A DNA stretch of 64,000 nt from Microbacterium sp. GTDB taxonomy: Bacteria; Actinomycetota; Actinomycetes; Actinomycetales; Microbacteriaceae. How positions within the stretch are numbered: the stretch's first letter is position 1; every line of letters starts with the position of its first letter. The notes beneath the pieces are model-generated. The model was not told the origin of the DNA. It did not search any database and saw only the letters and a list, made by a program, of their open reading frames with translations. Both the position numbers and the translations under genes were made by a program. Shown here piece after piece: positions 1 to 64,000 of this stretch. The stretch is taken from positions 682,001 to 746,000 of the forward strand of contig JAFKIL010000003.1 in assembly GCA_017306415.1 (NCBI GenBank), read 5' to 3'.

Positions 1-2
1 GG

Positions 3-932
3 TCAGCCCAGGATCTCCTCGATGCCCGCGATCATCAAGCCGGCCGCACCGCGGCGAAGCGCGGTGCGCCGCGCGGAGTCCGTGGTGAGGACGTGCGCCA
101 CCACCGGCCTGCCGTCGGCCGTGAAGCTCCGCCAGTGCGCGGCCGACGCGTTCCAGTCGAGCCCCAGCATCGTCCACGGCCTCTGCGTGCGGGCGAAGAA
201 GTCGGGATCCGCGTCGAGCTGCCGACCGTAGTAGAAGCCCCACGACTCGATCCCGTGGGCTGCGGCGAGCTCCGCCCACAGGACGTTCTCCGCCCCGCTC
301 TTCGCGACGAACACCTCGGCGGGCTTCGGAACGCTGCCCACCAGCACCGACATGAGCTCGGTGTAGAACCGCTGCGCCACCGCCTTGGGGTCGATCCACA
401 GCGCGTGCGACGAGCGGTACCGATCGATGAGGTCCGTCAGGCGCCAGTACGGCCGTCGCGGCTGATCGGGGCGACCCGGGGGTGGATCGATGAGGTGCCG
501 TCGCACCTCGTCCCAGGTGTGCTCGGCGACGGTGAAGCCGGTTGTCCCCGAGGTGCGGTCGAGCGTCCCGTCGTGCACCCCGCACCACACCCCGTCGGCT
601 GTGCGCGACACCGACATCTCGAGCGCGTCGACCCCGAACGTCGCCGAGCGCGCGTATGCGAACGCGGACATCTCCGGCCAATCGGCCGACCCGCCCCGAT
701 GCGCGATCGTGAACGGGGACGCTCGGCGCATGGACTCGACCGGCGGGCGCGGCCACAGCGATGCCGCGATGGGGACCCCGGCCGCCGCGGCGGCCACCGC
801 CGTTCCGCCGCCGATCAGGAGCGCACGTCGCGATAGGCGACGGCCCGGCCTCTCGGACCCGGCGGGTCCCGGCATCCGTCGCTCACCGTCGCCGCCTCTC
901 GCCGCGTCGGCGTCGTCCCGGTCGTCTGACAC
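3..932 (-). CDS. Exported glycerophosphodiester phosphodiesterase-like protein
   Basis: A 309-residue protein of the GDPD TIM-barrel family, which hydrolyses glycerophosphodiesters to sn-glycerol 3-phosphate and an alcohol. The family motifs are visible: AHRGG at residues 77-81, DALEMSV at about 102-108 and HDGTLDRT at 120-127, giving the metal ligands and catalytic His. An Arg-rich start with RRLSRRALLIGGG (31-43) followed by an Ala-rich hydrophobic stretch suggests Tat-type export, with the enzyme probably outside or lipid-free anchored. The gene is complete; its stop lies at the window edge. It sits downstream of a two-component system on the same strand, with about 100 bases between, so it may be separately transcribed. 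The exact substrate cannot be read from sequence. Confidence 0.85.
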   Translation of the reverse strand: MSDDRDDADAARGGDGERRMPGPAGSERPGRRLSRRALLIGGGTAVAAAAAGVPIAASLWPRPPVESMRRASPFTIAHRGGSADWPEMSAFAYARSATFGVDALEMSVSRTADGVWCGVHDGTLDRTSGTTGFTVAEHTWDEVRRHLIDPPPGRPDQPRRPYWRLTDLIDRYRSSHALWIDPKAVAQRFYTELMSVLVGSVPKPAEVFVAKSGAENVLWAELAAAHGIESWGFYYGRQLDADPDFFARTQRPWTMLGLDWNASAAHWRSFTADGRPVVAHVLTTDSARRTALRRGAAGLMIAGIEEILG

Positions 933-1029
933 CCGTCACCCCCTCACCGATGCCGGGACGCTACCCGAGGTCGCTGAAGGATTCCGGAGGATGCGCGCGC
1001 ACGAATGCCGTCGTAGCGCCGAACGCGGA

Positions 1030-1686
1030 TCAGGAGCGGACGAGCGCGACGGCCTGCGCCCGATCGCGCACGCCGAGCTTCGCGAAGATCGCGTTCACGT
1101 GCGACTTGACCGTCGAGATGCCGATGAACAGGCGCCCCGCGATCTCGGCGTTGCCGAGGCCCTCGCCGACGAGCACGAGCACGTCCGCCTCGCGCGGCGT
1201 CAGCTCGGGGAAGCGCGCGATCAGCGCGTCCGCGGGGGCCACGGGGGCGGATGCCGCGGCCGTCGCCGCGCCGACGATGCGGGCGCCGACCTCGGCGGCG
1301 AAGGTGGACTGACCCCGCGCGACGGCGCGGACCGCCGCGGCGAGCTCGGACCGTCCGGCTTCCTTCGTCAGGTAGCCCCGCGCACCCGCCCGCAGCGCCG
1401 CGAGGATCGAGTCGTCGTCGGCGTACGTCGTCAGTACGAGGACGGCCGTGCCCGGCACGTCCGTCACGATCCGCGCGGTCGCGCCGACGCCGTCGAGTCG
1501 CGGCATCCGCAGATCCATCAGCACGACGTCAGGACGCATCGAGACGGCGAGCGCGACCGCCTCCTCGCCGTCCGCCGCGGAGCCGACGACCGCGATGTCG
1601 GGCAGCAGGTCGAGGACCGTGACCAGGCCGTCGCGGACGATCGCCTGGTCGTCCGCGACGAGCACCCGGATGATCTCGTCGGTCAT
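1030..1686 (-). CDS. NarL/FixJ-type response regulator
   Basis: A 218-residue response regulator. The receiver domain shows acidic residues ADD at 11-13, the phospho-acceptor Asp at residue 58 (VVLMDLRMP) and the conserved Lys at 108 (YLTKEAG). A LuxR-type helix-turn-helix fills residues 160-218 (LTPREADVL, then STVKSHVNAIFAKLGVRDR). It would bind DNA after phosphorylation by the histidine kinase encoded immediately upstream, whose stop overlaps this start by 4 bases (ATGA). Target genes are not evident; the neighbouring GDPD, the small membrane gene or its own operon are possible. Confidence 0.93.
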   Translation of the reverse strand: MTDEIIRVLVADDQAIVRDGLVTVLDLLPDIAVVGSAADGEEAVALAVSMRPDVVLMDLRMPRLDGVGATARIVTDVPGTAVLVLTTYADDDSILAALRAGARGYLTKEAGRSELAAAVRAVARGQSTFAAEVGARIVGAATAAASAPVAPADALIARFPELTPREADVLVLVGEGLGNAEIAGRLFIGISTVKSHVNAIFAKLGVRDRAQAVALVRS

Positions 1687-2810
1687 GAGACGTCCGCCCG
1701 CACGCCGACGACGAACCGCCCGTCGCGGACCCCGGCCTCCGCGGCGCCGCCCGCGAGGCCGGCGAACCGCTCGCGCATCCCGATCAGGCCGTAGCCGCCG
1801 CCGGCGTGCGCGGGGGCGGATGCGGCGACGGGGTTGCTCACGGTCAGGGACACGACGTCATCCTGCCAGGCGAGCCCGACCTCCACGGGCTGCCCCGGTG
1901 CGTGGCGACGCGCGTTGCTCAGCGCCTCCTGCAGCGCCCGCTCGAGCGCGCCCGCCGCCGCGGAGGGCAGCGTCCGCGCGATCCCCTCCGTCCGCAGGGT
2001 CGCGCTGCCGCCCAGCGCGCGATGCGCCCGGACGAGCTCGTCGAGCGCCGTCGCGAACGCCGTGGGGGCGACGGCGGGCGCGTCGTCCGCCCGCGGCTCC
2101 CGCAGCGCGGCCACCGCCCGCCGCGCCTCGCCGAGCCCCGCGCCGGCGAGCTCGCGGGCCGACACGACGCGCTCGCGGGCGGATGCCGCATCCCCCGCCT
2201 CGAGCAGCGCATCCGCGGCGTCCAGCTGCAGCACCAGGCCGCCCAGCGTGTGCGCGAGGACGTCGTGCAGGTCGCGGGCGATCGCGACGCGCTCGGCCTC
2301 GGCCCGGGCGGCGGCGTCGCGCTCCCGCAGGAGCGCCGCCTGCCGCTCCGCCGTCCGCAGCTGCCGGCGACTGAGTCCGCCGAGGCATCCGAGGAGGAGG
2401 GCACCGACGACGCTCAGGAGGGCGGGGAGCGACACCGGCGCGATCACGGCCCCGAGGGCGGCGAGCGCCACGGCTCCGAGGGCGGCGGCGGCGCCCGCGA
2501 CGATCGGCACCCCGTCGTCGGCGACGAACACCATGAGGCACACCGCCGCGGGGATCACGGCCGTGCCGTCGGTCGCCGCCGACGCCAGCGCCCCCGCGGC
2601 CACCGCCACGAGCGCCAGCGTCCGGGCGAGGCGTGCCGCGCCCGTCGCGGCGGCGATCGTCCGCGCCAGCCAGGCCGCCACCGCCACGGCCGCCGCGCCG
2701 ATCACCCACGGGGCGGCGCGGTGCGCGTTCAGCCCGAACAGCCACCACGCGAGGAGGGCGACGCCGAGGGCGGTGAGGACGAGGGACCAGCGGGTCGGAC
2801 GGGCGTTCAC
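1683..2810 (-). CDS. Sensor histidine kinase (HisKA_3 type)
   Basis: A 375-residue membrane kinase. Residues about 10-145 carry five to six hydrophobic segments, followed by a short coiled linker and the HisKA_3 dimerisation domain with phospho-acceptor His182 (ARDLHDVLAHTLGG). The C-terminal HATPase domain shows ALQEALSNARRHA and a G-rich GGGYGLIGMRER box. No periplasmic sensor domain is visible, so the signal is probably detected in the membrane, as in the short actinobacterial NarL-partner kinases. Start is GTG. It overlaps the response regulator by 4 bases, making a cognate pair almost certain. Confidence 0.92.
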   Translation of the reverse strand: MNARPTRWSLVLTALGVALLAWWLFGLNAHRAAPWVIGAAAVAVAAWLARTIAAATGAARLARTLALVAVAAGALASAATDGTAVIPAAVCLMVFVADDGVPIVAGAAAALGAVALAALGAVIAPVSLPALLSVVGALLLGCLGGLSRRQLRTAERQAALLRERDAAARAEAERVAIARDLHDVLAHTLGGLVLQLDAADALLEAGDAASARERVVSARELAGAGLGEARRAVAALREPRADDAPAVAPTAFATALDELVRAHRALGGSATLRTEGIARTLPSAAAGALERALQEALSNARRHAPGQPVEVGLAWQDDVVSLTVSNPVAASAPAHAGGGYGLIGMRERFAGLAGGAAEAGVRDGRFVVGVRADVS

Positions 2811-2855
2811 ACGACCATCATCCGCGTGCGGGGCGGGGGACGGGAGCAGGCCCCG

Positions 2856-3365
2856 TCATGCCGTCACCGCCGCGTGGCGCTCGAGCCGGACCGCGAAGAC
2901 CGCCGTGCGGGCGACGCGATTGGCCGCGATGAGGAGGAGGATGATGCCGGTCGAGGTCGCCGCGTGCGCACCGAGGCTTGTCGCGAGGACGTCGATGCCG
3001 ACCCGGACAGCGAGGACGACGAGCCACAGCGCGAGCCCCCACCACCCGGTCCGGGACGCGAACCGCGCGACCTGGTCGGAGGAACCGACGCGCACGGGCG
3101 GGTCCAGCGGACGGAACCGCGCGATCGCGCCCATCCACGCGCCCACGCCGAGGGAGATCACGATCTCGACGAGCAGCACGGCGACGTCGAGACCCGTGAG
3201 CCCGTGCGACTGCTGCACGAGGAGCCCCGCCCCGACGATGGCGAGGATCAGCGCGAGCCGGTACATGCGTCCGATCGCGACGGGTCGCCACGTGGTCTGG
3301 CGGTAGCCGATCCAGCCGATGACGAGGACGATGAGGATCGCGTTTCCGATGGTCTGCAGGTTCAT
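2856..3365 (-). CDS. Small multi-pass membrane protein of unknown function
   Basis: A 169-residue protein starting at MNLQTIGNAILIV; the frame stays open for 12 codons upstream, but those residues (Gly/Ala-rich) are unlike a membrane protein start and lie in the spacer. About four to five hydrophobic segments are visible (near 7-18, 34-47, 58-80, 108-128, 136-150). The layout resembles the CcdC/DUF1453-like group of small membrane proteins, but I do not recognise it firmly. It lies 45 bases upstream of the histidine kinase and 75 bases downstream of pxpBC on the same strand, so it could be cotranscribed with either. Confidence 0.7.
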   Translation of the reverse strand: MNLQTIGNAILIVLVIGWIGYRQTTWRPVAIGRMYRLALILAIVGAGLLVQQSHGLTGLDVAVLLVEIVISLGVGAWMGAIARFRPLDPPVRVGSSDQVARFASRTGWWGLALWLVVLAVRVGIDVLATSLGAHAATSTGIILLLIAANRVARTAVFAVRLERHAAVTA

Positions 3366-3440
3366 GCTCCGAGCCTGCGCCGCCGCGCCGCCGCCGCCCA
3401 CCGCCCACGGGTGGAGAACGGGTGGATTCCGGGTGGAGGG

Positions 3441-5024
3441 CTACCGTGCGGAGCGGGCGTGCCGGAATCGGATGCGGGTGCCCGGCCGTGCCTGTGCGAG
3501 CCGGTCGAGCGACCCGTCCGCGACGACCGCGATCACCGGGTAGCCGCCGGTCACCGGCCCGTCCGCGAGGAGAACGGTGGGACGCCCGCTCGGCGGGACC
3601 TGCAGCGCACCGGGCACCATCCCCTCGCTCGGCAGCTCGTCGGCGACGGCGCGCACGAGCTCGGGTCCGTCGAGTCGGATGCCGACCCGGTCCGCCTGGG
3701 CGGACACGGTCCAGGTGCTCTCGAACAGCGTCCGTGTGGCGGCCGGGACGAACCGGTCGGCGCGCGGCCCGGGCGCGAGCTCCACCTCGACGTCGTCGTC
3801 GCGCGGCGCCCCCCACGGCGCGACGCCGGCGGGCGGCACCGCCGCGGCCGCGGCATCCCCCGCCGCGAGCACGGAACCCGCGCGGAGCGGAGCGGGGCCG
3901 AGCCCCGCGAGCACGTCCGTCGAGCGCGATCCGACCGCCGCGGGCACGTCGATGCCGCCACGGACGGCCAGGTAGGCCCGTACTCCGTGGGCGAACGCGT
4001 CGAGCCCCAGCTCGGCGCCGGCGGGCCACGCGTGCGCCTCGTACGGGTCGATCACCCGCCCGTCCACCCGGATCTCCCCCCACGCGCCGGTCACGGCGAA
4101 CCACAGGTCCTCGCGCGCGACCGCCCGCAGGCCGCCGACCGTCACCTCCACGGCCGCCGCGTCCTCGCGGTTGCCGACGAGGCGGTTCGCCGTGCGCAGC
4201 GCGCCGCGGTCGAGGGCGCCGGACGGCGCGACGCCGAGGGCCGCGCGACCGGGGCGTCCGAGGTCCTGCACCGTCGCGAGCAGCCCCGGCTCGAGGATCT
4301 CCAGGGCCGCCGACCGGGCGGGCGAGGAGGACGGGGCTCCGGTGCCGGCGCCGGGCGCGGGATCGGCGGATGCCGTCGGCGCGGCGGCGACAGCACGCGC
4401 CGGCGCCGCGCGGAACCGGACGCGCGTCCCGGGAGCGAGCAGCGCCGGCGCCGCGGCATCCGGATCGAACAGGACGGCGTCCGTCGCACCGATCAGGCGC
4501 CACCCGCCGGGCGTGGCGCGGGGGTACGCCCCGGTGAACCCTGCGGCGAGACCCACCGCGCCGGCGGGCACGCGCGTGCGCGGCACGTCGAGGCGGGGCA
4601 CGTCGAACGGCCAGTCCGCGCTGACGAGATAGCCGAACCCCGGGGCGAACCCGGTGAACGCGACCATCCAGCGGGCGGCCGCATGCCGCGCGACCAGGGC
4701 GTCGACGCTGATGCCGAGGAGCGCGGCGGTGGCGGCGAGATCCGGACCGTCGTACCTGATGGGCAGCTCCACCTCGGGCCCCTCGGCCCGGGGCGCGGCG
4801 GCATCGGTCGTGGCGGCCGTCCGCGCGATCCACGGCTGCGCCGCCGCGAGGGGCAGCACCGACGGATCGACCCGGACCAGAACGGTGCGCGCCGCCGGGA
4901 CGAGGTCGCGGACGCCATCCGGCCGTGTCGCGGCGAGCGCGGCCTGGAGGGCGGTCACCTCGTCGAGAGACCCCACCTCGGCCAGCAGCGCGCGGTCGCC
5001 GAACGGGAGCACCCGCACGCTCAC
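3441..5024 (-). CDS. pxpBC: 5-oxoprolinase subunits B and C, fused
   Basis: A 527-residue fusion of the two carboxyltransferase-like subunits of the PxpABC 5-oxoprolinase, which uses ATP to open pyroglutamate (5-oxoproline) to glutamate. The N-terminal part (about 1-220) shows the PxpB signature FTGFAPGFGYL and RTRVPAGAVG; the C-terminal part (about 250-527) shows PxpC features (EPGLLATVQDLGRPG, GALDRGALRTANRLVGN, and GPVTGGYPVIAVV). An Ala/Pro-rich linker of roughly 40 residues joins them. The start chosen is the GTG that overlaps the pxpA stop as GTGA; a second GTG lies one codon upstream and the frame is open much further, but that part only shadows pxpA. In many bacteria pxpB and pxpC are separate genes. 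Confidence 0.92.
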   Translation of the reverse strand: MSVRVLPFGDRALLAEVGSLDEVTALQAALAATRPDGVRDLVPAARTVLVRVDPSVLPLAAAQPWIARTAATTDAAAPRAEGPEVELPIRYDGPDLAATAALLGISVDALVARHAAARWMVAFTGFAPGFGYLVSADWPFDVPRLDVPRTRVPAGAVGLAAGFTGAYPRATPGGWRLIGATDAVLFDPDAAAPALLAPGTRVRFRAAPARAVAAAPTASADPAPGAGTGAPSSSPARSAALEILEPGLLATVQDLGRPGRAALGVAPSGALDRGALRTANRLVGNREDAAAVEVTVGGLRAVAREDLWFAVTGAWGEIRVDGRVIDPYEAHAWPAGAELGLDAFAHGVRAYLAVRGGIDVPAAVGSRSTDVLAGLGPAPLRAGSVLAAGDAAAAAVPPAGVAPWGAPRDDDVEVELAPGPRADRFVPAATRTLFESTWTVSAQADRVGIRLDGPELVRAVADELPSEGMVPGALQVPPSGRPTVLLADGPVTGGYPVIAVVADGSLDRLAQARPGTRIRFRHARSAR

Positions 5025-5776
5025 CACGGTGCGCGCACCTCGATGCCCTCCGCGACGAGCGCGGCGCGGACCGCGTGCGCCATCGCCACCGCGGCGGGTG
5101 TGTCGCCGTGCAGGCAGAGGGATGCCGCGGCCGTCTCCACCTCCGTGCCGTCGACGGCCTCGACGGTCCGCCGCCGCACGAGCCGTACGGCGCGCGCCGC
5201 GACGACCCCGGGGTCGTGCAGCAGGGCGCCCGCCGCCCCGCGCGGCACGAGCGACCCGTCGGACCGGTACCCGCGGTCGAGGAACGCCTCGCGGTGGAAC
5301 GGCAGCCCCGCGTCGCCCGCCGCGGTGGCGAGCGCGTCGCCGAGGGCCAGGAGCGGCACGGGTCTGCCCACGCGATCCGACAGGGCCACGACCGCCGCGA
5401 CGACCGCCCTCGCGAGGGCGGGATCGGCGCCCGCGGCGTGGTACAGCGCCCCGTGCGGCTTGACGTAGCGGATGTCGGCGCCCGCGTCCGCCAGGGCGGT
5501 GAGCTGCGCGGCAACGGCTGCGCGCAGGTCGGCGGGGTCCATGGCGAGCGGGCGACGGCCGAAGTCCGCGCGATCGGGATACGAGGGGTGCGCGCCGATC
5601 GCCACCCCCGTGCGCTGTGCCCGCTCGACCGCGGCACGCATGGACGCGGCATCCCCTGCGTGGCCCCCGCACGCGATGCTGGCGCTGGAGATCACGGCGA
5701 ACATCGCGTCGTCGTCGGCGGTGGGCACGCCGTCGACGACCTCTCCGAGGTCCGCGTTGAGGTCGATCGCTGCCAT
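5021..5776 (-). CDS. pxpA: 5-oxoprolinase subunit A (LamB/YcsF family)
   Basis: A 251-residue LamB/YcsF-family protein, the PxpA subunit of 5-oxoprolinase. The family opening IDLNADLGE and the IACGGHAGD block are clear, as are IGAHPSYPDR and YVKPHGALYH. The start at MAAIDLN was chosen over an ATG three codons upstream because family members begin right at the DLN motif. It is the first gene of a pxpA-pxpBC unit and overlaps the next gene by 4 bases. The enzyme recycles 5-oxoproline formed spontaneously from glutamine and glutamyl peptides. Its promoter must lie in 5777-6029, where a palindromic element also sits. Confidence 0.93.
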   Translation of the reverse strand: MAAIDLNADLGEVVDGVPTADDDAMFAVISSASIACGGHAGDAASMRAAVERAQRTGVAIGAHPSYPDRADFGRRPLAMDPADLRAAVAAQLTALADAGADIRYVKPHGALYHAAGADPALARAVVAAVVALSDRVGRPVPLLALGDALATAAGDAGLPFHREAFLDRGYRSDGSLVPRGAAGALLHDPGVVAARAVRLVRRRTVEAVDGTEVETAAASLCLHGDTPAAVAMAHAVRAALVAEGIEVRAPW

Positions 5777-5836
5777 GCCGACCACGCTAGTGCGGCCGGG
5801 AGCCGGGACGGATCGGGCCGAGGAGACATCCGTCCG

Positions 5837-5938
5837 GCGTACCGTTCTCAGGATCGACCACTCGCCGCGATCGGGCGACCCGCGGAATCCCGTGCCCCTG
5901 AGGTCGATGCCGACCCGCCGCTCCTGAGAACGGTACGC
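5837..5938. repeat. Palindromic element, family A copy 1
   Basis: A 102-bp element bounded by a perfect 17-bp inverted repeat: GCGTACCGTTCTCAGGA at 5837-5853 and its complement at 5922-5938. The 68-bp core is GC-rich. A second copy with the same arm sequence (19 bp perfect) is at 22444-22553, but the cores of the two are largely different. It fills much of the divergent gap between pxpA (minus) and the spermidine-synthase-like gene (plus), so it lies among their promoters. No coding capacity or transposase is seen. Confidence 0.85.
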
Positions 5939-6017
5939 GCGGCGAGACGACGGAGCGACGGTGCGGCCCGGTCCGGAGGCGGGGCACGGACCGCGCCCTG
6001 CGGGCGCCCGTCCGCGT

Positions 6018-6023
6018 TAGCGT
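6018..6023 (+). promoter_or_regulatory. Probable -10 box of a leaderless transcript
   Basis: TAGCGT fits the actinobacterial TANNNT -10 consensus and lies 6 bases before the GTG at 6030, the spacing expected when transcription begins at the start codon. It supports the GTG over the ATG at 6057, since no Shine-Dalgarno sequence precedes either. Confidence 0.45.
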
Positions 6024-6029
6024 GGTGTC

Positions 6030-6893
6030 GTGGGACGTGATCGGCGGGACTCGGGGATGCCGCAGACGCGGCTCGGCGACGGCACCGTCGCCCGCATCGT
6101 GCCGTCGCCCTACACGACCGGCTCGGAGCTCGTCGTCGACGGGACGCCGCAGTCGCACGTCGATCTGCGGGACCCCTCGCACCTGCACTTCGAGTACGTG
6201 GAGCGGATGGGCGCCGTGATCGACCGGCTCCGCATGCCGGGCCAGCCGCTGACCGCCGTGCACCTCGGTGCCGGGGCGCTCACGATTCCGCGCTACGTCG
6301 AGCACACCCGCCCGGGGTCGCGGCAGCAGGTGATCGAGCTCGAGCCGGCGCTGGTGGACCTCGTCCGGGAGCATCTGCCGCTGCCGAAGGGCGCGGCGAT
6401 CCGCATCCGCATCGGCGACGCCCGCGCGGGGCTGTCGCGGCTGCCGGCGTCGATGACCGGCAACGTCGACCTCCTGGTGTCGGATGTCTACGCCGGCGCG
6501 CAGACGCCCGCGCACCTCACGACGGTCGAGTTCTACACGGCGGTGTCGCACCTCCTGGCATCCGACGGCGTGCTGCTCGTCAACGTCGCCGACGGCGCCG
6601 GCCTCCCCTTCGCCCGCCGGCAGATCGCCACCGTGCGCGCCGTGTTCGCGCACGTCATCGTCCTCGCCGAGGTGCAGGTGCTGAAGGGCCGGCGCTTCGG
6701 CAACATCGTCATCGCGGCATCCCACGCCCCGATGCCCACCGAGTGGCTCCCCCGGCTCATGGCCGCCGGCCCCCACCCCGCGAAGGTGGCGCAGGGGGCG
6801 GAGCTCGACGAGCTGGCGCGGGGTCTTCGCCCCGTGACCGACGCGGATGCCACACCCTCCCCGAAGCCGTCGGCGACGCTGTTCGGCCGCTGA
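6030..6893 (+). CDS. Spermidine-synthase-like protein
   Basis: A 287-residue Rossmann-fold protein related to polyamine aminopropyltransferases and the soluble halves of MFS-spermidine synthase fusions. A glycine-rich dinucleotide-type motif (VHLGAGALTIPRYV, near residues 74-87), an acidic strand end (VIELEPALVDLV) and the GDAR/ VSDVYAGAQTP segment match the family. The equivalent of the catalytic Asp would be in LLVSDVY. Actinobacterial members often lack the full substrate-binding set, and their true substrate is unknown, so aminopropyl transfer should not be assumed. The GTG start is supported by a TANNNT box 6 bases upstream. It is monocistronic, facing the minus-strand ABC operon. Confidence 0.75.
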   Translation: MGRDRRDSGMPQTRLGDGTVARIVPSPYTTGSELVVDGTPQSHVDLRDPSHLHFEYVERMGAVIDRLRMPGQPLTAVHLGAGALTIPRYVEHTRPGSRQQVIELEPALVDLVREHLPLPKGAAIRIRIGDARAGLSRLPASMTGNVDLLVSDVYAGAQTPAHLTTVEFYTAVSHLLASDGVLLVNVADGAGLPFARRQIATVRAVFAHVIVLAEVQVLKGRRFGNIVIAASHAPMPTEWLPRLMAAGPHPAKVAQGAELDELARGLRPVTDADATPSPKPSATLFGR

Positions 6894-6899
6894 CGGGAA

Positions 6900-7571
6900 C
6901 TACTCCAGGCGCCCCGCCCGCATGCGCAGGACGCGGTCCGCGTGCTCCGCGATCTTCGGGTCGTGCGTCGAGACGATGGCGGCCACGCCGCGGGCGCGGA
7001 CGATGCCGGCGATGAGCGTCATCATCTGCTCTGCCGTGGCGGAGTCGAGCTGACCGGTCGGCTCGTCGGCGATGAGCACGCGCGGGTTCGCGGCGAGCGC
7101 CCGCGCGATGCCGACGCGCTGCTGCTGGCCGCCGGACAGCTCGTACGGGCGCTGGTTGCGGTGCGCGGAGAGCCCGACCAGGTCCAGCAGCTCAGCCACG
7201 CGCTCGCCCCGCTCCCGCGCGGGCGTCCGCAGGATCCGCAGCGGGACCTCCACGTTCTCAGCCGCGGACAGCACGGGGAGAAGCGCGAACGACTGGAAGA
7301 CGAAGCCGACGTCGCGCTGCCGGAGCGTCGACAGCGCACCCTCCCCAGCCGTGGTCAGCTCCACGTCGCCGACGCGCACCGTCCCCGACGTCGGCCGGTC
7401 GAGACCGCCGAGGAGGTTGAGGAGAGTGGTCTTGCCGGAACCGCTCGGCCCGCGGAGGACGACGAGCTCCGCGGGGTGCAGCTCGAGCGACACCCCGGCC
7501 ACCGCGTGGACCTCGGTCTCACCGGACCCGTAGGTGCGGACCAGGTCGTGGGCGTGGACGACGGCGCTCAT
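6900..7571 (-). CDS. ABC transporter ATP-binding protein (MacB/LolD type)
   Basis: A 223-residue ATPase. Walker A GPSGSGKTT is at about residues 39-47, the signature ELSGGQQQRVGIARAL at about 143-158 and Walker B VLIADEPTG just after, with the H-loop His in IVSTHDPKIA. The LolD/MacB subgroup works with FtsX-type permeases to drive periplasmic or membrane-extraction work and drug or peptide export. It is the last gene of the five-gene unit; the previous ATPase ends within its start codon (ATGA). Confidence 0.9.
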   Translation of the reverse strand: MSAVVHAHDLVRTYGSGETEVHAVAGVSLELHPAELVVLRGPSGSGKTTLLNLLGGLDRPTSGTVRVGDVELTTAGEGALSTLRQRDVGFVFQSFALLPVLSAAENVEVPLRILRTPARERGERVAELLDLVGLSAHRNQRPYELSGGQQQRVGIARALAANPRVLIADEPTGQLDSATAEQMMTLIAGIVRARGVAAIVSTHDPKIAEHADRVLRMRAGRLE

Positions 7572-8617
7572 GCCCGGCCCTCCTCGTCGGGCCGCGCATC
7601 CGCGGGCGGCTCATCCCCGGGCCGCGCATCGCTGGGCCGCTCGTCACCTGGCGGCGCCGCGGCGGCGCGGCGGCGATCGCGGCGCAGGGACGGCCGTCCC
7701 TCCTCGAGGGCGGCGCCGGGAGGGGCGGCGCCGGGCACGGCGGCGCCGCGCGGGGGTGCGTCGGAGCGGAAGACCTCGACGTGGTCGGCCGCGAGGTCGA
7801 GGCGCACGCGGTCCTGCAGCGCGAGAGCCCGGACGTAGTCGGCCGGGAGCTGCATCCGCCCCACCCGATCGAGGACGGCGAACTCCTCCGCGACGTGCTG
7901 CTCCTCGCCCGACGCGGACAGCGCCGTGCGCCGGAGCGTCTCGGTGGAGGTGCGGCCGTCGCGGATCTGGACCACGCGACGGACGTGGCCGGAGATCCCC
8001 GGATCGTGCGTCACGATGAGCACCGTCACCCCGAGCGCCGCGTTGACCTCGCGCATCGTCTCGAGGACGAGCGCCGAGTTGACCTCGTCGAGCTCCCCCG
8101 TGGGCTCGTCCGCCAGCAGCACCTTGGGCCGGTTCGCGAGGGCCACGCCGATCGCCACCCGCTGCTGCTGGCCGCCCGAGAGCTGCGCGGGCAGGCGGTC
8201 GCCGAGCTCCCCGATGTCGAGCATGTCGAGGAGCTCCGCCGCGCGCGGAGCCCGCTCCTTCCGCGGGACGCCGGCCACCGCGAGCGTGAGGGCGATGTTC
8301 TCCGTCGCCGACAGGTAGGGCACGAGGTTGCGCCCCGTCTGCTGCCACACGAACCCCACCGTGTGCCGCCGGTAGTCGATGCGGTCCCTCTCCTTCATCG
8401 CGAGGAGGTCGTGGCCCTCGACGGATGCCGCGCCCGCGGTGGGCACGTCGAGTCCGCTCAGGATGTTCAGCAGCGTCGACTTGCCCGATCCGGACGCGCC
8501 GACGATGGCGGTCAGCTCCCCCGGCTGGACGTCGAGGGTCAGCCCTTGCAGCGCCTGCACCTCGACCCCCTCGGCCGAGAAGATGCGCACCAGGTCACGG
8601 CATACGATCGCGCTCAT
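7568..8617 (-). CDS. ABC ATPase with AbrB-like C-terminal domain
   Basis: A 349-residue protein. Residues 1-225 form a MacB-type ATPase: Walker A GASGSGKS at 40-47, signature LSGGQQQR at 146-153, Walker B VLLADEPTG and H-loop THDP. After it, residues about 244-285 (AVLDRVGRMQLPADYVRALA then DRVRLDLAADHVEVF) match the SpoVT-AbrB swapped-hairpin pattern of a V-x-D-x-x-G-R-x-x-L-P start and a short beta end, normally a DNA-binding or oligomerising fold. The last 60 residues are a Pro/Ala/Asp/Arg-rich tail. The start was set at the ATG overlapping the upstream permease stop (ATGA at 8614-8617). The open frame continues far upstream only as a shadow of the permease. Confidence 0.85.
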   Translation of the reverse strand: MSAIVCRDLVRIFSAEGVEVQALQGLTLDVQPGELTAIVGASGSGKSTLLNILSGLDVPTAGAASVEGHDLLAMKERDRIDYRRHTVGFVWQQTGRNLVPYLSATENIALTLAVAGVPRKERAPRAAELLDMLDIGELGDRLPAQLSGGQQQRVAIGVALANRPKVLLADEPTGELDEVNSALVLETMREVNAALGVTVLIVTHDPGISGHVRRVVQIRDGRTSTETLRRTALSASGEEQHVAEEFAVLDRVGRMQLPADYVRALALQDRVRLDLAADHVEVFRSDAPPRGAAVPGAAPPGAALEEGRPSLRRDRRRAAAAPPGDERPSDARPGDEPPADARPDEEGRA

Positions 8618-11370
8618 TCCGCTCCCATCTTGACGGTCGCCGCGGGCGACGCGCGCCGCGCGGCGAGCACCGCGACGATCGTCGCGATGCCGGTGACGAC
8701 GAGGAATCCGACCAGGACGACGGCGAGCTGCGCCGGGTCGGGCCGGATCGGCAGCGTCCCCTCGACCCCGGTGAACGGGGCCAGGTCGGTGGTCGCGACG
8801 ACCAGGGCCGGCATCGCGAGACCGAGCAGCGTCCCCACCACCACGCCCGCACCGACGATCGGCACGATCTCCCACGCGACGAGCGCGAGCGATGCGCGGG
8901 TGGACATCCCCATCGTTCGCAGCATCCCGATCACCCTGTTGCGCGACGGGGATGCGGTCACCGACCCCGCGAAGACGGCGATCGCGGCGAGGAGCGCACC
9001 GGCGACCGCGCCGCCGATCAGGGTCGCGCGCAGTCCCGACGCGGTCGGCGCCGCCTGGACGGCCGCGAGCTCGGCGGCGACGTCGTCGACGATCGCGTCG
9101 GGGGCGGTGGTGCGCACCGCCGAAGCCACGGCGGCGGGGTCCGCACCGGACCGGAGGTCGATGAGCAGCGTCGCCGGGGTGAAGGAGCCCTGACCGACGT
9201 CGGTCGTGAAGGCGCGGTCGACGAGCACCCAGGCATCAGGGGGGCCGAGCGCCGAGTCGGTCGGCAGGATCCCGACGACCCGGACCTCGACGAGGCCGAG
9301 GCGGAGATCGGCACCGACGGGGCGGCCCTGCGCGAGATCGCGCGAGATGACGACGGGAACGCGGCCGTCCACCTTGCGGCCGAGGTCGGCAGGAACCGCC
9401 GCACGCTGCGCGTGCAGGCTCTTCGCGTCCGTGAGGAGGACGGTCGTGTCGTCGGTCACGCCGTTGAGGCCGAGGCTGAGGTGGCCCGCCTCCGCGATCG
9501 GCGCGACGCCCGCGACGCCTTCGGTCGCGGCGATGCGCCGCTGCTGCGCGGCGGTGAAGATCGTCCCCGAGGCACGGACGTCCGCCCCGACGGTGTGCTC
9601 GGCCTGCGCGCGCGAGCCGCCGTCGACGGTGGACAGGACCACCGAGGAGAACACGGCGACCGACATCCCGACGACGACGGCGAGCGCGGCCGCGACCCCG
9701 AGCGCAGGATCACGGAGCGCCCGCGCCGTCCCGACGAAGGCGACCAGTCCGGACCCGCGGCGGGTCAGTGCGGCGACCGCCTGCAGCGCGGGCGGGAGGA
9801 TCCACAGCACCACGACGCTCGCGGCGAGCGCGAGGAGGAGGGGGGTGAGCGCCAGCAGGAGGTCGAACCCCGGCGTCTCCAGCCGCCCGCGGCGGATGAG
9901 CAGGAAGGCGGCGAGGGCTGCGACGGCGATCATCAGAACGGACGCCGCGAGCCGGATGCCGCCGCGCGCACGCGCGGAGAGGTCGCGGCGGGCCGTGCGG
10001 AAGCTCCGGCGACCGCCCAGCACCGCGAAGAGCACCGGGGGGACGAGCCCGATCAGGAGCGGCACCAGCCACGCCGCCGCTCCCGCCGGCACCGGCACCG
10101 CGAGGGCGGCGACGACGGCGCCGATGGCCGCCGCGGGGAGCCCGAGGACGAGGCCCTCGACCGCCGCGGTGCCGCGCAGCTGCCGTCCGCTCGCTCCGCG
10201 GGCAGCGGCGAGCGCCAGCACGGCGCTGCGGCGCTCGATGACGGCGCGGACGCCGAGCGCGAAGACGGCAAGGACCACCCCGATCGGACCGGAGACGCAG
10301 ATCGACAGCAGCGAGACGGTCGCGGCCACGCGCGCGAGCGAGGTGTCGATCGCCCGATCGAGCTGCGACTGCAGGGACACGAGCGCCGTCACTCCCGGGA
10401 TGTCGGACGGGATGCTCAGTTGATTCTGGTTGATCCCGCGGAGGTCCGCGGCCAGCGCCCGCGCGTTGTCCGTCGTCACCGCATCCGCGGCGATCGGGTA
10501 CCACATCGTGGTCGTCAGGTTCACGCCCGCCTGTTCGAACGCGGCCACCGTCGCGGGCTCGACGTACCCGATGCCGGTGAACACGGGCGGGTTGTTGCCG
10601 TCGTCGAAGAGGTCCGCCCGGATGGTCGAGGGCGTGCTGGACCAGTAGTCGCCGCCGGGGTCGCGAGGGGCGAACAGCCCGCTGATGCGCACCGTGCCCA
10701 GCGCCTGCGTGCGGACGAGGTCGCCGACCGACAGGCGCATCGTCCGGGCGGTGTCCTCGGAGAGGATCATTTCGATCGGCGCGTCATCCGTCGCGGCGAG
10801 CCCCGCCTCCTGACCAGGCGACCCGGTAGGCAGCGACCACCGCTTCGGCGCGTCGCCCTTCGTGATGCGCAGGTGCGTCAGGTAGCCGGGGTCCGCCGCC
10901 GCACGCAGCTTGAGGGTGCCCGGTGGCGTGACGCCGGACGGCGCCTCTGCCGGGGTGGAGTCCGCCATCCGCACCACGTAGCGGGGGTCCTGCAGGACGC
11001 CGCGCAACGGCTGCCGCTGCTTCTCCCGCGCCGCTGACAGCGCCGCGTCGAGCCGCCCGTACACGTTCTTCACGGCGTCGTCGGTCTGCGGGCCGGCCGG
11101 ATCCGCGCCGATCGGGAACGACGACAGCACGCCTTTGACGTCCCGCAGCGGGGCGGAGAGCCCCTCGGCAGCGAATCGGAGGTCCGCACGGGAGAGCTCG
11201 GCGACCGCCCGCGGGACCGCGCCGGCGACCACGGCGACGAGCAGCGTGAGCACGGCGACGAGCAGCGACACCGCGGCATCCGCCCGCACGGTGCGCAGGA
11301 GCAGCCGGGGCGCGGAGGTCAGCGCGGCGGGTCTCCCCCGGCCGCCGGCGCGCGCGGCGTCGCCGCTCAT
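8614..11370 (-). CDS. FtsX-type ABC transporter permease (large, two-domain)
   Basis: A 918-residue permease. One N-terminal membrane segment (about 33-52) is followed by a large extracytoplasmic domain of some 240 residues, a first FtsX-like membrane block (SICVSGPIGVVLAVFALGVRAVIERRSA), further central membrane segments, a second extracytoplasmic domain, and a C-terminal FtsX block near the end (GMLRTMGMSTRASLALVAWEIVPIVG). This duplicated layout is that of MacB-like or LolCE-like exporters in actinobacteria. It overlaps both neighbours by 4 bases. The start at MSGDAARAGG is fixed by the ATGA overlap at 11367-11370. Confidence 0.87.
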   Translation of the reverse strand: MSGDAARAGGRGRPAALTSAPRLLLRTVRADAAVSLLVAVLTLLVAVVAGAVPRAVAELSRADLRFAAEGLSAPLRDVKGVLSSFPIGADPAGPQTDDAVKNVYGRLDAALSAAREKQRQPLRGVLQDPRYVVRMADSTPAEAPSGVTPPGTLKLRAAADPGYLTHLRITKGDAPKRWSLPTGSPGQEAGLAATDDAPIEMILSEDTARTMRLSVGDLVRTQALGTVRISGLFAPRDPGGDYWSSTPSTIRADLFDDGNNPPVFTGIGYVEPATVAAFEQAGVNLTTTMWYPIAADAVTTDNARALAADLRGINQNQLSIPSDIPGVTALVSLQSQLDRAIDTSLARVAATVSLLSICVSGPIGVVLAVFALGVRAVIERRSAVLALAAARGASGRQLRGTAAVEGLVLGLPAAAIGAVVAALAVPVPAGAAAWLVPLLIGLVPPVLFAVLGGRRSFRTARRDLSARARGGIRLAASVLMIAVAALAAFLLIRRGRLETPGFDLLLALTPLLLALAASVVVLWILPPALQAVAALTRRGSGLVAFVGTARALRDPALGVAAALAVVVGMSVAVFSSVVLSTVDGGSRAQAEHTVGADVRASGTIFTAAQQRRIAATEGVAGVAPIAEAGHLSLGLNGVTDDTTVLLTDAKSLHAQRAAVPADLGRKVDGRVPVVISRDLAQGRPVGADLRLGLVEVRVVGILPTDSALGPPDAWVLVDRAFTTDVGQGSFTPATLLIDLRSGADPAAVASAVRTTAPDAIVDDVAAELAAVQAAPTASGLRATLIGGAVAGALLAAIAVFAGSVTASPSRNRVIGMLRTMGMSTRASLALVAWEIVPIVGAGVVVGTLLGLAMPALVVATTDLAPFTGVEGTLPIRPDPAQLAVVLVGFLVVTGIATIVAVLAARRASPAATVKMGAE

Positions 11371-14084
11371 CGCGTCACCTCCGCCGCGGTGAGGGTGACG
11401 GCCTGCCGGCGCACCTGGGCGCCGTAGCCCGCGAGGATCGCCGCGATCGCGACGATCACCCCGGCGAGCGAGAGGCCGAGCCCGAGCGCGTCGACGTGGA
11501 GCGGGACCGCCGCCCCGGCGAAGGGGTCCAGGATCGCCGCCCGCGCCAGGCCGGGGACGAGGAGGAAGCTCGTCGCGGCGCCGCCCACGAGAGCGACGAC
11601 GACGGCCGCCCCCGCCACCACCCCGAGCTCCAGCCGGCGCATCCCCGCGAGCCGGCGCGGCGGCATGCCGAGCGCTCGGAGGACGACGACCTCGTCGGCG
11701 CGCATCCGCAGCAGCTCCCCGGCCACCGCGCCCAGCGCGACGAGCGCGAGCACGGCGCCCCCGATCATGCCGGCCCACAGCGCCCTCGGCACCGAGGCGA
11801 GCACCTCCACCGACGTGCCGAGGCGCGGCCCGGCGACCGTGCTGCCGGGGACGGCGGCGCGGATGCGGGACGCCGTCGCCACGGGGTCCGCGCTCGACGC
11901 CCAGATCCCGGTCGGCGCCACCGCCGCGCCGCCCGCACGCAGCGTCGCCACCTGGAGGGCGCGGAGGTCGACGAGCAGCCCCCGGTTCCCCGGCGATCCG
12001 GGCACCTGGTCGACGATCGCGGTGACCTTGGCGGGGAACGAACCGGGGACGACGCCGATGTCGAGGTTCGGCGTCTCGCCGACGTGGGCCGAGATCGTGC
12101 GCGCGAACGCACGGGACAGGACGACGGGGACGGCGGTCGCGTCCGCGGGCTGGAGCCGCAGTCCCGTCGCGGAGAAGAGCTGCCCGGCGTAGCCGAGGGG
12201 GCCGGACGCCGTCGCCTGTCCGTTGATGGTCGTGCCGGGCGAGAGCGTCCACGGCGCGGTGGGGAGGAGGTCGTCCGCCTCGCCGCCGGCCACCACCGAG
12301 AACGCGCTCACGACGCCCGACACCTCGACGAGCTCGCCCGGCGCCCCGACGGGCTGCAGCTGCGCGTCGAGGGCGACCAGCGCCCGCGCGACGCCGTCGC
12401 CCGGAAGGCGGGCACTGACGACCGCCGGTGAGGACGACGGGACCGAGAACGCGGCCTCGGCCACGAGCCCGGAGGCGTCGACGAGCTGCGCCGTGAGGAC
12501 GGGGACGGCGCCCGTCCATGCCACGGTGGCCGTGAGCGCGGTCGCCGTCGCGGGCAGCGGCACGACGGCCGGCTCCGCGGCGAGGTCCTTCGCGAGCCGT
12601 GCGGTGTCGACGGCGCCGAGGGCCGTGGTTCCGGAGGCGACGAGACCCGCCGCCGGGACCGCGGTCACGTGCACGGTCGACTCGTCCTGGAGCGCCCCGC
12701 TGAGCGACGCAACCGGTGCGGCCGCACCCACTCCGGGCACCGCGGCGACCTTCGCGACGTCGGTCGTGCCGGTCACGACGAGGTCGGCCCCCGCGTGCAG
12801 CCCGGCGGTCCGGGTGGACGCCGTCTCCCATGTCGGCTGATACGTCGCGGCCAGCACGATACCCCCGCCGGCCAGCGCGATCACCACGAAGGGGGACGCG
12901 ATCATGCGGACGCGCCGGGAGACCTCGCGCGCGACCGTGGTCGCCCGGATGCCGTCGCCCCGTGCGGCGATGCGCTCGACGCCGGCCGCGACGACCGGGA
13001 CGAGCGCGAGCCCCGCCACCGCCACCACCGCGAGGCACAGCGCGGGCGCCAGCACCGCCAGCGGATCCACCTCCGCCCCCGCGGCCGTGGGAGAGAGGGG
13101 CGAGCCGAACTGCAGGAACCGCCACAGCGACAGGGCGGCCGCGGCGACGAGGAGCAGCACGAGCGCGGGCGCAGCCAGACGGCGCACCCGCCCGGTCTCG
13201 TCGGCCGCGCCGCGACGGAACGTGCGACGGGCCGAGGCGAGTGCGACCCCCGTGACGAGGGCGACGGCCACCGCCACGACGGCCACGGCGACGGATGCCG
13301 CGGGCACGGGGTCCGTGGACGGCGAGCCGATGGCGGTTAGCACACCGAGCGCGACGCCGGTGCCGGCCGCCGCGCCGAGCCCGGCGACGACCGCGGTCTC
13401 GGCCGCGGTCGTCCACCCCACGCGGGCCGCCGACGCCCCGCGCGAACGCAGCAGGGACGTCTCGCGGGTGCGCACGCCGTCGAGGAGCCGGCCGAGCTCG
13501 GCGAGCGTCACCAGGCCGATCGCCGCGACGAGCAGCAGCGGAACCGGCTCGACGGCCGCCAGCGGCGCGATCGCGACCTGGAGCGCGGCCGCGTGCTCGT
13601 CGAGCGTGCCGGACTTCTCGATACCCTGCGACCCCACGACGGCGTCGGCGAGCAGGGCCTTGAGGATGCGGTCGCCGACCGTGGCGAGAGCGGGCAGGTC
13701 GGCGGGCGTCACCTGACGCGCGATCGGGGTGATGGTCCAGACCGTGTCGTCGCCGTTCGCCGCCGGCGCGGCGGTCACCCGGACCGGCATGCCGGGCCCG
13801 CCCGCCCGCACCAGCTCGCGGTCGATGATCGCGCGCGCCCGCGCATCCTGCCGCCCGGCGTCGTCCGCCGTGGGGGCGTCGTAGCGCAGCTCCGCCGACG
13901 ACCCTTCGAGGGCCGCGATGCCCGCGGACACGGCCTGGCGCGCCTGGGCGCCGAGGTAGCCGACGAGCCCCGTCCCGAGGGCGGCGAGCAGCAGGCAGAC
14001 GCCCAGCAGCGCGGCGAAGAGCGCGCTGTGGGCGCGGACCCGTCGCACTGCCAGCACGATCGCCACCCTATGCGACGACGTCAC
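11367..14084 (-). CDS. FtsX-type ABC transporter permease (second large permease)
   Basis: A 905-residue protein with the same plan as the next permease: N-terminal membrane segment (ALFAALLGVCLLLAALGTGL), extracytoplasmic domain, first FtsX block with the typical RSRGASAARVGWTTAAE cytoplasmic loop, central segments, second extracytoplasmic domain, and a C-terminal FtsX block (VVVLRALGMPPRRLAGMRRLELG). Two non-identical large permeases and two ATPases suggest a heterodimeric exporter. The start chosen is the GTG that overlaps the regulator stop as GTGA (14081-14084). Confidence 0.85.
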   Translation of the reverse strand: MTSSHRVAIVLAVRRVRAHSALFAALLGVCLLLAALGTGLVGYLGAQARQAVSAGIAALEGSSAELRYDAPTADDAGRQDARARAIIDRELVRAGGPGMPVRVTAAPAANGDDTVWTITPIARQVTPADLPALATVGDRILKALLADAVVGSQGIEKSGTLDEHAAALQVAIAPLAAVEPVPLLLVAAIGLVTLAELGRLLDGVRTRETSLLRSRGASAARVGWTTAAETAVVAGLGAAAGTGVALGVLTAIGSPSTDPVPAASVAVAVVAVAVALVTGVALASARRTFRRGAADETGRVRRLAAPALVLLLVAAAALSLWRFLQFGSPLSPTAAGAEVDPLAVLAPALCLAVVAVAGLALVPVVAAGVERIAARGDGIRATTVAREVSRRVRMIASPFVVIALAGGGIVLAATYQPTWETASTRTAGLHAGADLVVTGTTDVAKVAAVPGVGAAAPVASLSGALQDESTVHVTAVPAAGLVASGTTALGAVDTARLAKDLAAEPAVVPLPATATALTATVAWTGAVPVLTAQLVDASGLVAEAAFSVPSSSPAVVSARLPGDGVARALVALDAQLQPVGAPGELVEVSGVVSAFSVVAGGEADDLLPTAPWTLSPGTTINGQATASGPLGYAGQLFSATGLRLQPADATAVPVVLSRAFARTISAHVGETPNLDIGVVPGSFPAKVTAIVDQVPGSPGNRGLLVDLRALQVATLRAGGAAVAPTGIWASSADPVATASRIRAAVPGSTVAGPRLGTSVEVLASVPRALWAGMIGGAVLALVALGAVAGELLRMRADEVVVLRALGMPPRRLAGMRRLELGVVAGAAVVVALVGGAATSFLLVPGLARAAILDPFAGAAVPLHVDALGLGLSLAGVIVAIAAILAGYGAQVRRQAVTLTAAEVTR

Positions 14085-17000
14085 CTCGTCCGGAGCAGCT
14101 CGAGGGCGCGTGCCGTCATCGCCGCCCGGTCGAGCCGCCCGGCGGCCGCGCGGACGGCGGCCACGGCATCCGCACCGGCGAGGTCCGTCGCCCGCCGGAA
14201 GTGCTCGTCGAGGTGGAGGCTCGGCAGGTCCTGACGCGAGCCCAGGCCCTCCGCGATGGCGAGGGCCTCCAGGCCGCTCTCGCGGTGGGCCGGGGATCGC
14301 ACCGCCCACGCGGACCAGCCCGCGAGCACGGTGCCGAGCACCGGCCGGTCGATGAACTGCGACCGGACTCGCACGGTCGCGAGGGCCCGCGTCCGCAGGC
14401 GACGCGCCCACTCGTCGATGCGGGCGGCGGGGAGGGACTCGTCCATGGCGGTGGCGGCGACGAGCGCCGCCACCGTCGTCGCATACCACGGGGACGCGCG
14501 CTGGCTGCGGGTGTCGAACCAGGCCATCGCCTTCTCGTACAGCTCGGCGGCGAGCATCCGGTCTCCGGAGGCGCGTTCGAGCTCGGCGAGGCCCAGCCAG
14601 CCGAGCGAGGACAGCTCGAGCCCGTCCTCGGTGAGTTCGCGAGTCGCCGTCATCTCGACGTAGAGCTCCCGCGCCTCGTCGAAGCGGCCCAGGCTGATGA
14701 GGTTGCCGCCGCGGATCCAGGACAGCTGGCGCAGCTGGCCGTCGGCCTCGAAGGCTGCCAGCTCGCCGGCGGCGCGGTCGAGCCAGGCGAGCGCCTCCGC
14801 GGGCTCGTGCACCTGACTGGCCAGCTGCCCGGACGACACCGCCGACATCGCGGCGAACCACGGGTTGTCCACGATCGCGGCGAGCTCCCACGCGCGGGCG
14901 GCGGCATCCCTCGCCACCGCCGTGTCGCCGTCGTTCTCGGCGTACTGCGCGAGGACGGTCTCCCCCACGAGCGCCAGCGTCGGGTCGTCCGACGCCCGCA
15001 GCCGCTCCACCTCGGCCTGCGCCCGCGACGGGTCGCCCATGACCGACAGCAGGTCGGCGTAGGCGCCGAGCATGGGGGTGAGCGGGGCCCGCCGGCGGAG
15101 GATGCGCAGCCGTGCCCGCAGGCGGAGCGCCCGCGGGTCGTCGGTCACCATGGCGACCACGGCGGCCAGGAGCAGGACCGTGGCCAGCGCGTCGGCCGGG
15201 ACGGCCGCCGCATCCACCCGGGCGACCGCCTCCAGCGCGGGCGGCCCGAAGGCCTGCAGCTCGGAGAAGGATCCGCGCACGATCCACGACTGGCTGAGGA
15301 GGGCGAACAGCACGACCGCGGTGGCGTCGTCCTCCGCATCCATCGCGTGCCGCACGACGGCGATGAGGTTGTCGTGCTCGGCGCGCAGGAGTCGCGCGCC
15401 CTCGACCGAGAAGGCATCCGGTCCCCGCTCGTCCGCGAACGCGAGCGCCCAGCCCACCACCGCATCCCACGCGGCGCCCTCCGCGCCGTCGGCCGCGAGA
15501 CGCGACAGCCCGAACTCGCGCACGGTCTCCAGCATCCGGAAGCGGACGCCGCCCGAGCGGGGGTCGTCCGCGACGACGAGGAGGGACTGGGCCACGAGCC
15601 GGTCGAGCAGGTCGTCCGCCGATTCCTCGATGAGGACACCGGCGGCGGTGTCCGCCGAGAACCCGCCGGGCAGCAGGGAGAGGGTCGCGAGCGCGGTGCG
15701 GGAGTCGGGGTCGAGCAGGTCCCAGCTCCACCGGATGACGGCCTCCAGGGTGCGGTGGCGCTCCGGGGCGGTCCGGTCGCCGGTGACCAGGAGGGCGAAG
15801 CGGTCCTGGAGCCGCGCCTCGATCTGCTCGGGGGTCATCGTGCGCACGCGCGCGGCGGCGAGCTCGATCGCCAGCGGGAGCCCGTCGAGGTGATCGCACA
15901 GCCGCGTCACGACGTCGAGCGGCAGCACCGCGCCGGGGCGCACGGCGCGCGCCCGCTCGAGGAAGAGGCGCACCGCCGGACCGGCCTCCGCGTCGCCGTC
16001 CACCCCTCCCGTCGGGAGCGGGTCGAGCGGATACACCTGCTCGGCGGCGACGGCCAGCGGCGTGCGGCTGGTGGCGAGGACCCGCAGTGCGGGCACCGCC
16101 GCGAGCATGTCGGCGACCCATGCGGCGACGCCGTCCACGACCTGCTCGCAGTTGTCCAGGACCAGCAGCGTCGGCCGCTCGCCGAGGACCGCGGCGACAC
16201 GGGCGCGCAGGTCCGGGCGCGAGCGCGCGTCCGCCAGCCTCCCGCCCGGGCTCGCCTCCGAGATGCCGAGCGCGGCGGCGATCGCCAGCGGGACGTCGTC
16301 GTCGGCCCGCACGCTCGCGAGAGGGACGACGACGACGGCTGGCGAGGCGGATGCCGCGGCCGCCGCCTGCGCGAGCCGGGTCTTGCCGAGTCCCCCGGCG
16401 CCCAGGATCGTCACCAGACGGGACCGCGTCAGCTGCGCGGCGACCTCCTCGAGGGCGCCCGCTCGGCCGATGAGCTCGTTGGGGGCGGCGCGCAGTCCGA
16501 TGCGCACCCGCGCGCGCACCTCGGCGTCACCGCCGCGCAGGAGCCGCGTGTTCAGGTTCGTGAGCTCCGGGCCCGGCGAGCTGCCGAGGTCGTCGCGCAG
16601 GCGCGTGCGCAGCGCCGCGAAGACGCCGAGCGCCTCGGCGCCGCGCGCGTCCGCGGCGAGGGCCGTCATGAGCTCGCCGTGCAGCGCCTCGTCGTAGGGC
16701 CGGACCGCCGCGAGACCCGCCAGCACCGCCGCTCCCTCGCCGGGTCGCCCGCCGGCCACGAGGGCACGGGCGCGGCCGGTGTCGACGCGTACGCGCAGCG
16801 TCGCCGCGGCATCCGCCAGTTCGTCGGCCACCGGCGCGGCGGCCACGTCGGGCCCGGCCTCGCCGCGCCACAGCCCGAGTGCCTCGTCGAAGAGCGCGAG
16901 CCCCGCCGCGTCGCCGGGCACGAGCCGTTCCGCGGCGGCGCACAGGCGCCGGGCGCGGGAGAGGTCGACCTCGTCGTCCGGCACGCCCAGCGCGTAGCCG

Positions 17001-17266
17001 GACGGGTCGCTGCGCACGAGGTCCGGGCCGGCGGCGGCGCGCAGACGCGAGACGAGGGTCTGGAGCGCGCCGCGGGGGTTCTGCGGCCGATCCTCGCCCC
17101 ACACGTCCGCGGTGAGGGCCTCGACGCTGCGCGACCGCGACCCGGAGAGCGCGAGCGCGGCGACGAGCGCCCTGGCGGTCGCGCCCGGGAGGTCGACGGG
17201 GCGGCCGTCCGGCGTCGTCACGGCGACCGGGCCGAGCACGGCCACCCGCGGGGCGTCCTGCGTCAC
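14081..17266 (-). CDS. AfsR/SARP-type transcriptional regulator (BTAD, NB-ARC, TPR)
   Basis: A 1061-residue regulator. Residues 1-90 look like the OmpR-type winged helix of SARP proteins (PRGALQTLVSRLRAAAGPDL), followed by a BTAD helical domain to about 250. A P-loop NTPase follows, with ILGAGGLGKTRLAQ, LLVLDNCEQV and the GLPLAIELAAARVRTM block typical of NB-ARC/STAND regulators, then TPR-like helices in the last 400 residues. It would activate transcription in response to a ligand or nucleotide state. It is the first gene of the five-gene ABC unit, translationally coupled to it, so self-contained regulation of the exporter is likely. The GTG start at MTQDAPRVAVLG was chosen because homology to SARPs begins there; no clear Shine-Dalgarno is seen. 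Confidence 0.87.
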   Translation of the reverse strand: MTQDAPRVAVLGPVAVTTPDGRPVDLPGATARALVAALALSGSRSRSVEALTADVWGEDRPQNPRGALQTLVSRLRAAAGPDLVRSDPSGYALGVPDDEVDLSRARRLCAAAERLVPGDAAGLALFDEALGLWRGEAGPDVAAAPVADELADAAATLRVRVDTGRARALVAGGRPGEGAAVLAGLAAVRPYDEALHGELMTALAADARGAEALGVFAALRTRLRDDLGSSPGPELTNLNTRLLRGGDAEVRARVRIGLRAAPNELIGRAGALEEVAAQLTRSRLVTILGAGGLGKTRLAQAAAAASASPAVVVVPLASVRADDDVPLAIAAALGISEASPGGRLADARSRPDLRARVAAVLGERPTLLVLDNCEQVVDGVAAWVADMLAAVPALRVLATSRTPLAVAAEQVYPLDPLPTGGVDGDAEAGPAVRLFLERARAVRPGAVLPLDVVTRLCDHLDGLPLAIELAAARVRTMTPEQIEARLQDRFALLVTGDRTAPERHRTLEAVIRWSWDLLDPDSRTALATLSLLPGGFSADTAAGVLIEESADDLLDRLVAQSLLVVADDPRSGGVRFRMLETVREFGLSRLAADGAEGAAWDAVVGWALAFADERGPDAFSVEGARLLRAEHDNLIAVVRHAMDAEDDATAVVLFALLSQSWIVRGSFSELQAFGPPALEAVARVDAAAVPADALATVLLLAAVVAMVTDDPRALRLRARLRILRRRAPLTPMLGAYADLLSVMGDPSRAQAEVERLRASDDPTLALVGETVLAQYAENDGDTAVARDAAARAWELAAIVDNPWFAAMSAVSSGQLASQVHEPAEALAWLDRAAGELAAFEADGQLRQLSWIRGGNLISLGRFDEARELYVEMTATRELTEDGLELSSLGWLGLAELERASGDRMLAAELYEKAMAWFDTRSQRASPWYATTVAALVAATAMDESLPAARIDEWARRLRTRALATVRVRSQFIDRPVLGTVLAGWSAWAVRSPAHRESGLEALAIAEGLGSRQDLPSLHLDEHFRRATDLAGADAVAAVRAAAGRLDRAAMTARALELLRTR

Positions 17267-17395
17267 GAAGAGGAGCCTAGCCGCGGCATCCGACCGCACC
17301 CGCCCCCGGCCGACCGGGATGCGGCGTGCCCTCAGGGTGGCGTCGGAGGCGTCGGGCACACTGGAGGGACGCACCCGCTCGGGCGAAGGGAGACG

Positions 17396-17926
17396 ATGGT
17401 GAGCTTTATCGACGGATACGATCCCGACACTCTCCGCGAGGTCGTCGACCTCCGCCACTGCCGCGAGCGCCTCGACGAGATCGGCGAGCAGCGCAGCCTT
17501 CCGGCCCTGCTGGAGCGCGTCTGGCTGCTGAAGGTGCTCGACCGTCTCGACGACGGGCTGGTGATCGCCGAGCAGGCCGTCCGCCAGGCGCGCATGGCCG
17601 GCACGCGGAAGGATCTGCTGCGCGCGCGCATCCTGCACGCGACGATCCTGCAGTACCGCGGGGCGTACGCCGCCGCCGATCAGGAGCTCACCACGTGCGC
17701 CGAGGAGGCCGAGGGCCAGGGCTGGGCGGGCATCGCCGCGTTCGCGTACCAGCACCGCGGCAAGGTCAACTTCGACGCCGGCGACTTCGACGCGGCGCGC
17801 AGCGACTTCAAGCGCGCGCTCTTCCTGCGGCAGGAGTCCGGCGCCGCGGACGACCAGCTCGAGTCCACGCTGCTCGCGATCGACGCCGCCGACCGGCGCC
17901 GGGTCACCGCATCCGTCGCCAGCTGA
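17396..17926 (+). CDS. Small TPR-type helical protein
   Basis: A 176-residue, helix-rich protein with TPR-like pairs (RVWLLKVLDRLDDGLVIAEQAVRQAR; ILHATILQYRGAYAAADQELTTCAEEA; YQHRGKVNFDAGDFDAARSDFKRALFLRQ). It probably mediates protein contacts; no enzyme motif is seen. A strong Shine-Dalgarno (GAAGGGAG) precedes the ATG by about 5 bases. It is divergent from the SARP-type regulator, with 129 bases between the starts, so both promoters share that gap. Confidence 0.75.
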   Translation: MVSFIDGYDPDTLREVVDLRHCRERLDEIGEQRSLPALLERVWLLKVLDRLDDGLVIAEQAVRQARMAGTRKDLLRARILHATILQYRGAYAAADQELTTCAEEAEGQGWAGIAAFAYQHRGKVNFDAGDFDAARSDFKRALFLRQESGAADDQLESTLLAIDAADRRRVTASVAS

Positions 17927-17964
17927 TCCGCTCTCCCGAGACGCACCGAGGTCTTCGCCGCCGC

Positions 17965-18453
17965 ATGTCCGATCTCCACCGGGTGCGCATCTGGGCCGAC
18001 GCCCTCATCGCCCACCACCTCGACGGCTCGTGGTCGTTCGCGTTCGACAACGCGAAGCGCCGGGCCGGTCAGTGCGACTACACGCACCGGCGCATCAGCG
18101 TGTCGCGCTACCTCGCCGCACGCTACGACGACGACACGAACCACCAGACACTGCTGCACGAGATCGCGCACGCCCTCGCCGGGCCGGGCGCCGGTCACGG
18201 TCCGCAGTGGAAGCGCGTGGCCCGCGAGCTCGGCTACGTGGGCGGCACGACGCACGACGGCGAGACCGCGACGGAGCTGGCGCCGTGGGTCGGGGTGTGC
18301 CCGGCCGGCCACGTCGCCTACCGGCACCGCCGTCCCGCGCGCGCGACGTCGTGCGTGAAGTGCGCACCGCGGTTCGACGCGCGCTACCTGTTCACATGGT
18401 CGCGCCGCGAGATCACGTCGGCCGCGCGCCGCGCCGCCGCGACCCCCCGCTGA
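17965..18453 (+). CDS. SprT-like zinc metalloprotease
   Basis: A 162-residue SprT-like protein. The zinc-binding HExxH is at 65-69 (LLHEIAHAL), with a third ligand candidate at H78 (GAGHGPQWK). A C-terminal zinc-ribbon-like part has the Cys pairs VCPAGH and TSCVKC, though only three Cys are evident. Relatives include eukaryotic Spartan, which degrades DNA-protein crosslinks; the role in bacteria is not settled. It starts 38 bases after the TPR gene and may be cotranscribed with it. Confidence 0.83.
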   Translation: MSDLHRVRIWADALIAHHLDGSWSFAFDNAKRRAGQCDYTHRRISVSRYLAARYDDDTNHQTLLHEIAHALAGPGAGHGPQWKRVARELGYVGGTTHDGETATELAPWVGVCPAGHVAYRHRRPARATSCVKCAPRFDARYLFTWSRREITSAARRAAATPR

Positions 18454-18471
18454 GCCGGACGTCGCATCCGG

Positions 18472-19104
18472 TCAGATCGCGACGAAGACACCGTCCCGCA
18501 GCACCGGCACGGCGTCGAGGACGGAGAGCTCGGCCGCGGTCAGGACGTCGCCGCGCAGCCCCCGCTCGATGAGCTCCTGCCCCGACCCGCTCGCCGTCAG
18601 CAGATGCCGGACAGCGCCGCGGAGGCCCCGGAACGCCTCGGCCGCGGCCGCCGCCTCGGGCGACGTGTGGTCGATGCCGTGCACGCCGAGGGCGTCCACG
18701 ACGGCGCCCGCGCCGAGCTGGTCCTCCACCGCGAACCGGACGGGAGCCGCGGCATCCTTCTCCGTCCGCTCCCCCGCGGCGACGATCGTGACACTCGTCC
18801 GCGCGCCGCGTCGGTGCTGCTCGTCGCGCACCGCCCGCGCCACAGCCTCGGCATTGCGCAGACCCCCGAGGAGGACCACCGCGCCGGATGCCGCGGCCGC
18901 CCGCGCGATCGGAGCGCCGTTGATCGACACCTCCTCGGCCGCCGCGAGCGGCACGTGCTCGCCTCGGGCGACCGCGACGGCGACGGTCGTGGAGAGGCGG
19001 AGCACGTCGACGACGACCACGACATCGGCGGGAGCGAGCCGGGCGAGACCCTCGGCACCCCACTCCAGACGGACCTGGTAGCGCGCTTGATCGAACGGCG
19101 GCAT
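18472..19104 (-). CDS. 2-phosphosulfolactate phosphatase-like protein (ComB family)
   Basis: A 210-residue ComB-family protein: VVVVVDVLRLSTTVAVA near residues 27-43, GEHVPLAAAEE and LGGLRNAEAVA in the family positions. ComB acts in coenzyme M synthesis in methanogens, but bacterial members are found where coenzyme M is absent, so the physiological substrate is uncertain. It converges on the SprT-like gene with only 18 bases between the stops. Confidence 0.75.
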   Translation of the reverse strand: MPPFDQARYQVRLEWGAEGLARLAPADVVVVVDVLRLSTTVAVAVARGEHVPLAAAEEVSINGAPIARAAAASGAVVLLGGLRNAEAVARAVRDEQHRRGARTSVTIVAAGERTEKDAAAPVRFAVEDQLGAGAVVDALGVHGIDHTSPEAAAAAEAFRGLRGAVRHLLTASGSGQELIERGLRGDVLTAAELSVLDAVPVLRDGVFVAI

Positions 19105-19158
19105 CCCGTCAGCCTACGACCGCGTCGGCGGCCGCCCGGCGCGGTGCGACACTGGAGC

Positions 19159-19692
19159 ATGCGCATCCTGCTCAAGCTCGTCATCGACTGCGATGCGGAT
19201 GCCGCGTGGCGGGCCGTCCACTCGCCCCGAGCCGTCGCGGAGCTCTACGGCCCCCTCCTCCAGCTCGAACCGCTCGCCGAACTGCCCACGTCGTGGGGCG
19301 CGGGCGACGACGTCGCCGTCGGCCTGCGGCTCGCCGGCGTCGTGCCGCTCGGCCGTCAGCTGATCGACCCCAGCGACAGCGAGGTCGAGCACGGGGGGAC
19401 GCGCGTGCGGATCTTCCGCGACACCGGGATCCCGCTGTCCGGCCCGCTGGCCGCGCTGGACGTGTGGGACCACCAGATGGCCATCGCCCCCGCGCCGGGC
19501 GACCCGACCAAGACGCTGTGGCGGGACCGCCTGGTGATCGGGGGCCGCGCGGCTCCCGCCCTCTGGCCCGTGCTGTGGGCGACCTGGCAGTGGCGGGCGG
19601 CCCGCATCCGGGCCCTCGCTCCGACGTGGGCCCACGACCCCGAGCCTCGCGCGGATGCGGTGCCCGGCGCGGATGCGGTGCCCGGCTCCTGA
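19159..19692 (+). CDS. START/SRPBCC-like hypothetical protein
   Basis: A 177-residue protein beginning MRILLKLVIDCDADAAWRAV, a strand-then-helix opening seen in SRPBCC (START-like) folds, followed by alternating strands and a Trp-rich C-terminal helix (WPVLWATWQWRAARIRAL). The last residues repeat the short unit ADAVPG. A ligand-binding role is possible but not shown. It is divergent from the ComB-like gene with 54 bases between starts. Confidence 0.65.
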   Translation: MRILLKLVIDCDADAAWRAVHSPRAVAELYGPLLQLEPLAELPTSWGAGDDVAVGLRLAGVVPLGRQLIDPSDSEVEHGGTRVRIFRDTGIPLSGPLAALDVWDHQMAIAPAPGDPTKTLWRDRLVIGGRAAPALWPVLWATWQWRAARIRALAPTWAHDPEPRADAVPGADAVPGS

Positions 19693-19756
19693 GGTCACCC
19701 GGCGTCCGGCCGTGCCGGCCCGGCCGCCTGTCCGACACCGGGCCTCCGACGTCCGA

Positions 19757-19862
19757 CCGTCCCAAAACACGGAGCCACGGCGCGACACGCCGTGCCGACG
19801 CCCCACGGCCCCGGCGCGGCGTCCTCCCGATCCGCGTTTTCGTACGGGGGCAGCGTGCCGCC
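19757..19862. repeat. 106-bp duplicated element, copy 1
   Basis: A 106-bp unit matching 19980-20085 with 6 differences by direct comparison. Its ends are an imperfect inverted repeat: CCCAAAACACGGA near the left end and TCCGCGTTTTCGTACG near the right. An inner palindrome CACGGCG-CGACA-CGCCGTG is present in this copy. It lies downstream of the START-like gene. Confidence 0.85.
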
Positions 19863-19979
19863 ACGGGCCGCGGCCCCAGCACCCCTCCGTCCCGCCACAC
19901 CTGCGCCCCGCCACCACCGACGCCCCCGCCGTCCAGCCGTCCCCGCCGTCCAGCCGTCTCTGCCGTCCCGCCGTCTGTG

Positions 19980-20085
19980 CCGTCCCAAAACACGGAGCCA
20001 CAGCGCGACACGCCGCGCCGGCACCCCACGGCCCCGGCGCGGCGTCCTCCCGATCCGCGTTTTCGTACTGGGGCGGCGTGCCGCC
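19980..20085. repeat. 106-bp duplicated element, copy 2
   Basis: Second copy in direct orientation, 117 bases after the end of the first. The inner palindrome of copy 1 is weakened here by substitutions, while the outer AAAAC arms are conserved. It ends 36 bases before the stop of the minus-strand ABC permease gene, so it could act in transcription termination of either gene. Confidence 0.85.
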
Positions 20086-20120
20086 CCCCGCCGGCGATCC
20101 CGCCACCACCGGCACCCCGG

Positions 20121-21584
20121 CTACTCGGCGAGCGCGGCGACCGGGGCCACCCGCGTGGCGAGGCGCGTCGGGACGACCGCCGCGATGAGCGTGAGCACGG
20201 CCGTCGCGACGACGATCGCCACGATCGGCCACAGCGGCAGCGCGGGCCACACGAGGTGCGGCGCCGACGGCGCGTCCGGGTTCACGGGCACGGAACCGAG
20301 GAGCGACTGCGCCCCCGCCCAGCCGTAGGCGACGCCCAGCACCAGGCCGGTGGCCACCGCGGCGATCGTCACGTGAGCGGCCTCCAGGAGGACGAGGCGG
20401 CGCACCTGCGCGTTCGACAGCCCCAGTGCGCGGAGCAGTCCGAGCTCGCGGCGGCGCTGCACGACGCCGAGCGTGAGGAGGTTCACGAGGCCGACCGCCG
20501 CAATCACCGCGGAGACGGCGACCAGGCCCATCATGATGGACGAGAACGTGTCGAGCACGGTGCCGAGCTCGCGCGGCATCTCGCCGCCGGCCGCGGCGGT
20601 CATGACGGCCTTGGTCGACTCGATCGCCACCGCGAACATCGTCACGAGCGTGACGCCCATGACGACGCCGATCGCCATGCGGCTGGAACGCTCCGGATAC
20701 CGCAGCGCGTTCTCCGCGGCGAGGCGCGCGGTCGCCGAGCGTCCGAAGGCGCGTCCGACCAGTCGCAGCACCGGCGGCATGACGAGGGTCGCGCCGATCG
20801 CGATGCCGGTGAACGACAGGATGCCCCCGACGAAGCCCACCAGCACCCCGAGCGGCGACACCAGCCCGACGAGCACGCCCACGGCGAGGAGCGCCGCGCC
20901 GATCGCGAACAGGACGATGGCGGCGGCGTTGCGCGCCGGGCGGCGGACGACCTGTTCGCGCGTCGCCTCGACGGAGCCGCCGAGCGCCTGGAGCGGGGTG
21001 ACCGACAGCACGCGGCGGGACCCGGCCCAGGCCGCGACCCACGTGGTGAGCGCGACCACGACGGCGGGGATCAGGACGACCGGCTGGGCCACCGCGTATG
21101 AGACGTCCGTCAGTCCGAGGAGCGCGTTCGTGAGGACGACGCCGCCGGCGGCGAGCCCGGTGCCGACGACGAGGCCGAGGAAGGCCCCGATCGCCCCCAC
21201 GACGAGTCCCTGCCGGGCCACTTCGCCGCGCTGCGACTGCGCGGAGGCGCCGATGAGCCGCAGCAGCGCGATGCGGCGGGTGCGTCCCGCCACGACGGTC
21301 GAGAACGTGTTCGCCGTGACGATCGCCGCGACGTACACCGCGACCCCGACGAGGATGAACGTCATGAACCCGAGCACGAAGGCGAGGGTGCCGCTGTTCC
21401 CGATGTAGGGATCGGCGCGCAGCATGGCGCCGATGTAGCCGGTGGCCGAGATGAGGATCACGCCGAACGCGGCCGAGATCGCCGACACGAGGATGCTGGC
21501 ACCCATGCCGCGTTCGCGGAGCCACGCCAGCGACGCCGATTGCGGGGTCCGCGGCATCCGCGCCGTGACCGTCGCCGCGCTCAC
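20121..21584 (-). CDS. FtsX/MacB-type ABC transporter permease
   Basis: A 487-residue permease with two FtsX-like membrane blocks (residues about 25-230 and 255-487) and almost no large extracytoplasmic domain. The loops TRRIALLRLIGASAQSQRG and RRELGLLRALGLSNAQVRR are the coupling-helix regions that contact the ATPase. The first ATG gives a cytoplasmic N-terminus before WLRERGMGASILVSAISAAFG. It overlaps the ATPase gene by 4 bases. Such pairs often export peptides or give resistance to cell-wall-active compounds, frequently under a nearby two-component system. Confidence 0.88.
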   Translation of the reverse strand: MSAATVTARMPRTPQSASLAWLRERGMGASILVSAISAAFGVILISATGYIGAMLRADPYIGNSGTLAFVLGFMTFILVGVAVYVAAIVTANTFSTVVAGRTRRIALLRLIGASAQSQRGEVARQGLVVGAIGAFLGLVVGTGLAAGGVVLTNALLGLTDVSYAVAQPVVLIPAVVVALTTWVAAWAGSRRVLSVTPLQALGGSVEATREQVVRRPARNAAAIVLFAIGAALLAVGVLVGLVSPLGVLVGFVGGILSFTGIAIGATLVMPPVLRLVGRAFGRSATARLAAENALRYPERSSRMAIGVVMGVTLVTMFAVAIESTKAVMTAAAGGEMPRELGTVLDTFSSIMMGLVAVSAVIAAVGLVNLLTLGVVQRRRELGLLRALGLSNAQVRRLVLLEAAHVTIAAVATGLVLGVAYGWAGAQSLLGSVPVNPDAPSAPHLVWPALPLWPIVAIVVATAVLTLIAAVVPTRLATRVAPVAALAE

Positions 21585-22360
21585 GCGGTCACCGCCGCGG
21601 CGGTACCGAGCTCGGCGGCGAGCATGTACGCCGCGATCTCCTCGGGCGACTGGTGCGGCTTGTCGGCGACGACGCGGCCGTCGCCGAGGAACAGCACGCG
21701 GTCGGCGTGACCGGCGGCCACCGGGTCGTGGGTCACCATGGCGATCGACTGCCCGTGCTCGCGGGATGCCGCCTGCAGCAGCGCGAGCACCTCGCGGCCG
21801 CTGCGCGAGTCGAGGTTCCCGGTGGGCTCGTCGGCGAAGACGAGATCGGGCGCCGTGGCGAGCGCGCGGGCGATCGCGACGCGCTGCTGCTGACCGCCGG
21901 ACAGCTCATGGGGCCGGTGCCGCAGCCGGGAGCCGAGGCCGAGCGATTCCACGAGCCCGTCGATGCGCGCCCGCTCGAGCGCCGACGGGCGACGGCCGTC
22001 GAGGTCGAACGGCAGCAGGATGTTCCCCATCGCGTCGAGGGTGGGCACGAGGTTGAAGGCCTGGAAGACGAACCCGACGCGCCGGCGGCGCAGGATCGTG
22101 AGCTCGAGGTCGGACAGCCCGGTGATGTCGGTGTCGCCGATCCACGTGCGCCCCGAGGTCGGGGCATCGAGCCCCGCCATGATGTGCATGAGGGTGGACT
22201 TGCCCGATCCGGACGGCCCCATGATCGCGGTGAACTCTCCGCGACGGATGCCGACGCTCACGCCGTCGAGCGCGCGCACCTGCCCCTCGCCGGTCCCGTA
22301 GGTCTTGGTCAGCTGCTGCACGCGGGCGGCGAGGCCCAGCTCGGTCGTTGTGATCTCCAT
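21581..22360 (-). CDS. ABC transporter ATP-binding protein (MacB type)
   Basis: A 259-residue ATPase: Walker A GPSGSGKST, Q-loop FVFQAFNLVPTL, signature ELSGGQQQRVAIARAL, Walker B LVFADEPTG, and H-loop MVTHDPVAA. A C-terminal extension of about 20 residues (ADKPHQSPEEIAAYML) follows. The start at MEITTTEL was preferred to an ATG seven codons upstream, which lies in the promoter region. It heads a two-gene unit with the permease. The upstream gap contains a family A palindromic element and the divergent hemerythrin-like gene. Confidence 0.92.
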   Translation of the reverse strand: MEITTTELGLAARVQQLTKTYGTGEGQVRALDGVSVGIRRGEFTAIMGPSGSGKSTLMHIMAGLDAPTSGRTWIGDTDITGLSDLELTILRRRRVGFVFQAFNLVPTLDAMGNILLPFDLDGRRPSALERARIDGLVESLGLGSRLRHRPHELSGGQQQRVAIARALATAPDLVFADEPTGNLDSRSGREVLALLQAASREHGQSIAMVTHDPVAAGHADRVLFLGDGRVVADKPHQSPEEIAAYMLAAELGTAAAVTA

Positions 22361-22443
22361 GCCTCCGACGCTACGAAGCACGACGTGCGCGCGCGTCGGC
22401 CGGGCGAGGCATCCGCGTACATCCAGAGGATGATCCCGGTCCG

Positions 22444-22553
22444 CGTACCGTTCTCAGGATCGCCGGTGGTCGCCGCGCGACGCGGCTCCGGCGGGCTCGC
22501 GTTTTCCGCCCCCGTCACCGGACAGCCGTCCATTCGATCCTGAGAACGGTACG
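22444..22553. repeat. Palindromic element, family A copy 2
   Basis: A 110-bp element bounded by a perfect 19-bp inverted repeat: CGTACCGTTCTCAGGATCG at 22444-22462 and its complement at 22535-22553. Inside the arms CCGGTG (22463-22468) can also pair with CACCGG (22516-22521). The arms match copy 1 at 5837-5938, the core does not. It lies in the divergent gap between the ABC ATPase and the hemerythrin-like gene, ending about 30 bases before a likely -10 box (TAGCTT, 22582-22587). Confidence 0.87.
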
Positions 22554-22613
22554 GGCCCTTTCGCCGACGACGGATGCTGAGTAGCTTCGAGCCACCAGGT
22601 GAGAGGAGCCGCG

Positions 22614-23303
22614 ATGCCCGCCACACCCCTGCCTCCCAGCGGCGATCGGCCGACGCCCGCCGCGACGTGCGACGCGAGCGGCATGGCCGAGATCCATCGC
22701 ATGTTCCGGATGGGCTTCGGCGAGGCCCCGGATCTGATCGCGGGCGTCGAGGCCGCGGACGTCGAGCACGCCGGCGTCGTCGCAGACCAGCTGGACCTGC
22801 TGTCCGTCGGGCTCCACGGACACCACCAAGGCGAGGACGAACGCCTGTGGGACGTCCTCGCCGAGCGCGCGCCGGGCTGCGCCGCGCACGTCGAGCGGAT
22901 GAAGGCGCAGCACGCCGAGATGCTCGTGCACCTCTCGGCGATCGACGATGCCCTGCCCGCGTGGCGCATCGCCCCGACACCCTCGACCGCGGCCCCGCTG
23001 CTCGCTGCGATCGCGGGCGTCAACGCCGCGCTCGCCGTGCACCTCCCCGACGAGGAGACGAACATCGTGCCCGTCATGGAGACCGTGATCACCGAACCCG
23101 AGGTGGAGTGGTTCGCCGAGCACGGGCGCCGCTCGATTCCGAAGGGGCAGTCCTGGTACGCGATGGGGCTCATCCTCGCCTCGCAACCGGACGGGGGCGA
23201 CGCATGGCTGCGCAAGAACCTGCCCGCTCCGGCACGGCTGGCATGGCGCTGGATCGGCAGGCCCAGGTATGCCGCGCGCCGTGCCGCGCTCGAGGGGCGC
23301 TGA
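22614..23303 (+). CDS. Hemerythrin-like (HHE domain) protein
   Basis: A 229-residue four-helix-type protein with His/Glu motifs of HHE cation-binding domains: EIHRMFRMGF near 26-35, LLSVGLHGHHQGEDERLW near 64-81, MKAQHAEMLVHL near 105, and HLPDEETNIVPVM near 145-157. Such proteins bind a di-iron centre and sense or carry oxygen or NO, or buffer iron. A good Shine-Dalgarno (GAGAGGA) precedes the ATG at 22614, and TAGCTT at 22582 fits a -10 box. It is divergent from the ABC pair and convergent with the response regulator. Confidence 0.82.
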   Translation: MPATPLPPSGDRPTPAATCDASGMAEIHRMFRMGFGEAPDLIAGVEAADVEHAGVVADQLDLLSVGLHGHHQGEDERLWDVLAERAPGCAAHVERMKAQHAEMLVHLSAIDDALPAWRIAPTPSTAAPLLAAIAGVNAALAVHLPDEETNIVPVMETVITEPEVEWFAEHGRRSIPKGQSWYAMGLILASQPDGGDAWLRKNLPAPARLAWRWIGRPRYAARRAALEGR

Positions 23304-23315
23304 CTCCGGCCCGGC

Positions 23316-23972
23316 CTACGCCAGGCCGTGCTCGAACGCGAAGACGACGAGCTGCACGCGGTCACGGAGGGCGAGCTTCGCGAGGATGCGGCTGATGTGC
23401 GTCTTGACAGTGGCCTCGGAGAGGAACTCCCTCGCCGCGATCTCGGCGTTGGAGAGCCCGCGGGCGGCGAGCGCGAAGATCTCCCGCTCGCGGTCGGTGA
23501 GGTCGTCGTAGGTCGCGGGCACCGCGCGGGACGCATCGCCGAACCGCGCGAACAGCTCCCGGGTCGCGGATGCGGCGATCACGGCGGAGCCCGCATGCAC
23601 GGTGCGGATCGCGGCGAGGAGGAACTCCGGATCGGCGTCCTTGAGGAGGAACCCGCTCGCGCCCTGCCGGATCGCACGGGCTGCGGCCTCGTCGAGGTCG
23701 AACGTGGTGAGCATGACGATGCGCGGCGGATCGGGGTCGCGCAGGAGCTCGGCGGTCGCGCCCAGCCCGTCGAGCACCGGCATCCGGATGTCCATCAGCA
23801 CGACGTCCGGACGCGTCGCCCGCACGACGCCGATCGCCTCCCTGCCGTCGGACGCCTCGCCCACGACCGCGAGGTCGGGCTGGGAGTCGACCAGCATCCG
23901 GATCCCCGCGCGGAACAGCGCCTGGTCGTCGACCAGAACGACGCGGATCGGACGATCACCCTCCGCGGTCAT
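23316..23972 (-). CDS. NarL/FixJ-type response regulator
   Basis: A 218-residue regulator. The receiver has DD at 15-16, phospho-acceptor Asp61 (VVLMDIRMP) and Lys111 (FLLKDADPE). The LuxR-type HTH is C-terminal (LTDREREIFALAARGLSNAEIA and ATVKTHISRILAKL). It overlaps the histidine kinase by 4 bases (ATGA). Its closeness to the MacB-type ABC pair suggests that the pair may be its target, although the hemerythrin-like gene lies between. Confidence 0.93.
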   Translation of the reverse strand: MTAEGDRPIRVVLVDDQALFRAGIRMLVDSQPDLAVVGEASDGREAIGVVRATRPDVVLMDIRMPVLDGLGATAELLRDPDPPRIVMLTTFDLDEAAARAIRQGASGFLLKDADPEFLLAAIRTVHAGSAVIAASATRELFARFGDASRAVPATYDDLTDREREIFALAARGLSNAEIAAREFLSEATVKTHISRILAKLALRDRVQLVVFAFEHGLA

Positions 23973-25150
23973 GCGACGACCTCCACCGGGATCGACGCGC
24001 GCACGACGAACGACCCGTCCTCGGCCGCGGCCTCGAGCGTCCCGCCGGCGAGCTGCGCGCGCTCCCGCATCCCGATCACACCGTGCCCCGCACCCGGCGC
24101 GGCGTCCCCCTGCGACGGGTTGTGCACCTCGAGGTCGACCCGGGTCGCCAGCCACGCGAGCCGGACGGTGACCGGGCCCCCATCGCCGTGACGGAGGGCG
24201 TTGGTGAGGGCCTCCTGCAGGATGCGGTACACCGCCAGCTGCACGGCGGCGGGGGGATCCGCGGCCGGCGCCGGATCGACGTCGACGCGCAGGTCGACGC
24301 CGGCCGCCCGCACCTGCGCGTAGACGGCCTCGAGGTCGGCGATCATCGGCTGAGGCCCGGCCGACTGGCTGTGCCGCAGCTGGGTGAGCAGGACCCGCAC
24401 GTCGGCGAGCGCCGCGCGCGCCGTGCCGGAGATCGTGCCGAGCGCGGCAGAGGCCGCCTCCGGGTCGGATGCCGCGGCGTAGCGCGCGCCGTCCGCCTGG
24501 GCGATCACGACCGCGAGCGAGTGGGCGACCACGTCGTGCATGTCGCGGGCGATGCGCACGCGCTCCACCTCGGCGCTCGCCTCGGCCTCGGCACGCTCCT
24601 GCGCGAGGCGGTTCGCGCGCGCCCGCATGCCGGTGCGCACGAGCGCGCCGGCGGTCCAGGCCAGGAGGAGCGCGAAGGTCGCGGCGACCAGGACCGCGAC
24701 GCCCACGGTCACGGTCTGCAGCGTCAGGCCCGCCGCGCCGAGCACGAAGAAGATGTATGCGGTCGCGACGACGGCGCCGCCGATCGCCGACGCGAAGCCG
24801 AGCCAGAACACGACGCGCGACCCGTACGCCGCGGTCGCGTACAGCACGCCGAAGACGGCGACGTCGATGAGCGCGGGGGGATGGCTCGCGCTCATCTGCA
24901 CGACCGCGGCGACCCACGCGACGGCGAGGGCGAGAGGTGGTGACAGACGGCGGATGGCGAGCGACGCGCCGAAGCCCACGCACACGACCAGGGTGGCCGC
25001 GGTCGATCCGCTGATGAACCGATCGGGCAGGCTCGTGAGGAATCCCGCCATCGCCAGCACGACGGCGACCGAGACGTCCACCACGATCTGATGGGTCTTC
25101 AGCGGCCGGAACACCCTCTCACGGTACGGGAGGGCTCCGGGGTGCGGCAT
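23969..25150 (-). CDS. Sensor histidine kinase (HisKA_3 type)
   Basis: A 393-residue membrane kinase with about five hydrophobic segments (residues 23-175), a short coiled segment, HisKA_3 with His205 (ARDMHDVVAHSLAVV), and an HATPase domain (ILQEALTNALRHGDGG, GHGVIGMRERAQLAGG). No extracytoplasmic sensor domain is visible. The ATG at 25150 (MPHPGALPYRERVF) is chosen; a GTG at 25114 is an alternative 12 codons in. It is cognate to the response regulator that overlaps it. Confidence 0.9.
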   Translation of the reverse strand: MPHPGALPYRERVFRPLKTHQIVVDVSVAVVLAMAGFLTSLPDRFISGSTAATLVVCVGFGASLAIRRLSPPLALAVAWVAAVVQMSASHPPALIDVAVFGVLYATAAYGSRVVFWLGFASAIGGAVVATAYIFFVLGAAGLTLQTVTVGVAVLVAATFALLLAWTAGALVRTGMRARANRLAQERAEAEASAEVERVRIARDMHDVVAHSLAVVIAQADGARYAAASDPEAASAALGTISGTARAALADVRVLLTQLRHSQSAGPQPMIADLEAVYAQVRAAGVDLRVDVDPAPAADPPAAVQLAVYRILQEALTNALRHGDGGPVTVRLAWLATRVDLEVHNPSQGDAAPGAGHGVIGMRERAQLAGGTLEAAAEDGSFVVRASIPVEVVA

Positions 25151-25271
25151 CCGCCGCCGGATGTATCCGCACGCCGCCCCGCGATCCGCGGCCGGCGCGC
25201 CTCGGACCATTGACGCGACCGGGCTCCGCCCACGACGATGACCCAAAGAGACCAGGGGTGAGGGAGCAGCG

Positions 25272-26120
25272 ATGACGACGGTACGAGCAGCCATCAGCCA
25301 GACCACGTGGACGGGCGACAAGGACTCGATGCTCGACAAGCACGAGGGCTTCGCGCGGGATGCCGCAGCCCAGGGCGCCCAGGCGGTGTGCTTCCAGGAG
25401 CTCTTCTACGGTCCGTACTTCGGGATCACGCAGGACAAGAAGTACTACCGCTTCGCCGAGCCGGCCGACGGCCCCATCGTGCAGCGCTTCGCCGCACTCG
25501 CGAAGGAGCTCGGCACCGTCATGGTGCTGCCGATCTACGAGGAGGCGCAGACCGGCGTCTACTACAACACGTCGGTGCTGGTGGATGCCGACGGCACGGT
25601 TCTCGGCAAGTACCGCAAGCATCACCTCCCGCACCTCGACCGGTTCTGGGAGAAGTTCTACTTCCGGCCGGGCAACCTCGGCTACCCGGTGTTCGACACG
25701 GCCGTCGGACGGGTGGGGATGTACATCTGCTACGACCGCCACTTCCCCGAGGGATGGCGAGAACTCGGTCTGGGCGACGCGCACATCGTGTTCAATCCGA
25801 ACGCGACCAAACCGGGGCTGTCCAACCGCCTGTGGGAGGTGGAGGGCCCGGCGGCCGCGGTCGCCAACGGCTACTTCGTGCTGCAGCCGAACCGGGTCGG
25901 ACGCGAGGACAACGAGTACGGCGACCTCGCGGTCGACTTCTACGGCACGAGTCAGGTCATCGACCCGCGCGGGAACTTCGTCGGGGAGCGGGGCTCGAGC
26001 GAGCACGAGGAGCTGCTCGTGCGCGACCTCGACCTGGACATGGTGCAGCAGATGCGCGACGACTGGCAGTTCTACCGAGACCGCCGGCCCGACTCCTACA
26101 CGAGGATCGCGCAGCCATGA
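25272..26120 (+). CDS. Nitrilase-family amidohydrolase, probable beta-ureidopropionase / N-carbamoyl hydrolase
   Basis: A 282-residue carbon-nitrogen hydrolase with the Glu-Lys-Cys triad visible: E43 (CFQELFYG), K116 (KYRKHHLP) and C153 (ICYDRHFPE). The sequence HLPHLDRFWEKFYFRPG resembles beta-ureidopropionases and N-carbamoyl-amino-acid amidohydrolases, which release CO2, ammonia and an amino acid. Its place directly before a hydantoinase fits the second hydrolytic step of pyrimidine or hydantoin breakdown; N-carbamoylputrescine is a less likely alternative substrate. A purine-rich Shine-Dalgarno (GGGTGAGGGAG) precedes the ATG. Confidence 0.86.
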   Translation: MTTVRAAISQTTWTGDKDSMLDKHEGFARDAAAQGAQAVCFQELFYGPYFGITQDKKYYRFAEPADGPIVQRFAALAKELGTVMVLPIYEEAQTGVYYNTSVLVDADGTVLGKYRKHHLPHLDRFWEKFYFRPGNLGYPVFDTAVGRVGMYICYDRHFPEGWRELGLGDAHIVFNPNATKPGLSNRLWEVEGPAAAVANGYFVLQPNRVGREDNEYGDLAVDFYGTSQVIDPRGNFVGERGSSEHEELLVRDLDLDMVQQMRDDWQFYRDRRPDSYTRIAQP

Positions 26121-26173
26121 CCCCGCTGCCCGCGTGTGACGGTCCGACGTCAAGGCGATCGCTGCGCGATCAC

Positions 26174-26375
26174 GCCGCCGGTGCCGCAGTCCCGCGGCGC
26201 CCTTCGGGCGGCGCCCGCCAGTCCCGATGCCTGCGGCACCGGCGGCCTGACCGCTCCGCCATGACCCAGGCGCACCGCGGAGCGCTGCGGGGCTCCGCAT
26301 CGCTGGCATCGGGACTGGCGGGAGCGCCGGCCGCGAGGCCGACGCGGGGGCATGCGATGCGGAGCCCCGCAGCGC
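26174..26375. repeat. Three interlocked perfect inverted repeats
   Basis: Between the nitrilase and hydantoinase genes lie three perfect inverted repeats whose arms interleave: 16 bp at 26174-26189 with 26231-26246; 17 bp at 26214-26230 with 26306-26322; and 22 bp at 26282-26303 with 26354-26375. Inside the first, CGCCC-TTC-GGGCG (about 26199-26211) forms a tight inner hairpin. The pairs cannot all form as simple nested stems, because each overlaps the next. Few bases remain before the hydantoinase start at 26398. If transcribed with the operon it would be a large structured intercistronic RNA. Confidence 0.85.
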
Positions 26376-26397
26376 GCAGCGAAAGGCGGGATGAGGA

Positions 26398-27834
26398 ATG
26401 ACGACCACACTGATCACCGGCGGGACGGTCGTCAACGCGACCGGGACGGCGACCGCGGACGTGCTGATCGACGGCGAGACCATCGCCGCCGTCCTCGAGC
26501 CCGGCTCCACACTCCTCGGCTTCGACGTCGCCTCGCACGTCGACACCGTGATCGACGCATCCGGCAAGTACGTCATCCCGGGCGGCATCGACGCCCACAC
26601 GCACATGCAGATGCCGTTCGGCGGCACGGAGGCGTCCGACACGTTCGAGACCGGCACCCGCGCCGCGGCCTGGGGCGGCACGACGTCGATCGTCGACTTC
26701 GTCGTCCAGTACCCCGACCAGAACATCCTCGACCAGTACCACGCGTGGCACGAGAAGGCGGCGGGGAACTGCGCGATCGACTACGGGTTCCACCAGATCC
26801 TCTCCGACGTGCAGGACTCGAGCCTCACCGCGATGGACGAGCTCGTCGCCGAGGGGGTCACGAGCTTCAAGCTCTTCATGGCCTACAAGGGCGTCTTCCT
26901 CTCCGACGACGGGCAGATCCTCCGGGCGTTCCAGAAGGGCGCCGAGAACGGGGCGATGATGATGATGCACGCCGAGAACGGCGCCATCATCGACGTCCTC
27001 GTGCAGCAGGCTCTCGCGGCCGGCAACACCACGCCGTACTGGCACGGCACCACCCGCCCGTGGCAGGCGGAGGAGGAGGCCACGCACAGGGCGATCATGA
27101 TCGCCGACCTCACCGGCGCCCCGCTCTACGTCGTGCACGTGAGCGCCAAGCAGGCGGTCGAGCAGATCGCGGCTGCCCGCGACCGCGGGATGAACGTGTT
27201 CGGCGAGACCTGCCCGCAGTACCTCTACCTCTCGCTCGAGGAGCAGCTGGGGGCGACGAGCGCCGAGTGGGGCGACTTCGAGGGTGCGAAGTGGGTGTGC
27301 TCCACGCCGCTCCGGTCGCGCGCCGACGGCCATCAGCACCACATGTGGCAGAGCCTGCGCACCAACGACATCCAGATGGTCTCCACCGACCACTGCCCGT
27401 TCTGCATGAAGGGCCAGAAGGACATGGGTCTCGGCGACTTCTCGAAGATCCCGAACGGCATCGGGTCGGTCGAACACCGCATGGACCTCATGTATCAGGG
27501 CGTCGTCACCGGGCAGATCAGCCTGCCGCGGTGGGTGGAGCTCACCTCGACGACGCCGGCCAGGATGTTCGGGATGTACGGCAAGAAGGGCGTGCTGCAA
27601 CCCGGCGCCGACGGCGACGTCGTCGTCTACGACCCGAACGGGCACACGTCCATCGGGCTGGGGAAGACCCATCACATGAACATGGACTACTCGGCGTGGG
27701 AGGGGTACGAGATCGACGGGCACGTCGACACCGTCATCTCCCGCGGCAAGGTCGTCGTCGATCACGGCGACTATCTCGGGACGAAGGGCGACGGCCGCTA
27801 CATCAAGCGCGGCCTGAGCCAGTACCTGGTGTGA
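26398..27834 (+). CDS. hydA: Dihydropyrimidinase / hydantoinase
   Basis: A 478-residue cyclic amidohydrolase that opens dihydropyrimidines or 5-substituted hydantoins. The binuclear metal site is complete: H67 and H69 (GGIDAHTHM), the carbamylated Lys at 158 (SFKLFMAYKG), H191 (MMHAENG), H247 (VVHVSAK) and D331 (STDHCPF). Length and motifs match the D-hydantoinase/dihydropyrimidinase group rather than allantoinase. A GAGGA sequence sits close before the ATG. The next gene begins at or within the stop codon, and the nitrilase precedes it, giving a three-gene catabolic unit. Confidence 0.93.
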   Translation: MTTTLITGGTVVNATGTATADVLIDGETIAAVLEPGSTLLGFDVASHVDTVIDASGKYVIPGGIDAHTHMQMPFGGTEASDTFETGTRAAAWGGTTSIVDFVVQYPDQNILDQYHAWHEKAAGNCAIDYGFHQILSDVQDSSLTAMDELVAEGVTSFKLFMAYKGVFLSDDGQILRAFQKGAENGAMMMMHAENGAIIDVLVQQALAAGNTTPYWHGTTRPWQAEEEATHRAIMIADLTGAPLYVVHVSAKQAVEQIAAARDRGMNVFGETCPQYLYLSLEEQLGATSAEWGDFEGAKWVCSTPLRSRADGHQHHMWQSLRTNDIQMVSTDHCPFCMKGQKDMGLGDFSKIPNGIGSVEHRMDLMYQGVVTGQISLPRWVELTSTTPARMFGMYGKKGVLQPGADGDVVVYDPNGHTSIGLGKTHHMNMDYSAWEGYEIDGHVDTVISRGKVVVDHGDYLGTKGDGRYIKRGLSQYLV

Positions 27835-27836
27835 CC

Positions 27837-28853
27837 ATGGACTTCGGCGTCGTCCTGCAGACCAACCCGCCCGCCTCCCGCACGGTGCAGCTGGCGAAGC
27901 TCGCCGAGGCGCACGGCTTCAGCCATGTGTGGACGTTCGACTCGCACCTCCTGTGGGAGGAGCCGTACGTCATCCACTCGGCGATCCTCGCCGAGACGCG
28001 ACGGATCACCGTCGGCCCGTTCGTGACGAACCCTGCGACCCGCGACTGGACGGTCACGGCATCCGTCTTCGCCACGCTCAACGAGATGTACGGCAACCGG
28101 ACGATCTGCGGCATCGGCCGTGGCGACTCCGCGGTGCGGGTGACGAACGGCACGCCCACCACGATGGCGGAGCTTCGCGAATCGATCCACGTCATCCGCG
28201 AGCTCGCCAACTCCCGCGCGGTCGAGTACAAGGGGGCGACCCTGCAGTTCCCGTGGAGCCGCGGCTCCGAGCTCGACGTATGGGTCGCCGCCTACGGCCC
28301 GCAGGCGCTCAAGCTCACCGGCGAGGTGGGCGACGGGTTCATCCTGCAGCTCGCCGATCCCGACATCGCCGCGTGGATGATCCGCCAGGTGAAGGATGCC
28401 GCGGCCGCCGCCGGCCGCGACCCCGACGCGATCGCGTTCTGCGTCGCCGCCCCGATGTACGTCGGCGACGACGGGGAGCACATGCGCGACCAGTGCCGGT
28501 GGTTCGGCGGCATGGTCGGCAACCACGTGGCCGACATCGTGTCGAGGTATGGCCAGCGCGGTGCCGTGCCCGACGAGCTGACCGACTACATCGCGGGGCG
28601 CACCGGGTACGACTACAACTCCCACGGCCGGGCCGGGAACGACCACGTCGACTTCGTGCCCGACGCGATCGTGGACCGGTTCTGCATCCTCGGCACCGCC
28701 GCGGACCACGTCGCCAAGCTCGAGCAGCTGCGCGACCTCGGCGTGACCCAGTTCGCCGGCTACCTCCAACACGACAACAAGGAGGAGACGATGCGTGTCT
28801 ACGGCGAGAGCATCATCCCGGCCTTCCGCGGGGGCATCGCCGCCAAGCGCTGA
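27837..28853 (+). CDS. LLM-class (F420- or flavin-dependent) oxidoreductase
   Basis: A 338-residue luciferase-like TIM-barrel oxidoreductase. Family features include MDFGVVLQTNPPA, EAHGFSHVWTFDSHLLWEEPYV, CGIGRGDSAVRVTNG and VAAYGPQALKLTGEVGDGFILQ. It resembles the CPS_4043-type group (TIGR03842) predicted to use F420, though the cofactor cannot be told from sequence alone. It begins 2 bases after the hydantoinase stop; a GTG at 27831 that overlaps that stop as GTGA is an equally possible start two codons earlier. Its place beside the two hydrolases suggests an oxidation or reduction of the same ring compounds. Confidence 0.85.
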   Translation: MDFGVVLQTNPPASRTVQLAKLAEAHGFSHVWTFDSHLLWEEPYVIHSAILAETRRITVGPFVTNPATRDWTVTASVFATLNEMYGNRTICGIGRGDSAVRVTNGTPTTMAELRESIHVIRELANSRAVEYKGATLQFPWSRGSELDVWVAAYGPQALKLTGEVGDGFILQLADPDIAAWMIRQVKDAAAAAGRDPDAIAFCVAAPMYVGDDGEHMRDQCRWFGGMVGNHVADIVSRYGQRGAVPDELTDYIAGRTGYDYNSHGRAGNDHVDFVPDAIVDRFCILGTAADHVAKLEQLRDLGVTQFAGYLQHDNKEETMRVYGESIIPAFRGGIAAKR

Positions 28854-28878
28854 GGGCCGCCTCTGCCTCGCGCGCCGA

Positions 28879-29358
28879 TCAGAGCACGGGGACGATCGGC
28901 CGGTTCTCGTAGAACGTCTGCAGCACGACCGTCGTGCGCGTGTTGACCGCCGCCGCCTGGCGGATGTCGCGGATCAGGGCCTCGAGCGCGCGCGGGGACG
29001 GCACCCGGACGAACAGCATGTAGCTCGCCTCCCCCGCGATCGAGTGACACGCCTCGATCGCGTCGAGGTGCTCGAGCAGCTCGGGGGCGTTGTCGGGCTG
29101 GCCGGGGTCGAGCGGCGTGATCTCGATGAACGCCGACAGTGGCCGCCCGACGGCCTCCGCGTCGAGGATCGGCCGGTAGCCGACCACCACCCCGCGCGAC
29201 TCGAGGCGCCGGAGCCGCGACTGGACGGCCGACACCGACAGTCCGACCCGCTGTGAGAGCTGTGCGAGGGTCGCGCGGGCATCCTGCGAGATCTCCGCGA
29301 CGATGCGCAGGTCGACGTCGTCCTCGAGATGGGGCCCGGCGGGCTCGGGATCCGTCAT
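28879..29358 (-). CDS. Lrp/AsnC-family transcriptional regulator
   Basis: A 159-residue regulator. Residues 15-65 form the winged helix (LRIVAEISQDARATLAQLSQRVGLSVSAVQSRLRRLE split over two motifs), and the C-terminal RAM/AsnC ligand-binding domain follows (ECHSIAGEASYMLFVRVPS, TTVVLQTFYENRPI). It converges on the LLM gene (25-base gap) and diverges from the DUF6421-like gene. The 96-base divergent gap is AT-rich for this genome and contains CGGAA-GAA-TTCCG, a possible operator. It may sense an amino acid made by the adjacent catabolic genes. Confidence 0.9.
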   Translation of the reverse strand: MTDPEPAGPHLEDDVDLRIVAEISQDARATLAQLSQRVGLSVSAVQSRLRRLESRGVVVGYRPILDAEAVGRPLSAFIEITPLDPGQPDNAPELLEHLDAIEACHSIAGEASYMLFVRVPSPRALEALIRDIRQAAAVNTRTTVVLQTFYENRPIVPVL

Positions 29359-29390
29359 GCCGTAAGAATATCGTCGAGATGGCAGATCAG

Positions 29391-29403
29391 CCGGAAGAAT
29401 TCC
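29391..29403. promoter_or_regulatory. Candidate operator in the Lrp/DUF6421 divergent gap
   Basis: A small inverted repeat, CGGAA and TTCCG separated by GAA, in the only markedly AT-rich stretch of this neighbourhood (29359-29454). Lrp-type proteins bind loosely conserved palindromes near their own promoters. Assignment is tentative. Confidence 0.3.
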
Positions 29404-29454
29404 GTTTGATCGCGAAATGAGCGACAATCGATGTGACACGATCGGAGGTTTCAC

Positions 29455-30885
29455 ATGTCCATCAGCCCCACTCACGCACCCCGTGCAGCGACGGCGATCG
29501 TCGGCGAGCCCGAGGTCGTGGAGGACGCGGCGACCGCCGAGTCGTCCGTCGCCTGGCGACAGCTCAAGGATGCCGCGACCGCGCTGCAGGCGGTCCAGGC
29601 GCAGGACGGATCGGTGCCCGAGCCGTCCGACCACGCCGAGGCCCGCACCCTGGTCGAGGCGATCGTGTCGGCGATCCGTGCGCTCACTCCCGCCTTCCCG
29701 CACGACGCGGAGTACCTGGGCGCCTCGGCGCACGACTTCGCGCGCTGGGCCGACGGCGGATTCGGCGTGCCGGACTTCCTCGACTCGCTGAACGCGTTCC
29801 AGCCGCAGCTGCACCGCGTCGACGGCCTCCGCCATCTCGTGGTCTTCCCGATGTACACGCAGAACGGCTCGCGCAACCGCTTCGTCGAGGCGCTCATCGT
29901 CGAGGTGATCTGGCCGGAGTTCATCGCCCAGCTCGAGGCCGGCGACTACGGCAACAAGCTGTTCGTCTCGCTCCGGCTCGTCGACTTCACCCCCGGCTAC
30001 GACACGAACTCGGCGGTGCTCTTCCCCGAGACCGTGGCGATGCGCGAGATCCCGACCTTCACGTGGGGCGCCATCTTCCAGGACCGCGAGGCGGCCCGGT
30101 ACCGCCGGGTGGTGCGCGCCGCGAGCGAGATCACGAAGCTCGAGCTGCCGGAGGACGCCGCCCGCATGCTCGACGACCAGGAGCTCGCGGAGCGCACGTT
30201 CGTGATGTGGGACATCATCCACGACCGCACGCACATGCGCGGCGACCTGCCGTTCGACCCGTTCATGATCAAGCAGCGGATGCCGTACTTCCTCTACTCG
30301 CTGGAGGAGCTGCGGTGCGACCTGACCGCGTTCCGCGAGAGCGTGGCGATCCAGCGGCGGCTGCGCGAGCAGGACGACCTCACCGCGGCGGAGCAGGAGA
30401 TGCTCGCGCACGCCGGCCTCGTGCAGTACGCGGTCATCTTCGACCGCATCTTCCGCTTCGCCATCACCGGCTCGCGCGTGCGCAACTACGACGGACTCGG
30501 CGGGCAGCTGCTGTTCGCGTGGCTGCACCAGCGGGGCGTCCTGCACTGGACCGACACGTCGCTCGCGTTCGACTGGGCCGACGTGCCGGACGCCGTCGTC
30601 GCCCTCGGCGACGCGATCGACGAGCTGTACTGGCGCTCCATCGACCGCCCGAAGACCGCGCACTGGCTCGCCGCCTACGAGCTCGTCCGGGGCGTCCTCA
30701 CCCCCGCGCCCGCCTCGGCATGGGCGCGCGGGCTGCCGGACGAGATCCTCGCCGGCCCGACGAAGGGCTACACCGACGCGGTGCTGGACGACGAGTTCCC
30801 GCTGTCGATGTTCTACGAGGCGCTCGAGAAGAAGATGCGCCCCGTGATCGCGTCGACCGCCGGGATCCGGGCCGAGGATGCCTGA
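29455..30885 (+). CDS. DUF6421-like protein of unknown function
   Basis: A 476-residue soluble protein without signal or membrane segments. Conserved-looking blocks include VPDFLDSLNAFQPQ, HLVVFPMYTQNGSRNRFVEAL, TPGYDTNSAVLFPET and MWDIIHDRTHMRGDLPFDP. The HD-R-THMRGD segment and several buried His suggest a metal or ligand site, but no enzyme family is recognised with confidence. I believe it is the actinobacterial DUF6421 family. A clear GGAGG lies 7 bases before the ATG. The next gene, an SDR, overlaps it by 8 bases, so the two are probably partners. Confidence 0.72.
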   Translation: MSISPTHAPRAATAIVGEPEVVEDAATAESSVAWRQLKDAATALQAVQAQDGSVPEPSDHAEARTLVEAIVSAIRALTPAFPHDAEYLGASAHDFARWADGGFGVPDFLDSLNAFQPQLHRVDGLRHLVVFPMYTQNGSRNRFVEALIVEVIWPEFIAQLEAGDYGNKLFVSLRLVDFTPGYDTNSAVLFPETVAMREIPTFTWGAIFQDREAARYRRVVRAASEITKLELPEDAARMLDDQELAERTFVMWDIIHDRTHMRGDLPFDPFMIKQRMPYFLYSLEELRCDLTAFRESVAIQRRLREQDDLTAAEQEMLAHAGLVQYAVIFDRIFRFAITGSRVRNYDGLGGQLLFAWLHQRGVLHWTDTSLAFDWADVPDAVVALGDAIDELYWRSIDRPKTAHWLAAYELVRGVLTPAPASAWARGLPDEILAGPTKGYTDAVLDDEFPLSMFYEALEKKMRPVIASTAGIRAEDA

Positions 30886-31552
30886 ACCCGGCGTCTCCGG
30901 AAAGCTGGTGCTCGTCGCGGGGGCGACGAGCACCAGCGGCCACGCCGCCGTCCGAGCTCTCGTCGGTGCCGGGGCGCGGGTCGTGGCCGTCGGCCACGAC
31001 CCCGCCAAGCTCGAGGAGGTCGCCGCGCTCGGCGCGGCGACCGAGGGGTGCGACCTGACCGACGAGGGCGCCGTCGGCGCCCTCGTCGCGCGCGTGCACG
31101 ACGCGCACGGTGCGGTGGACGGCGTCCTCCATCTCGTGGGCGGGTGGCGCGGCGGTGGCGGTCTCGCCGGGCAGAGCGACGCGGACTTCCGGTTCCTGGA
31201 GCAGTCGCTGACCGCGCTGCGACACGTGAGCCGCGCGTTCGACGACGACCTCCGTCGCTCTCCGGCGGCGCGCGAGGCGATCGTCTCGTCCACCGCGGTC
31301 GACCGGCCGCTCGCGGGCGGCGCGAGCTACGCGGCGGTGAAGGCGGCGAGTGAGGCGTGGGCGCGAGCGGTCGCTCAGGGCTTCGCGAAGGCGGCGCGCG
31401 ATGCGGAGGAACCGCTGCGCGCGGCATCCGTCGTCTTCCGGGTGAAAGCCCTCGAGGGCCTCGAGGACGACCTCGCCCGCTCGTTCATCGGACTGTGGGA
31501 CGAGGACGCCGCCGCGATCAACGGCACCGTCCGAGAGCTGTCGGCGAGCTGA
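30878..31552 (+). CDS. Short-chain dehydrogenase/reductase-like protein
   Basis: A 224-residue Rossmann protein. The nucleotide-binding glycine motif is altered (VAGATSTSGHAAVRAL, near 14-29), the HLVGGWRGGG segment stands at the NNAG position, and the active-site region reads SSTAVDRPLAGGASYAAVKAAS with Tyr and Lys in the YxxxK spacing. It is therefore a possible NAD(P)-dependent reductase, with unknown substrate. It overlaps the DUF6421-like gene by 8 bases (ATG inside the upstream end), suggesting coupled translation. Confidence 0.82.
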   Translation: MPEPGVSGKLVLVAGATSTSGHAAVRALVGAGARVVAVGHDPAKLEEVAALGAATEGCDLTDEGAVGALVARVHDAHGAVDGVLHLVGGWRGGGGLAGQSDADFRFLEQSLTALRHVSRAFDDDLRRSPAAREAIVSSTAVDRPLAGGASYAAVKAASEAWARAVAQGFAKAARDAEEPLRAASVVFRVKALEGLEDDLARSFIGLWDEDAAAINGTVRELSAS

Positions 31553-31624
31553 GACCGTCGCCTCCACCGCACGGCCCGCGTGTCGCGCCTACCGGCGCGC
31601 GATCGTCGAGCCTGCCATCTGACC

Positions 31625-31630
31625 TAGATT
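31625..31630 (+). promoter_or_regulatory. Probable -10 box of leaderless ltaE transcript
   Basis: TAGATT matches TANNNT and lies 8 bases before the GTG at 31639, a spacing that places transcription start at or next to the start codon. There is no Shine-Dalgarno sequence in between, consistent with a leaderless message. Confidence 0.5.
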
Positions 31631-31638
31631 GGATCACC

Positions 31639-32709
31639 GTGACCACCCTGCATGACCCGAACGTCCGCGGCTTCGCCTCCGACAACTACTCCGGCATCCA
31701 CCCCGAGGTCCTCGCCGCGATCGCCGCGGCCAATGACGGCCATCAGATCGCCTACGGAGAGGACGTCTACACGGCTCGTCTCCAGGAGCTGATGGCGCAG
31801 CACTTCGGCGACGGCGTCGAGGCGTTCCCGGTGTTCAACGGCACGGGCGCGAACGTCACGGGGCTGCAGTCGATGCTCCCCCGCTGGGGCGCCGTGATCG
31901 CGGCATCCACCGCCCACATCAACGTCGACGAGGGCGGTGCCCCCGAGCGCGTGGGGGGCATGAAGCTGCTCACCGTGCCCACAGAGGACGGCAAGCTCAC
32001 GCCCGAGCTCATCGACCGCGAGGCGTGGGGATGGGGCGACGAGCATCGCGCGCAGCCGCTCGTGGTCGCCGTGACCCAGTCCACCGAGCTCGGCACGCTC
32101 TACACGCCCGAGGAGCTGAAGGCGATCGCCGACCATGCGCACTCCCTCGGGATGCACGTCCACCTCGACGGTGCGCGCATCGCCAACGCCGCGGCATCCC
32201 TCGACCTGCCCCTGCGCGCCTTCACGCGCGACGTGGGCATCGATGTGCTCAGCTTCGGCGGCACGAAGAACGGCGCGATGGGCGCCGAGGCCGTGGTCGT
32301 CCTGAACCCCGAGGCCGCGTCCGGACTCGTCTACCTGCGCAAGCTCAACATGCAGCTCTCGTCGAAGATGCGGTTCGTCTCGGCGCAGCTGGTCGCGCTC
32401 CTCGACGGCGATCTGTGGCTGCGCAACGCCCGCCACTCCAACGCGATGGCCCAGCGCCTGCGCGCCGGCGTCGAGGCCGGGCTTGCGGACGGCTCGATCC
32501 GCGGCGTCGCGTTCACCCAGCAGACCCAGGCGAACGGCGTGTTCGCCACCCTCCCCGACGGCGTCGCCGACCGGCTGCGGGAGTCGTTCCGGTTCTACGA
32601 CTGGGACGCCGCACGCAACGAGGTGCGCTGGATGTGCAGCTTCGACACGAGCGAGACCGACATCGACGCGTTCGTTGCCGCGATCGCGCGCGAGACCACC
32701 GCCGGCTGA
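31639..32709 (+). CDS. ltaE: Low-specificity L-threonine aldolase
   Basis: A 356-residue PLP enzyme of the beta-eliminating-lyase/threonine aldolase group, cleaving L-threonine or allo-threonine to glycine and acetaldehyde. The PLP lysine is K210 (SFGGTKNGAMGAEAV), with D177 in HLDGARIANAA contacting the pyridine nitrogen, and NYSGIHPEVL near the N-terminus. The GTG start is supported by the TANNNT box 8 bases upstream. The 3' end is unusual: pieces of it recur downstream at 33504-33563 and 33722-33743, so the gene end has been duplicated and partly lost. Confidence 0.92.
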   Translation: MTTLHDPNVRGFASDNYSGIHPEVLAAIAAANDGHQIAYGEDVYTARLQELMAQHFGDGVEAFPVFNGTGANVTGLQSMLPRWGAVIAASTAHINVDEGGAPERVGGMKLLTVPTEDGKLTPELIDREAWGWGDEHRAQPLVVAVTQSTELGTLYTPEELKAIADHAHSLGMHVHLDGARIANAAASLDLPLRAFTRDVGIDVLSFGGTKNGAMGAEAVVVLNPEAASGLVYLRKLNMQLSSKMRFVSAQLVALLDGDLWLRNARHSNAMAQRLRAGVEAGLADGSIRGVAFTQQTQANGVFATLPDGVADRLRESFRFYDWDAARNEVRWMCSFDTSETDIDAFVAAIARETTAG

Positions 32710-33153
32710 GTGCCCCATCCCCCTCCCTGCGGGCGCCCTGGGGCGGGAAATCGCGATCGAGGCGCACGATTGCGCGCGCCGATCACGGAAATCCCCCCAA
32801 CTCGGCGGGGGCGTCGGCGATCGCCGGGGTGTCAGCCCTCTCGCGGGCTCCGGCTCGGACTCGTCGAATCGACTTCTGTGACCCACGTGCGCACGGGAGC
32901 AGGTCTCGGTCGCTCCCGACGAGACCAGTTCGCCGCGCTTCTTGGACGAGACCCGCGGGCGTCGATGCCGCGGACTCAGGAAGGTGCGTCATAGACCGGA
33001 GAAAGCGGCGTCTCAACACCGATGACTGGGGATGCCGACAGCCGATCGCCGGCGCGTGGAATGCTAAGGCGCACAACGCCTACACTTCGAAAACGCAGGA
33101 CGCGTACAACTGGCTCAACTACCTGGTGACCAGTGCCCAGTGAGGGGGTGGAG
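32710..33153. other. Atypical, mostly non-coding stretch after ltaE
   Basis: These 444 bases are less GC-rich than the surroundings and have no intact gene. Only the tail of an open frame without a start codon (32985-33143) looks protein-like. The stretch starts right after the first copy of the duplicated ltaE end and leads into the small membrane gene. Confidence 0.6.
32985..33143 (+). pseudogene. Start-less ORF remnant
   Basis: An open frame ending in TGA at 33141-33143 encodes ...RLNTDDWGCRQPIAGAW... and ...AYNWLNYLVTSAQ, whose Asn/Tyr/Trp-rich composition differs from the GC-biased shadows around it. No ATG, GTG or TTG start with a plausible ribosome site is in frame. It probably is the 3' end of a lost gene, ending 10 bases before the membrane gene start. 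Confidence 0.35.
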
Positions 33154-33498
33154 ATGGTCGACCCTCGAGATCGTCGAGAGAGATCGCCGCTCGGCGGCCT
33201 GTTGACGGTGGCCACGCTACAGGTGTTCGCGTTGATCGTCACGTACGTGGCCTGGTTGTGGAACCACCTGGGCGTTGACGGGCGATGTGAGACGTGGTGC
33301 GACACCGGTCAGATCGCGCAGGCTAACGCGCTGTATCTCGGAGTCGCAGGATTGTCGTTCGTCCTGACGATCATCGCGGGTGTGATCAGTCACCGCACCC
33401 GGCGTGACCTCATGTGGGTACCCCTCGTAGGAGCTGCGCTGATTGTGGCCGGGTATTTCCTGGCCACGGCAGTACTCAACTCCGCAACCGGAGGTTGA
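33154..33498 (+). CDS. Small membrane protein, unknown function
   Basis: A 114-residue protein with three hydrophobic segments (about 15-37, 58-78 and 86-108) and a Cys-containing loop, GRCETWCDTGQIAQANAL, between the first two, which may be disulfide-bonded outside the cell. A TGAGGGGG ribosome site lies 5 bases before the ATG; a GTG seven codons upstream is less well placed. Base composition is less GC-rich than the neighbours. A decayed copy of its last 29 codons is at 33619-33714, so it was once duplicated. Confidence 0.65.
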   Translation: MVDPRDRRERSPLGGLLTVATLQVFALIVTYVAWLWNHLGVDGRCETWCDTGQIAQANALYLGVAGLSFVLTIIAGVISHRTRRDLMWVPLVGAALIVAGYFLATAVLNSATGG

Positions 33499-33503
33499 GC
33501 AAG

Positions 33504-33563
33504 TGGGCACAGCGCATGCGATTCGCCGCGCCTAACGAGGTGCGCTGGATAGGCTCCTGCTGA
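33504..33563 (+). pseudogene. ltaE 3' remnant with internal deletion
   Basis: In one frame this reads WAQRMRFAAPNEVRWIGSC and stop. The first part matches MAQRLR (ltaE residues 270-275) and the second part matches AARNEVRWMCS (about 324-334), so some 48 codons between are missing. AACGAGGTGCGCTGGAT is identical at 32617-32633 and 33534-33550. It is the decayed second copy of the aldolase gene end. Confidence 0.65.
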
Positions 33564-33618
33564 GCTGGTAATCGTTTGCCGACGTATCAGTCCGATGCGA
33601 GCGCCGCAAGGTCACGGG

Positions 33619-33714
33619 GTCAGTCTCATATGGGTCGCTGCCGTCGGAGCCGCGCTGATCGTGACCGGGTACTTCCTCGCGACCGCCTCACTCACCACCG
33701 CCGCCGGAGGCTGA
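33619..33714 (+). pseudogene. Remnant of a second copy of the small membrane gene
   Basis: The frame reads VSLIWVAAVGAALIVTGYFL and ends ...ATASLTTAAGG-stop. It aligns without gaps to the last 29 residues of the gene at 33154-33498 (LMWVPLVGAALIV...), with about 21 identities. No start or upstream part of the gene remains. Confidence 0.75.
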
Positions 33715-33721
33715 TCCCGCA

Positions 33722-33743
33722 CGCGAGACCACCGCCGGCTGAG
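33722..33743. repeat. Direct repeat of the ltaE 3' terminus
   Basis: A 22-bp exact copy of 32689-32710, the last codons and stop of ltaE (begins CGCGAGACCACC, ends GGCTGAG). The two copies flank the atypical 1-kb region, like the direct repeats left by an insertion or by an unequal exchange. Confidence 0.8.
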
Positions 33744-33769
33744 GGCTCGGCGTCGCCTGGGCGCGGTTC

Positions 33770-33825
33770 GGGGCGGTCAAGCGTCGTCGGGGCGCAAATG
33801 TGCCCCGATGACGGAACTCCGCCCC
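33770..33825 (-). terminator. Large hairpin downstream of the DivIVA-like gene
   Basis: A 56-base palindrome: outer arms GGGGCGG (33770-33776) and CCGCCCC (33819-33825), inner arms TCGTCGGGGC (33784-33793) and GCCCCGATGA (33802-33811) with one mismatch, around an AAAT loop. It begins 12 bases after the minus-strand stop at 33837, a terminator position, but no U-tract follows. Confidence 0.5.
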
Positions 33826-33836
33826 AGTCCGGCGGG

Positions 33837-35258
33837 TCAGCCTTCGCGAGCCGGCTCGGACTCCTCCGAGGTCGTCTGCTCCTCGATGGTCACGGTCTCG
33901 TCGGGCTGCTCGAGCTCGTCGGGCTGGTCGGCATCCGTCTCCGGCTCCGCAGCCCCGGAGGCCTCGGGCTTCGCCTTCTTGGCTGACGCCTTCCTCACCG
34001 GGGTCTTCGCGGGTGCGTCGGCGTCGTCCGCGCTCCCGGCGTCCGCGGCATCCGCGCCGTCGAGGGACACCTCGGGGCGGATGAGCTCCTTGACCTCGGA
34101 CATGAAGCTCGTGAGCTGGTGCTGCTGCCAACGGAGGCTGCGGGTGCGGTCCTCCGCGTCGCGCAGCACAGACTGCGAATGCGCCGTGACGGTGTCGATG
34201 ATGCGCTGGGCCTTCGCGTGCGCGCGGTCCAGGTGCTCACGCGACCGCAGGTGCGCGTCGGCCTCGATCTGCGTAGCCTGGGCCCGCATCAGGCGGTCGA
34301 AGTCCTCCGCCTTGGCGGAGACCCGCTGCGCGTGCTCGAGGGATGCCGCGACCTGCTCGTTCGCATCCTGCGTGATGCGCTCGGCGTGGGCGACGGCCTG
34401 GTTGTGCAGCGCGAGGAACTCCTGCTGCGCGTCGTCCTGGCGCCGCGTGAGGGACTCCTCGAACTCGAGGGCGCGCAGCCGCAGCTCCTTGACGGCCTCC
34501 TCCGCCTCGGTGCGCATGTCGGTCGTCTCGCGCGCGACCATCGAGCGCAGGGCGGCGGCGCCCTTCTCGGCCTCGGAGCGGATCGCCGCCGCCTCCTGCT
34601 CGGCCTGAGCGACCTTCTCCGCCGCGTGTGCGGCCTCGCGCTCGATCTGCGCCTGGTGGGCCGTCAGCTCCGTGTCGATGCGGAGCCGCACCTGCTGGGC
34701 GTCGTGCTGCGCGGCGGAGCGGATCGCGTCGGCATCGACCTGGGCCTCTTCGCGGCGCACCCGGATCTCCTCGCGCGCGGCCTCGAGCAGCCGGTCGCCC
34801 TGCACGGTGGCGTTCTTGAGCACGAGACTCGCCTGGTCCTCGGCGACCCGCAGGATCTCCTCGAAGCGGTGGGGGTTGTCACCCTCCGCGTCGGCGCCCA
34901 CGAGTCCCTCGCTGAGGACCTGCACCTGGTTCTGCGCATCTTCGGCCTGCGCCTCAGCGGCGGCCAGATCGGCGCGCAGACTCTCGATGGTCTCCTGGCT
35001 GTGCGCATCGGCGTCGGCCTGGCGGCGACGGTGGTCCTCCTCGAGTCCGGACAGCCGTTCGGTGAGAGCGGCGAGCCGGCCGTTCAGGTCGGCGATGGCC
35101 GCGTCGACCTCGGTGCGCTCGTATCCGCGGAACGCGGTGGAGAACGCATGGCCTCCCCCGGGAGCAGCGCCCGGGGCGGACCCCGAGCCCACGCCCGCGA
35201 TGAGCTCGTCGAACGGGGAACCCGCGGCCTCGTCGTCCGGCACCTGCTGATCGGCCAT
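33837..35258 (-). CDS. DivIVA-like coiled-coil protein
   Basis: A 473-residue protein. Residues about 40-65 (AFSTAFRGYERTEVDAAIAD) match the DivIVA N-terminal motif, and residues 65-395 are nearly continuous coiled coil rich in Ala, Glu, Arg and Gln. The C-terminus is a Lys/Ala then acidic tail (KASAKKAKPEASG, EQPDETVTIEEQ). DivIVA/Wag31-type proteins organise polar growth and cell division in actinobacteria; this longer version may be a paralogue rather than Wag31 itself. The ATG at 35258 has GGGAGC before it and is preferred over an ATG 48 codons upstream in a Pro/Arg-rich stretch. Confidence 0.8.
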   Translation of the reverse strand: MADQQVPDDEAAGSPFDELIAGVGSGSAPGAAPGGGHAFSTAFRGYERTEVDAAIADLNGRLAALTERLSGLEEDHRRRQADADAHSQETIESLRADLAAAEAQAEDAQNQVQVLSEGLVGADAEGDNPHRFEEILRVAEDQASLVLKNATVQGDRLLEAAREEIRVRREEAQVDADAIRSAAQHDAQQVRLRIDTELTAHQAQIEREAAHAAEKVAQAEQEAAAIRSEAEKGAAALRSMVARETTDMRTEAEEAVKELRLRALEFEESLTRRQDDAQQEFLALHNQAVAHAERITQDANEQVAASLEHAQRVSAKAEDFDRLMRAQATQIEADAHLRSREHLDRAHAKAQRIIDTVTAHSQSVLRDAEDRTRSLRWQQHQLTSFMSEVKELIRPEVSLDGADAADAGSADDADAPAKTPVRKASAKKAKPEASGAAEPETDADQPDELEQPDETVTIEEQTTSEESEPAREG

Positions 35259-35470
35259 CGCCGCTCCCGTTCGTCGTCGCAATCCCCCGCGGGGCAGAGC
35301 GGACGAGCGTCCGGCTGCGGGCGACCAGAGCGAGTCAGGGACTCGCGGGATCGCGGCCTCCTCCGGGGGATCGAGGGGGCCGGTGAGGCGTATCGGTGAC
35401 ACGCTCCGCCTCGCGAAACACTACCCGTTCGGGCCGCGCGGCGGGAGTGCGGATCGAGGGGCGCCCGCGT

Positions 35471-36058
35471 TCAGCGCAGGGCGCCCACGCTCGCGAGCGC
35501 CAGCCGCACGAGGGTGCCGCGACCGCCCTCCATCTCGGCGGCCAGGGCATCGGATGCCGCCTCGCCGGGCGTCAACCAGGTGACCTCGAGCGCGTCCTGC
35601 CGCGGCTCGCACGTGCCCGTGACCGGGACGACGAACGCGAGCGAGACGGCGTGCTGCCGGTCGTCGTGGTAGGCGCTCACGCCCGGGATCGGGAAGTACT
35701 CCGCGACCGTGAACGGTGTCGGCTGCGGCGGCAGGAGCGGGAAGGCCATCGGGCCGAGGTCGTTCTCGAGGTGCCGGAACAGGGCGTCCCGGACCGTCTC
35801 GCCGTACCGCACCCGCCCGGAGACGATCGTGCGCGTCATCTCGCCGAGCGGCGTGGCGCGCAGCAGGATGCCGACCTCGGTGACCGTGCCCATCCCGTCC
35901 GTCCGGACCGGCACGGCCTCGACGTAGAGCATCGGGAGCCGACGCCGCGACTCGGCCAGCTCGATGTCGCTCAGCCATGCCGGGTTCGACACGTTCCCCG
36001 GCGGAGGACCGAAGGGGTCGTCGCCGGCGGGCTCGGGGTCAGGCGTGCGGACAGGCAT
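35471..36058 (-). CDS. NUDIX-like protein (DUF4916 type)
   Basis: A 195-residue protein with a NUDIX-like core. The segment GRVRYGETVRDALFRHLENDLG stands at the NUDIX box but lacks the full REUXEE set of metal ligands, and LPMLYVEAVPVRTD and EVGILLRATPLGEMTRTI fit the surrounding strands. I associate it with the actinobacterial DUF4916 group; hydrolase activity is uncertain. It is transcribed away from the esterase gene, with 88 bases between starts. Confidence 0.7.
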   Translation of the reverse strand: MPVRTPDPEPAGDDPFGPPPGNVSNPAWLSDIELAESRRRLPMLYVEAVPVRTDGMGTVTEVGILLRATPLGEMTRTIVSGRVRYGETVRDALFRHLENDLGPMAFPLLPPQPTPFTVAEYFPIPGVSAYHDDRQHAVSLAFVVPVTGTCEPRQDALEVTWLTPGEAASDALAAEMEGGRGTLVRLALASVGALR

Positions 36059-36146
36059 ACCCCCTTTGTACCCCACACCCCGCCCACGGCCCGCTCCACG
36101 GCGCCGCGGTCGGTCCGGGGTCGGACGCCCCTGGGATGATGGGGGC

Positions 36147-36812
36147 ATGAGCGACGCGGCCGACCTCCCCGACCTCGACGACGCCACCGTGCTGTGGTCC
36201 GCGGGCGCGGACGAGCGCGCCGGGCGCCCCCTGCTCGTGATGCTGCACGGGTACGGCGCGGACGAGCACGACCTCTTCGGACTCGCCGCCTTCCTCCCCG
36301 ACCAGTACGTGATCGCGGCGCTGCGCGCCCCGCTCGCACCGCCGTGGCCGGCCCCGGGGTACTCGTGGTATCCGATCGACGGCATCGACGGGCGCGACGC
36401 GTCGGGCGTCACCGCGGCGGCGGAGCGGCTGCTGGCGTGGGTCGAGGCGCACGCCCCGGCGCCGGCGCGGGTCGGACTCCTCGGCTTCTCCCAGGGCGCG
36501 TCGGTCGCCCTCCAGGCGCTGCGATGCGCTCCGGACCGGTTCGCGTTCGCCGTGAACCTCAGCGGCTACGTCGCTCCGGGCGCGCTCGACCATGACGAAG
36601 AGCTTGCGGCACGGCGCATCCCGGTGTTCTGGGGTCGGGGCACCCGTGACGACGTCATCCCCCCGTACCTCGTCGCGCACACCGCGCAGTGGCTCCCCGA
36701 TCACGCCGACCTCAGCGGGCGCGTCTACGTCGGACTCACGCACAGCGTGTCCGAGCAGGAGCTCGACGACGTGCGGACCTTCCTCGAGAAGCGCCTCGCG
36801 GACCCGTCCTGA
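36147..36812 (+). CDS. Alpha/beta hydrolase (phospholipase/carboxylesterase family)
   Basis: A 221-residue serine hydrolase. HGYGADEHDL (near 35-44) is the oxyanion region, GFSQGAS (near 116-122) is the nucleophile elbow with Ser, GRGTRDDVIP supplies the acidic residue, and the catalytic His lies in VGLTHSVSEQE. This matches the short carboxylesterase/lysophospholipase group. The natural ester is unknown. No cytoplasmic export signal is present. Confidence 0.85.
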   Translation: MSDAADLPDLDDATVLWSAGADERAGRPLLVMLHGYGADEHDLFGLAAFLPDQYVIAALRAPLAPPWPAPGYSWYPIDGIDGRDASGVTAAAERLLAWVEAHAPAPARVGLLGFSQGASVALQALRCAPDRFAFAVNLSGYVAPGALDHDEELAARRIPVFWGRGTRDDVIPPYLVAHTAQWLPDHADLSGRVYVGLTHSVSEQELDDVRTFLEKRLADPS

Positions 36813-36897
36813 CGAGCCGCGAACGGGCTTCGCTCTGGCGCCCGCCGCGGCCGTCGGCTAAGCTGACCCGGCCCTGGTCCCGAGTGTGAGGAATGAG

Positions 36898-36927
36898 ATG
36901 ACGGAGATCGTCGCGACCGCGCTGTGA
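36898..36927 (+). CDS. Putative leader peptide MTEIVATAL upstream of the ABC-F gene
   Basis: A nine-codon ORF with a GAGG ribosome site at 36888-36891, 6 bases before its ATG. It lies in the 283-base untranslated region of the ABC-F gene, whose own ribosome site is enclosed by a hairpin. Antibiotic-resistance ABC-F genes are often controlled by ribosome stalling on such short leaders. Translation of this one is inferred from position and ribosome site only. Confidence 0.45.
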   Translation: MTEIVATAL

Positions 36928-37047
36928 TGCGCTGATCCGTCGATCCACGACGCGTCGCCATCGCAGAGAACCGCTGCCCAGCATCCGCTGCCGCAGCCCG
37001 TTCCGCGCCGACCGTCGATCCTGCCGCCTCCACTCCCGGCCCCCGTT

Positions 37048-37093
37048 GGCCTCTCGCGGCTCCGCCGTCGGTGCACCCCCGACATCGGAGGCC
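37048..37093 (+). promoter_or_regulatory. Hairpin enclosing the ABC-F ribosome binding site
   Basis: GGCCTC (37048-37053) pairs with GAGGCC (37088-37093), which contains the Shine-Dalgarno sequence of the gene starting at 37096; GTCGG (37067-37071) pairs with CCGAC (37079-37083) inside. When folded, the ribosome site is hidden. Together with the upstream leader peptide this suggests translational attenuation. Confidence 0.5.
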
Positions 37094-37095
37094 GC

Positions 37096-38772
37096 ATGCC
37101 CGCTCCCACATCCACCCCCGCCATCGTCCTCGACCGCGTCTCGTTCGCGTGGCCGGACGGCTCCCCCGCCCTCGCCGAGGTGTCCGGGTCCTTCGGCTCC
37201 GGCCGCACCGGCCTCGTCGGCCGCAACGGCTCCGGCAAGTCCACGCTGCTGCGCCTGATCGCCGGGGAGCTCGCGCCCGGTTCGGGGCACATCGCCACGA
37301 CGGCGGACGTCGCTTACCTCCCCCAGCAGCTCACGCTCGCCGTCGACCGCCCGGTCGCCGAGCTCCTCGGCGTCGCCGAGACGCTCGCCGCCCTGCGCGC
37401 GATCGAGGCGGGCGACGCCGACCCCCGCCACTTCGAGGCGGTCGGATCCGACTGGGACGTCGAGGCGCGCGCGACGGCCGCCCTCGCCGAGGCCGGCCTC
37501 CCCGCCGATGCGCTCGACCGCCGCGTCGGCGAGCTGTCCGGCGGAGAGGCCGTGCTCGCCGCGGTGTGCGGCATCCGCCTGCGCGGAGCGCCCATCGCCC
37601 TGCTCGACGAGCCGACGAACAACCTCGACCGCGACGCGCGGGCACGCCTCGGCGAGCTCGTGCGCGGATGGCGCGGGACGCTCGTGGTCGTGAGCCACGA
37701 CCTCGCGCTCCTCGAGCTGATGGACGACACCGCCGAGCTCTACGACAGCGAGCTGTCCGTGTTCGGAGGCCCGTACTCGGCGTGGCGCACGTGGCTCGAC
37801 GGCGAGCAGGACGCCGCGCGTCAGGCCGAGCGCACGGCCGCGCAGACGCTCCGCCGGGAGAAGCGGGAGCGGATCGCAGCCGAGACGACCCTGTCGCACC
37901 GCGCGGCGATGGGCCGGAAGGCGCAGCTGGAGAAGCGCGTGCCGAAGATCATCGCCGGCGGCAGGAAGATGTCCGCGGAGGTGTCAGCCGGAAAGCTCCG
38001 GGGAGAGAAGGCCGACCGCGAGGCATCCGCCCGCGCGGCGCTGGATGCCGCGGGGCGCCGCGTCCGCGGCGACGCCGCCCTGCACATCGACCTCCCCGAC
38101 CCCGACGTCCCGTCGGGCCGCCGGATCGCCACGATCACCGACGGCGCGCACGCGTGGGTCGTGCAGGGGCCCGAGCGCGTGGCCCTGATCGGGCCGAACG
38201 GCATCGGCAAGACCACGCTTCTCGAGGAGCTGGTGGGTTCGACGACGGGGTTCGGCGTGCAGAACTCCACGGATCCGGTGCCGGACGGCGCGGCGGGCGC
38301 CGATCAGCGCGGATCCGCGGCGATTCCGTGGAGTTCTGCACAGGCCTGGCCGCACACCGACCGGATCGGCTACCTGCCGCAGCGCGTGGACGGGCTGGAC
38401 GAGGACGCCTCGGTGCTCGAGAACGTGCGGGCCGCCGCGCCGGATCTCCCCACGGCGGAGATGCGCAATCGCCTCGCGCGGTTCCTCCTCCGCGGGGCGG
38501 CGGTCGACCGGCCCGTCTCGACGCTGTCCGGCGGCGAACGGTTCCGCGTCGCCCTGGCCCGGCTGCTGCTGGCCGACCCCCCGCCGCAGCTCCTCGTCCT
38601 CGACGAGCCCACGAACAACCTCGACATCGACACCGTGGACCAGCTCGTCGGCGCCCTGTCGTCGTATCGGGGCGCGGTGCTCGTGGTGAGCCATGACGAC
38701 GCGTTCCTCGCGCGTCTCGGCGTCGACCTCACGCTCGAGCTCACCCCGGAGGGCCTCGTGGCGCATCGATGA
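37096..38772 (+). CDS. ABC-F family ATPase, probable ribosome-protection protein
   Basis: A 558-residue protein with two ATPase domains and no membrane segments. First domain: Walker [10 protein letters not shown] (about 42-50), signature [12 protein letters not shown], Walker [13 protein letters not shown] basic linker follows at about 240-330 ([32 protein letters not shown]), the part that reaches into the ribosome in this family. Second domain: [40 protein letters not shown] palindromic element is inserted in frame between Walker A and the Q-loop of the second domain (residues 388-416). The long leader region with a short ORF suggests antibiotic-inducible expression. Which drug it answers to cannot be told. 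Confidence 0.9.
38257..38341. repeat. Palindromic element inside the ABC-F coding sequence
   Basis: An 85-bp element bounded by a perfect 17-bp inverted repeat: GTGCAGAACTCCACGGA at 38257-38273 and its complement at 38325-38341. It starts exactly on a codon boundary and stays in frame, adding about 28 residues ([11 protein letters not shown]... ...IPWSSAQ) in a loop where other ABC-F proteins have only a short link. Size and plan match the intergenic palindromes elsewhere in the window, but the arm sequence is different. Confidence 0.85.
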
Positions 38773-38830
38773 GACGGATCCGGGGGACAGCCCCCGCGCG
38801 CATCGGGCCGACGCGACGCAGGATGGACCC

Positions 38831-39013
38831 ATGAACGAACTCGTCCGTCCCCTGCGCGGCCGCTGGATCGCCGGGGTGTGCCTCGCCCTCTCGCACAGAT
38901 TCGGCATGTCGGTGAGCACCGTCCGCGCCCTCACGATCGTGGCCATGGTGCTCCTCGGACTGCCGCTGTGGGCCTACGTCATCCTCTGGATCGTCATCCC
39001 CAGCGAGCGCTGA
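38831..39013 (+). CDS. PspC-domain small membrane protein
   Basis: A 60-residue PspC-domain protein: LVRPLRGRWIAGVCLALSHR followed by one membrane segment (VRALTIVAMVLLGLPLWAYVILWIVIP). PspC domains occur in membrane stress responses and as sensors linked to two-component systems; a stand-alone version in actinobacteria has no assigned role. It is a separate unit between the ABC-F gene and the Lhr helicase. Confidence 0.85.
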   Translation: MNELVRPLRGRWIAGVCLALSHRFGMSVSTVRALTIVAMVLLGLPLWAYVILWIVIPSER

Positions 39014-39093
39014 GCCGCCGCCCGCGGGACCGGCGGCACTTCGCCCGGAGCGAAGCCTGTCCGGATGTCGGTGCCACCGGGGAAGATGGAGGG

Positions 39094-42000
39094 ATGGGCG
39101 ACGTCCTCGATCGGTTCGGCGCGGCGACGCAGGACTGGTTCCGCGGCGCCTTCGCGCGGCCGACCGACGCCCAGGCGGGCGCGTGGGAGGCCATCTCGGC
39201 CGGCAGGCACGCGCTCGTCGTCGCCCCGACCGGCTCGGGCAAGACGCTGTCCGCGTTCCTCTGGGCGATCGACCGCGTCTTCCACGACAAGGATGCCGCG
39301 ACCGGCGAATCCGGCAGGAAGGCGTCCGCGCGCGGGCGGGTCCCGACGTCGACGCGCACCAAGGTCCTGTACGTCTCGCCGCTGAAGGCGCTCGGCGTCG
39401 ACGTCGAGCGCAACCTCCGCTCCCCCCTCGTCGGCATCACGCAGTCGGCCCGGCGGCTGGGTGTGACCGTGCCGGACGTCACGGTGGGCGTGCGCTCGGG
39501 GGACACCGCGTCACCCGACCGGCGCCGGCTGCTCGTCGATCCGCCGGACATCCTCATCACGACCCCCGAGTCGCTGTACCTGATGCTCACCAGCCAGGCG
39601 TCCGAGACGCTGCGCGGCGTCCACACCGTGATCGTCGACGAGGTGCACGCTGTCGCGGCGACCAAGCGCGGCGCGCACCTGGCCGTCAGCCTCGAGCGCC
39701 TCGACGCGCTGCTCGAGCGGCCGGCGCAGCGCATCGGCCTCTCGGCGACCGTGCGGCCGATCGATGAGGTGGCGCGCTTCCTCGGCGGGTCGGCACCCGT
39801 CGACATCGTCGCCCCGAAGGCGACCAAGGCGTTCGACCTGAGCGTCGTCGTGCCCGTCGACGACATGCTCAACCCGCCGCCTCCGCCGGGGAGTCCTCCC
39901 GAGCCCGCGACGGCGGAGGGCGACGACGCCGCTGCCGAGGGCGACGGCGACTGGTTCGCGCCGCGTCCCGAAAACACCGAGATGACGGGCTCCGTCTGGC
40001 CGCACGTCGAAGAGGCCATCGTCGACCGCATCCTGCAGCATCGGTCCACGATCGTGTTCTCGAACTCGCGCCGGCTGGCGGAGCGGCTGACGGGTCGGCT
40101 CAACGAGATCTACTCCGAGCGACTCGGGCTCGACCTCCCGGAGCAGAGGGTCCCGGCCGCAATGATGGCCCAGGCCGGAGCCACGGCGGGCGCCGACCCC
40201 GTGCTCGCGAAGGCGCACCACGGCTCGGTGTCGAAGGAGCAGCGGGCCCAGGTCGAGGAGGAGCTGAAGTCCGGTGCGCTGCGCTGCGTCGTGGCGACAT
40301 CGAGCCTGGAGCTCGGCATCGACATGGGCGCGGTCGACCTCGTGATCCAGGTCGAGGCGCCCCCGTCGGCGGCGTCCGGGCTGCAGCGCGTCGGGCGCGC
40401 AGGACACCAGGTCGGCGAGGTGAGCAGGGCGGCGCTCTTCCCGAAGCACCGCGGCGACGTGCTGCACACCGCGGTCGTGACCGAGCGGATGCTCGCGGGC
40501 CAGATCGAGGCGATCTCCGTGCCGCAGAATCCGCTCGACATCCTCGCGCAGCAGACGGTCGCGGCATCCGCCCTGGGCCCCGTCGACGTGGAGGGGTGGT
40601 ACGAGACGGTACGTCGCAGCGCGCCCTTCCGCACGCTGCCGCGCTCCGCGTACGAGGCGACGCTCGACCTCCTCGCGGGCCGGTTCCCGTCCGACGAGTT
40701 CGCCGAGCTGCGGCCACGGCTGGTGTGGGACCGCGATCAGGGCACGCTCACCGGGCGCCCGGGCGCGCAGCGGATCGCGGTGACGAGCGGCGGGACGATC
40801 CCGGACCGTGGACTGTTCGGCGTGTTCGTGGCGGGCGAGACCCGCAACGCCCGCGTCGGCGAGCTCGACGAGGAGATGGTCTACGAGTCGCGCGTCGGCG
40901 ACGTCTTCACCCTCGGCACCACGAGCTGGCGCATCGTCGAGATCACTCACGACCGCGTCAACGTCCTCCCCGCCTTCGGGCAGCCGGGCAAGGTGCCGTT
41001 CTGGCACGGCGACGGCATCGGGCGTCCTGCCGAGCTCGGTGAGGCGCTCGGCCGGTTCTCCCGCGACGTGTCGACCGTCGCTCCCGAGAAGGCGCAGGAA
41101 CGCCTGGCCGAGGCCGGACTCGACGACCGTGCGTCGGCCAACCTGCTGGCCTACCTCGCCGAGCAGCGGGAGTCGACCGGAACCCTCCCGACCGACCGCC
41201 AGCTGACCGTGGAGCGCTCGCGCGACGAGGTCGGCGACTGGCGCGTCATCCTGCATTCCCCGTACGGCATGCAGGTGCATGCGCCCTGGGCGCTGGCGGT
41301 CAACGCGCGCATCCGTGAGCGCCTCGGCGTCGAGGGCTCGGCGGTCGCGAGCGACGACGGCATCATCGCCCGGGTGCCGGACGCCACGGCCGAGCCGCCG
41401 GGTGCCGAGCTGTTCGTCTTCGATCCGGACGAGCTCGACCAGATCGTCACCGACGAGGTCGGGGGATCGGCGCTGTTCGCCTCGCGGTTCCGCGAGTGCG
41501 CGGCGCGGGCGCTGCTGATGCCGCGCCTCAACCCCGGCCGTCGCAGCCCGCTGTGGCAGCAGCGGCAGCGCTCCGCGCAGCTGCTGGAGGTGGCGAAGCG
41601 GTATCCGACGTTCCCGATCATCCTCGAGACCCTGCGCGAGGTGCTGCAGGACGTCTACGACGTGCCCGCGCTGCTGCGCATCGTCCGCGGCATCGCCGAC
41701 CGGCGCATCCGGCTCGTCGAGGTCACGACCTCGCAGCCGTCCCCCTTCGCGCGCGACCTGCTGTTCGGGTACGTGGGCGCGTTCATGTACGAGGGCGACT
41801 CACCGCTCGCCGAACGGCGGGCGGCGGCGCTGTCGGTCGATCCGGCCCTCCTCAGCGAGCTGCTGGGCAAGGTCGAGATGCGGGAGCTCCTCGACCCCGA
41901 GGTGATCGCGCAGTTCGAGCGCGAGGCGCAGCGACGCGATCCGGAGCGTCGCGCGCGCGGCATCGAGGGGGTCGCCGATCTGCTCCGGATGCTCGGACCG

Positions 42001-43797
42001 CTGGACGCCGCCGAGGTCGCGGCGCGACTCCAGCCCGCGACGGCCGAGGCGGCCGACCCGGGCACGGCGACCGAGGCGGAGGCCGGTGCGCTGCTCGACG
42101 CGCTCGTCGACGCGCGCCGCGCCATCCGCGTGACCGTCGCCGCGTCGACGCGCGTCGCCGCGATCGAGGACGCCGGGCGCCTGCGCGACGCGCTCGGCGC
42201 CGCACTGCCCGTCGGCATCCCGAATGCGTTCCTCGAGCCGGTGGCCGATCCGCTCGGCGACCTCGTCGCGCGGCACGCGCGCACGCACGGGCCCTTCCGC
42301 GTGGAGACGGTGGCGGAGCGCTTCGGCATCGGCGTCGCGGTCGCGCGGCTCACGCTCCAGCGGCTCGAGGCGCAGGGGAGGGTCGCGAGCGGCTTCTTCC
42401 TCCCCGAGGCCGCAGGGCTCGTCGACGAGACCGAGTGGTGCGACGCCGAGGTGCTGCGGCGGCTGCGGATGCGCTCGCTCGCGGCGATCCGCGGGAGCGT
42501 GGAGCCGGTCTCGCAGGAGGCGTTCGCGCGCTTCCTGCCGGTGTGGCAGCACGTCACGCGGCCGCTCGAGGGCATCGACGGCGTCGCCGCGGTGATCGAG
42601 CAGCTCGCGGGCGTCCCGATCCCGGCCAGCGCGTGGGAGTCGCTCGTGCTCCCCGCGAGGGTGCGCGACTACGCGCCCGCGATGCTCGACGAGCTCACCG
42701 CCACAGGCGAGGTGCTGTGGTCGGGGCACGGGGCGCTCCCCGGACGGGACGGCTGGATCGCCCTGCACCCGGCGGATGCGGCGAGCCTGACCCTGGCTCC
42801 TCCCGACGACGAGCTCGCACCCGGGTCGCTCGAGGCGCGCATCGTGGCGGCGCTCGCGTCCGGCGGCGCCTACTTCGCCGCGCAGCTGCGGCAGGCGACG
42901 GATGTCGAGAACGAGCAGTCGGTCATCGAGGCGCTGTGGAGCCTGACGTGGGCGGGGCGGGTCACGAACGACACCTTCGCCCCGATCCGGACGCTCCTGA
43001 GCGGTGGGTCCCAGGCGCACAAGACGACGCGCCGCACCCCTCGCGCGCGCCTGTACCGGGGCGCCACCGTGTCGCGCGCCACCGCGACGCCGCCGCGCCC
43101 GCCGGCGATCGGCGGGCGGTGGTCGCTGCTGCCGGGCGCCGAGCCGGATGCGGCGCTGCGCGCCACCGCCGCCGCGGGACTCCTCCTCGACCGCTACGGC
43201 GTCGTCACACGCGGCTCGGTGCAGGTGGAGGGGCTTCCCGGCGGCTTCGCCCAGGCCTATCGCGTCCTCGCGGGCTTCGAGCAGGCGGGCCACTGCCGGC
43301 GCGGGTACCTGATCGAGAAGCTGGGTGCGGCGCAGTTCGCCTCGTCCACGACCGTCGACCGCATCCGCGAGTTCGCCGGGCTCCCCGACCCGGCGCCGCG
43401 CACCGCCGTCACGCTCGCCGCCACCGACCCCGCGAATCCCTACGGCGCCGCGCTGGCGTGGCCGGCGCTCGACGCGGTGTCCCACCGCCCGGGACGCAAG
43501 GCGGGGGCGCTCGTCGTGCTGGTCGACGGCGCGCTCGTGCTGTACCTCGAGCGGGGCGGCAAGAGTGCGCTCGCCTTCACGGAGGACGACGAGCTGCTCG
43601 CCGCCGCTGCGACGGACCTCGCCGCGACCGCCCGCGCCCGCCGGCTGGACACGCTCACGATCGAGCAGGTCAACGGTGCGTTCGTGTTCGGGACTCCCGC
43701 CGGCCGCGTGCTGCGCGACGCGGGGTTCGTCGAGGCCACGCGCGGCCTGACGCTCCGCCGGGTGGCGGGGACGGCGCCGGCCCGGACGGGCGGCTGA
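39094..43797 (+). CDS. lhr: Lhr-type ATP-dependent helicase
   Basis: A 1567-residue superfamily 2 helicase, the full length of Lhr. Walker A APTGSGKT at 44-51, DEVH box at 182-185, SATVRP (motif III), and the C-terminal RecA half with VATSSLELGIDMG and QRVGRAGHQVG. After the helicase core come the Lhr winged-helix and beta-barrel parts and the long Lhr-CTD. Lhr is a 3'-5' DNA translocase and helicase tied to DNA repair, mainly studied in mycobacteria. The ATG at 39094 follows GGAGG. The Nei-type glycosylase gene begins 3 bases after its stop, supporting a repair role. Confidence 0.95.
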   Translation: MGDVLDRFGAATQDWFRGAFARPTDAQAGAWEAISAGRHALVVAPTGSGKTLSAFLWAIDRVFHDKDAATGESGRKASARGRVPTSTRTKVLYVSPLKALGVDVERNLRSPLVGITQSARRLGVTVPDVTVGVRSGDTASPDRRRLLVDPPDILITTPESLYLMLTSQASETLRGVHTVIVDEVHAVAATKRGAHLAVSLERLDALLERPAQRIGLSATVRPIDEVARFLGGSAPVDIVAPKATKAFDLSVVVPVDDMLNPPPPPGSPPEPATAEGDDAAAEGDGDWFAPRPENTEMTGSVWPHVEEAIVDRILQHRSTIVFSNSRRLAERLTGRLNEIYSERLGLDLPEQRVPAAMMAQAGATAGADPVLAKAHHGSVSKEQRAQVEEELKSGALRCVVATSSLELGIDMGAVDLVIQVEAPPSAASGLQRVGRAGHQVGEVSRAALFPKHRGDVLHTAVVTERMLAGQIEAISVPQNPLDILAQQTVAASALGPVDVEGWYETVRRSAPFRTLPRSAYEATLDLLAGRFPSDEFAELRPRLVWDRDQGTLTGRPGAQRIAVTSGGTIPDRGLFGVFVAGETRNARVGELDEEMVYESRVGDVFTLGTTSWRIVEITHDRVNVLPAFGQPGKVPFWHGDGIGRPAELGEALGRFSRDVSTVAPEKAQERLAEAGLDDRASANLLAYLAEQRESTGTLPTDRQLTVERSRDEVGDWRVILHSPYGMQVHAPWALAVNARIRERLGVEGSAVASDDGIIARVPDATAEPPGAELFVFDPDELDQIVTDEVGGSALFASRFRECAARALLMPRLNPGRRSPLWQQRQRSAQLLEVAKRYPTFPIILETLREVLQDVYDVPALLRIVRGIADRRIRLVEVTTSQPSPFARDLLFGYVGAFMYEGDSPLAERRAAALSVDPALLSELLGKVEMRELLDPEVIAQFEREAQRRDPERRARGIEGVADLLRMLGPLDAAEVAARLQPATAEAADPGTATEAEAGALLDALVDARRAIRVTVAASTRVAAIEDAGRLRDALGAALPVGIPNAFLEPVADPLGDLVARHARTHGPFRVETVAERFGIGVAVARLTLQRLEAQGRVASGFFLPEAAGLVDETEWCDAEVLRRLRMRSLAAIRGSVEPVSQEAFARFLPVWQHVTRPLEGIDGVAAVIEQLAGVPIPASAWESLVLPARVRDYAPAMLDELTATGEVLWSGHGALPGRDGWIALHPADAASLTLAPPDDELAPGSLEARIVAALASGGAYFAAQLRQATDVENEQSVIEALWSLTWAGRVTNDTFAPIRTLLSGGSQAHKTTRRTPRARLYRGATVSRATATPPRPPAIGGRWSLLPGAEPDAALRATAAAGLLLDRYGVVTRGSVQVEGLPGGFAQAYRVLAGFEQAGHCRRGYLIEKLGAAQFASSTTVDRIREFAGLPDPAPRTAVTLAATDPANPYGAALAWPALDAVSHRPGRKAGALVVLVDGALVLYLERGGKSALAFTEDDELLAAAATDLAATARARRLDTLTIEQVNGAFVFGTPAGRVLRDAGFVEATRGLTLRRVAGTAPARTGG

Positions 43798-43800
43798 GCC

Positions 43801-44574
43801 GTGCCCGAGGGCGACACCGTCTTCCGGGCGGCGCGGCGGCTCGACGACGCTCTCGCGGGGCGTGTGGTGACCCGGTTCGAGCTGCGCGTGCCGCGAGCGG
43901 CGACCGTCGACCTCACCGGCGATACCGTGCACGGCGTCGTGTCGCGCGGGAAGCACCTCCTGATGCGGATCGGCACGACCACGGTGCACTCCCACCTCAA
44001 GATGGAGGGCGAGTGGCACGTCTACCGTCCGGGGGAACGGTGGCGTCAGCCAGCGTTCCGGGCACGGGCGATCGTGGGCACGGCGGCCGGCGAGGCGGTC
44101 GGGTTCGATCTCGCCGAGGTGACGACCGTCCCCAGCACGGAGGAGCACGCCCTGGTCGGCTACCTCGGACCCGACCTCCTGGGACCGGACTGGGACCCCG
44201 CCGAGGCCGCACGGCGGCTCGCGGCCGACCCGCGGCCCGCACACGTGGCGCTCCTCGATCAGCGGAACCTCGCCGGCCTCGGCAACGAATACGTGAACGA
44301 GCTGCTGTTCGTCCGCGGCATCCTGCCCTCGCGTCCGCTCGAGCACGGCGACGTCACGGGGCTCGTGGCGACCGGCGCGGCCATGATCCGCGCGAATCGC
44401 GATCGCTCAGGGCGCACGTTCACCGGGGATTCACGGCCGGGGCGGTCGACGTGGGTCTACCGGCGGGAGCACCGGCCCTGCCGGCGCTGCGGCACCCCTG
44501 TCCTGGGCGGTTCGCTCGGCGCGGATCCCACGAAGGAGCGCATCGTCTTCTGGTGCCCCCGCTGCCAGACCTGA
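43801..44574 (+). CDS. nei: Fpg/Nei-family DNA glycosylase
   Basis: A 257-residue base-excision glycosylase/AP lyase. The catalytic N-terminus is PEGDTVFRAARRL (Pro2-Glu3 after the start Met; GTG start). The H2TH helix region is around LDQRNLAGLGNEYVNE, and a C-terminal zinc finger has C227, C230, C252 and C255. PEGDT favours endonuclease VIII (Nei) over Fpg. It removes oxidised bases and nicks the strand. It is cotranscribed with lhr (3-base gap). Confidence 0.93.
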   Translation: MPEGDTVFRAARRLDDALAGRVVTRFELRVPRAATVDLTGDTVHGVVSRGKHLLMRIGTTTVHSHLKMEGEWHVYRPGERWRQPAFRARAIVGTAAGEAVGFDLAEVTTVPSTEEHALVGYLGPDLLGPDWDPAEAARRLAADPRPAHVALLDQRNLAGLGNEYVNELLFVRGILPSRPLEHGDVTGLVATGAAMIRANRDRSGRTFTGDSRPGRSTWVYRREHRPCRRCGTPVLGGSLGADPTKERIVFWCPRCQT

Positions 44575-44843
44575 CATCTTCCCGACCGCGGCGCTCCTCC
44601 CGCACAGTCCGTCGGACGCCGTCTCCCGCGGCGGCAAGCGGGTGGTGGGCGTGCTCGGCGGACGCGTGCGAACAGCGCGTGTCCGCCTGTTTCGAGCGTG
44701 TGTCGCGCCGCTCGGACAGAGTGTCAGGCACCACCGATGCCACAGGCATGTTCGTCCGTTTCGCCCTCCTGAGCGTTGCCTGAGAAGGCCGACTCGGATT
44801 GAATCGCCGGAACGGGTGAGGGCGCCCAAGGGAGGTTCATCAC
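44575..44843. promoter_or_regulatory. Leader region of the pot operon
   Basis: A 269-base gap with several small hairpin possibilities: CGAGCG (44693-44698) with CGCTCG (44709-44714), and GGCA-TGCC pairs around 44726-44750. GGGAGG lies 9 bases before the potA GTG. No known riboswitch class is recognised. Confidence 0.4.
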
Positions 44844-46034
44844 GTGACAGCGACGACGACGGGCCCGGCGAGCCCGGCCGCGACCCCACCGCGCGACGAG
44901 ATCGTCGGCTCGGTGGCGATCGATCGCGTGACCAAGCGCTACGGCGGCCAGGTCGCGGTCGACGACCTCTCGCTCGACATCCGCGCCGGCGAGTTCCTCT
45001 CGCTGCTGGGCCCGTCGGGCTGCGGCAAGACGACGACGCTGCGGATGATCGCGGGCTTCGAGCACCCGGATGCCGGAGACATCAGGATCTCGGGCACGTC
45101 CGTGCTGTCGCTGCCGCCGTACCGTCGCAACGTCAACACGGTCTTCCAGGCCTACGCCTTGTTCCCCCACATGACGGTGGCGCAGAACGTCGCCTACGGG
45201 CTGCAGCAGAAGCGCGTCGGCAAGCAGGAGATCCGCGAGCGCGTCGCATCCGCCCTCGGCATGGTGCAGATGGTGTCGTTCGCGGAGCGCAAGCCGACGC
45301 AGCTGTCGGGGGGGCAGCAGCAGCGCGTGGCCCTCGCCCGCGCCCTCGTCAACCGCCCCGCCGTCCTCCTCCTCGACGAGCCGCTCGGCGCCCTCGACCG
45401 GCAGCTGCGCGAGGAGATGCAGCTCGAGCTGAAGCTCATCCAGGCCCAGCTGGGGATCACGTTCGTCTTCGTCACGCACGACCAGGGCGAGGCGCTGTCG
45501 ATGAGCGACCGCATCGCGGTCATGCGGGCGGGCCGGATCGAGCAGCTCGCCGACTCCGACACGATCTACAGCGCCCCCGCCTCCGCGTACGTGGCCGCCT
45601 TCGTGGGGCAGCAGAACTTCTTCGACGGGCGCGTTGCCGCGGGCGGCACCGCGGTGGAGACGCCGTATTCGCTGCTGCGTCCTGCGGCGCCGGTGACGAC
45701 GATCGCGCCCGGCGCATCGGCCCGCGCCGCCGTGCGGCCGGAGTTCGTCGAGATCTCGGAGGAGCGCCCGGCGGGCGACGCGAACGCCGCGCAGGGCCGC
45801 ATCATCGGGGTGTCCCACCTCGGCGAGACCATGCAGTTCCTCGTGCAGCTCGGCTCCGAGCTGTCCGTGATCGCCCGGCGCCCGACGCCGGACGCACCGC
45901 GGGTGAACGTCGGCGCGACCGTCTGGTGCTCCTGGCGGCCCGACTCGGTGCAGGTGTTCCCCGTCGACGACGCCGCCGAGAGCGGCGGCTACGTCGAGCC
46001 GCCCACCACGGGCACCGTCCGCACGAATCCCTGA
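44844..46034 (+). CDS. potA: Polyamine ABC transporter ATP-binding protein
   Basis: A 396-residue importer ATPase. Walker A GPSGCGKTT at 56-64, Q-loop TVFQAYALFPHM, signature QLSGGQQQRVALARAL, Walker B LLLDEPLGALD, H-loop VTHDQGEA, then a TOBE domain to the end (VAAFVGQQNFFDG; RAAVRPEFVEI). Motifs match PotA and related spermidine/putrescine importers. It starts with GTG behind GGGAGG and heads the order potA-potD-potB-potC. Confidence 0.92.
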   Translation: MTATTTGPASPAATPPRDEIVGSVAIDRVTKRYGGQVAVDDLSLDIRAGEFLSLLGPSGCGKTTTLRMIAGFEHPDAGDIRISGTSVLSLPPYRRNVNTVFQAYALFPHMTVAQNVAYGLQQKRVGKQEIRERVASALGMVQMVSFAERKPTQLSGGQQQRVALARALVNRPAVLLLDEPLGALDRQLREEMQLELKLIQAQLGITFVFVTHDQGEALSMSDRIAVMRAGRIEQLADSDTIYSAPASAYVAAFVGQQNFFDGRVAAGGTAVETPYSLLRPAAPVTTIAPGASARAAVRPEFVEISEERPAGDANAAQGRIIGVSHLGETMQFLVQLGSELSVIARRPTPDAPRVNVGATVWCSWRPDSVQVFPVDDAAESGGYVEPPTTGTVRTNP

Positions 46035-46064
46035 TCGACCCGACCGAGCGCAGAGAGGACCACC

Positions 46065-47243
46065 ATGGCCGACGAGAACCCCCTCCGTATCCTGGCGAGC
46101 CGTGCCGCCGCACCCCGCATCGTCTCCGAGCTGTCGCGCCGGCGCTTCCTCTCGCTCTCGGCGATCGTCGGCGGCACCGCCTTCCTCGCCGCGTGCTCGG
46201 CCGGGGGCGCGAAGCCGGCCCCCTCCGCCACGGGCGGCAAGCTGGAGGGATCGCTGTCGATGTACTCGTGGGGCGACTACGACGCGCCCGAGGTGCTCAA
46301 GGACTTCACCAAGACGCTCGGCCCCAAGCTCACCGTCGATTCCTTCGGCTCGAACGAGGAGCTCATCGCGAAGCTCGTCGCGGCGAAGGGCACCGGCGGC
46401 TACGACATCATCGTCCCGACGGGCGTCTACATCCCCCAGATGGTGCAGAACAACCTGCTGATGAAGCTCAACAAGGACCTCATCCCGAACCTCGAGCACA
46501 TGGACCCCGCCTACCTCGGGCGCGGCTGGGACCCGAAGAACGAGTACTCGATCTGCAAGGCGTGGGGCACGACCGGGTTCGTGTACGACAAGACCGTCAT
46601 CACGCGCGACCTGAAGACGTGGAGCGACTTCCTCGACTGCGCGCAGAAGGAGGCCAGCGGCAAGACGAGCGTGCTCGACGACCCGGCCGAGATCACCGGC
46701 ATGTACTACTGGGCGAACGGCATCGACTGGAACACCGAGGACGACGCCGAGATCGACAAGTGCGAGGACTTCATCGTCAACACGCTCGCGCCGCACATCG
46801 CCGCGTTCGACTCGTATCCGGGCAGCGGCGCGATCCCGCAGAGCTCGCACGCCCTCATCGAGGTGTGGAACGGAGACGCCCGCCAGGGCATCACGAACTC
46901 GGACAACCCCGACAAGTGGCAGTGGGTGCTCGGCTCCCCCACCACCGAGCTCTGGATGGACAACTGGGCGATCTGCTCGACCGCACCCCACCCCGAGGCG
47001 GCGCACGCCTTCATCAACTTCGTCCTGACGCCGGAGAACGCCATCAAGGAGCTCGACTACATCGGCTACCACACCGGCGAGAAGGACATCCAGGCGACGG
47101 CGGAGAAGGCCGGGCTCAAGATGCTCGACCTCGTCTTCTTCACGCCGGAGCAGCTCGCGACCATGAAGGACGGCGAGGTCAACAAGGCGCAGACCCGCAC
47201 CGTCGACATCTACAACAAGGCGAAGGCCGCCGCCGGTGCGTAG
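46065..47243 (+). CDS. potD: Polyamine-binding lipoprotein
   Basis: A 392-residue substrate-binding protein. The N-terminus has twin arginines and a lipobox (SRRRFLSLSAIVGG... LAAC, Cys44), so it is lipid-anchored outside, possibly via Tat. The mature part has the PotD/PotF layout: MYSWGDYDAPEVLKDF, ELIAKLVAAKGTGGYDIIVP, KAWGTTGFVYDK, NWAICSTAPHPEAAHAFINF. Trp and Asp residues that cradle polyamines in the family seem to be present, though the exact polyamine is unknown. Confidence 0.9.
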   Translation: MADENPLRILASRAAAPRIVSELSRRRFLSLSAIVGGTAFLAACSAGGAKPAPSATGGKLEGSLSMYSWGDYDAPEVLKDFTKTLGPKLTVDSFGSNEELIAKLVAAKGTGGYDIIVPTGVYIPQMVQNNLLMKLNKDLIPNLEHMDPAYLGRGWDPKNEYSICKAWGTTGFVYDKTVITRDLKTWSDFLDCAQKEASGKTSVLDDPAEITGMYYWANGIDWNTEDDAEIDKCEDFIVNTLAPHIAAFDSYPGSGAIPQSSHALIEVWNGDARQGITNSDNPDKWQWVLGSPTTELWMDNWAICSTAPHPEAAHAFINFVLTPENAIKELDYIGYHTGEKDIQATAEKAGLKMLDLVFFTPEQLATMKDGEVNKAQTRTVDIYNKAKAAAGA

Positions 47244-48126
47244 GAGAGGGCTCCCCGGCTTCCTCCTCGCCGTCCCGGCGTGGCTGTGGCTGCTGTTCTT
47301 CTTCGTCGCGCCCGTCGCCGTCGTGGTCTGGTACAGCTTCGGCTACAAGCCGGGGCTGTTCGGCACGCACGCGAACGACATCCTCTCGTTCGACCGCTAC
47401 GCCGAGGTCTTCACCCCCACCTTCTTCGACACGTTCCTCAACACGCTCTGGATCGGGATCGGCGGGACCGCGCTGTGCTTCGTCATCGGCGCACCGGTGG
47501 CGTACTGGATGGCGCTGAAGGCCCCGGCGAACATGAAGGGGCTGCTGATCGCGCTGGTGCTGGTGCCGTTCTGGACGAACTTCCTCGTCCGCACGATCGG
47601 ATGGCTCGTCATCCTGTCGCCGGACGGATGGGTGTCGCACGCGCTGCAGGCCTTCGGGCTCGGTCCGCTCGAGATCCTCTACACGCGTCCCGCCGTGCTC
47701 TTCGGCGTGGTCTACAACTACCTGCCGCTCATGATCCTCCCGCTGTTCGTCGCCTTCGACCGGGTGGAGCTCCCCATGCGCGAGGCGTCGAAGGACCTCG
47801 GCGCGTCCCGGTGGCGCACGTTCACGCAGGTCACGTTCCCCCTCGCCCGCCCGGGCATCATCGTCGGCGCCGTGCTCGTGTACATCCCGCTGATGGGCGA
47901 CTACATCACCGCCACCGTGCTCGGCGGCGCGAAGGGCAACATGGTCGGCCAGCTCGTCGCCTCGCAGTTCCAGACGGCGCAGAACTGGGCGCTCGGGTCC
48001 GCGATGGCCGTCATGCTGATCCTCATCATCCTGGCCTCGGTCGCCCTCATCGGCCTGCTGCTCTGGCTCATCGCGACACCGTTCCGCCTGCGGCACCGGG
48101 TCAGCATCGAGGGGGTGGCGTCATGA
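47236..48126 (+). CDS. potB: Polyamine ABC transporter permease
   Basis: A 296-residue binding-protein-dependent permease with six hydrophobic segments and the EAA loop (REASKDLGASRWRTFTQVTFPLARPGI) that contacts the ATPase. The GTG start overlaps the end of potD by 8 bases, and the stop overlaps the start of potC (ATGA). Sequence type matches PotB. Confidence 0.9.
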   Translation: MRRRGLPGFLLAVPAWLWLLFFFVAPVAVVVWYSFGYKPGLFGTHANDILSFDRYAEVFTPTFFDTFLNTLWIGIGGTALCFVIGAPVAYWMALKAPANMKGLLIALVLVPFWTNFLVRTIGWLVILSPDGWVSHALQAFGLGPLEILYTRPAVLFGVVYNYLPLMILPLFVAFDRVELPMREASKDLGASRWRTFTQVTFPLARPGIIVGAVLVYIPLMGDYITATVLGGAKGNMVGQLVASQFQTAQNWALGSAMAVMLILIILASVALIGLLLWLIATPFRLRHRVSIEGVAS

Positions 48127-49061
48127 CGTCCGTCGAACCCGGCCTCGGGAGCCTCCCCGCGTTCGCGGTCGACGCCGAGCAGCACACCGTCGGACACCGC
48201 GAGCCGCCGCCGCAGCATTCGCAGCGGAAGTCGTGGAGCGACCGGCTGCTCGGGGTGTGGGCCGTCCTCGTCTTCGTCTTCCTCTTCGCCCCGATCCTCG
48301 TGATCGTCATCTACTCGTTCAACAACGGGCGACTGCTCATCGCATTCGACCACTTCGGGCTCGACGGGTACCTCGCGCTCTTCCAGAAGCCGGTCCTGAG
48401 CGACGCGGTGATGGTGTCGCTGCGCACCGGCGCGATCGCGTCCGTGCTGGCGACGCTGCTCGGGACGCTGGCCGGCATCGCGCTCGCCCGCAAGCCGGGG
48501 AGATGGACCTACTGGTTCATCGGGCTGCTCCTGCTGGTGTCGGTGACGCCGGAGATCGTGGACGCCGTGTCGCTCCTCCCGTGGCTCGTCTTCCTCGGTC
48601 AGGACCTCGGGATGTCGGTCTTCAACGACGGCACCGTGCGCCTCGTGATCGGCCACTCGCTCTTCTCGGTCGCCGTGGTGACCTACATCGTGCGTGCGCG
48701 GCTCGTCGGCCTCCCCGCCAACCTCGAGGAGGCCTCCGCCGACCTGTACGCGCCGCCGGTCCGCACGTTCCTGCGGGTGACGCTGCCGCTCGCGATGCCC
48801 GCGGTGCTCGCCGGTCTCCTGCTGTCGTTCACGTTCAGCCTCGACAACACGGTCGTGTCGGCGTTCGTGCAGGTGTCGGGGTCGACGCCGTGGCCGGTGT
48901 ACGTGCTCAGTGCACTGCGCAGCGGACTGCGTCCCGAGATCGCCGCCGTGTCGACGGTCATGCTCGTGCTGACGCTGGTCGCGCTGGCCGCCGTCGCCCT
49001 GGTGCTCAAGCGCGCCGGCGACTCCGCCACCGACATCGCCCGCACCATGGCCGGCGGCTGA
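48123..49061 (+). CDS. potC: Polyamine ABC transporter permease
   Basis: A 312-residue permease with a cytoplasmic N-terminal extension of about 45 residues, six hydrophobic segments and the EAA loop LEEASADLYAPPVRTFLRVTLPLAMPA. The FNNGRLLIAFDHFGLDGY segment is typical of PotC. It forms the heterodimer with PotB. The extension (QHTVGHREPPPQHSQRK) is longer than in many relatives. Confidence 0.9.
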   Translation: MTSVEPGLGSLPAFAVDAEQHTVGHREPPPQHSQRKSWSDRLLGVWAVLVFVFLFAPILVIVIYSFNNGRLLIAFDHFGLDGYLALFQKPVLSDAVMVSLRTGAIASVLATLLGTLAGIALARKPGRWTYWFIGLLLLVSVTPEIVDAVSLLPWLVFLGQDLGMSVFNDGTVRLVIGHSLFSVAVVTYIVRARLVGLPANLEEASADLYAPPVRTFLRVTLPLAMPAVLAGLLLSFTFSLDNTVVSAFVQVSGSTPWPVYVLSALRSGLRPEIAAVSTVMLVLTLVALAAVALVLKRAGDSATDIARTMAGG

Positions 49062-49112
49062 GGCCGCACGCGTCCCGCGCATCCCGTCCTTCCCGCGACC
49101 CCAGGAGACCCC

Positions 49113-50762
49113 ATGACGCACGCCGACCTCGTCTTCACGGGAGGTCCCGTCTTCACCGCCGACACCGTCCGCTCGCGCACCATCGCGGTGGCGGTCTCGG
49201 GAGGCCGGATCGTCCGCGTCGGCGCGGGCGTCGAGGAGCTCATCGGGCCCCGCACGGAGGTCGTCGACCTGGCCGGGCGGATGCTCGTGCCCGGCTTCCA
49301 GGACGCCCACGTCCACCCGGTGTGGGGCGGCCTCGACATGCTCCGCTGCGACCTGGCGCCGTACGGCACGGCCCGCGAGTACCTCGACGCGATCGCGGCG
49401 TACGCGGCCGCCAACGAGGACGAGTGGGTCCTCGGCGGCGGATGGGCGATGTCGGCCTTCCCCGGCGGGACGCCGAGCGCTGCCGACCTCGACAGGGTCG
49501 TCCCCGACCGGCCCGCCTTCCTGACCAACCGCGACGGGCACGGCGCGTGGGTGAACTCCGTCGCGCTGCGCCTCGCCGGGATCGACCGGGATACGCCGGA
49601 CCCCGCCGATGGCCGCATCGAGCGCGACGCCGACGGCATCCCCACCGGCACGCTCCACGAGGGCGCGATGGCGCTCGTGAACACGCTCTTCCCGCCGGAG
49701 TCGGTGGAGCGGCTCACCGAGGCGCTGCTCACCGGCCAGCGGTACCTCCACTCGTTCGGGATCACCGCGTGGCAGGACGCGATCGTCGGCAGCTACGGGG
49801 ATGCGGGCGACCCGGGCCCGGCGTACCTCGCCGCCGCCGCGGCGGGCACGCTCACCGCCCGGGTGGTCGGCGCGATCTGGTGGGACCGCGGACGCGGGCT
49901 GGAGCAGATCCCCTCGATCGTGGAACGTCGGCAGCAGTACCGCGGCGGCCGGTTCGCGGCGACGAGCGTCAAGGTGATGCAGGACGGCGTCGCCGAGAAC
50001 TTCACGGCGGCGATGCTCGAGCCGTACGGCGACGGGCACGGTCATCCGACCGACAACTCCGGGATCTCGTTCGTCGATCCGGCGATCCTGAACGAGGCGG
50101 TGCCGCAGCTGGACGCCCTCGGGTTCCAGGTGCACTTCCACGCGATCGGCGACCGGGCCGTCCGCCAGTGCCTCGACGCCGTCGAGCACGCGATCGCCGC
50201 GAACGGCCGCGGCGACAACCGGCACCACATCGCGCACATCCAGGTCGTGCACCCCGACGACATCCCCCGCTTCCGCACGCTCGGCGTCGCCGCGAACATG
50301 CAGTCCCTCTGGGCGACGCTCGAGCCGCAGATGGTCGACCTCACGCTCCCGTTCCTGGGCGAGCCGCGGGGCGCGTGGCAGTACCCGTTCGGCGACCTGC
50401 TGCGGTCGGGCGCCGTGCTCGCCGCCGGCAGCGACTGGTCGGTGTCGAGCCCCGATCCGCTCGCCGCCATCCACACCGCCGTCAACCGCACCGCCGCGCC
50501 CGGATACGAGGAGGGCGACTACGACCCGTTCCTCCCCGAGCAGTCGATCGACCTCGCCTCCTCGCTGACCGCGTACACCGCGGGGTCGGCGTGGGTGAAC
50601 CATCTCGACGCCGACACCGGGACCATCGAGGTGGGGAAGTTCGCGGACGTCGCGCTCCTCGATCGGGACCCGTTCGCCGGCCCGGCCGACGAGATCGGGG
50701 CCACACGCGTCCTGCAGACCTTCGTCGAGGGCGAGCGCGTGTACGCGGCATCCGACGCCTGA
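49113..50762 (+). CDS. Amidohydrolase family 3 (YtcJ-like) protein
   Basis: A 549-residue metal-dependent hydrolase. PGFQDAHVHP (near 65-74) gives the HxH metal ligands, HFHAIGDRAVRQ and the HIAHIQVVHPDD segment give further His, and AAGSDWSVSSPDPL gives the C-terminal Asp. The group contains amidases of unclear substrate. AGGAG precedes the ATG. It lies between the polyamine importer and the amine oxidase, so it may cut an amide or acyl derivative of an imported amine. Confidence 0.87.
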   Translation: MTHADLVFTGGPVFTADTVRSRTIAVAVSGGRIVRVGAGVEELIGPRTEVVDLAGRMLVPGFQDAHVHPVWGGLDMLRCDLAPYGTAREYLDAIAAYAAANEDEWVLGGGWAMSAFPGGTPSAADLDRVVPDRPAFLTNRDGHGAWVNSVALRLAGIDRDTPDPADGRIERDADGIPTGTLHEGAMALVNTLFPPESVERLTEALLTGQRYLHSFGITAWQDAIVGSYGDAGDPGPAYLAAAAAGTLTARVVGAIWWDRGRGLEQIPSIVERRQQYRGGRFAATSVKVMQDGVAENFTAAMLEPYGDGHGHPTDNSGISFVDPAILNEAVPQLDALGFQVHFHAIGDRAVRQCLDAVEHAIAANGRGDNRHHIAHIQVVHPDDIPRFRTLGVAANMQSLWATLEPQMVDLTLPFLGEPRGAWQYPFGDLLRSGAVLAAGSDWSVSSPDPLAAIHTAVNRTAAPGYEEGDYDPFLPEQSIDLASSLTAYTAGSAWVNHLDADTGTIEVGKFADVALLDRDPFAGPADEIGATRVLQTFVEGERVYAASDA

Positions 50763-50820
50763 TCCGTGCCGAGTCGACCCGGCACGACCAGAACCCGACC
50801 GAGAACAGGAAGTGATATCC

Positions 50821-52266
50821 GTGGGAACGACCGTCTTCGAGCGGAGTCGACCCCCCGCATCCGTCGTCCAGCACGCCCTCGCCGACTCCCGGCATGCGGT
50901 GTTCTGGCGGGACGACCTGCCGGATGCCCTCGCCCCCGACCGGCCGCCGCTCGTCGGGGCGCACGCGGCCGACCTCGTCGTCGTCGGCGGCGGCTACACC
51001 GGGCTGTGGACGGCGCTCCTCGCGAAAGAGCGCGACCCGGACGCGCGGGTGGTCGTGGTCGAGGCGCAGCGCGTGGGCTGGGCCGCGTCGGGCCGCAACG
51101 GCGGCTTCTGCGAGGCGAGCCTCACGCACGGGCACGAGAACGGGATGGCGCGCTGGCCCGACGAGATGCCGCTCCTCGAGCGCCTCGGGCTGGAGAACCT
51201 CGACGCGATCGAGGCCGCCGAGGACCGCTACGGCATCGACTTCCAGTTCGAGCGCACCGGGCAGCTCGCCCCGGCGACCGAGCCCCACCAGGTCGCGTGG
51301 CTGCGGGAGTGGCACGAGGAGGCCGTCGCCGGGGGCGAGGAGGGCGTCGTCTTCCTCGACGAGACGGAGGTGCAGGCATCCGTCGCCTCCCCCACCTACC
51401 TCGCGGGCGTGTGGGAGCAGCGCACGTGCGGGATGCTGCATCCGGCCCGTCTCGCCGCCGAGCTCGCCCGGGCCGCCGAGGAGCGCGGGGTGGAGATCTA
51501 CGAGCGGTCGCACGTGCGGGGACTGGAGACGCGCGACCGGGCCGGTGTGTCCGTCGTCACCTCTTCGGGTCGCGTGGATGCCGCGCGCGCGGTGCTCGCG
51601 ACGAACGTGTTCCCGTCGCTGCTGGCCCGCAACCGGCTGATGACGGTGCCGGTCTACGACTACGTCCTGATGACCGAGCCGCTCACGGCCGAGCAGCTGG
51701 CGTCGATCGGCTGGCGCGACCGGCAGGGCATCGGAGACATGGCCAACCAGTTCCACTACTACCGGATCACGAAGGACGACCGGATCCTGTTCGGCGGCTA
51801 CGACGCCGTGTACCACTACGGCCGCAAGGTCCGCCCGGAGTACGAGGACCGCCCGCAGACGTGGCGCGCGCTCGCGAGCCACTTCTTCACGACGTTCCCG
51901 CAGCTGGAGGGTCTCCGCTTCAGCCACCGGTGGGCCGGCGCGATCGACACGAGCACGCAGTTCACGGCGTTCTTCGGCACGGCGCGCGACCATCGCGTCG
52001 CCTACGCCGCGGGCTTCACCGGCCTCGGCGTCGGCTCCACCCGCTTCGCGGCCGAGGTCATGCTCGACCTCCTCGACCGCGTCGAGAACGAGCGCACCAC
52101 GCTGACGATGGTCCGCAAGCGCCCCCTTCCATTCCCGCCGGAGCCCGCGGCCGCCATCGGCATCAACGCGACGCGCTGGTCGCTCGACCGCGCCGACCAC
52201 AACGAGGGCAGGCGCAACCTGCTGCTGCGGACGCTGGACGCGCTCGGCCTGGGCTTCGACTCGTGA
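50821..52266 (+). CDS. FAD-dependent amine oxidoreductase (PuuB-like)
   Basis: A 481-residue DAO-family flavoprotein. The FAD-binding motif DLVVVGGGYTGLWTALLAKE lies at about 51-70, VVVEAQRVGWAASGRNGGF follows, and the C-terminal part shows HRWAGAIDTSTQFTAFFGTA and AAGFTGLGVGSTRF. These match gamma-glutamylputrescine oxidase (PuuB) and its relatives. The start at GTG 50821 is preferred over GTG 50812, because AGGAAG is 8 bases before the former and touches the latter. No gamma-glutamylputrescine synthetase (PuuA) is in the window, so the true substrate may be a free polyamine or another amine. Confidence 0.86.
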   Translation: MGTTVFERSRPPASVVQHALADSRHAVFWRDDLPDALAPDRPPLVGAHAADLVVVGGGYTGLWTALLAKERDPDARVVVVEAQRVGWAASGRNGGFCEASLTHGHENGMARWPDEMPLLERLGLENLDAIEAAEDRYGIDFQFERTGQLAPATEPHQVAWLREWHEEAVAGGEEGVVFLDETEVQASVASPTYLAGVWEQRTCGMLHPARLAAELARAAEERGVEIYERSHVRGLETRDRAGVSVVTSSGRVDAARAVLATNVFPSLLARNRLMTVPVYDYVLMTEPLTAEQLASIGWRDRQGIGDMANQFHYYRITKDDRILFGGYDAVYHYGRKVRPEYEDRPQTWRALASHFFTTFPQLEGLRFSHRWAGAIDTSTQFTAFFGTARDHRVAYAAGFTGLGVGSTRFAAEVMLDLLDRVENERTTLTMVRKRPLPFPPEPAAAIGINATRWSLDRADHNEGRRNLLLRTLDALGLGFDS

Positions 52267-52616
52267 GCGGGCGCCTCCCCGCCGGTGCGGCGACGGATGC
52301 CGCAGCGGTCGAGGTCCCGCTCCGGCCGGTGCCCGCGGAGCAAGTCGTCGCGGGCGCGCCCCGCGCCGGTTTCGTCGCGCTCGACGCATCCGACGCCGGT
52401 GAAGTGGGTGTGTGGGAGATGACTCCGGGCGCGATGACCGACGTCGAGGTCGACGAGATCTTCGTCGTCATCAGCGGGGACGCGACCGTCGCGTTCGCCG
52501 ACCCGGCGCTGCCGGCGATCCAGCTGCGACCGGGTTCGGTGGTGCGCCTGACGGCCGGCATGCACACGACGTGGACGGTGCGCGAGACGCTGCGCAAGGT
52601 GTACCTCGCGTCCTAG
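52263..52616 (+). CDS. Small cupin-type protein
   Basis: A 117-residue single cupin domain: EVGVWEMTPGAMTDVEVDEIFVVISGDATVAF, then RPGSVVRLTAGMHTTWTVRETLRKVYL. It has the cupin barrel pattern of Glu-rich first motif and a T/W second motif, like the DUF861 group. It overlaps the oxidoreductase by 4 bases (GTGA) and may sense or bind the product of that enzyme. It is the last gene of the pot unit. Confidence 0.8.
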   Translation: MSGRLPAGAATDAAAVEVPLRPVPAEQVVAGAPRAGFVALDASDAGEVGVWEMTPGAMTDVEVDEIFVVISGDATVAFADPALPAIQLRPGSVVRLTAGMHTTWTVRETLRKVYLAS

Positions 52617-52634
52617 CGACGGGCCGCGCGTCGC

Positions 52635-52700
52635 AAAAGCAGGCCGAGACGTCGGATCGCCCCTTTCCCGCGCGCGTATCGCGCGATTCGGCCTGCTTTT
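52635..52700. terminator. Palindrome in the cupin-pucR convergent gap
   Basis: Perfect 13-bp arms, AAAAGCAGGCCGA at 52635-52647 and its complement at 52688-52700, enclose 40 bases containing CGCGCG-TAT-CGCGCG. The right arm ends in TTTT and the left starts with AAAA, so transcripts from either side would carry a stem followed by a short U run. It lies between convergent genes, consistent with a two-way terminator. Confidence 0.6.
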
Positions 52701-52770
52701 CCTACGCCATCGGTAGGAGAGATCGGTCGGCGACCCCGTGCCGCGTCGCCCGGGCGCGGTCACGCGGGCA

Positions 52771-54414
52771 TCAGCGTCCGGAAGTGCGCCGCACCAGCAG
52801 CGCCAGGTGCAGCGCCGTCTGCGTCTCGCCGTCGTCGAGATCGGCGCCGAGGAGCTCCTCGATGAGGGCGAGGCGCTGATAGAACACGGAGCGCGACAGA
52901 TGCGAGGCGGATGCCGCGGCGGTGCGGTTCGACGGATGCGACAGGGCGGCGCCGAGCACGTCGAGCAGGTCGCCGCCCCGCGCGAGGTCGTGGTCGACGA
53001 GGGGGGCGAGCATCCGCTCCCCGTGCTCGAGCAGCCGGTGGTCGTCGCGCAGCGTGGTCACCAGCCGCATGAGCGGTCGGGCGTCGACGCGCCGGAGCTG
53101 CGGACCCGACCCTTCGCTCCGTCTCCCGCGTGCGAGGTCGATCGCCTGCTGCAAGGAGATGAGCGCGGCGTCGAGATCGCCCGCCTCGGCCCCCACGGAG
53201 ACGATGGCGCGTTCGGCGGGGTCGGCCGCCGCGCGCGCGAACGCGATCGCCGCCGCGTCGTCGAGGCGTCCGGCGGGAGGCAGGGAGAGCAGCAGCGTGG
53301 ACGCCGGCGCGGGCACGCCGGACGGGCCCGTCCCGACGATCGCGCGACCGCCGAGGGCGCGGGCTGCGGCATCCGCGGACTCGGCCGTCACAGCCGCGCG
53401 CGAGATCACGATGCCGTGCAGGCGCCGGTTCTCGATCGCCACCCCCGCCGCGGCGAGGCGCGCGGCTGCTCCCGCGCCGCCCGAGAAGCGCCCGGTCAGC
53501 AGCCCGTCGAGGAGCCGGCGGCGCCCGACGCGGCCCCACTCGTCCACCGGGCCGTCGGCGAGCCGGCCCAGCGCGAGCGCGATCGCCCCCTGCTGCAGCA
53601 CGGCCAGCCGGTCGGCGGGATGCGGCGGCCCCGGCAGCGCGATGAGATGGCCCCAGCGGGTCCGGCGCGCCTCGACGGGCACGATGAGCCATTCGTCGGC
53701 CGCGGGGGCTCCCCCGTCGCGCAGCCGCTCCTGGGCGCGCCGGTGGGCCGTGCGGGACCGGAGCTCCCAGTCGGTGAAGAGCTCCGCCTCGATCGCGGGC
53801 GGCACCTCCGCGGCGACCACCTCGTGGGCCAGGTTCTCCAGCACGACGGGCGCACCCAGCGTGTACGACAGCTGCTGCACGACGTAGTCGGGGGGCGATC
53901 CGCGCAGCGCGAGGGCGGTGAAGCGCTCCCGCACCTCGTCCCGCGCGCGCAGGGCGGCCGTCTGCTCCGCGATGATCCCGCGGTGGACGGCCTCGGTCAC
54001 GGCGACGAACTTCACCTCGCGGTGCAGGGCCACGAGCGCCAGGCGACGTGCGCGCGCCGTCTCGACGACGACGGACGGGACCCAGCGGTAGTGCGTGCCG
54101 AGCTCGAGCACGAGTCCGGCGATGCCGACCTCCACCAGGCCCTCTATGAACGCGCGCAGCGCCGCGGGGTCGTCGGGCCAGCCCGATCCGGTCGACAGCA
54201 GCAGCTCGCCGCCGTCGAGCAGGCGCGCGACCCCGGCGCTGTCGGATGCGTGCACCCACCTGACGCGCGTGTCGAGCGCGCCACCGCCCGCGAGCACCTC
54301 CGGCAGCCCCTCGGCGACGACCCCCAGGCGCAGCACGTCGCGTACCGTCGGCAGGCCGGACCACACCACCGGACGATCCGTCCGGTTGGGATCATCTTCG
54401 TGACGGTCAGCCAT
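52771..54414 (-). CDS. PucR-family transcriptional regulator
   Basis: A 547-residue regulator. The N-terminal PucR-like domain (about 15-140: LPTVRDVLRLGVVAEGLPEVLAG, VRWVHASD) is followed by a GGDEF-like middle part and a C-terminal HTH_30 domain (LLDVLGAALSHPSNRTAAASA, SHLSRSVFYQRLALIEELLGADLDD). PucR-type proteins control purine, proline or polyamine/GABA breakdown genes. It is divergent from the semialdehyde dehydrogenase gene with 91 bases between the starts, so this is the likely regulated promoter. Confidence 0.87.
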   Translation of the reverse strand: MADRHEDDPNRTDRPVVWSGLPTVRDVLRLGVVAEGLPEVLAGGGALDTRVRWVHASDSAGVARLLDGGELLLSTGSGWPDDPAALRAFIEGLVEVGIAGLVLELGTHYRWVPSVVVETARARRLALVALHREVKFVAVTEAVHRGIIAEQTAALRARDEVRERFTALALRGSPPDYVVQQLSYTLGAPVVLENLAHEVVAAEVPPAIEAELFTDWELRSRTAHRRAQERLRDGGAPAADEWLIVPVEARRTRWGHLIALPGPPHPADRLAVLQQGAIALALGRLADGPVDEWGRVGRRRLLDGLLTGRFSGGAGAAARLAAAGVAIENRRLHGIVISRAAVTAESADAAARALGGRAIVGTGPSGVPAPASTLLLSLPPAGRLDDAAAIAFARAAADPAERAIVSVGAEAGDLDAALISLQQAIDLARGRRSEGSGPQLRRVDARPLMRLVTTLRDDHRLLEHGERMLAPLVDHDLARGGDLLDVLGAALSHPSNRTAAASASHLSRSVFYQRLALIEELLGADLDDGETQTALHLALLVRRTSGR

Positions 54415-54505
54415 AGGGACCGGTCCCCCTGCTCTGTAACACTGGGAAAGTCCAGCCTAGACGAGGGCTGGTCAATCCGTCCGAAGAGACCTGCAAGGAG
54501 TCCGG

Positions 54506-55993
54506 ATGAGCACCATCCTCCACCACGTCGGCGGCATCGAGACGGGCGCGGCCGATCGCACCGGGCCGGTCTACAACCCCGCGACCGGTGCCGTGCAGCA
54601 CGAGGTCGCGTTCGCCTCGGCGGAGGAGGTCGACGCGGCCATCGCGACGGCGGCCGCCGCGCTCCCCGGCTGGCGCGCGACCGGACTCGTCAAGCGGGCC
54701 GACGTGTTCTTCCGCCTGCGCCACCTCCTCGTCGAGCGGCAGGACGAGCTCGCCGCGATCATCACCAGCCAGCACGGCAAGGTCCTGTCCGACGCGAAGG
54801 GCGAGATCAGCCGCGGCATCGAGAACGTCGAGTTCGCCGCGGGCCTCGTGCACCTGCTCAAGGGCGAGCACTCCGAGCAGGTCGCGCGCGGTGTCGACGT
54901 GCATTCGGTGAAGCAGCCGGTCGGGGTCGTCGGCGCCATCACCCCGTTCAACTTCCCCGCCATGGTGCCGCTGTGGATGGTCTCGTCCGCGATCGCGTGC
55001 GGCAATACCGTGGTGCTCAAGCCCAGCGAGAAGGACCCCTCCGCCGCGGTGTTCATCGCGAAGCTGTTCGAGGAGGCGGGGCTTCCCGCCGGAGTGCTCA
55101 ACGTCGTCCACGGAGACAAGGTCGCCGTCGACGCGATCCTCGACTCCCCGGTGGTCCGCGCGGTGAGCTTCGTGGGCTCGACGCCCATCGCCCGCTCGAT
55201 CTACGAGCGCGCCAGCGCGAACGGCAAGCGCGTCCAGGCCCTCGGCGGCGCGAAGAACCACATGGTCGTCATGCCGGACGCCGACCTGGATGCCGCAGCC
55301 GACGCCGCGGTCTCGGCGGCGTACGGCTCCGCCGGCGAGCGCTGCATGGCGGTGTCGGTCCTGGTCGCCGTGGGCGATGAGACGGCGGACGCCCTCGTCG
55401 CCAAGGTCGCCGACCGCGTCGCGTCCCTCACGATCGGCGACGGCACGGACGCCGCGAGCGAGATGGGTCCGCTCATCACCGCGGAGCACCGCGACAAGGT
55501 CGCCTCGTACGTCACCGGAGCGACCGCCGAGGGAGCCACCGTGGTCGTGGACGGCACCGCTCAGCACTTCGACGGGGACGGCTTCTTCGTCGGCGTGAGC
55601 CTCGTCGACCACGTGCGCCCTGGCATGCGCGTGTACGACGACGAGATCTTCGGGCCGGTGCTGTCGGTCGTGCGGGTGCCGTCCTATGAGGAGGCCGTGT
55701 CGCTTATCAACGCCAACCCGTACGCGAACGGCACGGCGCTGTTCACCCGCGACGGCGGAACGGCCCGCAGCTTCGAGTTCGACATCGAGGTCGGGATGGT
55801 CGGCGTGAACGTCCCCATCCCCGTTCCCATCGGCGCATACTCGTTCGGAGGGTGGCGGAACTCCCTGTTCGGCGACTCCCACATCTACGGTCCGGAGTCG
55901 ATCCACTTCTACACGCGGTCGAAGGTGATCACCACGCGCTGGCCGGACCAGACGCCGTCGAGCGTCAACCTCGGATTCCCCAGCAACCACTGA
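54506..55993 (+). CDS. mmsA: CoA-acylating methylmalonate-semialdehyde dehydrogenase
   Basis: A 495-residue aldehyde dehydrogenase. ITPFNFPAMVPLWM at 145-158, the FVGSTPIARSIY nucleotide region, and catalytic Cys280 in GSAGERCMAVSVLV are those of the CoA-dependent MmsA/IolA group. It would convert malonate or methylmalonate semialdehyde to acetyl- or propionyl-CoA. AAGGAG precedes the ATG. The aminotransferase follows after 16 bases. Beta-alanine, valine or inositol breakdown are all possible pathways; the neighbours favour beta-alanine or polyamine-derived semialdehydes. Confidence 0.9.
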   Translation: MSTILHHVGGIETGAADRTGPVYNPATGAVQHEVAFASAEEVDAAIATAAAALPGWRATGLVKRADVFFRLRHLLVERQDELAAIITSQHGKVLSDAKGEISRGIENVEFAAGLVHLLKGEHSEQVARGVDVHSVKQPVGVVGAITPFNFPAMVPLWMVSSAIACGNTVVLKPSEKDPSAAVFIAKLFEEAGLPAGVLNVVHGDKVAVDAILDSPVVRAVSFVGSTPIARSIYERASANGKRVQALGGAKNHMVVMPDADLDAAADAAVSAAYGSAGERCMAVSVLVAVGDETADALVAKVADRVASLTIGDGTDAASEMGPLITAEHRDKVASYVTGATAEGATVVVDGTAQHFDGDGFFVGVSLVDHVRPGMRVYDDEIFGPVLSVVRVPSYEEAVSLINANPYANGTALFTRDGGTARSFEFDIEVGMVGVNVPIPVPIGAYSFGGWRNSLFGDSHIYGPESIHFYTRSKVITTRWPDQTPSSVNLGFPSNH

Positions 55994-56009
55994 CGCGAAG
56001 GACCCCGTC

Positions 56010-57389
56010 ATGACCGACATCCTCACGAACGCCGCCACCGCGACGGCCGACCCGCAGGCCGAGGCCCGCGTCCGCGGTGACGACCGCGCGCACGTGTTCC
56101 ACTCGTGGAGCGCGCAGGCGCTCATCGACCCGCTGCCCGTGGCGGGGGGTGCGGGGTCGACGTTCTGGGACTACCAGGGCACCCACTACCTCGACTTCTC
56201 GTCGCAGCTCGTGAACCTCAACCTCGGGCACCAGCATCCGGATCTCGTCGCGGCCATCCAGCACCAGGCCGGCCGGCTCGCGACCATCCAGCCGTCGATG
56301 GCCAACGATGTGCGCAGCGAGCTCGCCCGGCGGATCGCGGAGGTCGCGCCCGGCGGGTTCGAGAAGGTGTTCTTCACGAACGGCGGCGCCGACGCGAACG
56401 AGAACGCCGTGCGGATGGCGCGGATCGTCACCGGCAAGCGCAAGGTGCTGTCGATGTACCGCAGCTACCACGGCAACACGACGACCGCGATCACGCTGAC
56501 CGGCGACCCCCGGCGCTGGGCGAACGAGCCGGGTGACGGCTCGGTCGCGCACTTCTTCGGGCCCTACCCGTACCGTTCCGCGTTCCACTCCGACTCACCG
56601 GAGCAGGAGACGGCCCGCGCGCTCGAGCACCTCGAGCAGACCATCGTGCTCGAGGGCGCGTCCACGATCGCCGCGGTCATCATCGAGTCGATCGTCGGGA
56701 CGAACGGGGTGCTCATCCCGCCACCGGGCTACCTCGCGGGCGTGCGGGAGCTGTGCGACCGGTACGGCATCCTCTGGATCGCCGACGAGGTCATGGTGGG
56801 CTTCGGCCGCGTGGGCGAGTGGTTCGCCTTCCAGGCGTTCGACGCCGTCCCCGACCTCATCACGTTCGCAAAGGGCGTCAACTCCGGCTACGTGCCGCTC
56901 GGCGGCGTCGTGATCTCGGACCGCATCGCCGCGCACTTCGACACCGTGGCGTTCCCCGGCGGACTCACCTACTCGGGGCACCCCCTCGCGTGTGCGGCCG
57001 GCGTCGCGACGTTCGAGGTGTTCGCGCGGGACGGCATCCTCGAGCGCGTCCGCGACCTCGGGGCGCGCGTGGTCGCACCGCGGCTGGCGGCGATGGCGGA
57101 GCGCCACCCCTCCGTCGGCGACGTTCGCGGCATGGGCCTGTTCTGGGCGATCGAGCTGGTGCGCGACCGCGAGACGCGCGAGCCCCTCGTGCCGTTCAAC
57201 GCCGCCGGGCAGGATGCCGCGCCCGTCGCCGCCGTGGCGGCCGCGTGCAAGAAGCAGGGCGTCTGGCCGTTCACGCACTTCAATCGGCTGCACGTCGCTC
57301 CGCCGCTCGTGATCGGCGAGGCCGACCTGGTGCGCGGGCTCGACGTGATCGACCACGCCCTCGACACCGCGGACGAGTTCGCCGCGTAA
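56010..57389 (+). CDS. Class III aminotransferase
   Basis: A 459-residue PLP enzyme of the omega-amino acid group. The PLP Lys is K288 (ITFAKGVNSGYVPLGG), with IADEVMVGFGRVGEWFAFQ before it and TYSGHPLACAAG after. An MFFTNGGADANENAVRMAR block is also typical. Probable substrates are GABA, beta-alanine or putrescine-derived amines. It is cotranscribed with mmsA: transamination of beta-alanine gives malonate semialdehyde, the substrate of that enzyme (inference). GAAGGA precedes the ATG. Confidence 0.9.
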   Translation: MTDILTNAATATADPQAEARVRGDDRAHVFHSWSAQALIDPLPVAGGAGSTFWDYQGTHYLDFSSQLVNLNLGHQHPDLVAAIQHQAGRLATIQPSMANDVRSELARRIAEVAPGGFEKVFFTNGGADANENAVRMARIVTGKRKVLSMYRSYHGNTTTAITLTGDPRRWANEPGDGSVAHFFGPYPYRSAFHSDSPEQETARALEHLEQTIVLEGASTIAAVIIESIVGTNGVLIPPPGYLAGVRELCDRYGILWIADEVMVGFGRVGEWFAFQAFDAVPDLITFAKGVNSGYVPLGGVVISDRIAAHFDTVAFPGGLTYSGHPLACAAGVATFEVFARDGILERVRDLGARVVAPRLAAMAERHPSVGDVRGMGLFWAIELVRDRETREPLVPFNAAGQDAAPVAAVAAACKKQGVWPFTHFNRLHVAPPLVIGEADLVRGLDVIDHALDTADEFAA

Positions 57390-57453
57390 CTCCGGGCCCC
57401 GCCTAACCTGAACCGCAGCCGCGTGTTCGCCGTGTGCTTCCTATGACGTGCAC

Positions 57454-57500
57454 TGCCGGGAATGAATCTCCTCCGGGTGAGGTTATTCATATGCTCGGCA
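57454..57500 (+). promoter_or_regulatory. Structured 5' region of the hexapeptide-repeat gene
   Basis: TGCCG (57454-57458) pairs with CGGCA (57496-57500), ATGAAT (57462-57467) with ATTCAT (57485-57490), and CCTC (57470-57473) with GAGG (57479-57482), forming one long interrupted stem. The gene start and its strong Shine-Dalgarno follow at 57516-57529. It may be a regulatory RNA stem or an operator. Confidence 0.4.
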
Positions 57501-57526
57501 CTGTTGCGGTGCCGCAGGAGGGGATC

Positions 57527-57934
57527 GTGGGCAAGAACTACGTCGACATCGAGAACGATCACGGCGACATGCTTCGTTACCGGAAGCACGCCAACGGCCG
57601 TGGTCTGATCGCGCACGGGGCCAAGGTGCACCCGTCCGCGGTGGTGGAAGCCGGCGCCTACGTCGAGCCCGGCGCGCAGGTCGCCGCCGGGGCACGGATC
57701 GGGCGCGGCGTATGGGTCGAGACCGACGCCGTCATCGGACCGGAGGCGCAGATCGCGCCGCACGCGCACATCGGCCCGGGTGCCGCCATCGGCGCCAAGG
57801 CGAAGATCGGCGTGCGCACGCAGGTGGGCGACCACGCGTTCGTCGCCGGCGGGGCGCTGATCGGCGACGACGTCACCATCGCCGACGGTGAACGCGTCGC
57901 GACGGATCCCCGAGGCCTCAGGCTCGCCGCGTAG
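57527..57934 (+). CDS. Left-handed beta-helix (hexapeptide repeat) protein
   Basis: A 135-residue protein. After about 30 residues (GKNYVDIENDHGDMLRYRKH) come hexapeptide-type repeats with regularly spaced V/I and A/G (AKVHPSAVVEAGAYVEPGAQ, IGRGVWVETDAVIGPEAQIAP, ...), the left-handed beta-helix of acyltransferases such as LpxA and of gamma carbonic anhydrases. It is too short for a full acyltransferase, with no clear catalytic His set. The GTG at 57527 was chosen because AGGAGGGG lies 6 bases upstream; the frame stays open for about 30 codons before it, but within the stem structure. Confidence 0.72.
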   Translation: MGKNYVDIENDHGDMLRYRKHANGRGLIAHGAKVHPSAVVEAGAYVEPGAQVAAGARIGRGVWVETDAVIGPEAQIAPHAHIGPGAAIGAKAKIGVRTQVGDHAFVAGGALIGDDVTIADGERVATDPRGLRLAA

Positions 57935-58010
57935 GCCGGATAGCTCGATCGCGCGCGCGGGCCTGTGTTCGCGTTGCCGCAGCTCTTCGGGGGATGCGTC
58001 GTAGAACCGG

Positions 58011-58949
58011 TCAGTCGGTGAGGTGTGGAAAAGCCCAGGTTCCTTCGACGATCTCGGCGCGGGGCCGGTAGAGCCGCACGAGATAGTTCCAACCGTCCGT
58101 GATCGGCAGCGCGTTGGGAACGCCCTCCGGGTAGTCGCCGAACCGCACGGTGAGGGTGCCGTCGTCGTTGCGCACTCCCGTGATGTTGTTGATCGTGTAG
58201 GCACCGCGTTCGTTCGGCTCGAAGTATCCCGCTCGGTTGTAGACGGAGATGGACCAGAAGCCGTCGACCGGCACCTCCCCGACGGTCAACTCGTACCGCC
58301 CCACGGGGAGCCGGGGATCGACGCCGATGTAGATCGCTTCGGAGGTCGGCAGACCGCCCCACCCCGCAGCGGTCCCGATGAGATGGCGCACCGGCTCGAC
58401 CTCGTCCCTCGTGCCGAACATGCGATCGAACCCGGTCAGATTCCGCGCCAGGACCAGCAGCGCGCTCCGTGTCTCATCGAGCGAATCCAGGTCGTAGTCC
58501 GGCATGGTGAAGGGAATCGACGAGTCGCTGACGAGCACGATCTGATCCTGCAGCGCAGCCACCGCAGCCACATCGGCCTCGTCGGCGGGATCGACGAGGA
58601 TGCGAACCGCCACCCCCACGTAGGGGGTCTCGAACTCCTCGACTGTCAGGCGATAGTCGCCCGCATCGTGGAAGACGGCATTCACGTGGTGATTCTCATT
58701 GACCACCATCGCCGACAGATACCTCTCGCCATGCTCCGGAATGGTGAAGGTCGCGCCGTCGCGGATGTCGACCAGGGCGAAGCTGTACAGCGTGTCCCTG
58801 TTCAGCCGGATCACCGTCTGTCGATCGATCGGCGCCGGCACCCGGTGGTGCAGGAAGCGGTTCACACCACCGGAGTCCCGCTGAAGGTCCCGCATCATGC
58901 GATGAGTCTCGGCGTTGACGAAATTGTCGGCGTTCACGATGACGGACAT
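58011..58949 (-). CDS. DUF1254/DUF1214 domain protein
   Basis: A 312-residue protein. The N-terminal half (RQTVIRLNRDTLYSFALVDI, ATFTIPEHGERYLSAMVVNENHH) matches DUF1254 and the C-terminal half (DGFWSISVYNRAGYFEPNERG, LTVRFGDYPEG, NYLVRLYRPRAEI) matches DUF1214. Many relatives are exported, but no signal peptide is seen here. Function in the family is unknown. It converges on the hexapeptide gene. Confidence 0.82.
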   Translation of the reverse strand: MSVIVNADNFVNAETHRMMRDLQRDSGGVNRFLHHRVPAPIDRQTVIRLNRDTLYSFALVDIRDGATFTIPEHGERYLSAMVVNENHHVNAVFHDAGDYRLTVEEFETPYVGVAVRILVDPADEADVAAVAALQDQIVLVSDSSIPFTMPDYDLDSLDETRSALLVLARNLTGFDRMFGTRDEVEPVRHLIGTAAGWGGLPTSEAIYIGVDPRLPVGRYELTVGEVPVDGFWSISVYNRAGYFEPNERGAYTINNITGVRNDDGTLTVRFGDYPEGVPNALPITDGWNYLVRLYRPRAEIVEGTWAFPHLTD

Positions 58950-59019
58950 AGCGACATCCTGGCAGACCCGTCGTCGAGCTCGCGCGACAGGCGCAGACCG
59001 CCGTCAGCGAAAGTCGCCG

Positions 59020-59637
59020 CTACGCGGGATCGTCGGCGCGGCCGGAGAAGACGGGCTCGGCGGACGCACCCCGGCGTGGCGGAGTGACGCCGAGCACGAT
59101 GGCAAGCACGCCGAGGAACAGCGGCGCGGCGATGTAGACGACGGAACCGAGTGGTGCCACGGAGATCGCGGTGTCGACCGTGGCGGGCGAGGCCGCGAGC
59201 ACGGCGAGCACGAGCTGCGGGGCGACGAAGGCCACCAGCGTCCACAGCGGCGCCAAGTGCCATGGCCTGCGCACCGCGCCCGCCCGGGAGATGGCCACGA
59301 CGCCGACGATCGCGAGGGCGGCGCGCACGGCCTCATCGACATAACCCACGGTCGTTCCCATCCCCGCGGCGACCTCGGGGCCGGCCACGAGGAAGAAGAT
59401 CTCGACGACGACCGTCCAGACACCGAGAGCGAGGAGCGCCGTCGTGCCCAGTGCGCGGCGGTCGGTGACGCTCGGGCGTCCGAGGGCGAAGAGCCCGAGT
59501 GCGGCGGCGAACAGGACCGAGTCGAACACCCCGAGCCCTGGCAGGACCACCGCTCGGGACACCATCGGGATGACGGTGGACGCGATCAGCAGGATGCCCC
59601 CGGCGACCCACGCTCGAGATGGCGACGACGATGTCAT
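59020..59637 (-). CDS. Multi-pass membrane protein, unknown function
   Basis: A 205-residue protein with about six hydrophobic segments (AWVAGGILLIASTVIPMV, VLFAAALGLFALG, TALLALGVWTVVVEIFFLV, AALAIVGVVAIS, LWTLVAFVAPQLVLAVLAA, PLGSVVYIAAPLFLGVLAIVLG). The family is not recognised. The ATG at 59637 is 35 bases after the DUF1304 stop on the same strand, so the two are probably cotranscribed. The open frame continues upstream, but only as a shadow. Confidence 0.7.
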   Translation of the reverse strand: MTSSSPSRAWVAGGILLIASTVIPMVSRAVVLPGLGVFDSVLFAAALGLFALGRPSVTDRRALGTTALLALGVWTVVVEIFFLVAGPEVAAGMGTTVGYVDEAVRAALAIVGVVAISRAGAVRRPWHLAPLWTLVAFVAPQLVLAVLAASPATVDTAISVAPLGSVVYIAAPLFLGVLAIVLGVTPPRRGASAEPVFSGRADDPA

Positions 59638-59672
59638 GTGCGCACCGCCACGTTCCGCCGCACCGTTCGACG

Positions 59673-60077
59673 TCACGCGAACAGGAACAGGACGAAGCCG
59701 ATGAGCGGAAGCGTGCCCTGCGTCGCGGCGGCACGCAGATATCCCTTGCCGCTCGTGAGGAGCACCAGCGACGCGGCGAGCATCGAGCCGAGCGAGAAGA
59801 GGACGAGCGTCTTCCCGGAGACCGCGGCCACTGATCCGGTGCCGGCGCCACCCGCCCAGAACAGAGCGATGCCGATGATCGCGCCGATCGCCAGGAAGAG
59901 GTTGTAGAAGCCCTGGTTGTACGCCATCGGCTTCGTCGTGTCGGCGGCCTGCTGGTCGGCGACGCCGAACCGCTTCCAGATCCGGGGCTGGGTCCACTGC
60001 ACGCTCTCCATCACGAAGATGTAGACGTGGAGGAGAGCCGCGAGCGCGGCGAACACGGTGGCGATGATCGCGATCAT
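59673..60077 (-). CDS. DUF1304 family membrane protein
   Basis: A 134-residue protein with four hydrophobic segments. The motifs LLHVYIFVMESVQWTQPR and KPMAYNQGFYNLFLAIGAIIG are the hallmark of DUF1304 proteins. No function is assigned to the family. It heads a two-gene unit with the membrane protein downstream and is divergent from the LysR-effector-like gene. Confidence 0.88.
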   Translation of the reverse strand: MIAIIATVFAALAALLHVYIFVMESVQWTQPRIWKRFGVADQQAADTTKPMAYNQGFYNLFLAIGAIIGIALFWAGGAGTGSVAAVSGKTLVLFSLGSMLAASLVLLTSGKGYLRAAATQGTLPLIGFVLFLFA

Positions 60078-60134
60078 GAGCCGACACTAGCGCGCGAGCG
60101 GTGTCCCGCTCGGTGAACCGGCGCGGCGAGCGGC

Positions 60135-60140
60135 TACCGT
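60135..60140 (+). promoter_or_regulatory. Probable -10 box of a leaderless transcript
   Basis: TACCGT fits TANNNT and lies 7 bases before the ATG at 60148. This supports that ATG over the in-frame GTG at 60139, which would overlap the box. Confidence 0.45.
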
Positions 60141-60147
60141 GGAGCGC

Positions 60148-60912
60148 ATGGCCGGGAAGGATGCGAAGCGCGCGAGGCCGTCCGGCGCCGGCAGAACGAC
60201 CGGACGCAGCGGTAAGGGGGCCAGCGCCAAGGGCGGCAGCCCGAAGACAGCCAGCGCGAAGGCGTCCGGCCGGTCCGACCGTCCCGCTCCCGCCCCGCCG
60301 CCCGCCACCCCCGCGCACCCGCCGACCGGGCCGCTCCGGCTCGGCGCCGTGCCCGGCGCGACCCCCGGCAGGTGGATCTCGACGTGGCGGGAGCGGATGC
60401 CGGGGAACCCGCTCGAGCTCATTGCGCTCACGGTCGCCGACCAGCGCGCCGCGCTGACTTCGGGCGTCGTGGACGCGGCACTCGTCCGTCTCCCCGTCGA
60501 CCGCGATGGGCTGCACGTGATCCCGCTCTACGACGAGGTGCCCGTGGTCGTCGTCCCCGTCGACTCGCACCTCACCGCGGCCGATGAGCTGGAGGCATCC
60601 GATCTGGCCGGCGAGGTGCTCATCGTGGCCGCGGACGATGTCCTGGGCTTCACGGCCGACGGCACGATGACACCGACGTTCGCCCCTCTCGAGACGACGG
60701 ACTCCATGGCCATCGTCGCTGCCGGGGCGGGCGTCCTGGTCGTGCCGATGTCGATCGCGCGCCTGCACCACCGCCGCGACCTCGACCATCGCCCGCTGCG
60801 GGACGGGCCGACCTCTACGGTCGCGCTCGCGTGGGTCGCGGATCGCACGACGCCGCTCGTGGAGGCCTTCGTCGGCATCGTGCGCGGCCGCACGGCCAAC
60901 TCGTCACGGTAG
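60148..60912 (+). CDS. LysR-type effector-binding domain without HTH
   Basis: A 254-residue protein. The first 60 residues are a Lys/Ser/Ala/Pro-rich, probably disordered tail. Residues 65-254 match the LysR substrate-binding domain (LRLGAVPGATPGRW, VDAALVRLPVDRDGLHVIPLYDEVPVVVVP, MAIVAAGAGVLVVPMSIAR). No helix-turn-helix is present, so it cannot act as a classical LysR regulator. The basic tail could bind nucleic acid in its place (inference). ATG at 60148 is supported by the promoter spacing. Confidence 0.75.
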   Translation: MAGKDAKRARPSGAGRTTGRSGKGASAKGGSPKTASAKASGRSDRPAPAPPPATPAHPPTGPLRLGAVPGATPGRWISTWRERMPGNPLELIALTVADQRAALTSGVVDAALVRLPVDRDGLHVIPLYDEVPVVVVPVDSHLTAADELEASDLAGEVLIVAADDVLGFTADGTMTPTFAPLETTDSMAIVAAGAGVLVVPMSIARLHHRRDLDHRPLRDGPTSTVALAWVADRTTPLVEAFVGIVRGRTANSSR

Positions 60913-60944
60913 CGCCGCTGCGGCACGGCAACCGGGAGGCGTGC

Positions 60945-60992
60945 TGTCGTCCCGCCCTGCCGTCGTCCCCTCGACGACGGGGCGGGACGACA
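60945..60992. terminator. Palindrome downstream of the LysR-effector-like gene
   Basis: Perfect 13-bp arms, TGTCGTCCCGCCC at 60945-60957 and its complement at 60980-60992, with an inner pair CGTCGT/ACGACG. It begins 32 bases after the stop of the plus-strand gene and lies in a convergent gap. No U-tract follows, so termination is only a possible role. Confidence 0.5.
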
Positions 60993-61180
60993 CGCCGCGC
61001 CCTCCCCCGGAAGGCGGGGGATGCCGCAGACCCGATTCATGCGACATCCCCCGTGGTCCGGCGGCGGTGTTCCCCGTGCCCTCCGGACACATCCCCAGGT
61101 GGATCACCAGCGCCCCCAGTGGAAATCGGAATGCCCCCCGGCTTCTGTCTTCCCTGCGCTGTGCCGTTCCGAAGTGTCAG

Positions 61181-61199
61181 AGCACCCCGCCAGGGTGCT
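61181..61199 (-). terminator. Small hairpin after the CHAT gene
   Basis: AGCACCC (61181-61187) and GGGTGCT (61193-61199) form a 7-bp stem about 24 bases after the minus-strand stop at 61223. It is not followed by a U-tract. Confidence 0.35.
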
Positions 61200-61222
61200 G
61201 ATACATGTCCGGCCGAGAAATC

Positions 61223-63700
61223 TCAGAATCCGGAGCCGTGGGTCTGGAACGGCGCCATCAGCCCGGTGCGCAGGGATGCCGCGGCCAGCGCCTCCGCGGG
61301 CGGCTCGCCCGCCGCGAGGCCCTCGTGCATCGCACCGAGGAGTTCGCACGCGACGTCGTCGGCGACGATGACCGGTGTGGCGACCACGTCTCGCACTCCG
61401 GCGTGGAGCCAGATGCGGGTCATCCCGATGGCCTCCTCCCCCCAGCGCACGGACGAGCGACCCACCTCGCATGCCGACAGCACCACCGTCTCGGGCACCC
61501 GCGGCATGCGATCGATGTCGTATCCGAAGAGCGCGCCGTCGGCGAGCTCGATGCCGGAGAACAGCGGATTGTCGACGGCGTGCCGCCCGTGAGCCGCGAC
61601 GTGGAGCACGTCCACGTCGGCGGCGATGTCGGTCACGGCATCGACCGTCGCGTCGTCGGCGGGCAGGATGCGCGCCTCCGCCCAGGCGGATGCCGCGACC
61701 GCGACCTCCTCCTCGCCACGCGCGACGCGGGGGCCGACCGCGAATCCGACGCGGGCGACGGGCGACGGGCGCGGGCTCTCACGCACGGCCGCCCAGCGGG
61801 TCGCGGACGGAGCGAGGGTGAACACGCGCCCGCGCATGCCGGGCAGCATGGCCCACGGGATGCCGGAGAGCACGCCGGGTGCGGTGACGACGAGTCGCCG
61901 GGTTCCGGCGACTCGCGCGGGCTCGTCGAGGAGGGCCGAGGAGAGCGTCGCCAGTCGGGAGTCCAGAGAGCGCTGCACCACCTGACGCATGGGGCCGGTG
62001 CGCACCGACGCGGACATGTCGAGGTCGGCGCGCAGACCGGGGAGAGCCCTGCGGGCCTCGGGAACGTCGTGCAGGGGGACGAGGTCCGCTCGGGCGCGCG
62101 TCACGACCAGCGCCGTCAGCGAGTCTCCCGTATAGACATAGGCGACCAGCGCCGTCTGTTCGTCGAGCGCGTCCTGCAGGTCGCCCAGGGAGACGCGCTC
62201 CTGCAGACGTGCGCGTCCCGTCTGCGTCCACTGGCGCTCGCGGGCGCGCTCACGGATCGTCACCGCCCGCGGATCGGACATCCACTCGGAGTCGTCCGCT
62301 CTCATCATGCGAAGTTCGGCCAGGTCCGCTGCCAGATCCGGATCGGGCGGAGGACGGAGGGGCACGACCTGCTGCGTCAGGTGGCGCGCCTGTTCGGACC
62401 AGTCGAAGACGACATCGGGACGCCCTGAGCGGACCGCGGACCCGAGCCCTTCCAGGACGAGTCCGTTTCCGTGCATGGCGATGGAGGTCTGGAGGTCGAG
62501 ACTGCCGAACGCGTCCTGCCAGTGCGCGAGCGTGTCCAGACCCGCCGCCGCGTGGCGACGGGCGCTGGCATGGCGGCCGGCGGCCGTCGCCCGCGCTGCT
62601 CGCGCCTCATGAGCGAGGAGCCGGACCTCGATCGAGGCCGAGCGCGGTACGCGGATCGGCGCCCCTGCGGTGATGCCGCGTCTCGCGCGCCAGAGGGCGT
62701 GGGACATCCGCAGCGCAGCGGCCTCGTTGAAGAGCCCGAGCTCGTCCAGGGCGGATGCGGCCTCGTCCACCTCCTCGGTCCGAGGGGGGCGCCGCGGATC
62801 ATCGAGCCGGCCCCCGCCCCGACGGACGCTGCCGCCGCTCAGTGCAGCACGCAGTCGGATGCCGTTCGCACGCGCCGCCCACGTCTCGTTCCCGAGGGTA
62901 CGAAACCTGCGCGCGGCCGCCGCAGCCACCCGCCCCGCGCGGGGCGGGTCATGCATGAGGAGCGATCGCGCGAGGTGGAACTCCGCCTCTGCCCGCGCCT
63001 GCGGGATGCGCGAAGACCCGAACACGGCGGCCGCGGCCTCCAGGATCCGCTCCGCCTCTGTGGTGAGACCCGCGTCGCGAAGGACCTCTGCCCTGTCGAC
63101 ATCCCCGATGGCGCCCATCACCGCGGAGATCCCGGACAGCTCGCGTTGCGCCGCCGACATCATGCCCATCGCGGAGACGAGGTCCCCTTCCAGCAGCGCG
63201 ATGTACCCCTCGTTGTGCCGTGCCTGCGCTTCGTCGACGGGCGACCCGATCCGTTCGAAGATCGTCCGCGCGGCCTCGGCGTCCTGAGCAGCCGCGGCGA
63301 GGTCGCCTCGTCGCATGTTGACGAGGCTCCGGTTGACCAGCAGATTCGCCAATGGCGGCGGATCGTCCTGCAGGCCGGCGATTCCGAGCGCAAGCCACCG
63401 CTCCGCCTCGTCGAACTGGCCGGACTGCTCGGCGAGCGCGCCCATCTGGCCGGCGAGGATGGCGCGCGTATGACCGCCGAGCCCGGGGGTGTCGAGCGCC
63501 GCCTGGCAGATCCTGGTCGCTTCGGCGACGGCTCCGCTCCGAGCGGTGAGATAGGCGAGCGTCCCCGCCACGCGCCCGGCCACGTCGGGATCCTTCGCGC
63601 GCCTCTCCGCGGCCTGCAACAATCGACGGGCTTCGGAGAATCGCCCGCGGTTGACGAGCTCCACCGCGTCACGGTGGAGCTCGTCTGCGGAGCGTGCCAT
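61223..63700 (-). CDS. TPR-CHAT protein (caspase-like protease domain)
   Basis: An 825-residue protein. Residues 1-430 are TPR-like helices (VELVNRGRFSEARRLLQAAERR, QSGQFDEAERWLALG). The C-terminal CHAT domain (about 540-825) carries the dyad His704 (LHVAAHGRH) and Cys744 (VVLSACEVG), followed by GMTRIWLHAGVRDVVATP and MHEGLAAGEPPAEALAAASL. CHAT domains are caspase-fold proteases; known bacterial ones cut partner proteins in defence or stress systems. No signal peptide or membrane segment is seen, so it is cytoplasmic. Its partner may be the gene upstream, of which only the end is in the window. Confidence 0.88.
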   Translation of the reverse strand: MARSADELHRDAVELVNRGRFSEARRLLQAAERRAKDPDVAGRVAGTLAYLTARSGAVAEATRICQAALDTPGLGGHTRAILAGQMGALAEQSGQFDEAERWLALGIAGLQDDPPPLANLLVNRSLVNMRRGDLAAAAQDAEAARTIFERIGSPVDEAQARHNEGYIALLEGDLVSAMGMMSAAQRELSGISAVMGAIGDVDRAEVLRDAGLTTEAERILEAAAAVFGSSRIPQARAEAEFHLARSLLMHDPPRAGRVAAAAARRFRTLGNETWAARANGIRLRAALSGGSVRRGGGRLDDPRRPPRTEEVDEAASALDELGLFNEAAALRMSHALWRARRGITAGAPIRVPRSASIEVRLLAHEARAARATAAGRHASARRHAAAGLDTLAHWQDAFGSLDLQTSIAMHGNGLVLEGLGSAVRSGRPDVVFDWSEQARHLTQQVVPLRPPPDPDLAADLAELRMMRADDSEWMSDPRAVTIRERARERQWTQTGRARLQERVSLGDLQDALDEQTALVAYVYTGDSLTALVVTRARADLVPLHDVPEARRALPGLRADLDMSASVRTGPMRQVVQRSLDSRLATLSSALLDEPARVAGTRRLVVTAPGVLSGIPWAMLPGMRGRVFTLAPSATRWAAVRESPRPSPVARVGFAVGPRVARGEEEVAVAASAWAEARILPADDATVDAVTDIAADVDVLHVAAHGRHAVDNPLFSGIELADGALFGYDIDRMPRVPETVVLSACEVGRSSVRWGEEAIGMTRIWLHAGVRDVVATPVIVADDVACELLGAMHEGLAAGEPPAEALAAASLRTGLMAPFQTHGSGF

Positions 63701-63873
63701 GAGACCATCTTGGCTCGCCCCGACGGATCATGGTCCGCCGCTATGCATCAGAGCTTCCTCGACGCATCGTGGTCCTCGTCCTGCCGACTCCTGATTCATC
63801 CGACGGCTTCCGCTCAGTCCGCGATCTGCGATCCTCCGGTCGAGCCGCCCGCCTCCTGCCGGCGCCCCGGGGA

Positions 63874-64000
63874 TCAGCTGTGGCGCGGCCCGAGCTGCGC
63901 GCAATGCTCGATCACGAGCTTCTCCGCCTTCCTCAGTGCGGCGATGCGCGCGTCCCGGTCATTGAGCGACCCCTCGGCGAGTGCGTCCGCGATCTGCGCT
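63874..64000 (-). CDS. C-terminal part of an unrecognised gene
   Basis: The last 41 codons of a minus-strand gene that begins outside the window: ...QIADALAEGSLNDRDARIAA LRKAEKLVIEHC ...GPRHS. The peptide is helical and charged. Its stop is 173 bases before the CHAT gene start, on the same strand, so it may belong to the same unit. No family can be assigned. Confidence 0.5.
   Translation of the reverse strand, partial: AQIADALAEGSLNDRDARIAALRKAEKLVIEHCAQLGPRHS

Follow-up and report, generated by a model that had tools for sequence, protein, structure and literature searches.

A palindromic insert in a Microbacterium ABC-F gene is probably one copy of a REPIN-like element partnered with a winged-helix Vsr-type nuclease

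How can a long, perfect palindrome reside within the reading frame of a conserved ATPase gene? This question is raised by a stretch of Microbacterium sp. DNA of 64,000 nucleotides (the window), in which two perfect 17-bp inverted arms at positions 38257 to 38341 frame a core of 51 bp, as is evident from inspection of the sequence. The left arm, GTGCAGAACTCCACGGA, spans nucleotides 38257 to 38273, and its exact reverse complement spans nucleotides 38325 to 38341; pairing continues from the arms into the core only partly (35 nt, 77%). The surrounding open reading frame (ORF), which encodes 558 amino acids, is uninterrupted across the insert, whose first base is also the first base of codon 388. 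A preliminary description of this DNA had reported perfect arms inside an intact ABC-F frame, a start on a codon boundary and a location between Walker A and the Q-loop of the second ATPase domain. All three points are borne out: the ORF remains open, the insert opens a codon, and it lies between the motifs GPNGIGKTT and GYLPQ of a protein with two ABC_tran stretches (Pfam). The same description counted about 28 extra residues where the family normally has a short linker. The linker is indeed longer than that of short-linker orthologs, but 85 bp is not a multiple of three.

Coordinates of the elements and genes discussed in the text. Plain positions refer to the window, and positions with a contig label refer to genome G000.
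Feature	Location	Strand	Remarks
Family A paired-arm element	38257..38341	.	Arms 38257-38273 and 38325-38341; core 38274-38324 unrelated to other copies
ABC-F ATPase gene carrying the family A element in frame	37096..38772	+	Element in variable linker, Walker A to Q-loop, second ATPase domain
Family B element	5837..5938	.	Arms GCGTACCGTTCTCAGGA, 17-bp perfect; between divergent genes
Family B element, longest span seen	22446..22551	.	106 bp from arm end to arm end, roughly a helical turn above the 96-bp class
Family E element	52634..52701	.	Arms like GTCGGAAAAGCAGGCT; 68 bp between arm ends
Nuclease gene between A elements	elements at C4:355758 and 356595
Nuclease gene between B elements	elements at C4:378578 and 379627
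Nuclease gene between C elements	elements at C7:164326 and 165371
Nuclease gene between E elements	C1, in L210

Orthologs had been expected to lack the insert. This is true of some, including members of the same genus, whose linkers measure only 66 to 105 nt, but the closest ortholog (genome G010) carries identical arms around a different core, and several others carry linker elements with other arms. The arms of the window element are present at the ABC-F site in three further species (G010, G376, and B35-30), and thus this insertion is not recent. Within the gene, arms and span were kept in four genomes while the cores diverged. We propose that the copy would be tolerated as an in-frame sequence in a linker loop that accepts many sequences, and that its role within the ABC-F protein is probably nil, which would explain why a palindrome in so conserved a gene does no harm. 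In the ABC-F gene of G012 (L069), the linker reaches 312 nt and, together with its element, appears to be tandemly duplicated within the reading frame.

The arm pair recurs elsewhere in the genome. A search with a 16-nt arm sequence, permitting up to two mismatches, returned 45 matches compared with none for the reversed control, and all 33 matches with no or one mismatch fall in 19 paired elements of genome G000 that constitute family A. Their span, measured with the 16-mers, is 84 bp in 16 elements, 83 bp in two and 96 bp in one; between arm ends, family A spans are 81 to 82 bp, with one of 94 bp. The cores of 68 family A elements from several species are no more alike (mean best pairwise identity 0.44) than shuffled sequences (0.42), and close core pairs come only from near-identical genomes or from one tandem copy. 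These 68 elements were collected largely by exact arm patterns, so arm conservation among them is partly built in, and the search permitting two mismatches provides the less biased count. As the preliminary description had foreseen, the arm pair is found elsewhere with different cores, in 19 dispersed copies; it is not confined to the ABC-F site, nor do all orthologs share the same 28 residues. What has to be abandoned is the notion of a conserved 85-bp unit, as only the arms and the span are conserved.

An exact family A arm pair, sought with a gapped pattern allowing spans of 70 to 100 bp, is present in 10 of 366 genomes of the genus (G000 included). It also occurs in 42 stretches of contigs from named genomes, which include M. 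ulmi, M. allomyrinae, and M. trichothecenolyticum. The pair is absent from the viral contigs searched. We rejected a phage or plasmid origin on this ground and because the plasmid matches to window positions 34000 to 42000 (12 records) fall at helicase and ABC-type genes. Most copies are intergenic. With genes called by a home-made program based on codon usage, only 9 of 51 entries overlap a gene, and family C elements read a second time account for two of the 51; spread through coding sequence, as originally envisaged, is therefore the exception. In 806 kb of G000, 12 copies lie between convergent genes and six between divergent genes, against intergenic base rates of 35 and 90, respectively. 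The neighboring genes, going by their putative names, share no theme by eye. On the basis of these two observations, we also discarded the idea that the arms are operators of a transcription factor regulon.

At least six further families are built like family A; the arms differ from one family to the next, and the span is nearly constant within each. An inverted-repeat scan of the same 806 kb identified families B (TACCGTTCTCAGGA), C (CGGAGATGTGCA), D (CAGATTCAGGA), E (GAAAAGCAGGCT), H (ATCGGTCGCAAA), and K (CCGTTTACGGAC), whereas family G (TACCCAACTCAGGA) is a B-like variant with one copy. Between arm ends, spans are 62 bp for C, 68 to 69 for D, 68 for E, 63 to 64 for H, 64 for K, and 85, 96 or 106 for B. 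One A, two B, and one E element are located in the window. The cores appear unrelated within families A, B, D, E, and H. In family C, the arm motif is repeated further inward (TGTGCAG..CGGA) at a pitch of approximately 18 bp, and the copies beside the C nuclease gene described below (C7:164326-164387 and 165371-165432) have nearly identical cores. Family K is the least typical in that its inner sequence is conserved too. No family was seen when a 400-kb sample of genome G014 was scanned for inverted repeats.

The spans offer a clue to the form in which the elements act. Among 31 family B pairs, the span measured with 15-mers is 82 bp (two pairs), 83 (five), 93 (two), 94 (18), 95 (three) or 104 (one), and these classes differ by about one helical turn. 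Pairs of CTCAGGA arms in other species are mostly separated by 60, 69 to 70 or 82 bp among the matches listed, and pairs of CCGAACTCCTC in genome G127 have spans of 80 bp (42 pairs), 79 (three), 77 (one), 68 (one), and 92 (three). The patterns admitted spans of 60 to 90 bp for CTCAGGA pairs and 68 to 92 bp for the arms from G127 and G103, such that the clusters at 60, 68, and 92 bp coincide with pattern limits, and shorter or longer spans could be missed. Furthermore, the AT content in the cores of 49 family A elements peaks every 10 bp or so, a periodicity that none of 2000 shuffles equaled in strength. Span steps of about one helical turn together with this core period suggest two protein sites on one DNA duplex rather than an RNA hairpin, and the elements as read from their sequences fit two sites on one face of a bent duplex.

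A candidate for a protein that would occupy these sites is encoded next to the elements. Families A, B, C, and E of G000 each flank, on both sides, a gene whose product joins an AbiEi-like winged helix to a Vsr/DUF559-type nuclease domain (see the table). A fifth such gene (C13:147280) has no flanking elements, and none of the five nuclease genes found in this genome could be paired with family D, G, H, or K. The preliminary description had recognized the palindromic insert but missed these genes, which alter its meaning. The family A nuclease gene is interrupted in G000 (C4:355758-356678; L207 5759-6679), where a single frame is open across the C-terminal part alone, and three relatives (L106, L120, and L141) have an open nuclease gene at the corresponding place, next to a gene that we take to encode an adenosine deaminase. 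All the same, 19 family A elements with mostly intact arms persist in G000 despite the broken gene.

The domain assignments vary in strength among the proteins. Scores against PF13338 (cut-off 25 bits) are 32.9 for the C13 protein, 24.0 for that of M. ulmi, 22.7 for that of G295, and 14.5 for the family E protein, with no match for the family B protein; the winged helix gives weak AbiEi-type matches in both Pfam and PADLOC. For the catalytic domain, PF04480 is above cut-off in three of five nuclease proteins scanned, and PF18741 matches the E, B, and A (M. ulmi) proteins with E values of 6e-8 to 1.4e-7, which lie below its cut-off. A match to PDB 3hrl has an E value of 8e-7, and that to PDB 3r3p, a mobile intron protein, only 0.95. 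Across 39 nuclease sequences, residues E197, D224, D236, H241, D250, and D254 are invariant and E234 nearly so. Four of the proteins have no match in NCBIfam, and three yield one weak match in PHROGs. A structure predicted from three sequences is of low quality (pLDDT 52.9). Judging from the conserved acidic and histidine residues and the domain matches, the partner is a predicted PD-(D/E)XK nuclease of the Vsr/DUF559 (MTES_1575) type with an AbiEi-like winged helix. Related genes are present in 104 of 150 genomes, and in 63 of 85 genera, searched in the bacterial family.

The association extends beyond one genome. We scored a locus as flanked when at least 10 of 14 columns agree across its four arms and the two spans are equal to within 2 bp. 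By this rule, 35 of the 50 nuclease genes from the genus lie between matched elements, as do 8 of the 19 from other genera of the family; the remaining 15 and 11 loci, respectively, fail it. The 50 genus loci comprise the 30 best profile matches and 20 chosen by species for the ABC-F comparison below; the loci from other genera are the top match in each of 20, of which one was dropped at a contig end. Controls passed at one of 221 places (none of 100 random places in G014, one of 100 in G000, and none of 21 ABC-F loci). Arm distance also follows protein distance (Mantel r = 0.44, p = 0.0005, n = 34), although related loci are not independent.

Two further comparisons linked nuclease genes to elements at a distance. 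Arms taken from the nuclease flanks of G127 and G103 were searched in 34 genomes, which yielded 50 copies in G127 and six in G103, some of them adjoining the nuclease gene, and none in 31 of the 32 other genomes. The exception is G185, with three copies that were not predicted. At G103 C11:20641-20720 and G185 C2:91139-91218, one arm is a coding-like sequence (THNPHKVEEFG), which we presume to resemble the N terminus of RdgB/Ham1, and the other arm is found at the fixed span; an element site may form around a pre-existing half-site.

For the ABC-F site, 13 species with linkers of at least 130 nt were compared with the arms and spans of 43 nuclease loci, where consensus strings stood for the A and B arms of G000 and some of the nuclease genes of each genome were sampled. 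Of these species, 11 have a nuclease locus of their own in the set. That locus ranks first in six (G000, G001, G012, G017, G018, and G019) and second in G010, where the G000 locus of the same family takes first place; it ranks third in G005, and 7th, 26th, and 39th in G021, G014, and G013, respectively. The result is clear in G000, G010, G012, G017, and G019, which score 21 to 28 of 28; scores in G001, G005, and G018 (17.8-19.2) are near the best for unrelated pairs (about 17-18.5), and values of 18 to 19 of 28 arise between unrelated species as well. The G014 linker matches the arms of the nuclease locus of G118 (22.5).

Taken at face value, these data lead us to a reading to which we assign a probability of roughly 0.7, namely that the insert belongs to a family of REPIN-like elements partnered with the winged-helix Vsr-type nuclease; binding, cutting, and mobilization by the enzyme are features that we infer from sequence. 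Two nuclease molecules would use their winged helices to bind both arms on one face of the duplex, whose core might be bent upon binding by analogy with AbiEi, which bends DNA at paired inverted repeats. The nuclease domain would then nick or cut at the bound element, and repair or replication after the cut could yield new copies nearby or elsewhere. Such nicking and copying might keep the arms matched to the enzyme, and elements adjoining the nuclease gene may double as its operator.

The history of individual elements bears on how far copying has to be invoked. At one orthologous place, which lies 3′ of a gene that presumably encodes adenosine deaminase, the family A arms and a span of 83 to 85 bp are kept in seven genomes while cores and intergenic flanks have diverged; in one of the seven, ASV49, another gene replaces the nuclease gene. 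Nine doublets, selected as near neighbors on one strand, lie 153 to 228 bp apart, and their elements are 0.93 to 1.00 identical in eight cases and 0.66 in one. The doublet flanks are only 0.28 to 0.52 identical, and unbroken identity ends 0 to 25 bp beyond the element as defined. Three other neighbor pairs in G000 (C10:67103, C4:378383, and C8) are only 63 to 70% alike. Because identity in doublets is confined to the element and arms are kept at orthologous loci, an element appears to be held for long periods at a single site, yet to be able to be copied whole in its own neighborhood. No core is shared among the dispersed copies of family A, and documented copying is thus limited to local duplications. 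We saw no target-site duplication by eye in family A flanks and found no clean empty site. At orthologous loci the cores change but the arms do not, a pattern more suggestive of selection acting on individual sites than of a purely selfish element.

Selection of this kind is the point of departure for the main rival to nuclease-driven copying, in which the sites serve the host. Here the winged-helix nuclease or a relative would use the arms as operators or chromosome-organizing sites, each kept by selection, duplications would arise by replication slippage, and the protein would be mainly a DNA binder that regulates itself, as does AbiEi, which autoregulates via paired inverted repeats (PMC7319586). 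Conservation at the seven-genome locus and the placement of elements on both sides of the nuclease gene speak for this account. We nonetheless hold it to be doubtful, in view of the deficit of copies between divergent genes relative to convergent ones (as scored with home-made gene calls), the lack of a theme by eye among neighboring genes, and the near-identical local copies that end close to the element boundary. Far less plausible is an origin as miniature inverted-repeat transposable elements (MITEs), the remnants of a conventional DDE transposon that no longer has an autonomous copy. Conserved terminal inverted arms and element-precise local copies have this appearance, and short transposons are expected to need helically phased ends. 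Among the arm matches inspected in G000, the good ones pair at short distance except for a few in the C8 cluster. MITEs, however, would be expected to share a core and leave target duplications, neither of which was seen apart from the core pairs noted above, and the gene found repeatedly between matched elements encodes a winged-helix Vsr-type nuclease.

Hairpins at the RNA level, in which the long stems act as terminators or mRNA stabilizers, would account for perfect stems of 12 to 20 bp that often lie at the 3′ ends of genes. This proposal seems very improbable to us, given that arm changes in family A are mostly one-sided rather than compensatory and that the positions of copies include gaps between divergent genes and the interior of a reading frame. 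Moreover, most core columns of the 68 family A elements pair no more than expected and the spans are quantized by about one DNA turn, and on these two grounds we rejected it. The palindromic elements of Rickettsia are inserted in frame inside genes, and the preliminary description had likened the ABC-F insert to them as a repeat spreading through coding sequence. An in-frame insertion that adds a loop to an intact gene is the shared trait, but the conserved body sequence expected of such an element is not found among the 68 family A cores, only arms and span being conserved, and the copies are mostly intergenic with coding insertions rare. The likeness is mostly refuted by the unrelated cores, and we find it scarcely credible as an explanation.

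Among known systems, the preferred nuclease-partnered element most closely resembles REPIN/RAYT as outlined by Bertels and Rainey (2011; PMC3116915). Both have two conserved inverted ends around a spacer that is less conserved but set in length. In both, a genome holds several families, the elements form tandem arrays and lie mostly outside genes, and an enzyme gene is found near its own elements, of which further copies are dispersed. The enzymes differ, as the Microbacterium partner combines a winged helix with a Vsr-like PD-(D/E)XK nuclease rather than being a Y1 HUH transposase. The RAYT domain Y1_Tnp (PF01797) was absent from 27 genomes of the same genus, several high-copy ones included, and was detected in 5 of 14 control genomes; RAYT was accordingly dismissed as the partner and, as this defining enzyme is absent, we do not class the Microbacterium elements as REPINs. 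REPINs are described as hairpins in single-stranded DNA or mRNA, whereas helical-turn span steps and unpaired cores point to duplex DNA here. One end of each REP reportedly carries a GTAG or CGTC tag (PMC3733652), and by eye this tag is absent from the arms of families A (GTGCAGAACTCCAC) and B (GTACCGTTCTCAGGA).

AbiEi, the antitoxin of the AbiE type IV toxin-antitoxin system, binds paired inverted repeats, bends DNA, and autoregulates (PMC7319586). Its N-terminal winged helix is apparently related to that of the Microbacterium proteins, in which a nuclease domain replaces the antitoxin domain. The arms described here lie approximately 40 to 80 bp apart at dozens of sites, in contrast to 3 or 13 bp at one operator. 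An AbiE system also has an adjacent gene for a DUF1814 nucleotidyltransferase toxin, and the neighbor at the family A nuclease locus looks instead like adenosine deaminase. The C-terminal catalytic domain resembles Vsr/DUF559/MTES_1575 endonucleases (PMC3710099). Searches of the open-access literature for DUF559 with inverted repeats, or with repeats and Microbacterium, returned nothing that joins them, and no title on DUF559/MTES_1575, title being the main basis of judgment, links the domain to a dispersed repeat family.

We lean, by a modest degree, toward the broader view that these elements represent an undescribed, family-wide class of mobile or commensal DNA, in which winged-helix Vsr-type nucleases would each have an arm "dialect" comprising two phased sites and a free core, enzyme and arms would coevolve, and differing dialects would occupy one gene site in different species. 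If correct, the REPIN idea would have arisen a second time, independently, with an unrelated enzyme that acts on duplex DNA, and a use would be at hand for a nuclease family of unknown function. The natural series of protein-arm pairs would also allow the DNA specificity of winged helices to be read, and the elements would serve as a natural assay of how DNA is phased and bent.

Several repeats depart from the common plan. For family K, no partner gene was found; the conserved stem of its four copies (C10:154531, C10:201061, C10:202200, and C7:149689), CCGTTTACGGACG.AACACGCCGC, is longer, and three of the copies lie between convergent genes, so K elements may be of a different kind. One intergenic region of G000 (C8:34793-35229; L203 8792-9232) holds seven family B arms, which make up two complete elements and three unpaired arms. 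Within the window, positions 26174 to 26375 contain nested long inverted repeats with arms of 22, 16, and 16 bp, for example GCGCTGCGGGGCTCCGCATCGC at 26282, that fall outside families A to K. Finally, a repeat of the genus, GGTCGTTGAGCGAGCGAAGCGAGACGAAACG, occurs in inverted pairs of approximately 88 to 104 bp at L156 11136, L110 4487, and L123 137.
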